From positions 1 to 20,769 of the IMG/VR virus record IMGVR_UViG_3300021574_000046: a DNA stretch of 20,769 nt. The stretch is one strand, 5' to 3'. Below, piece after piece: positions 1 to 20,769 of this stretch. The notes beneath the pieces are model-generated. The model did not search any database, had not been told where the DNA came from, and worked only from the letters and a program-made list of their open reading frames with translations. The first letter of the stretch is position 1, and every line of letters starts with the position of its first letter. This DNA comes from a virus. Made by a program: the position numbers and the translations under genes.

Positions 1-245
1 TCTCCATCCCAGAAAGCGTCCATATGGCGTTCCATAGCGGCTTTGTATACCGAGATGGATATGGGGAACTCTCGCCAGTTGTAGGGGCCGTATTTACGTG
101 CTCCGTCAGCCAGAGCTTCTGCTAGGTAATGCTTAGCACTCGGTGGCACTAGGTGTAGTGGCACCTTTGTAACGCCGATAGCTGTTTTTGGGTTGTTGTC
201 TGGGTAGCCGTTAGCTACCGGTGCTTCCGAATCCGCCTGTGCCAC
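1..245 (-). CDS. dATP/dGTP diphosphohydrolase-like protein (DUF5664 type), 3' end outside window
   Basis: N-terminal 81 residues of a nucleotide diphosphohydrolase-like protein; the gene runs off the left edge. The recognisable core is GARKYGPYNWRE (about residues 48-59), followed by ERHMDAFWDGE at the window edge. This KYG-x-NWR then ERH-x4-WDGE pattern is typical of the phage family annotated as dATP/dGTP diphosphohydrolase N-terminal domain (DUF5664). The family is thought to hydrolyse purine dNTPs to dNMPs, and related enzymes occur in phages that alter their dATP/dGTP pools. The start is a GTG placed 6 bases after AAGGAG, inside the 3' end of the dUTPase gene (35-base overlap), so the two are translationally linked. 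Family assignment rests on motif memory and the catalytic C-terminal part is not visible, so the exact substrate is inference. Confidence 0.72.
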   Translation of the reverse strand, partial: MAQADSEAPVANGYPDNNPKTAIGVTKVPLHLVPPSAKHYLAEALADGARKYGPYNWREFPISISVYKAAMERHMDAFWDG

Positions 246-645
246 GGACTGTCTCCTTTACTGTTACATTCTCGAATCGATCGAAGTTGGTGATGACTAG
301 TTGAGCAATCCTGTCTCCAGCATTTATCGGATAAGGGCTGTCTCCGTCATTCTTAAGTGCTACCATTATTTCTCCCTTGTAATCTGCGTCTATGACGCCT
401 GTACCATTACGCAGAACGATGCCGTGGTTGATGCCTAGGCCCGATCTTGGGAAGATGAAGGCTACTTGGTGCGGTAGCAGGTCTAGTGTAATCCCTGTCG
501 GCACTATTGCATAGTCGCTTGGCTCGATAAACACTAGGTTTTCGGGCACACAGGCTACTAGGTCTAGGCCAGCAGAGTGCTCTGTGCTGTATTGTAGCGC
601 TTTAGCTTCGTCTCTGATTACGTTTACTGTTGCGTTTTTTCTCAT
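211..645 (-). CDS. dut: dUTPase (deoxyuridine 5'-triphosphate nucleotidohydrolase)
   Basis: Trimeric-type dUTPase, 144 aa, hydrolysing dUTP to dUMP plus pyrophosphate. This keeps uracil out of phage DNA and feeds dUMP to the ThyX encoded just upstream. All five family motifs are visible in order: AGLDL (about 25-29), PRSGLG (about 66-71), GVIDADYKGEI (about 83-93, with the catalytic Asp and Tyr), GDRIAQLVI (about 109-117) and the C-terminal glycine-rich RGTGGFGSTG that closes over the substrate. The ATG at 645 is chosen because it overlaps the thyX stop as ATGA and is preceded by AAGGAG inside thyX. A longer reading from 702 would lie wholly within thyX and is not needed. Length is normal for the family. 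Confidence 0.96.
   Translation of the reverse strand: MRKNATVNVIRDEAKALQYSTEHSAGLDLVACVPENLVFIEPSDYAIVPTGITLDLLPHQVAFIFPRSGLGINHGIVLRNGTGVIDADYKGEIMVALKNDGDSPYPINAGDRIAQLVITNFDRFENVTVKETVRGTGGFGSTGS
253..258 (-). promoter_or_regulatory. Ribosome binding site fixing a GTG start
   Basis: AAGGAG lies six bases upstream of the GTG at 245 and within the dUTPase coding sequence. It supports GTG as the start of the diphosphohydrolase-like gene, since the only other evidence for that start is the beginning of family similarity. Confidence 0.75.
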
Positions 646-1301
646 AGTACTCCTTGTACTCCTGCTAGTTCTGGGAAATGCTTGAGCAGTTCTATTTTGC
701 ACATTTCAGCAATTTCACGGTGTTCTTTTTGGGTACCTGCTTCTGTGCGTAGTTGGATGTAGTGAATCCAGGAACGGATGCTGCCAGCCATGTACATGGT
801 GGATTTGGTTAGACCCTCCGGTAGGAACACTCGAGCTTGTTCTTTGGCGATACCGCGTGCAATGGCCTCGTCGTAGAACGCGATAGCCGTGTCTTGCATG
901 TCGTCTTGGGCGTTGTTGAACCAGGCGATGTTATCGTCGCTAGCGCCTTCTAGCGATGCTTGACGATTGGTCGGGTGCTGTAGACGACATTGACGGTTGA
1001 TATAGTCAGCGGCTACAACCTCAGCATAGCGCTGAGAGAATTCTTGAAAGGCGAAGCTGCGGTGACGCAGGATCTGACGTGCGATGTCCCTAGTAGTGAC
1101 AATCTCTAGAGTCATGTGAGCCATCTCAAATGGCGACCAGTGGGCGTTCTGAGCCAGATAAGCTAGGAGCCGCGGAGCGGTCTCTGTGTTGGCCTGATTG
1201 GCTGGATTAGAGACTCTGGCAGCGTAAGCGACCAAGTCACCGGGAGTTGCGATATCGTCAATGACGGGTTTGCTGACTGCTATTGTTTTAACTGATTGCA
1301 T
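642..1301 (-). CDS. thyX: Flavin-dependent thymidylate synthase ThyX
   Basis: ThyX, 219 aa, makes dTMP from dUMP using FAD, NADPH and methylene-tetrahydrofolate. The diagnostic ThyX motif RHR-x7-S is present as RHRSFAFQEFSQRY (residues 79-92). The C-terminal region holds SWIHYIQLR followed by an E-x-Q-x-E-H-R segment typical of the family's substrate-binding end. The gene starts at an ATG preceded by AAGGAAA. Its stop overlaps the dUTPase ATG (ATGA), forming a dTMP supply unit: RNR and dUTPase provide dUMP, ThyX methylates it. A GC hairpin lies directly upstream (1319-1342). Confidence 0.96.
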   Translation of the reverse strand: MQSVKTIAVSKPVIDDIATPGDLVAYAARVSNPANQANTETAPRLLAYLAQNAHWSPFEMAHMTLEIVTTRDIARQILRHRSFAFQEFSQRYAEVVAADYINRQCRLQHPTNRQASLEGASDDNIAWFNNAQDDMQDTAIAFYDEAIARGIAKEQARVFLPEGLTKSTMYMAGSIRSWIHYIQLRTEAGTQKEHREIAEMCKIELLKHFPELAGVQGVL

Positions 1302-1318
1302 TTGATTTCCTTAAGTAG

Positions 1319-1348
1319 GCCCCGCCCATTGCTGAGCGGGGCTTTTTT
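1319..1348 (+). terminator. Hairpin plus T-tract, intrinsic terminator in plus orientation
   Basis: GCCCCGC (1319-1325) pairs perfectly with GCGGGGC (1336-1342) across a 10-base loop and is followed by six T on the plus strand (1343-1348). On the minus strand, which carries every gene here, the A-tract precedes the stem and no T-tract follows it. By classical rules it therefore terminates plus-strand (antisense) transcription, though it could also act as an mRNA-stability or processing hairpin between the exonuclease gene and thyX. Confidence 0.7.
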
Positions 1349-1350
1349 AC

Positions 1351-2211
1351 TTAGCGCGAGGTTAGTTTGGTCCTTGCCCAGATGCTGTATCTGGTGGTTA
1401 GACCTTTTGTGGTGGTTGTCGAGCGTTTTAGAACTTTCATGCCTTTACGTTTGAGATCGAACAGCATGGCACGGACGTTCGGGACGTCAAAGCGCGATGC
1501 GATTTCTTTCGAAGTCAGGGCTTTTTGGGTGAGGGCAGCTGCCACGCGGGCGGTTTTGGTTGCTTTCTTTTTCATGTTACTTGGTTCCTTTATAGTCTGC
1601 AGCTTGGAACTGCCGCAGTTAGGACATACGTGCGAGCCGCTGTGGTGGCTTTGGTTAGGATGATTTGGTATCCAGGGGAGGATTTTGTCATAGACTCTTT
1701 CCAGAAGAACTGTGTCGTGGATGTTGTAGGTCTTCATTTCGTGTTGAGCTGACGGATCACCGTCCATTACATCGATCCACATCTGGAATCCAGCATGTGT
1801 GATCTTTTGACCCAGTCCTAATTGTTGAGCTACGTGGTCTAGCTTGTTGCTAGCAAAACGAAACTTACGCTTAACTACTGGGTAAAGGTCAACACTTTTG
1901 TACGGAGCTGGCGGTTTGAATCCGTTGAGCAGAAACTCTTTGTTGAGTGTCGGCAGATCGAATCTGTTACCGTTGTATGTGATGATGATGTCTGCGTCTT
2001 CCATGACGCGGTGCAGCTCTTCCAACATTCCCATTTCACCATCTTCCCACTCTCCTGCGAAGTGAGTATGCTTTTCTCCGAGCCATTTGTATGAGGCGCA
2101 GAGAACTCTTCCTGTTTCTTGGATTTGGGCTAGGTTAATTGTCTGTTTGAATAGGCCCCATACATAAGCGCTGTGTGGGGATGTTTCAATATCCAGTAGT
2201 AGGATTTTCAT
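1351..2211 (-). CDS. RNase H-fold 3'-5' exonuclease fused to a C-terminal HTH domain
   Basis: 286-aa protein. Residues 1-180 form a DnaQ/PolB-like (YprB-type) exonuclease domain: LLLDIETSP (D7, E9), IIITYNGNRFDLPTLN (about 75-90, with N80 and D85) and TYNIHDTVLLERVY (about 161-174, D166) match ExoI, ExoII and ExoIII. A zinc-ribbon half, CPNCGSSKLQ (196-205), follows, but the expected second Cys pair is absent. Residues 213-286 form a basic winged-helix/HTH-like segment with LTSKEIASRFDVPNVRAMLF. The start at 2211 gives the domain its natural N terminus; an upstream in-frame ATG (2271) lies inside the preceding small gene. Likely a DNA repair or processing nuclease. The join of a half zinc ribbon to an HTH that has its own ribosome binding site suggests a fusion event. 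Confidence 0.85.
   Translation of the reverse strand: MKILLLDIETSPHSAYVWGLFKQTINLAQIQETGRVLCASYKWLGEKHTHFAGEWEDGEMGMLEELHRVMEDADIIITYNGNRFDLPTLNKEFLLNGFKPPAPYKSVDLYPVVKRKFRFASNKLDHVAQQLGLGQKITHAGFQMWIDVMDGDPSAQHEMKTYNIHDTVLLERVYDKILPWIPNHPNQSHHSGSHVCPNCGSSKLQTIKEPSNMKKKATKTARVAAALTQKALTSKEIASRFDVPNVRAMLFDLKRKGMKVLKRSTTTTKGLTTRYSIWARTKLTSR
1585..1591 (-). promoter_or_regulatory. Internal ribosome binding site for an HTH-only product
   Basis: AAAGGAA lies nine bases upstream of an in-frame ATG at 1575 within the exonuclease gene. Translation from it would give a 74-aa basic HTH protein (1351-1575), which is the C-terminal domain alone. The placement exactly at the domain boundary suggests either a relic of a formerly separate gene or a functional internal start. 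Confidence 0.5.
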
Positions 2212-2212
2212 T

Positions 2213-2359
2213 TTAGTTTTCTTCTGGGTCTTTCCAAACGTTGTGAACGTCAGGGCAGTAGGACTCTTCAAGAGTTGCCATGACTGTCACTAGTTCAGCG
2301 GTTGAGTCAGTTTCGAAGTCTTTAGCGGCTTCGTACGCGATTTCCATTGTCGACGGCAT
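2213..2359 (-). CDS. Small acidic hypothetical protein (48 aa)
   Basis: Starts MPSTMEIAYEAAKDF and ends WKDPEEN. It has an ideal ribosome binding site, AAGGAGG five bases before the ATG, and fills the gap between the 87-aa gene and the exonuclease gene, stopping one base before the exonuclease ATG. It is acidic, predicted largely helical, with one Cys and no membrane segment. No family is recognised. The strong initiation signal and exact fit between neighbours support a real gene. Confidence 0.7.
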   Translation of the reverse strand: MPSTMEIAYEAAKDFETDSTAELVTVMATLEESYCPDVHNVWKDPEEN

Positions 2360-2369
2360 CCTTGCCTCC

Positions 2370-2633
2370 TTAGTTGACTAGTTTTAGGTTGGGTTTTGCT
2401 TTAACTGGAGCTACTTCGTCCATGTTACTCATCAGGTGATGAGCTAGCTCTTCGATTAGCAGAAAGCTCTGCGGCACTTCGATGTACTCTTCCGGGTCTC
2501 CGTCGAAGAAGTCAGCTGGGACTTTATCTACTCGGACGGTAAGTTCGTCACTTCCTCCAATCGACGAGATTGTGATAGAGGCTGTGTACTCTTTGCCCTC
2601 GATGAGAGGGACTGCTTTTGTGTCTTTTGACAT
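2370..2633 (-). CDS. Hypothetical protein (87 aa), possible -1 frameshift extension of endonuclease I
   Basis: Acidic 87-aa protein with a beta-rich first half (GKEYTASITISSIGG, then DELTVRVDKV) and a helical second half. No family is recognised. Its ATG lies inside the last 106 bases of the endonuclease I reading frame. The ribosome binding signal is poor: an AGGA sits about 12 bases upstream in an A-rich tract. The frame is open upstream of the ATG as far as the AAAAAAG heptamer at 2648-2654, so it could also be made as the C-terminal part of a frameshifted endonuclease I fusion. A 5-bp hairpin at 2596-2610 lies within the gene. Confidence 0.7.
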   Translation of the reverse strand: MSKDTKAVPLIEGKEYTASITISSIGGSDELTVRVDKVPADFFDGDPEEYIEVPQSFLLIEELAHHLMSNMDEVAPVKAKPNLKLVN

Positions 2634-3082
2634 TCTTTTTTCTTTTCCTTTTTTATTGGTTTGTTTTTGCGTTTTGGATTAGGTACCGTCCACTCTTGGG
2701 GAATTGTCCCCGCGGTGGTAATGTGGTAATCTATCCCGCGTTTCTCACACCAGTCGCTATATCGTGTCTTGCTGCTCTTATTGATACGATTATCGCTCAT
2801 GAACAGCATTCTGATGTCTAGATCAGGGTTTTGTTCGATTACGTAAGCCATTTTTTGTCGTGACTTAGCGTCGAAGTTACCCTTTACCTCTATGAACACG
2901 CCGTTGTCAAGCATGAAGTCTGGGACGTACCTATGCTTGGTTTCCGGAACTGTGTATCTGATGGTCTCTTCTTCGTACTTGTAATGTACTTGATGCTCAT
3001 CTAGGTAAGCGGCTACTTTTTTCTCGAAGCCGCTGCGTAGTGTGTAGCTCTTATGTACTTTCTTCCATCGAGACCGGGCCAT
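2528..3082 (-). CDS. T7 endonuclease I-type Holliday junction resolvase
   Basis: 184-aa reading frame whose first 145 residues match phage T7 endonuclease I (149 aa), which cleaves four-way and branched DNA and helps degrade host DNA. The catalytic residues fall at the same numbers as in T7: E20 in RSGFEKKV, D55 in YVPDFML, and E65 and K67 in VFIEVKG (a PD-(D/E)xK nuclease). LDIRMLFMSDNRI and CEKRGIDYHI also match the T7 layout. After residue 145 a basic tail of about 39 residues continues within the region also coding for the 87-aa gene. At residues 144-145 the codons AAA AAG form an in-frame A_AAA_AAG slippery heptamer. The start overlaps the FEN nuclease gene by 32 bases. Whether the natural protein ends in the zero frame or in the -1 frame is open. 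Confidence 0.93.
   Translation of the reverse strand: MARSRWKKVHKSYTLRSGFEKKVAAYLDEHQVHYKYEEETIRYTVPETKHRYVPDFMLDNGVFIEVKGNFDAKSRQKMAYVIEQNPDLDIRMLFMSDNRINKSSKTRYSDWCEKRGIDYHITTAGTIPQEWTVPNPKRKNKPIKKEKKKECQKTQKQSLSSRAKSTQPLSQSRRLEEVTNLPSE
2648..2654 (-). other. A_AAA_AAG slippery heptamer (candidate -1 frameshift site)
   Basis: Minus-strand AAAAAAG in the register ATA AAA AAG of the endonuclease I frame. This is the sequence used for programmed -1 frameshifting in E. coli dnaX. A -1 slip would add five residues (GKEKR) and then read straight into the ATG of the 87-aa gene, giving a 237-aa fusion. A second A-run (AAG AAA AAA) follows within 15 bases. The nearest downstream stem, CCCTC/GAGGG at 2596-2610, is about 37 bases away, farther than is usual for a stimulator. 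Confidence 0.45.
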
Positions 3083-3854
3083 TCATCAATTCTTTGAAGT
3101 TTTGGATGTACGGGCAGTCTTCTTGGTCAATGCGACGGATCCAGAGGAGTTTAGCGACTTCTTCTGCCGCGGCTTCCCAGCTTTCGCCGTATTGCTTTTT
3201 GTAGTAGCTGTTGATTGTTTCGATAGCCTTGGCTTCTTCACAGCCTTTTGGGATGAGCTTGTCCGCGGTTTTAGGACCAATACCTCGGATGCCGGGGATA
3301 TTGTCTGTACTATCGCCAGTAAGCATCTGTCGAAGAAACGTAAGATTCGCTTCAGCAAGTTTAACATCGTAAAACTCTCCTTTAACGAAATTGAAGTGAT
3401 ATCCAGGAATCATGTTAAGATCCTTGTCAATGGAGCAGATTACCGTGGACTTGTCGTTGTGGCTGAATTGTAGTTGTCCGACAGCATCGTCAGCCTCGAC
3501 GCCATCTATGATGGAAGCTCCCCATATCTCGACCATGTATTCACGCAGTTCTTCGTAGTACTTGGGCTTTTTTGCATCCTTGCGATTTCCTTTGTACTCT
3601 TTAATAGTGGCTACTTCCTTCCTGAAGTTATCTTTTCCAGAAAGGAAGAGCCAATACTGCGTAGCTTCCCCAAAGGCTGTCTCAGTGATTGCTTTTATCT
3701 GGTTATCTACCAGATGCAGCGCCCAGCTGAGATAGTCTTGGGTTTCCCATGATTCGGGAGCCTCCCGTTTGGCCTGAGCATCTGCAGCGAATCCCAGTCG
3801 GTAGACTAGGATATCGCCGTCGATGATAGGCTTCAGAGCGGGTTTTATTTTCAT
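3051..3854 (-). CDS. 5'-3' exonuclease / flap endonuclease (FEN, PIN-like fold)
   Basis: 267 aa, similar to the 5'-nuclease domain of DNA polymerase I and to T7 gp6/T5 D15. It removes RNA primers and 5' flaps and can degrade DNA 5' to 3'. Visible motifs: IIDGDILVYR (first metal-binding Asp), EYKGNRKDAKKP (basic arch), DGVEADDAVGQL (Asp cluster), VICSIDKDLNMIPG (Asp pair), and LTGDSTDNIPGIRGIGPKTA, the GDxxDNIPG plus helix-3-turn-helix DNA-binding signature. The separate gene complements the polymerase here, which has a 3'-5' exonuclease but no 5'-nuclease domain. It overlaps the start of endonuclease I. Confidence 0.95.
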   Translation of the reverse strand: MKIKPALKPIIDGDILVYRLGFAADAQAKREAPESWETQDYLSWALHLVDNQIKAITETAFGEATQYWLFLSGKDNFRKEVATIKEYKGNRKDAKKPKYYEELREYMVEIWGASIIDGVEADDAVGQLQFSHNDKSTVICSIDKDLNMIPGYHFNFVKGEFYDVKLAEANLTFLRQMLTGDSTDNIPGIRGIGPKTADKLIPKGCEEAKAIETINSYYKKQYGESWEAAAEEVAKLLWIRRIDQEDCPYIQNFKELMNGPVSMEEST

Positions 3855-3857
3855 GTG

Positions 3858-4031
3858 TTACTCTGGTTGTGTGTCATCGTACTCGTCATATTCAAACACA
3901 TGGCGGGTCCAGTTGGTCCTCTCTCGGGTATACGGTTGATGTACCGGGTGTTCCCTTTCGTGAGGTTTTACTGTTTCCTTGGTGCGTCTGTCGTGAGTTT
4001 TCCGATCTCTGTACTCTTTGGTAGGTTCCAT
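3858..4031 (-). CDS. Small highly charged hypothetical protein (57 aa)
   Basis: Starts MEPTKEYRDRKTHDRR, rich in Arg, Lys, Glu, His and Thr, with an acidic end (YDEYDDTQPE). It begins one base after the RNR stop codon and ends three bases before the FEN start, so it fills the gap exactly. No Shine-Dalgarno sequence is visible upstream, so it would depend on coupling to RNR translation. No domain is recognised and it is probably disordered. An upstream in-frame ATG at 4079 overlaps RNR and is less likely. Confidence 0.5.
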   Translation of the reverse strand: MEPTKEYRDRKTHDRRTKETVKPHEREHPVHQPYTRERTNWTRHVFEYDEYDDTQPE

Positions 4032-4032
4032 A

Positions 4033-5952
4033 TTATTTGATGGGACATGCCCCAGTAGCACATTCTTCGTCAGCTTCAAAAGTAATATCTCCGTTAACAG
4101 AAGTGATTAGCGTTGAATTGGCGACCATTTCGTTGTATAGCTCTTTGTTGATTTCTTCGTACGGAGCTTGGTCGAATCCATGACCACTGTGACGTAGGAA
4201 CGACAACGATTTGAAGTTTGTGTTGTAGTTCGCAGTCAAGTACTCTCTAATAGCCGGTAGTTCTTCGTCTCGGTAGTACACTGTGCAGCTGACTGCGTTG
4301 TCGCTCCAGACAGTCTGTAGCCACTTCACGTATTCTAGTTGGTCTAGAGCTGTTGTGTCGTTAGCTAGGACTGCGTTATCTGGATAGCGGAACGGGAATT
4401 CAACTACCATAGTACCACGCTCATCAGTACCGTCGAAGTTTCGTACGTACTCTACCTTGTACCCGTGATTGCGGCACACTTCCACTAGCGGTGAGTTGCT
4501 AGCAATACGAATGCGGCGAATCATGTAACGTGCGTAGCCAGGGTGGATGCCCGGAGTTACGCCTGGTAGTAGGCTTAGGGTTCCAGAAGGCTTACACGTA
4601 GTTAGTTTGATGCTGGTGGGCCAGCCTTTGACTTCTGAGTAGATTCTGTCATACTTGCGTAGATGCTCGTATGTTTCCTCTAGCCAGCTGCGTTGTTCTT
4701 CTGTAGCCTGGAGTACGCCTGTCACACCGATGCCCATGCGCATGTTTTTATGCACAATAGCCTCGGTTTCTGGGTGGTGAGACGGTAGTCGTAGGCTATG
4801 CTTGTTGATGCGGTATAGCAGCGTCGCAATGTCTTTGAGTTCTTCTTTGGACTCGATATTGCATAGATAGATCTCTGCTAGGCAGCAAGTTTCATAGTCT
4901 TCGAGCGATTGCTCAGCACAAGGATTGAAGCCATTGACTTTGGGGTCTTTGTACTTGGTCTCGCCTGTGCGTCCGAAGGCTCTGGCGGTTTTGAGGTTAA
5001 TTAGGCCGTACGGTTCGCCGTTGTTTTTGTAGCCTTCCCAGAACTCTTCCGGCAGCGTACTGAAGTCATTACATACAACTGAGTTGTTAGACATTGCGCG
5101 CCAGTTAGGCACGTTGCCCAGGTCCCAGCGTTTAGCACGCAGGTACTGGATGTCGTCACTGTCACCTAGTGCAATGATTGCCGAGCGTCTTACGTTGCCA
5201 GCAACCACAATGGAACCGACGATATTGATTATGTCGAGGCAGTCGATTGGGCGGAGTTGCTTTCCTCGCCTTCCCTCAATGATTCCTCCAATATTTCGAA
5301 TTCCCTGGACAAGATCTTCAGGACCACTTGCGACTCCGCCAAAGCCATTAATAGGAGCTCCTTTGCTTCGGATGAGTTGTGTACTGAAACTGAATGTAGC
5401 TTGACTGCTGTCTTCAAAAGCAGATCGCAACGTGTGTTCAAGTAGTTTGACCCACCCCTCCCGCGTATCGGGAACAATGAAGTCTGCACTTGCGTTATCG
5501 AGTCTTGAAGGCGTAGCAAAAGCCTCTCGTACTGGTGGTAGTTTATAGACATATTCTCGTTGTATGTTGATGCCTACGCCTGAACCTAGCATGAGCATGT
5601 CGAACGCCCATGTGAACGGCCTGATAGGCTTGTCGATTGTGGTAAAGGCACAGTTTTGAAGAGAGGCTAGACCGTGTTTGTCTACTGTGGTAGTACCTAA
5701 CTGCCAGAGGAACCGGCCAGCGACCGATCCCTTGAGGCTGTTAAAGTAATGATAGAGTCTTTCTTCTTCTTCTGGAGTGAATCCGCAGCTGAGTTGTTCT
5801 TGTGCTGCTTTGATTACTCTTGTTATTGTGTCATTCCATTCTTCTGTAGGACTGTCAGGATTGTCTGCGATTAGACGTCGTGCATAGGTACGTTTGTAGG
5901 TCAGATAGCCGACCGAGCTCCACGGTGTTACTCGTTGCGGAGCTATTACCAT
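4033..5952 (-). CDS. Class II (adenosylcobalamin-dependent) ribonucleoside-triphosphate reductase
   Basis: 639-aa monomeric reductase of the Lactobacillus leichmannii RTPR type, reducing ribonucleotides to deoxyribonucleotides with B12 as radical source. GRFLWQLGT (about 79-87) is characteristic of the group. The first redox Cys lies in LQNCAF (C101). The radical Cys and Glu are in NPCAEQSL (C345, E347), followed by the partner Cys in DYETCCLAE (C356 or C357). KPSGTLSLLPGVTPG is the conserved loop near the active site. The C terminus CATGACPIK (C631, C636) is the redox shuttle pair, as in RTPR. No NrdB or NrdD is needed, so the phage can make dNTPs with or without oxygen if cobalamin is available. 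GAGGATAACAG precedes the ATG. The start overlaps the SSB-like gene by 7 bases. Confidence 0.95.
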   Translation of the reverse strand: MVIAPQRVTPWSSVGYLTYKRTYARRLIADNPDSPTEEWNDTITRVIKAAQEQLSCGFTPEEEERLYHYFNSLKGSVAGRFLWQLGTTTVDKHGLASLQNCAFTTIDKPIRPFTWAFDMLMLGSGVGINIQREYVYKLPPVREAFATPSRLDNASADFIVPDTREGWVKLLEHTLRSAFEDSSQATFSFSTQLIRSKGAPINGFGGVASGPEDLVQGIRNIGGIIEGRRGKQLRPIDCLDIINIVGSIVVAGNVRRSAIIALGDSDDIQYLRAKRWDLGNVPNWRAMSNNSVVCNDFSTLPEEFWEGYKNNGEPYGLINLKTARAFGRTGETKYKDPKVNGFNPCAEQSLEDYETCCLAEIYLCNIESKEELKDIATLLYRINKHSLRLPSHHPETEAIVHKNMRMGIGVTGVLQATEEQRSWLEETYEHLRKYDRIYSEVKGWPTSIKLTTCKPSGTLSLLPGVTPGIHPGYARYMIRRIRIASNSPLVEVCRNHGYKVEYVRNFDGTDERGTMVVEFPFRYPDNAVLANDTTALDQLEYVKWLQTVWSDNAVSCTVYYRDEELPAIREYLTANYNTNFKSLSFLRHSGHGFDQAPYEEINKELYNEMVANSTLITSVNGDITFEADEECATGACPIK

Positions 5953-6485
5953 CTGTTATCCTCTTCGTCGTCAGCGTCACTGTCTGCGTCACTGGTTGCT
6001 GGTTCGTCTTTCTCGACGACTGGGAACTCAGAGCCAGTGGACTCGAAGTAGAACTTGGAACGGTAGTGGTTGAGCATGGCCTCGAGCGTCTTGAGACGGT
6101 CAGCAGGTTTAGCCGTTTTGGAAACAGGAAGTGCGTCCGCAGATTGCAGAACTTGCATGAAAGCTACAGCGGAGTTAAGGGCTGATTGCTTTGCAATTAC
6201 AGTCTGTTTGGGATCTTCGTAGTTACCGCGTGCGGGCGCGCCAGCTGCAGGTGGAGCAGATGGAGCAGTAGCACCGCCAGCGATTACTTGCAGACTTTTT
6301 GTATCCATGTTTGCGTATTGGCCGTTGTAAGTCACGTTGAATGTGACGTTATCACCGACTTTGCACTTGGGCGGGTATTTACCGATACCGTAGCTTGTGC
6401 CGTTGACACGGGCACTGTACATTTGACCGAACTTGGTCTCTCGGGCGTCGATACTCTGGACGATGCCAGATACAGTATTACTCAA
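5946..6485 (-). CDS. Single-stranded DNA-binding protein-like (OB fold, acidic tail), TTG start
   Basis: 179 aa. Residues 1-70 look like a compact OB fold (VSGIVQSIDARETKFGQMYS, then YGIGKYPPKCKVGDNVTFNV). A flexible Ala/Pro/Gly linker follows, then a helical region, and an acidic tail ending DADDEEDNRW. An acidic C terminus capped by an aromatic residue is a hallmark of phage SSBs such as T7 gp2.5, where it contacts polymerase and helicase. The location between polymerase and RNR fits. The start is taken as TTG at 6485 because AAGGAG lies seven bases upstream; an ATG at 6512 would place the ribosome binding site inside the gene. Family assignment is from architecture rather than a specific named family. 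Confidence 0.72.
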   Translation of the reverse strand: MSNTVSGIVQSIDARETKFGQMYSARVNGTSYGIGKYPPKCKVGDNVTFNVTYNGQYANMDTKSLQVIAGGATAPSAPPAAGAPARGNYEDPKQTVIAKQSALNSAVAFMQVLQSADALPVSKTAKPADRLKTLEAMLNHYRSKFYFESTGSEFPVVEKDEPATSDADSDADDEEDNRW

Positions 6486-6720
6486 TGTGTTTCTCCTTGG
6501 TGGTACTAGCATTGTAAATGGCTGCTAGATTGGCCTTTGCCTGGTGCAATGTTTGTTTAACGGTCCCAACGCTAACTTCCATTGCTTCGGCAATTTCTCT
6601 GTATGTCTTGTCGTCTAACTTCATCTCTAGGGCTAGCTGTTGTCTTTCTGGTAGCTGGGCTTGTAGGTACTCTAGTAGTGCTACCTCTAGCTCTCTTGTG
6701 TACTCTTCGTCTGGCTGCAT
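6478..6720 (-). CDS. Sigma-70 region 4-like helix-turn-helix protein (80 aa)
   Basis: LPERQQLALEMKLDDKTYRE then IAEAMEVSVGTVKQTLHQAK is a clear sigma region 4 (ECF/LuxR-like) HTH; TVKQTLHQAKANL matches the usual TVKSRLHRARxxL recognition helix. There is no region 2, so it is not a complete sigma factor and may be a transcription regulator or RNA-polymerase-binding adaptor. The ATG at 6720 has only a weak ribosome binding site (GAAG). The same frame stays open for 29 sense codons upstream, back to the TAA that ends the 102-aa gene, and that stretch reads like protein (TSQAELAAITDDELVD). A non-AUG start or readthrough could give a longer product. It overlaps the SSB-like start by 8 bases. Confidence 0.78.
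   Translation of the reverse strand: MQPDEEYTRELEVALLEYLQAQLPERQQLALEMKLDDKTYREIAEAMEVSVGTVKQTLHQAKANLAAIYNASTTKEKHIE
6493..6498 (-). promoter_or_regulatory. Ribosome binding site fixing a TTG start
   Basis: AAGGAG seven bases before the TTG at 6485, inside the 3' end of the sigma-like gene. It selects TTG over the upstream ATG at 6512 as the start of the SSB-like protein. Confidence 0.72.
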
Positions 6721-6807
6721 CGGGCTTCTATCTACCAGCTCATCGTCCGTGATGGCTGCTAGTTCCGCTTGGCTAGTCCACAGGTCGTGTTCACCAAGCC
6801 CTCTGTT

Positions 6808-7116
6808 TTAGAACTTGTGGGCCCGCATTGCGCTGTCTAGATCTACTGAGAGTTTGTGTACGAAGTCGATTGCGACACCGTCTTTTAGTTTGTATCTGGT
6901 GTTTAGTAATTTCCAGACTGCGTTTTTGTCGGCACCAGATTGGTAGTCTAGTAGCAACTGTTTGCGTACTGCATTCAGTTCCTCGATGGTAGCACATTCT
7001 TTGGATAGTAGTGGGAGTCCGTACATTTTTCTTGCCAGTCGTAAGGCTGACTGTTTTTTTATTTCGTAAATGATAGGATCCTCGTCGTCCCACGGTTTGT
7101 AGTTGTGGTAAGTCAT
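6808..7116 (-). CDS. Hypothetical protein (102 aa), possible N-terminal half of the sigma-like protein
   Basis: Mostly helical, basic protein beginning MTYHNYKPWDDEDPIIYEIK, with a helical pair (about 43-90) that could be a DNA-binding or packing domain. No family is recognised. It starts with an ATGA overlap on the polymerase stop. It ends at a single TAA (6808-6810) and the same frame then continues with 29 sense codons into the sigma region 4-like gene. Readthrough would yield a 212-aa protein. Its size and position would suit the N-terminal part of a sigma-like regulator, but no region 2 motif is visible. Confidence 0.72.
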   Translation of the reverse strand: MTYHNYKPWDDEDPIIYEIKKQSALRLARKMYGLPLLSKECATIEELNAVRKQLLLDYQSGADKNAVWKLLNTRYKLKDGVAIDFVHKLSVDLDSAMRAHKF

Positions 7117-8996
7117 TGTTTTTTAGTGAATTCTCCGTTTGGTAGCACCGAGTAGACTGTTTCTTCTTTTGTAACTCCCCAGTTTCTTGACATTTTGATG
7201 CCCACGCCTAGCGGTGTTTCGAAGGAGTAGCCGTAGACTTGCTTGAGATGATTGAAAACATCAGTAGTCAAGCACTGCTTGGACAGTTCCTCGAACTCCG
7301 TCTCGTAGCCTTTCTTGATGCGGGTTACGATTGAGTCGTGGATAGTATTAAGAATATGGATAGGGAGATCTTTGCTTCTGTACCAGAAGTATGATAGTGC
7401 GATTGGGATAATTTCTCCAGTAGCGAATGACTGGATAGGATAGTTGTGTACTTCGGTAGATACGTTGATGTATCCGTTTTTGTCCATAGAGGCGTTAGGC
7501 CAGTAGAAGACCATACCCCACGGGAGTCGTACACGCTTGTTGCTGGCTGCTTGTAGGCACCAGGCACGTTGCGTGCTGGATATGCCTTTGTACTTTTCTT
7601 TGAAGAATGCAGCGTAAGCTTTCTGGGCTGGAGTCTTGCCCATGCCTCCGTATAGAGGCGCGAAGGTTGATGCTTTGGCTTGCTGACGAGTAGTTGGCTC
7701 ACCTGCATCGCTCAGAACCTGTGCGGTTACTGAGTGGATGTCACTGCCGTTACGAATCTCGTTGTCGGCAATCTCGTCTTTACAGACGTCAGCAGCTACT
7801 CTGAACTCGAGTTGAGCTCCGTCGCATTCTCCGATTAGCCAGTCATCGTCACCTGCCCAGAATAGACGTTTGTAGTCTCTGGGTAGATTCTGAAACTGAA
7901 CTGACTTGCTTTTCTTTTCGTTCTTGAAGAGAGTAGGAATGCCAGCTGAAGACAGTCTGTGCGTTACAGTAACGCCCTGTTGGAACTTGGCTTTGAAGTT
8001 ACCGTCGTTTTCTAGTACTGTACGATAGAAGAATTCTAGGTTTTTGCTGATTAGGGAATCAGCTTTGTTGAACTCGCGGTACAGTGTTAGAAAAGCTGCT
8101 TGGTCTTCGGTAGTTGCTTCCAGTTTAGATAGAGTTACCGAGTCTGTGAGTCTGCTACCACCTGCTGTTCTGACAGGCTTGCCTTTGAATTGCAGCTCTT
8201 TGAACTGCAGTGTGTCGTACAGGTAGGTAGCTACTTGGACTGGAGATGCGAGATTGATGTCGTTAGTTAGACTGATCAACTCTTGTGCGAGATAGTTACG
8301 ACGACGCTTGGTCGATTCGTACTCTTTGGTGACGGCTTCTGCGTCTAGGGTCATGCCTTCAAACTCGACGTCAGCCAGGACTAGCGTTGCTAGGTTTCTG
8401 GTATGGGCGATGTGCAGTATCTTGTTGCGTTTGAGTAGTACTGTTTGTTTGAGGAATATTTTGTAGGCTAGCGTTACGTCTTGCCAGCAGTAGGTTAGTA
8501 GCCAGTCTTTTGGGATCTCTGACGGACATACGCCTGATTTGATTAGGGTAGAGACTAAGTCTTCTTTGGTACCCAGTTTGTACTTTTTAGCCAGTGCGTT
8601 GAGCTGTAGTGGTAACTTTCTGTTACCGTTGAGGACCCACTCAGCTAGCATTGTGCAGTAGACCATGATTCTGCGTAGGTCTACACCGCATCGTTTTAGA
8701 TAACCTGCCTCGAACTTGGCGTTGTGGGCTACGATGAAGTCCACTTTGTAGCAGTCTTCGACTAGTTCGTGTTGCTCGTACTCGTTGCCGAAGCAGTGCT
8801 TTCTTTCTACTGTTCCGTTAGGATGTACGAGGTACCAGCAAGCTAGTACGATTGAATTGTTGTCATTCACTGCACTGGCGTCTAGTTGATCGAGAGTCGT
8901 CTCGAAGTCTAGAACCATGAATGTGTTGCGGTTTTGCTTTAGGTATATGTCTGGGCGTAGGACGAAGTCAGGAACTGTCTGGTTCGAAGCTGACAT
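7113..8996 (-). CDS. Family A DNA polymerase with 3'-5' exonuclease domain
   Basis: 627-aa replicative polymerase. The exonuclease domain covers about 25-190: MVLDFETT (D30, E32), FIVAHNAKFEAGYL (ExoII, 88-100) and YCWQDVTLAYKIF (ExoIII, D173). The polymerase domain covers about 335-605: motif A GECDGAQLEFR (D392, E397), motif B RQQAKASTFAPLYGGMG (R437, K441, Y449) and motif C NTIHDSIV (H553, D554). Motif A has DGAQLE in place of the common DYSQIE, and motif C has HDS in place of HDE; catalytic aspartates are retained. There is no 5'-nuclease domain, matching the separate FEN gene. AAGGAG lies 4 bases upstream of the ATG. It overlaps the 43-aa gene upstream and the 102-aa gene downstream. Confidence 0.97.
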   Translation of the reverse strand: MSASNQTVPDFVLRPDIYLKQNRNTFMVLDFETTLDQLDASAVNDNNSIVLACWYLVHPNGTVERKHCFGNEYEQHELVEDCYKVDFIVAHNAKFEAGYLKRCGVDLRRIMVYCTMLAEWVLNGNRKLPLQLNALAKKYKLGTKEDLVSTLIKSGVCPSEIPKDWLLTYCWQDVTLAYKIFLKQTVLLKRNKILHIAHTRNLATLVLADVEFEGMTLDAEAVTKEYESTKRRRNYLAQELISLTNDINLASPVQVATYLYDTLQFKELQFKGKPVRTAGGSRLTDSVTLSKLEATTEDQAAFLTLYREFNKADSLISKNLEFFYRTVLENDGNFKAKFQQGVTVTHRLSSAGIPTLFKNEKKSKSVQFQNLPRDYKRLFWAGDDDWLIGECDGAQLEFRVAADVCKDEIADNEIRNGSDIHSVTAQVLSDAGEPTTRQQAKASTFAPLYGGMGKTPAQKAYAAFFKEKYKGISSTQRAWCLQAASNKRVRLPWGMVFYWPNASMDKNGYINVSTEVHNYPIQSFATGEIIPIALSYFWYRSKDLPIHILNTIHDSIVTRIKKGYETEFEELSKQCLTTDVFNHLKQVYGYSFETPLGVGIKMSRNWGVTKEETVYSVLPNGEFTKKQ

Positions 8997-9099
8997 TATT
9001 CTCCTTTAGTAGTTTTTCTAAGTACTTGATTCTGCTTTCTGCTTTAAGCGCGCGGCTTCTCCACATGTCCAGGATTTTGTTGACAAAGTTGTTATTCAC
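8968..9099 (-). CDS. Small coiled-coil hypothetical protein (43 aa), GTG start
   Basis: Starts MNNNFVNKILDMWRSRALKA and continues through a basic amphipathic helix (RIKYLEKLLKENN). The GTG start overlaps the SleB-like stop as GTGA and has GGAG eight bases upstream. The 3' end overlaps the first 29 bases of the polymerase gene in another frame. It occupies the only gap between the hydrolase and the polymerase. No family is recognised. It may serve mainly to couple polymerase translation to the upstream genes. Confidence 0.55.
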   Translation of the reverse strand: MNNNFVNKILDMWRSRALKAESRIKYLEKLLKENNVSFEPDSS

Positions 9100-9458
9100 T
9101 TGTGTTCTCCGTAGAATAGATGTTTGCCGCGGATGATTAGTAGCTTCATTTTGCGTGCCCAGGAGGGTTTGACGCTGGTATTGTGGAAGTACAGTATGTC
9201 TTGGTTGAGATTACTTGCGTTTTCTAGTGCTTTGCGCGTAGCTTTCTTGGAAGCGTAAGAGGGTGTGGATACTTTGTTTATTCCCGTGAATTGGTGTTTT
9301 TGGTATACCACTTTGCATGGTGTATTTGGGAACTTTGGGTGATTGCTTCTGTTGAGGATTACTGCCACTACAAGATCCGGCCCGTTAGCAACTCCTCGTG
9401 TTTCAGAGTGCACTGCTTTTTCGATACACTGTATCTCTGTAGGAGGCAGATCTATCAT
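9096..9458 (-). CDS. SleB-type cell wall hydrolase
   Basis: 120-aa protein of the SleB/cell wall hydrolase (Hydrolase_2) family, which cleaves peptidoglycan glycan strands. AVHSETRGVANGPDLVVAVI holds the catalytic Glu region (E19 in SETRG), followed by LNRSNHPKFPNTPCKVVYQK and HQFTG, then FHNTSVKPSWAR and KHLFYG, the usual C-terminal landmarks. It is near the minimal domain length, with no signal peptide or binding domain. It sits inside the replication operon (ATGA overlap with the helicase stop, GTGA overlap with the next gene) rather than in a lysis cassette. This recalls T7 lysozyme gp3.5, which lies among replication genes and regulates RNA polymerase; that parallel is inference. Confidence 0.88.
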   Translation of the reverse strand: MIDLPPTEIQCIEKAVHSETRGVANGPDLVVAVILNRSNHPKFPNTPCKVVYQKHQFTGINKVSTPSYASKKATRKALENASNLNQDILYFHNTSVKPSWARKMKLLIIRGKHLFYGEHK

Positions 9459-10684
9459 ACGTCGTACATCCTGCTTACGTCTTTACGGACTTTTACGGGG
9501 AAGTTTTCGTGTTTACCTGTGCGTTTGTTCTTGACGATGGACATAATACGTAGCCCTTCTTCGTCTAGCTGCTTGTCAACACCGATGCCTACCTGTACGT
9601 CTAGGGCACCTTGGATGCCTGTTTTGCTGTTGTAGACGTCGTTCATGTCCAGAATCTGCTTGTTTTCAGCGCTGTCACCTGCCTGACATAGGCTGACCGC
9701 TAGCAGATTGTACTTTTTACCCATCTTACGCATCAACTTGGCAGAGTCTTCGAGCTCGTTGCTTCTGGAATCTTGGTATCCGCCCATGTTTAGGTTAGAG
9801 ATTTGGTCAACTACCAGGAATTCGGGCCTGTATCGCTCTACAAGGGCTTCAATCTGCTTTGGGGTACCAGGAGCTAGGGAAACGATTGTAAGGCGATTTA
9901 GGCCCTTTTCTAGGGCAATCTGCTTGTACCGGTCGAAGTCGGCTAGGACTACGTCTTGTGAGGTCTCGGTCATGTTACATATGAACCTGAGCCAGTAGGA
10001 GCTGGTTGGGTCTTCGTTGATGACCATTAGACCGCTGAGTCCCTGCATTAGGAACCCTGCAATGTTGGTAATAGCTGTTAGGGATTTGGCTGAGTTGGGT
10101 CTGCCAAAGAATAGAACGTGATTACCAGGGATTACCCCGCCCCCGACTCGCTTGTTTAGGGCATTTGGTCGAAGTTTGATCATGTTTTCTTTGGAGAACG
10201 TGGATGTGACCATGTCTACTGCGTCTTCGATGGTTGTGATTTCCATGTCCTTGTCGACAGGGTCATCTACAGCTTCTTTTGTCTGCAGTTCTGATAGTTC
10301 TGAGAGCAGTTGCTGCTCTGCTAGTGGGTCACCGTTGACTAGAGCTACTGCAAGTTTATCTTTTACCGTCTTGATCTGTGCCTGGAGCAACATGTGCTTT
10401 ACGTTTGGCACGCTGACGTCAACTTGCTTGCTTTTGACAGTGTTGAAGTACTCTGATAGAGTTTGTTGGTGTTTCTCTGCTCGTACTGTTTCCATCAGAC
10501 AACTGAGTACGATGCTAGTGTCGCATTGTTGAGCAGTGACGTCGCGCGAGTAGAACTTTTTAATCTCGACAAAGACCAACTGGGCCATTTTGTCTGTTTT
10601 CTTGAACATCGGAGAGCCATATTGGTCAACGAGTTCGAAAGCCTCTCTGCTAGCTAGGCTCGCTGCTAGTAATGTAGTCAGCAA
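9455..10684 (-). CDS. DnaB-like replicative DNA helicase, TTG start
   Basis: 409 aa with a RecA-fold ATPase at about 165-400. Walker A is GRPNSAKSL (194-202), the catalytic Glu is in MVINEDPTS (E224), Walker B is EFLVVDQISNL (D293), and SLCQAGDSAEN (about 331-341) matches the sensor/Gln region of DnaB helicases. The glycine before the Walker A lysine is replaced by alanine. The N-terminal 160 residues are helical and may carry a primase-interacting or linker function. It starts with TTG at 10684, eight bases after AAAGGAG; no ATG is available nearby. It overlaps the primase by 35 bases, as expected for a primase-helicase pair encoded as separate proteins. Confidence 0.93.
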   Translation of the reverse strand: MLTTLLAASLASREAFELVDQYGSPMFKKTDKMAQLVFVEIKKFYSRDVTAQQCDTSIVLSCLMETVRAEKHQQTLSEYFNTVKSKQVDVSVPNVKHMLLQAQIKTVKDKLAVALVNGDPLAEQQLLSELSELQTKEAVDDPVDKDMEITTIEDAVDMVTSTFSKENMIKLRPNALNKRVGGGVIPGNHVLFFGRPNSAKSLTAITNIAGFLMQGLSGLMVINEDPTSSYWLRFICNMTETSQDVVLADFDRYKQIALEKGLNRLTIVSLAPGTPKQIEALVERYRPEFLVVDQISNLNMGGYQDSRSNELEDSAKLMRKMGKKYNLLAVSLCQAGDSAENKQILDMNDVYNSKTGIQGALDVQVGIGVDKQLDEEGLRIMSIVKNKRTGKHENFPVKVRKDVSRMYDV

Positions 10685-11501
10685 ATAGCGTTCTCCTTTC
10701 TTCGATAGTCATATTCTTGATGTCTTTGGATAGTGGTAGTAGTTTAGCATTCTTAATCTTGCCTTTGGCTACTATTTCTGTCGCTGTGCCGATAGCGTCG
10801 TTGTCTAGGGCTATTAAGACTGTTGTGTAGTTGACGCTGTTGATGTCCTCGACCATTGAGTCTGTGATGTGTGTGCCTAGTAAGGCTGCAGCATCTAGAC
10901 CTTCTTGTCGTGTGGCAATGGCTGAGAGCAGATCTTCTGTGATTACCAGTGTACTGCCCGGCCAGAACCCTTTCATGTACCATGCCACTCCTCCGTATTC
11001 CCCACACATCGTGAGTGATTTGGGGGTTTGTTCTTTGAGCATGTCTTTTAGGTCGTATCCCTCTAGGTCCAGGTATTTGGAAAAGATTGGAATAGCGATA
11101 CGGCCTTTGCCCTCTGGGCTGTACGTCGTTGTGTAGCGTGTGAAAGCTTTACGTAGATCGATGTTGAAGCGGGAGGCGGCGAGCTCTTGTAGCGCATCTG
11201 GGACGGGGTCTTTATGTACCTTCATGAAGGTCTCAAGACGCATCAGCTTTGGTGACTTAGGCTGTTTCTCTGGTTTAGGTAGTGCGGTACCTTTGCCAGC
11301 GGCACTAGACCCTTTTATCTTACAGCTGTCTCTGAAGCAGATCCACAAGACTCTGCCATCGTCCTTTTTAGTGATGCTGCACGACTTTTCAGCGGAACTG
11401 CCGCCTCCGCATTCTGGACAGACAACAGTGACTGTTTCTCCGGATTGCAGGTTAGCTGCTTCTAGTAAAATCTCTGTTCTTGTCTGTTTAGATGTGGCCA
11501 T
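10650..11501 (-). CDS. DNA primase (zinc-binding plus TOPRIM domain)
   Basis: 283-aa phage primase that makes RNA primers on single-stranded DNA. An N-terminal zinc finger is formed by CPEC (C28, C31) and C55 and C60 in WICFRDSC, as in T7 gp4-type zinc-binding domains. A TOPRIM domain follows: TLVITEDLLSAIA (E189) and VLIALDNDAIG (D233, D235) supply metal-binding acids. Unlike T7 gp4 it is not fused to the helicase, which follows with a 35-base overlap. The ATG overlaps the stop of the amidotransferase gene (TAATG), linking the amide-ligation block to the replication genes in one transcription unit. Confidence 0.93.
   Translation of the reverse strand: MATSKQTRTEILLEAANLQSGETVTVVCPECGGGSSAEKSCSITKKDDGRVLWICFRDSCKIKGSSAAGKGTALPKPEKQPKSPKLMRLETFMKVHKDPVPDALQELAASRFNIDLRKAFTRYTTTYSPEGKGRIAIPIFSKYLDLEGYDLKDMLKEQTPKSLTMCGEYGGVAWYMKGFWPGSTLVITEDLLSAIATRQEGLDAAALLGTHITDSMVEDINSVNYTTVLIALDNDAIGTATEIVAKGKIKNAKLLPLSKDIKNMTIEERRTLFADYITSSEPS
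10693..10699 (-). promoter_or_regulatory. Ribosome binding site fixing the helicase TTG start
   Basis: AAAGGAG inside the 3' part of the primase gene, eight bases before the TTG at 10684. It supports a TTG start for the helicase. Confidence 0.72.
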
Positions 11502-12733
11502 TAGTAAGGTAGTGAGTATCCTGCTGGGGCTAGTGTTAGTATTCCGTTACTTAGTTGGCCCGCGGTTGGGGGCAGTCCGATGAAGTATCCGTCTTCTTGC
11601 ATGCCTTTGACTGTTATTTCGATTTCGTTATAACGCATGAGATTGGCTGCTTGTGTGGCGCTTGTGCAGCGTACTACGATTGCGTCGTTATTGCCTACTG
11701 GTGCGTAAGGATTGGCGTTAGATATCACGTCTAGGTAGACATTGAAGTTGTCTGTGTCTTTGTATATTGGCACTGCTCTGGCAGTTACTTCGTGTTCTCC
11801 TGTCCAGTTAAACAGTGCATCAGTTTCTTCTTGGGATAGTCCGTTGATAGAGCGGCTGCATCTAGTAGTCGTTGTTAGTGGAGTGACAGTCGTGAGCGAG
11901 CTGAAGTCCGTGAGGGTGTTTGCACGGGCTTGTCTTTCGATCTCCTTGACTTCGCTGATAATGCGCGGTCTACGATTGTCCGTGACGTTGCTGTAGCTGT
12001 ACGTTTTCGTTTGCCGAGGAATCACCTTTTTGATAGGTGTTTTTGTGAACTGTCTGACGTCGTGTAGCGGGAAAGCGTAAGTCTGGTGTGTTTCTGCTTC
12101 GTAAATTGCATCGTCTTCTAGTTCTAGTTTGTTACGCTCGGCAAGCCAGCTGAGCATTCCAGCTTCTGAACAGATGAGCACGACTGACTTGTCTTTTACG
12201 AACGCATAGTGCAGTGGGCGTTCGCCGTTGGTGGCCATGTGGGTGATTTGACTTTCCATATCAGTCCAGATGATAGACCAGGCACCGTATAGATCGTCAA
12301 GGCCCTGAGCGCCGTTATCGTTGATGCGGGCGGCTAGGGCTTCGGTGTCAGTACTGAACTTTTTCTTGTCCCAGTCTTCGATCGTGCCGTTGTGCACTAG
12401 AGCAAAATCGTCTTCTCCGTTGCTGTTTTCGTGGATGAAAGGATGAGCATTGGCGTTGTTGATTTTACCAGTCGTTGCTTTTCTGTTGTGGACTACTGTT
12501 ACGTAAGACACGTCTGCATCTGCTAGTAGTTCTGCAGCTTTTGGCATGCTGATGAAGGTGCTGCCGTCTACTGCTTTCTTGTAAGATTGCAGTTCTAGAT
12601 TGCCGTTGATCTGGTACATGCCTGTGGAATCTGCTCCACGAAGCTGAGTCACGATGGTAGCGTCTGTGATGAACTTATCTAGTCCTGAGACAATATTACT
12701 TTCGCTGTTAAGTACTGCTGTTAATCCGCACAT
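11501..12733 (-). CDS. Class II glutamine amidotransferase (Ntn hydrolase) with C-terminal extension
   Basis: 410 aa. The first ~210 residues are a class II glutamine amidotransferase: nucleophile Cys2 in MCGLTAVL, then RGADSTG (32-38), VVHNRKATTG (80-89), NAHPF (95-99), LVHNGTI (112-118) and TDTEALAAR. Such domains hydrolyse glutamine and pass ammonia to a partner site, or in some families act as peptidases or transferases. Residues ~215-410 form an extension with a Ser/Thr-rich linker and a region of unknown fold; there is no PRTase, synthetase or sugar-isomerase domain of the GlmS/PurF/AsnB types. It sits next to an amidoligase gene, so it probably works with that enzyme. AAGGAAA precedes the ATG. 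Confidence 0.88.
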   Translation of the reverse strand: MCGLTAVLNSESNIVSGLDKFITDATIVTQLRGADSTGMYQINGNLELQSYKKAVDGSTFISMPKAAELLADADVSYVTVVHNRKATTGKINNANAHPFIHENSNGEDDFALVHNGTIEDWDKKKFSTDTEALAARINDNGAQGLDDLYGAWSIIWTDMESQITHMATNGERPLHYAFVKDKSVVLICSEAGMLSWLAERNKLELEDDAIYEAETHQTYAFPLHDVRQFTKTPIKKVIPRQTKTYSYSNVTDNRRPRIISEVKEIERQARANTLTDFSSLTTVTPLTTTTRCSRSINGLSQEETDALFNWTGEHEVTARAVPIYKDTDNFNVYLDVISNANPYAPVGNNDAIVVRCTSATQAANLMRYNEIEITVKGMQEDGYFIGLPPTAGQLSNGILTLAPAGYSLPY

Positions 12734-12748
12734 TAGTTAGTTTCCTTA

Positions 12749-13810
12749 TTAAAAGAGTGGAGGCATTACGCCTGTTCTTACGTACTCCTGGTAGACTGAG
12801 TTTCCTGCAGCCATTCTTGCTACTCGTCTTTCTAGTTCTGCTGCGTCAGGTACTACAGTGCCAGTTGTTGTGTTTTCGTAGTAATCTGGTTGTTCGTTTC
12901 GATCTGCTGGTCGTTCTTCCATCATCTGCTGCAGTTCAGTTTCTAGTATGATGGTGTCTTCTGGTTTGTATGTTATCATTATTTTTGCCTCTTCTATGAG
13001 TTCTAGGAACTTTTCGATTGTCGGCATTTCGTGCTCTGCGCCAAATGCAGCTTCGATCTGTGCACGTACTAGGTGGTACATTGCCTCAAGGTCTTTTCTG
13101 ACATTGTCATTTCCTGCGCTTTCCCAGGCAGCCATGCCGCATTGTTTTACTGCTAGGCACGCATTGATGTTTTTTACTGCCTCTTCGATAGTTTCTGGTG
13201 TCGAGAAGTGCCTGAATTCTAGGGTTCCGTACTTTGATAGAGCCGAAGCATTCATTGAGTAGTAGCGCGTGTCTGGTGTGTACAGTCGGATTTCGTCTTC
13301 TGTTTCTCCGTCGTCGTGTAGATAACTGATAATGCCAGCAAGCGCTTCTTCGCTTTCTATAGAGTATCCTAGATATTTTCTGTTGTTGTCTGTTAAGTTG
13401 AACAACGCTTTGTCCGCAAGTAATGCTGCGATCATTATGGACATTAGCTGCAGTCTGTTAACATTGAGCATGTTAACGTGGACGTGCATTGACGTTCGTA
13501 GCGTTTTGTGCTGCACGAACATACCGTCTGCGAAGGCATCGCTCAGACTTTCTAGAGCTTTGATGACTGTGTCTCCTTTAAGAGGAGCACTGAACACAAA
13601 TTCGCGTGACTGTCCTCGCAGAGAACCGTCTGTCTTGCGTTCCCAGTGTAGTAGGTCTCCCCTGCTCATGTAGTTTACGGCTAGGTTTTCCATCTCGATT
13701 TCTACTCCTACTGAAGTAGTTTCGTCTACTAGAGATAGATTGCTTCGTTTTACAGTATTTTGGCTTTTGTCAGGATCTTGTTTGCCGATGGCTTGACTTA
13801 GCGTTTGCAT
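12749..13810 (-). CDS. Amidoligase (COOH-NH2 ligase), complete motif set
   Basis: 353-aa member of the amidoligase group, glutamine-synthetase-fold enzymes that join a carboxylate to an amine with ATP. Ordered motifs: SVGVEIEMEN (33-42, the GxExE metal-binding strand), KTDGSL (59-64), REFVFSAPLKG (69-79), RTSMHVHVN (105-113) and TRYYSMNASALSKYGTLEFR (181-200) followed by HF. All are hallmark positions of Amidoligase_2/phiEco32-like COOH-NH2 ligases. The family is predicted to modify peptides or make small amide-linked metabolites; phage substrates are not known to me. It lies directly downstream of the 297-aa unknown gene and upstream of the large amidotransferase. Confidence 0.9.
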   Translation of the reverse strand: MQTLSQAIGKQDPDKSQNTVKRSNLSLVDETTSVGVEIEMENLAVNYMSRGDLLHWERKTDGSLRGQSREFVFSAPLKGDTVIKALESLSDAFADGMFVQHKTLRTSMHVHVNMLNVNRLQLMSIMIAALLADKALFNLTDNNRKYLGYSIESEEALAGIISYLHDDGETEDEIRLYTPDTRYYSMNASALSKYGTLEFRHFSTPETIEEAVKNINACLAVKQCGMAAWESAGNDNVRKDLEAMYHLVRAQIEAAFGAEHEMPTIEKFLELIEEAKIMITYKPEDTIILETELQQMMEERPADRNEQPDYYENTTTGTVVPDAAELERRVARMAAGNSVYQEYVRTGVMPPLF

Positions 13811-13812
13811 GT

Positions 13813-14706
13813 TTAACCTTTTTTGTTGATGTAGCTAAATACTTTATTGTTTTTTGCCCAGATTGTTTTGTTGCCTTCTACCCACCCTGCCAGCTCTTCA
13901 CCAGTTAGCGATTCGAGTCTCCATTTGATTCTGTAGACTTCTCCGTTTTCTTTGTAGCGCGTTTCTTTAGACAGTCTTACCTTTCTGGAGATGGCTACAG
14001 CGTCTAGATCATCACCCTTTTTTAGCATTTCTAGAGCTTCTTTTAGGGTCGGATATGTTGGGTTGATGAATTGTTCTGCGTATTTTGGGTTTTCTTGGAG
14101 CATTTTGACTGTGTTGTCGTTGATTTTGTGGCACCGTCTGCCGTTTATTGAGAATAATCGGTTTTTTACGTTGATCCACCCTTGCTGCAGTTTGAAACCT
14201 TTTAGAGAGGTGAAATCATTGATGTTAATTAGCAGTTGTTTGCTTCTCGGGTTGGAGATTGGCGTGAATTCTAGACAGACTTGGTTAGCATTAGTTTCAT
14301 TTTCTTCTACGTTCCAGCTGTTTTCTAGCTTTTCACCGTTTTCGATTAGTTCTTTCATTGACCGGATTTCTTCATTCCAGTCTTCCCACTCGTCGGTGTG
14401 TTCATCGCTCTCTACCATGTCTCCGTCATCGTCTTCGTATGTGTAGTATTGGTCGGGCGGGTACTCTTGCATGGTTTCTAGGTGGGCTCTTTGCCTTTTT
14501 AGCCACTCTCTTAGTGCTTCTAGGCTACCGAATGTGGCTTTGGTTAGTCCGCTGGCCTCTGCGTAGCGTTTGGCGCCTTTTATGTACACTCCGTTAACGT
14601 TGAACCCTTTTAGCTGGTATAGTAGACCGTTGTGAATGTACAGACCGCCTACGTATTCGTTTATGAAGTACTCGTCGCCAAATCCGTCTACTACGTTTTT
14701 GTTCAT
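13813..14706 (-). CDS. Hypothetical protein (297 aa) within the amidoligase cluster
   Basis: No family recognised. The N-terminal part is beta-rich with repeated short strands (GGLYIHNGLLYQLKGFNVNG). A strongly acidic helical centre follows (EDDDGDMVESDEHTDEWEDW, about 91-110), then a second beta-rich part (GFKLQQGWINVKNRLFSING) and a basic C terminus ending VFSYINKKG. The two repeating patterns 'YIHNGLLYQL' and 'WINVKNRLFSI' hint at related beta units. It has an ATGA overlap with the preceding gene and ends two bases before amidoligase 1, so it is surely co-expressed with the ligases. Possible roles are substrate, scaffold or carrier; this is inference. Confidence 0.8.
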   Translation of the reverse strand: MNKNVVDGFGDEYFINEYVGGLYIHNGLLYQLKGFNVNGVYIKGAKRYAEASGLTKATFGSLEALREWLKRQRAHLETMQEYPPDQYYTYEDDDGDMVESDEHTDEWEDWNEEIRSMKELIENGEKLENSWNVEENETNANQVCLEFTPISNPRSKQLLININDFTSLKGFKLQQGWINVKNRLFSINGRRCHKINDNTVKMLQENPKYAEQFINPTYPTLKEALEMLKKGDDLDAVAISRKVRLSKETRYKENGEVYRIKWRLESLTGEELAGWVEGNKTIWAKNNKVFSYINKKG

Positions 14707-15047
14707 GCTGCTTTTCTCACTAGTTTGTGTTTTCGTGTTACTACGTTGTCTTTGTTGTTTGTTAGCATTGGTAGTGCTAGTACTACTTCTTTGCGCGCAA
14801 TTGGTTCAGCTTTTTCGTTGTAGATCTTTTCATAAAGTTCTAGTCCGTGCCTTAGTACTCCCTTTTCGAGCTGTAGCATGAGTTCTGAGGACTCTACTGG
14901 AGTTTTGATTAGCTTCCAGATTTCCAGTTCGAACGCGTTGTTTAGGATTTTATGTTGTATTCCGTAAGTTACTAGGTCATCTGTTTCGAATATGGAGGTG
15001 AACTTGATGTTTCCGAAGGTTCTTCCTTCGAGTTTGTATGTGTCCAT
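14703..15047 (-). CDS. Hypothetical protein (114 aa) within the amidoligase cluster
   Basis: Starts MDTYKLEGRTFGNIKFTSIF; beta-rich first third, then helices (FELEIWKLIKTPVESSELML) and a basic tail ending RKHKLVRKAA. No family recognised. Its start overlaps the ATP-grasp stop (TAATG) and its stop overlaps the next gene (ATGA), so it is translated in lockstep with the ATP-grasp ligase. The short size and exposed basic tail make it a possible modification target or partner, but nothing in the sequence proves that. Confidence 0.78.
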   Translation of the reverse strand: MDTYKLEGRTFGNIKFTSIFETDDLVTYGIQHKILNNAFELEIWKLIKTPVESSELMLQLEKGVLRHGLELYEKIYNEKAEPIARKEVVLALPMLTNNKDNVVTRKHKLVRKAA

Positions 15048-15832
15048 TATGCCACCATTTGTTGAAATGCGTCTCGATAAGCGTTGATTGTGGTTTCTCC
15101 CTCAAGTCCTGGAGCTGTGTTAACTTCTAGGATGAATACGGAGTTGTCTTGGCTTACGATGACGTCTACTGCTCCGAAGTCTAGACCCAGTGCTGCTACT
15201 GCTTTGATGCACATTGGTTTGAGCATTTCTGGTGGATTATCTACGTCGTTACAAGCAAAGACCCATCCATTGTCGTGACTGCGAATTAGTGCTTGGTCTG
15301 GAGTCTGTTCGACACCGCTACGTTTTCTTTTTTGGATTAGAAGGATTACTTCGCCGTCGACTACGTGAGCACGGTACTCTGCTTTCTTTTTGGTGTACTC
15401 GACTACGATTTTGGCATTTTCTGGGATGCGTTCGCCACGGCGTAGGACTGTGATTCCTGTGCCAGAGTGTCCAGATAGTAGTGACCGAGCCAGAAGGATA
15501 GGAGTAGTGCCGTCGTCCAGTAGTTGCTGAGCTTCTTGGAAGTTGGCAGGTGTCCAGAACTTTGGGATATTGATGCCGACATGTGGTAGTAGTGTTTTGA
15601 AGGTTTTTAGTTTATCGCACGCCAAACTGACTGCGTAAGGTTTGTTTAGTAGGGTCCTGCGACCATTGTTCCAGGACTCGATAGGCTGCGACGAGCCCCA
15701 GTTGATGATGATTTTATCATTCTGGAACAGTCGCGGGGGCCAGGAGCCAAGCTTGTTTCGTTTACAGCGCAGAGCTTTTGCTAGTGTTTTGCTGCCAGTT
15801 GATGCTCTGTTTCTGACAATTTTGAATGTCAT
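15047..15832 (-). CDS. ATP-grasp ligase (RimK/D-Ala-D-Ala ligase-like)
   Basis: 261-aa ATP-grasp enzyme expected to activate a carboxylate as acyl-phosphate and join it to an amine or thiol. Motifs: ILLARSLLSGHSGTGITVLR (112-131, ATP-binding strand plus Gly-rich loop), KIVVEYTKKKAEYRAHVV (141-158, with adenine-contacting acids and the EYR strand), GLDFGAVDVIV (216-226) and FILEVNTAPGLEG (233-245, Mg-binding E236 and N238). The N-terminal ~90 residues form a reduced pre-grasp domain. AAGGA lies 7 bases before the ATG, and the start overlaps the stop of amidoligase 2. Together with two amidoligases it gives three potential amide-forming enzymes in this block. Confidence 0.92.
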   Translation of the reverse strand: MTFKIVRNRASTGSKTLAKALRCKRNKLGSWPPRLFQNDKIIINWGSSQPIESWNNGRRTLLNKPYAVSLACDKLKTFKTLLPHVGINIPKFWTPANFQEAQQLLDDGTTPILLARSLLSGHSGTGITVLRRGERIPENAKIVVEYTKKKAEYRAHVVDGEVILLIQKRKRSGVEQTPDQALIRSHDNGWVFACNDVDNPPEMLKPMCIKAVAALGLDFGAVDVIVSQDNSVFILEVNTAPGLEGETTINAYRDAFQQMVA

Positions 15833-16776
15833 CTGTGCGTCCTTAGTGTTCCTGTGCTGTCACATGCTGGAATTCTGCTGCGTGTACGAGTTGGGTTGTG
15901 TAGTGTCCACTCTCTGAATTCTTCTGTTGTGAATTGTGCGAATAGCGCGAGTGCTCTTGAATCTGGCACGAATTCTTTTTTTACGAGAGGGGCATTTGCT
16001 GACGTATTTAGGATTGCGTCTAGTAGTTCATTTTTCTTGCTATCGCTCATTTGTGTTAGTACATTTTTATTTTTTGCTAAGCTATGCACGAACAGGTTTA
16101 GCATGGTATTTGCATTGTCGTTTGCGAATCTGCGTGCTTTTTGTACCAATTCTGCTTTTTTCTTGAAAGCTTCGATGTCGGTGTTCATGTGGAATCCACG
16201 GACCTCAGCAATTGGTGACTTTGCGTGACGAATTCCTGCGTAGTTGTGACGGGCGAATGGAAGTGCTTTTTCTCTTAGGTTATGGTTTGCGTGCAGTACT
16301 GACAGTTTGGTTAACGCTGCTAGTTCTGTATCTGTTTCGCCAACGAGAGGCGGTGCGCTTTGCAGCATGTGGGTGATTGCTCCTTCTAACCCGATATAAC
16401 TGCCCGCACGTTCCATGATGTCGTTTTGGACTCTGGCTTGCGACATTGCAAAGTTTAGTGTTGCAAAGAAGGCCATGGTTTCTACGACTGTCATTCCTGC
16501 TAGATTGACGTTGACATGCAGTCCGTAGTTGTGTGGTTGTTTGCCACGCTGCACGCCCATCTCGTCAGTCATCCTGGTCAAGATGGAGTTCATCCACTTT
16601 CCGCGCAGTTCGGTGATCTTTAGCGGACGTTTGGTGATGAGTTCGATGCCACTGTTCAGTAGACTTCCGTCTGTTTCTGCGTCAAGCTGGTAGCGAGACC
16701 GTTTTATGCGACGGCGTGCACCTGAGTGGTAGCCGCGGATTGGGATATCTTTTTTGATGGGGGCAGTGGCTATCAT
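15829..16776 (-). CDS. Second amidoligase-like protein, lacking the N-terminal GxExE strand
   Basis: 315 aa. Recognisable amidoligase motifs: AETDGSL (33-39), SGIELITKRPL (42-52), HNYGLHVNVN (82-91), RHNYAGIRHAKSPIAEVRGF (176-195). These resemble the phiEco32-like COOH-NH2 ligase type 2 more than amidoligase 1 does. The usual first metal-binding strand (GxExE) should precede DGSL by about 25 residues, but this region is basic (SGARRRIKRSRY) without acidic residues. The frame cannot be extended: an in-frame TAA lies eight codons upstream. It may be an altered or partner-dependent ligase. The C-terminal ~115 residues are helical and basic. ATGA overlaps link it to the amidotransferase before it and the ATP-grasp gene after it. 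Confidence 0.8.
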   Translation of the reverse strand: MIATAPIKKDIPIRGYHSGARRRIKRSRYQLDAETDGSLLNSGIELITKRPLKITELRGKWMNSILTRMTDEMGVQRGKQPHNYGLHVNVNLAGMTVVETMAFFATLNFAMSQARVQNDIMERAGSYIGLEGAITHMLQSAPPLVGETDTELAALTKLSVLHANHNLREKALPFARHNYAGIRHAKSPIAEVRGFHMNTDIEAFKKKAELVQKARRFANDNANTMLNLFVHSLAKNKNVLTQMSDSKKNELLDAILNTSANAPLVKKEFVPDSRALALFAQFTTEEFREWTLHNPTRTRSRIPACDSTGTLRTHR

Positions 16777-17303
16777 TTTGCGTAATTCCAGTGGTTGTTA
16801 GAGTACCAGGTGTTTTCTTTCCAGTATCCTTGACTTTCGTTTACGATTTTGAAGGTTTTGTCTTTGTACAGCAGGATTAGTTTGTTGTATGTCCCGATGA
16901 CGTCACCTAGTCGTTTGATTACGATTGGGTTATCCATTAGGGCTTGATCGTCGAGCAGTGTTTTGGTCTCTTCGACGAAGTCGCGCGTGTCGCTCATTGT
17001 TCCGTTTGTGCCGTACAGAACGCCGTTGTGTACCAGCACTGAGTTTTCCATGATGAATGGATGTGCGTTATCTGGGATGATACCGCCGCTGGTGGCGATT
17101 CTGCAGTGTGTCACCAGGTTTTCTTTGTCAGCAAGTCGCATGCCCTGTTCGATGTAATCGCTTTCGACCATGATGTGTCGATGAGTGAAGATTTTACCGT
17201 CTTCTGCATAAGCGAAGCCACCGCCGTGTCTGTTTGCTCGAAAGAATTGTGAGAGTTCTTGTTCTTTGAAGCCGCCTGTTTTAGAAATTGCTGCAATGCA
17301 CAT
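16773..17303 (-). CDS. Minimal class II glutamine amidotransferase
   Basis: 176 aa, a stand-alone Ntn-type amidotransferase domain. The start ATG is placed so that Cys2 becomes N-terminal (MCIAAISKTG), as catalysis requires. Supporting motifs are NRHGGGFAYA (24-33), THCRIATSGG (65-74), NAHPF (79-83) and LVHNGVLYG (90-98). A longer reading from upstream would bury the Cys and overlap the 42-aa membrane peptide gene. It is shorter than the 410-aa paralog-like protein at the other end of the cluster and lacks its C-terminal extension, so the cluster carries two amidotransferases and two amidoligases arranged around one ATP-grasp. The stop overlaps amidoligase 2 (ATGA). Confidence 0.9.
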   Translation of the reverse strand: MCIAAISKTGGFKEQELSQFFRANRHGGGFAYAEDGKIFTHRHIMVESDYIEQGMRLADKENLVTHCRIATSGGIIPDNAHPFIMENSVLVHNGVLYGTNGTMSDTRDFVEETKTLLDDQALMDNPIVIKRLGDVIGTYNKLILLYKDKTFKIVNESQGYWKENTWYSNNHWNYAK

Positions 17304-17305
17304 AG

Positions 17306-17434
17306 TTAGAGTAGCTTCCTTTTTAGTTTCATGAGTAATAGTAGTAACGCTACTCCTGGTCCGAGTGCGAGTAGGCATAGGCTTCCTTTCCACAAATCTA
17401 CGTGGGAGGAAGGCCCTGAAGTTCTTGACAGCAT
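17306..17434 (-). CDS. Small single-span membrane protein (42 aa)
   Basis: Starts MLSRTSGPSS, followed by a hydrophobic segment (SLCLLALGPGVALLLLLM, 18-35) and a basic end KLKRKLL. AAGGA lies six bases before the ATG and the gene begins just after tRNA-Thr. It ends two bases before the ATG of the minimal amidotransferase, so it heads the amide-ligation block. The positive-inside pattern would leave the basic C terminus in the cytoplasm. Leucines are mostly CTA and TTA. No family recognised; a membrane anchor, leader or substrate peptide is possible. Confidence 0.7.
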   Translation of the reverse strand: MLSRTSGPSSHVDLWKGSLCLLALGPGVALLLLLMKLKRKLL

Positions 17435-17448
17435 TTGTGATCCTTTTT

Positions 17449-17524
17449 TGGTGCTCCGTGAGAGACTTGAACTCCCGACCTACCGCTTACAAGGCGGTTG
17501 CTCTACCAACTGAGCTAACGGAGC
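17449..17524 (-). tRNA. tRNA-Thr (anticodon UGU)
   Basis: Complete cloverleaf on the minus strand: 7-bp acceptor GCTCCGT/ACGGAGC, D-arm GCTC/GAGC, anticodon stem ACCGC/GCGGT with loop CTTGTAA (anticodon TGT), T-arm GGGAG-TTCAAGT-CTCTC, discriminator A and encoded CCA. Reads ACA codons, and ACU/ACG by wobble depending on modification. Confidence 0.95.
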
Positions 17525-17528
17525 AAAT

Positions 17529-17605
17529 TGGCGCGCCCGGAGGGAGTTGAACCCCCAACCAACGGAGTAGAAGTCCGTTGCTCTATCCAGTTGAGCTACG
17601 GACGC
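17529..17605 (-). tRNA. tRNA-Arg (anticodon UCU)
   Basis: Complete cloverleaf on the minus strand: acceptor GCGTCCG/CGGGCGC with one G-U pair, D-arm GCTC/GAGC, anticodon stem ACGGA/TCCGT with loop CTTCTAC (anticodon TCT), T-arm GGGGG-TTCAACT-CCCTC, discriminator G and encoded CCA. Reads AGA, a codon frequent in the genes to the left. Only four bases separate it from tRNA-Thr. Confidence 0.95.
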
Positions 17606-17611
17606 ATTTGT

Positions 17612-17683
17612 TTAGAGAATAATCAATGCTCCTAGTACTCCGATTAGTAGTAGTGCATAGAATGTTTTTTCACCACGGGACAT
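17612..17683 (-). CDS. Tiny single-span membrane peptide (23 aa)
   Basis: MSRGEKTFYALLLIGVLGAL ending IIL: a short basic head and one hydrophobic span to the last residue. Its ATG overlaps the last codons of the 91-aa gene and it ends just before tRNA-Arg. The ribosome binding site is weak, so expression would need coupling. Three consecutive CTA codons match the phage tRNA-Leu(UAG). The clean N-in membrane topology argues for a real peptide, but its size leaves doubt. Confidence 0.45.
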   Translation of the reverse strand: MSRGEKTFYALLLIGVLGALIIL

Positions 17684-17945
17684 CTTCACAGATTGTGTGT
17701 TCAACGTCGGCTGGGAGTTTACCGCACGTACATGTTCGACAATTGCTAGTTTCCATTGCGGGCTCAATGTCGTATCCTTTGGCATAACTGCATCCTCTGT
17801 ATGTGAGTTGGGCGTTAGTTAGAAACTGGTTTGCATTGTTGGGTTTTGCGTAGTATTTTAAAAGCTCTTTTGCTTTTTCTTCTGCTTCTTTGTCACTATC
17901 TGCTTCGATTCCAGGTAAGTTGATGCTGTAGTGGTACTGGTACAT
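17670..17945 (-). CDS. Small Cys-rich hypothetical protein (91 aa)
   Basis: Starts MYQYHYSINLPGIEADSDKE, with a helical acidic region (EADSDKEAEEKAKELLKYYA) and a Cys-containing C-terminal half (RGCSYAKG, then NCRTCTCGKL and TICEDVPW). The C-x2-C-x-C cluster could bind a metal. AAGGAA lies eight bases before the ATG, and the gene starts just after tRNA-Leu. A longer reading would run into the tRNA and is rejected. The small beta-then-helix start resembles modulator-type phage proteins, but no family is recognised. Confidence 0.7.
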   Translation of the reverse strand: MYQYHYSINLPGIEADSDKEAEEKAKELLKYYAKPNNANQFLTNAQLTYRGCSYAKGYDIEPAMETSNCRTCTCGKLPADVEHTICEDVPW

Positions 17946-17963
17946 GAGTAGTGTTCCTTGAGA

Positions 17964-18048
17964 TGGTGCGGACGGAGAGACTCGAACTCTCACATCTTGC
18001 GATACTAGAACCTAAATCTAGGGCGTCTACCAATTCCGCCACATCCGC
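17964..18048 (-). tRNA. tRNA-Leu (anticodon UAG)
   Basis: Complete class II tRNA on the minus strand: acceptor GCGGATG/CGTCCGC with one T-G pair, D-loop AATTGGTAGA, anticodon stem CTAGA/TCTAG with loop TTTAGGT (anticodon TAG), long variable arm (TATCGCAAGATGTG), T-arm GAGAG-TTCGAGT-CTCTC, discriminator A and encoded CCA. Reads CUA, which is unusually common in the genes to its left. Confidence 0.95.
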
Positions 18049-18058
18049 GTTAATAGCT

Positions 18059-18142
18059 CCGGGGTTCGTAACCCCCGGTCCGTGGTATTGACTCTACGAA
18101 GAATACCCAACACCGGCAGCTTCGATAGGACGCTGCAGTCCT
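18059..18142 (-). ncRNA. Non-coding segment with three tandem hairpins upstream of tRNA-Leu
   Basis: About 100 bases without a gene between the 59-aa gene and tRNA-Leu. It contains three perfect stems: AGGAC/GTCCT (18127-18142), GGTATT/AATACC (18084-18107) and CCGGGG/CCCCGG (18059-18078). The last is a stable 6-bp GC stem with an 8-base loop, without a T-tract in either direction. No acceptor stem pairs the ends, so it is not a tRNA. It may be an RNA-processing signal, a degraded tRNA or a small structured RNA. Confidence 0.4.
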
Positions 18143-18149
18143 TGCGCTC

Positions 18150-18329
18150 TTATGGAATCACTACGATTTTGTATAGTTCGTAGATGCCGCCCATTACTAG
18201 GCCCCCGATGACGTATCCTGCAGCAGCGGCATTGCCTATCAGTTCTTTTGCTGTGCGTGCTTTTGTGAAGGCTATCGCAGCTGCCAAGAAGAAGCTGCTA
18301 ACCAGTATGACGAAGATTAGAGTTGCCAT
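18150..18329 (-). CDS. Small two-span membrane protein (59 aa)
   Basis: First hydrophobic span LIFVILVSSFFLAAAIAF (4-21), a short basic loop (TKARTAKELIG) and a second span about 34-57 (AAAAGYVIGGLVMGGIYEL and on). AGGA lies six bases before the ATG. The hairpin two spans with a charged loop resemble a class II holin or another small phage membrane protein, but there is no neighbouring endolysin and no family match, so the role is open. It precedes the three-hairpin segment and tRNA-Leu. Confidence 0.75.
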   Translation of the reverse strand: MATLIFVILVSSFFLAAAIAFTKARTAKELIGNAAAAGYVIGGLVMGGIYELYKIVVIP

Positions 18330-18342
18330 GGTGTATCCTGGG

Positions 18343-18558
18343 TTAATTGATTGGTGGGAGTTTGCGGAGCATTACGCACTCTTCATTTTCGTACTCTTCG
18401 CAAGACCATTCGTCTGCTTTGAGATTGAGATGCATCTCTTGCTCTTTTTTGGAGAAGTGACTGATTGCTAGGAAGATAAGCACTATGCACAGTACTTGCA
18501 CAAAGGCTATGCCCATTTCTCTGTTGGACATTTCTTCGGGGTCGTTTTCAATGGCCAT
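18343..18558 (-). CDS. Small single-span membrane protein with acidic Cys-containing tail (71 aa)
   Basis: Acidic head MAIENDPEEMSNREMG, one span (IAFVQVLCIVLIFLAISHF, about 17-35), a Lys pair, then a cytoplasm- or periplasm-facing tail with two Cys (SCEEYENEECVM). The ATG at 18558 has GGGAAG upstream; the longer reading from 18633 enters the terminator hairpin and is unlikely. It is the first gene after that terminator. No family is recognised; size and topology would suit a membrane-targeted inhibitor or spanin-like protein, without direct evidence. Confidence 0.72.
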   Translation of the reverse strand: MAIENDPEEMSNREMGIAFVQVLCIVLIFLAISHFSKKEQEMHLNLKADEWSCEEYENEECVMLRKLPPIN

Positions 18559-18578
18559 CTGCTTCCCTTTTGCGTAGG

Positions 18579-18624
18579 AAAAATAAAAAAAAATTAGGGG
18601 ACAGACTATTTGGGGCGGTCTGTC
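18579..18624 (-). terminator. Intrinsic terminator ending the right-hand gene block
   Basis: On the minus strand GACAGAC pairs with GTCTGTC (18618-18624 with 18600-18606) across an 11-base loop, followed after seven bases by a nine-T run and a second T run. Position and orientation fit termination of transcripts of the block 20769-18660, or partial termination before the small membrane genes. Confidence 0.68.
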
Positions 18625-18631
18625 AGCGCAC

Positions 18632-18656
18632 ACTCGCTTACTATGGTTCAGCGAGT
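18632..18656 (-). other. Hairpin directly after the 125-aa gene
   Basis: ACTCGCT (18632-18638) pairs with AGCGAGT (18650-18656), seven base pairs with an 11-base loop, placed four bases after the stop codon and just before the terminator stem. Two stems in a row may stabilise the 3' end of an abundant transcript. Confidence 0.55.
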
Positions 18657-18659
18657 AAA

Positions 18660-19037
18660 TTACAGGTCGTCGACTTCGACTTCTTGCACTTCTTCGAGGT
18701 CGAGAACGAAGTCGGAAGCTTCGTCGTCACGCTTGATGGTAGCGGTGTATTGCTTGCCATTCCACAGGAACGAGCCGGTGTGGAGACCTTTGCGGCGCAT
18801 CCAGACGGAGCCGGTACCGTTGTAGTCACCGGTCGCGCGGTCCATGTCGGTCACGATGATGGAGAACGTCGGCTGTTTGTTACGGCCTTGGGTCTTGGTC
18901 GCTTCGTCTTGTGCGGCCTTCCAGCGGGGGTTGAAAACGACGCGGATTTCGCGGTTGATGTCACCGGCCAGTTGGGCGGCGAAGTATCGGTTACCGGAAT
19001 TGCGCGAGACTTGCGGGTTTGCGAGAACAGTTTGCAT
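18660..19037 (-). CDS. Hypothetical protein (125 aa), paralog of the 124-aa neighbour
   Basis: Shares with the preceding gene the ordered motifs NPRWKAAQDEA (36-46), RNKQP (52-56), GDYNGTGSVW (70-79), an IKR at 101-103, and an acidic end VEVDDL. Predicted beta-rich (IRVVFNPRW, TFSIIVTDM, GKQYTATIKR), so possibly an OB- or jellyroll-like single domain with a flexible acidic tail, as in some nucleic-acid-binding phage proteins. AAGGA lies upstream of the ATG. Codons are GC-rich and standard, suggesting high expression. No family recognised. Confidence 0.82.
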   Translation of the reverse strand: MQTVLANPQVSRNSGNRYFAAQLAGDINREIRVVFNPRWKAAQDEATKTQGRNKQPTFSIIVTDMDRATGDYNGTGSVWMRRKGLHTGSFLWNGKQYTATIKRDDEASDFVLDLEEVQEVEVDDL

Positions 19038-19084
19038 GGTATAGATCCTTTGAGGTTAAGTGGTTTGTTCGGGTCAGCTTCCGC

Positions 19085-19109
19085 TTCCCACCCCCCTACG
19101 GGGGAGGAA
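19085..19109 (-). other. GC-rich intercistronic hairpin
   Basis: In the 79-base gap between the two paralogs, CCCCC and GGGGG face each other across a 3-base loop (19092-19104), extended by imperfect TTCCC/GGAA pairing. There is no T-tract, so it is a stem that may protect or segment the mRNA rather than a terminator. Confidence 0.5.
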
Positions 19110-19116
19110 AATGGAA

Positions 19117-19491
19117 TCAGATATCATCGATGGAAACTTCATCTTGCGAGGTAAGTACAAACTCGAACGAAGTCGGACTGTTACGCTTGATGTCGACGAG
19201 GTACGTCACGCCTTCCAGAAGGAAGTTGCCTTGATAGCATTTGCCATCTTTGCGCATCATGGCCCATGCGGCACCAGTGCCGTCGAAGTTGGCGGTGCTT
19301 TCGGTGTATTCCGATTGCAGTAGCCATACGGGTTGCTTGTTCTTGAAGCCTTCGGCTTTGGCTTCGTGCTCTGCTTGCTTCCATCGAGGATTGATGGTGA
19401 GATACAGGCCACGTTGCTGGAAGGTAACTTTCCAGTACTTGTTTCCTGCTTTGGATTGTTGCATCTCGTGGTGGTTAAGTACGGCGTTCAT
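19117..19491 (-). CDS. Hypothetical protein (124 aa), paralog of the 125-aa neighbour
   Basis: Starts MNAVLNHHEM. Shared motifs with the downstream paralog: SKAGNKYW (13-20), NPRWKQAEHEA (34-44), KNKQP (50-54), ANFDGTGAAW (67-76), IKR (101-103), FEFVL and the terminal IDDI. It differs through most of its core, so the duplication is old. Aromatic and basic residues in the shared positions and the acidic tail suggest a nucleic-acid- or protein-binding role; that is inference. TAGGAGAATAAC precedes the ATG. Confidence 0.82.
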   Translation of the reverse strand: MNAVLNHHEMQQSKAGNKYWKVTFQQRGLYLTINPRWKQAEHEAKAEGFKNKQPVWLLQSEYTESTANFDGTGAAWAMMRKDGKCYQGNFLLEGVTYLVDIKRNSPTSFEFVLTSQDEVSIDDI

Positions 19492-19503
19492 GTTATTCTC
19501 CTA

Positions 19504-20148
19504 TTAAAGGTCGTTGAGTGAGAGAGGTTCAGCGAATTGCTCGTCAAACCAGTCTTTGTACGGGGAGCTTACCGATGCGAGGAATGCATCATCGACGGTA
19601 GTTCCGAGCTCTGGTTCGTCTTCACTGCGGTCACGAAGCCAGTCGAGCGGGATAGATTCACCATCCTGCAGCGTGTGGATTTCGTAAGGGATGTCGTTGT
19701 CATCTTCTTCGATTTTACGGGAAATCCAGTCTTCCCAGGAGGCCAGCTCTTCTGCCGAGTTGAACTGGATGAACGACTTACGCACGGTGTGGCCCATCTT
19801 GTCGTGAATGGGCAGGTCGGCGTAGCCAGTAGCGACTGCGAAGAGCGTGTAGTCTTCCGCTACTGTGGCAGAGCATGAGCTGAGGTTCTCGTCTTGGGGC
19901 TCGAGTAGGATTTCGCGGTTGGGTTTGCCTTCGGCGTTGAAGCCGCAGCGAACCAGGTGCAACCGATACGGAACGCCACCGCGAGATTTAGTATATCCGG
20001 TGTAGTCTTTTTCACCTGCTTCGAGCTTGAGGTAGAATGTCATTCGTACATCGTTGTCGAACGGGGTTACTACGGCTTTTACAACGCGGGTGGAATCTTC
20101 GTCGGGCATTGCGGTCAGTTTTACTTGGTTGTGTTTGAGCTTGAACAT
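19504..20148 (-). CDS. Hypothetical protein (214 aa)
   Basis: Starts MFKLKHNQVKLTAMPDEDST. Beta-rich first half (VRMTFYLKLE, VPYRLHLVRC, NREILLEPQD), then helices (EELASWEDWISRKIEEDD) and an acidic C-terminal third ending EPLSLNDL. No family recognised. An initiation region TAGGAGATATACATG, very like the phage T7 gene 10 leader, suggests strong translation. The first gene of the paralog trio's sub-block; possibly functionally linked to the two small paralogs that follow. Confidence 0.82.
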   Translation of the reverse strand: MFKLKHNQVKLTAMPDEDSTRVVKAVVTPFDNDVRMTFYLKLEAGEKDYTGYTKSRGGVPYRLHLVRCGFNAEGKPNREILLEPQDENLSSCSATVAEDYTLFAVATGYADLPIHDKMGHTVRKSFIQFNSAEELASWEDWISRKIEEDDNDIPYEIHTLQDGESIPLDWLRDRSEDEPELGTTVDDAFLASVSSPYKDWFDEQFAEPLSLNDL

Positions 20149-20166
20149 GTATATCTCCTAAATGAG

Positions 20167-20379
20167 TCACTCCACTACGTGGGAGGAAACGAGCTCTTCA
20201 GCTGATTTTTCGTGGATCGGCAGTTGCGCGATGTGACTACGCGCGTAGTAGGTATCGCTGCGGTACGGCGGGTTGGGCGTGTCCGAGTCAGCAGACTTGG
20301 TACGTCCGTCGTCACCGACCTGCATGTCACAGCCCATGGCTTCTTCCACGGACTCGTCCCAAAAGGATGGATTGCGCAT
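20167..20379 (-). CDS. Hypothetical protein (70 aa)
   Basis: Starts MRNPSFWDESVEEAMGCDMQ; polar, acidic, with DTPNPPYRSDTYYARSHIAQ in the middle and no membrane segment. GGAGATACACTA precedes the ATG, and the start overlaps the stop of the 58-aa gene (TAATG). No family recognised; the tight linkage and good initiation site support it. Confidence 0.72.
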   Translation of the reverse strand: MRNPSFWDESVEEAMGCDMQVGDDGRTKSADSDTPNPPYRSDTYYARSHIAQLPIHEKSAEELVSSHVVE

Positions 20380-20555
20380 TAGTGTATCTCCAGTTCGTTG
20401 ATGTACTGTTCGTGGTAACGGCAGATGTAACCGAAGTCGTTTTCATCTTCGACACGTTGCGTCACGAATTCTTCGTGGCCGAGCTGGTGGCATTCGAGTT
20501 CGGGGATGTGCTCGTCCAGCTGGCTGGCGAGGGTTGCGAGGTTGTGGATGTTCAT
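20379..20555 (-). CDS. Small hypothetical protein (58 aa)
   Basis: MNIHNLATLASQLDEHIPEL then ECHQLGHEEF and FGYICRYHEQYINELEIH. Acidic and His-rich with two Cys. It is preceded by AAGGAGATACACC, starts with ATGA overlap on the preceding gene's stop and ends with TAATG overlap on the next start. The two Cys and several His could bind a metal, but spacing matches no known finger. No family recognised. Confidence 0.72.
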   Translation of the reverse strand: MNIHNLATLASQLDEHIPELECHQLGHEEFVTQRVEDENDFGYICRYHEQYINELEIH

Positions 20556-20769
20556 GGTGTATCTCCTTCAGGGCTGATGGTTGGGCTGGCTTCATTGAGG
20601 TAGTCTGCGTCCAGGTAGACACAGGATTCCATGGCTTCATACCAGTGATCGGTATATTGGTCTGCGAAGGACTCGACAGCGGTGTTACAGGCTTCTACCC
20701 GAGGCTGATAAGCCGCAGGGCGGCCTTCGACTTCGAATTTGACAGGCTCAGGCTGTTCCCACACGGAGA
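20552..20769 (-). CDS. Hypothetical protein, 5' end outside window
   Basis: The frame is open to the window edge, so the true start lies beyond 20769 or at the GTG at 20762-20764, whose upstream region is not visible. The visible part includes EPVKFEVEGRPAAYQPRVEA, then ADQYTDHWYEAMESCVYLDA and ends ISPEGDTP. Acidic, soluble, no family recognised. The stop overlaps the next ATG (ATGA). Confidence 0.62.
   Translation of the reverse strand, partial: SVWEQPEPVKFEVEGRPAAYQPRVEACNTAVESFADQYTDHWYEAMESCVYLDADYLNEASPTISPEGDTP

Follow-up and report, generated by a model that had tools for sequence, protein, structure and literature searches.

A two-pair form of the phage amide-bond gene set in a 20,769-nucleotide viral contig

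The window analyzed here, the 20,769-nucleotide viral stretch IMGVR_UViG_3300021574_000046 of IMG/VR taken as a whole, carries a known phage amide-bond gene set, in a less common version with two pairs, rather than a new kind of system. Its gene content comprises two class II glutamine amidotransferases (GATases A and G), two GS-fold amidoligases (B and F), a RimK-like ATP-grasp ligase (E), and two small proteins (C and D). This block almost certainly belongs to the amide-ligation module of the phiEco32/LUZ24/RIO-1 type. The order in which one GATase–ligase pair lies on either side of a single ATP-grasp gene recurs in four divergent lineages, an observation that is new here. We tentatively propose, with slightly less than even confidence, a two-pair phage early-region module that would ligate and amidate host peptidoglycan precursors. 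The module has already been named in print and given a hypothetical role there, and the wider puzzle predates the window: hundreds of phage genomes keep at least four biosynthetic enzymes linked, and the published work found reports no product for them.

Gene content and layout of the locus

The seven genes lie at 11501-17303 on the minus strand in the order G, F, E, D, C, B, A. ORF calls recover all of them as overlapping or nearly touching genes, as a first-pass annotation made from the DNA letters alone had described. Gene A runs straight into a primase gene (10650-11501), followed by a DnaB-like helicase gene (9455-10684); these two minus-strand genes (9455-11501 together) lie directly downstream of A and are the cassette's usual neighbors. 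ORFs for ThyX, dUTPase, and RNR are present elsewhere in the window.

GATase A (11501-12733, minus strand, 410 aa) matches Pfam GATase_6 (2.7e-11) and phrog_4736 (8e-47). Adjoining it is B (12749-13810, minus strand, 353 aa), an amidoligase with a GS/GCS-like fold that matches phrog_7469 (7.1e-33) and, just under the family cut-off, Pfam Amidoligase_2 (5.8e-4); alignment reveals the B-type signature GxExE ... DGSLR ... RTSxHVHxN ... EFR. Together, B and A are the Amidoligase_2-type ligase adjoining a class II GATase that is expected of a cassette, and the expected RimK-like ATP-grasp of phrog_2599 is E (15047-15832, minus strand, 261 aa; RimK 7.3e-8, phrog_2599 3.6e-62), in which the motif LEVNTAPG is conserved.

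These matches confirm the two class II amidotransferases and the ATP-grasp ligase first read from motifs, and those to phrog_2599, phrog_7469, and phrog_4736 bear out the suspected resemblance to phiEco32-type sets. The ligase motifs reflect homology rather than chance, given the profile results for B (phrog_7469) and F (hhalign 99.2%). By family, the Amidoligase_2-type, ATP-grasp, and GATase_6 assignments all held; the COOH-NH2 ligase type 2 family (PF14395), also put forward, was not found in the window by Pfam or cassette-profile searches. A Peptidase_C26-type GATase and GGCT were likewise not found in the window, a contig that is itself a fragment. Sequence searches of solved structures with the ligases and C gave no useful match.

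Both small proteins were initially classed as unknown, a description that still suits D (14703-15047, minus strand, 114 aa). It has no match in Pfam, PHROG, or NCBIfam and was seen in three loci, all from the same species, with no relatives beyond that species among the surveyed loci. In contrast, C (13813-14706, minus strand, 297 aa) probably belongs, as a divergent and insertion-bearing member, to a conserved cassette family of ~200 aa. Profile alignment to this family (PA11/O4 gp54-like) gives an hhalign probability of 92.3% over 40 aa only, and the family sits directly before the amidoligase in 54 loci, the same position that C holds. By eye, the segments flanking the 40 aligned residues of C also resemble the ~200-aa family. 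The predicted structure of C is of low confidence, and a fold search gave no match. A Pfam match of C to Peptidase_C8 (E 0.005, under the cut-off) is attributed to chance, C aligning with the cassette protein family instead.

Distribution of the gene set and relation to the known cassette

Co-occurrence was surveyed in 173 non-redundant loci (the window, named phages, and IMG/VR contigs), in which ORFs were called and searched with profiles from the cassette proteins. Where an ATP-grasp locus had 4 kb or more of sequence to either side, the ATP-grasp gene was accompanied within 6 kb by both an amidoligase and a class II GATase in 66 of 66 cases, a count that includes near relatives and hence does not represent 66 independent events. 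The gene set does, as anticipated, travel together in other phages, the loci spanning Zobellviridae, Kuravirus, Grimontviridae, and unclassified phages. The cassette is common in podoviruses.

Its constant parts are the ATP-grasp, the B-type ligase, and the class II GATase, with the others swappable. The COOH-NH2 ligase (PF14395) is common rather than universal (39/66 cassettes); the Peptidase_C26-type GATase and GGCT are also common, with many cassettes lacking them. A two-gene ligase/GATase unit also exists alone: short GATases without an ATP-grasp occur in another 66 loci, with the amidoligase directly in front of the GATase, mostly at a distance of 10 bp or less. The survey defines the minimal gene set, and isolates carry each form (StenR_269, PA11-like phages, phiEco32-like phages, and MEP402).

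A primase or helicase lies within 8 kb in 62 of the 66 ATP-grasp loci. This replication-region position is as compatible with DNA or nucleotide chemistry as with a wall target, and a module for an amide-bearing modification of nucleotides or DNA would be in keeping with the primase, helicase, and DNA polymerase genes that nearly always adjoin, as well as with the ThyX, dUTPase, and RNR ORFs. However, many early phage functions map to this region, the primase linkage holds for minimal sets too, and no known DNA hypermodification enzymes are seen in the window; this reading is very unlikely.

The cassette was reportedly first analyzed by Iyer et al. in 2009. It has since been named a "peptidoglycan modification cassette" in PMC5498523 and PMC11945000 (phiEco32, LUZ24, PA11, RIO-1, CW02; RIO-1/PSA-HP1), where superinfection exclusion is its suggested role. 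PMC10580990, which cites Iyer et al. 2009, likewise presents the module in these terms, and the same genes are listed in the papers on UFV-P2 (PMC3890496) and tf (PMC3517423). Its action on peptidoglycan is a hypothesis in print. The published work found, including these five papers and PMC10747016, reports no substrate, product, or experiment for the phage cassette, in agreement with the initial statement that neither substrate nor product had been established.

The classic cassette comprises one Amidoligase_2, one COOH-NH2 ligase (PF14395), and one class II GATase, often with a Peptidase_C26-type GATase and GGCT. In common with it, the window has a RimK-like ATP-grasp, an Amidoligase_2, a class II GATase, and placement before the primase and helicase, and C is the probable counterpart of the ~200-aa protein that precedes the classic ligase. 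Unlike it, the window is without PF14395, the C26-type GATase, and GGCT; in their place it has one more class II GATase and one more amidoligase, the latter of a different subtype.

The early region of Stenotrophomonas phage StenR_269 (OR838459; PMC10747016) shares the layout of the window, reading GATase, ligase, ATP-grasp, small genes, ligase, GATase, primase, helicase, and the DNA polymerase of this phage is the closest to the window's (48%). The StenR_269 proteins, where they can be aligned, are nevertheless only 25-38% identical to those of the window, with a highly divergent ligase in the F position, and the phage additionally carries GGCT plus another related protein upstream. The StenR_269 authors label these genes "glutamine synthesis" (PMC10747016), a reading in which they would provide the infected cell with glutamine or nitrogen and for which the GS fold and the GATase domains speak. 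The families identified here do not fit such a role: the ligases form a distant branch rather than GlnA, two glutaminases would use up glutamine, and an ATP-grasp has no part in glutamine synthesis. Glutamine supply is hardly likely at all.

The OM43 phages MEP401/402 and a Manatee Spring podovirus pair (PMC10580990) are like the window in pairing an amidoligase with a G-lineage short class II GATase. They differ in carrying a single pair and a longer ligase (519-551 aa), and no ATP-grasp was found there.

The two-pair order and the second pair

The order GATase-ligase / ATP-grasp / ligase-GATase / primase is present in the window species, StenR_269 (L007), and loci L046 and L105, so the initial picture of two GATase/ligase pairs around one ATP-grasp extends beyond the window. 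The further suggestion, also made at first, that the extra pair points to a multi-step product gained no support here. In the GATase tree, the A proteins of the four two-pair lineages are united in a single clade (100/96) nested within the classic group, the lineage of the phiEco32/LUZ24 cassette. The four G proteins cluster weakly (83/37) with short GATases, on long branches that make the grouping uncertain. By sequence, A and G belong to two old GATase lineages, a result that is new here. Tandem duplication of one pair was considered and rejected, as A and G fall in two deep clades and are alignable over only 39 residues.

The tree would fit a single joining of two older pairs. A bolder extension, possible but on balance doubtful, is that the locus represents an undescribed two-pair subtype in which a classic pair and one from the short-GATase lineage came together once around a shared ATP-grasp. 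The second pair would replace the gamma-glutamyl parts (COOH-NH2 ligase and C26 hydrolase), and the product would hence be chemically different. The F-position ligases of two-pair loci carry YG(L/M)H(V/I)N or WGMHVN in place of the RTSxHVHxN of B, and an N-terminal YHS is common to three of the four.

Amidoligase F (15829-16776, minus strand, 315 aa in the window) has no Pfam match and is related to the B family by profile (hhalign 99.2%, E 2.5e-19, 218 columns aligned). No close sequence relatives of F were found in named phages, and the F profile detected only a sibling and the contig of L105 among the viral contigs scanned. The sibling contig (L015; IMGVR_UViG_3300031857_012850, from another assembly) is 99.6-99.9% identical over the shared region and carries an intact F of 348 aa. 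The first Foldseek match of its predicted structure is YbdK (E 1.4e-4, for a model with a pLDDT of only 58.7), followed by the Pup enzymes Dop and PafA and by glutamine synthetases. Profile and structural model both place F, as a predicted member, in the GS/GCS-fold carboxylate-amine ligase superfamily.

Of the two amidoligases first proposed, both B and F stand by profile and fold, but the copy of F in the window is incomplete. DNA alignment shows that it lacks, in frame, 99 bp present in L015, the junction lying at 16701-16702 of the window. The 33 missing codons include the GxExE strand, one of a handful of features that hardly vary across an alignment of 31 relatives, and by a loose motif test F of the window is the sole protein without GxExE among 163 family members longer than 280 aa. 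By analogy, this strand would be needed for activity; F in the window is probably inactive or misassembled, which weighs against the overall proposal. About 150 bases are also absent near 6802-6809, where they are present in two siblings, splitting a sigma-factor gene. That a single contig has two such gaps points to either faulty assembly or a defective subpopulation; the F region is covered by just one sibling.

GATase G (16773-17303, minus strand, 176 aa) most likely starts at 17303, as first read, rather than at the start of a longer ORF. It matches phrog_4736 (8.4e-9) and is weak by Pfam; its aligned relatives show an invariant Cys2 and conserved NAHPF and HNG motifs. G is 31% identical to the StenR_269 protein over its whole length.

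Candidate reactions and targets

In the mechanism that we infer, E would join an amino acid to a carboxylate via an acyl phosphate. A and G would hydrolyze glutamine and pass ammonia to their putative partners B and F, which would activate a carboxylate with ATP and then amidate it or couple it to an amine, and C may serve B as a binding partner or scaffold. Host peptidoglycan precursors would be the most likely target, and an altered wall would act against superinfecting phages or wall-active enzymes. Taken by itself, peptidoglycan as the target of the module is plausible, with the balance tilting somewhat against it.

In cells, ATP-grasp enzymes add an acidic residue to peptidoglycan precursors, and class II GATases amidate side chains. 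Wall modification leads because cells use these two enzyme types on peptidoglycan side chains and because enzymes that act on gamma-glutamyl bonds as hydrolases (Peptidase_C26-type and GGCT) are found in classic cassettes. Against it, the window, as a contig fragment, is without GGCT and Peptidase_C26, the parts most suggestive of gamma-glutamyl chemistry. The profile of E points elsewhere as well: it matches RimK ligases of solved structure, its nearest solved relatives, at 4e-12, with weaker matches to cyanophycin synthetase, MptN, and the MvdC/D peptide ligases. The closest relatives of E (RimK, MptN) attach L-glutamate to a protein or a cofactor and are not D-amino-acid wall ligases, which counts against a wall target and keeps small-molecule and protein targets in consideration.

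A combination of ATP-grasp, GS-fold ligase, and GATase is the typical make-up of amide-linked small-molecule pathways. The module, a compact and self-contained set, could accordingly make a soluble product with amide linkages, either a small molecule or a short peptide (gamma-glutamyl or poly-amino-acid), that serves as an inhibitor, decoy, or counter-defence agent, and the weaker matches of E are consistent with this. No transporter, carrier, or tailoring enzymes adjoin, however, and PADLOC anti-phage defence models matched none of the seven cassette proteins; a small-molecule product is rather unlikely. The module might instead tag a host or phage protein, as RimK does with S6 or PafA/Dop with Pup. 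The kinship of E with RimK and the Dop/PafA matches of the F model after YbdK speak for such a tag, for which C or D could serve as substrate or adaptor. Those Dop/PafA matches are weak (E 0.06-0.2), the cassettes are without a Pup-like conserved small protein, and D is restricted to one species; protein tagging is improbable.

A SleB-like hydrolase (9096-9458) was also considered as a cassette partner and is not a general one, being seen in 14 of 107 ATP-grasp loci.

Ligase-related proteins outside the window

Close relatives of the ATP-grasp protein, a RimK-like enzyme, occur at 36-40% identity on a few contigs from bacterial metagenome-assembled genomes (L184-L188), which are probably prophage or binned phage DNA. 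Two double-pair phages, Stenotrophomonas phage StenR_269 (L007) and L046, also encode an additional relative of the StenR_269 F-position ligase, the second amidoligase of the double-pair module, upstream of the module (L007:3096-3983 and L046:4871-5890); the window lacks this protein. This additional protein could be a third ligase, or else a relative that is inactive.

Genes near the module

Three phage tRNA genes (Thr-TGT, Arg-TCT and Leu-TAG; 17449-18048) lie immediately upstream of the module, and StenR_269 carries tRNA genes at the corresponding place. Two neighboring paralogous proteins of ~125 amino acids (18660-19037 and 19117-19491) share 33% identity with each other, and neither matched any Pfam family. 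A SleB-like cell wall hydrolase (9096-9458; Hydrolase_2, 1.5e-20) is located inside the replication operon, flanked by the helicase and the DNA polymerase, an odd position for an endolysin.

The split sigma-70-type gene

The sigma-70-type gene at 6478-7116 is split into two open reading frames. Compared with the window, two sibling contigs contain ~150 extra bases at this site, and in one near-identical sibling (L015) the gene forms a single open frame of 269 amino acids. The split likely reflects an assembly fault or a defective variant.
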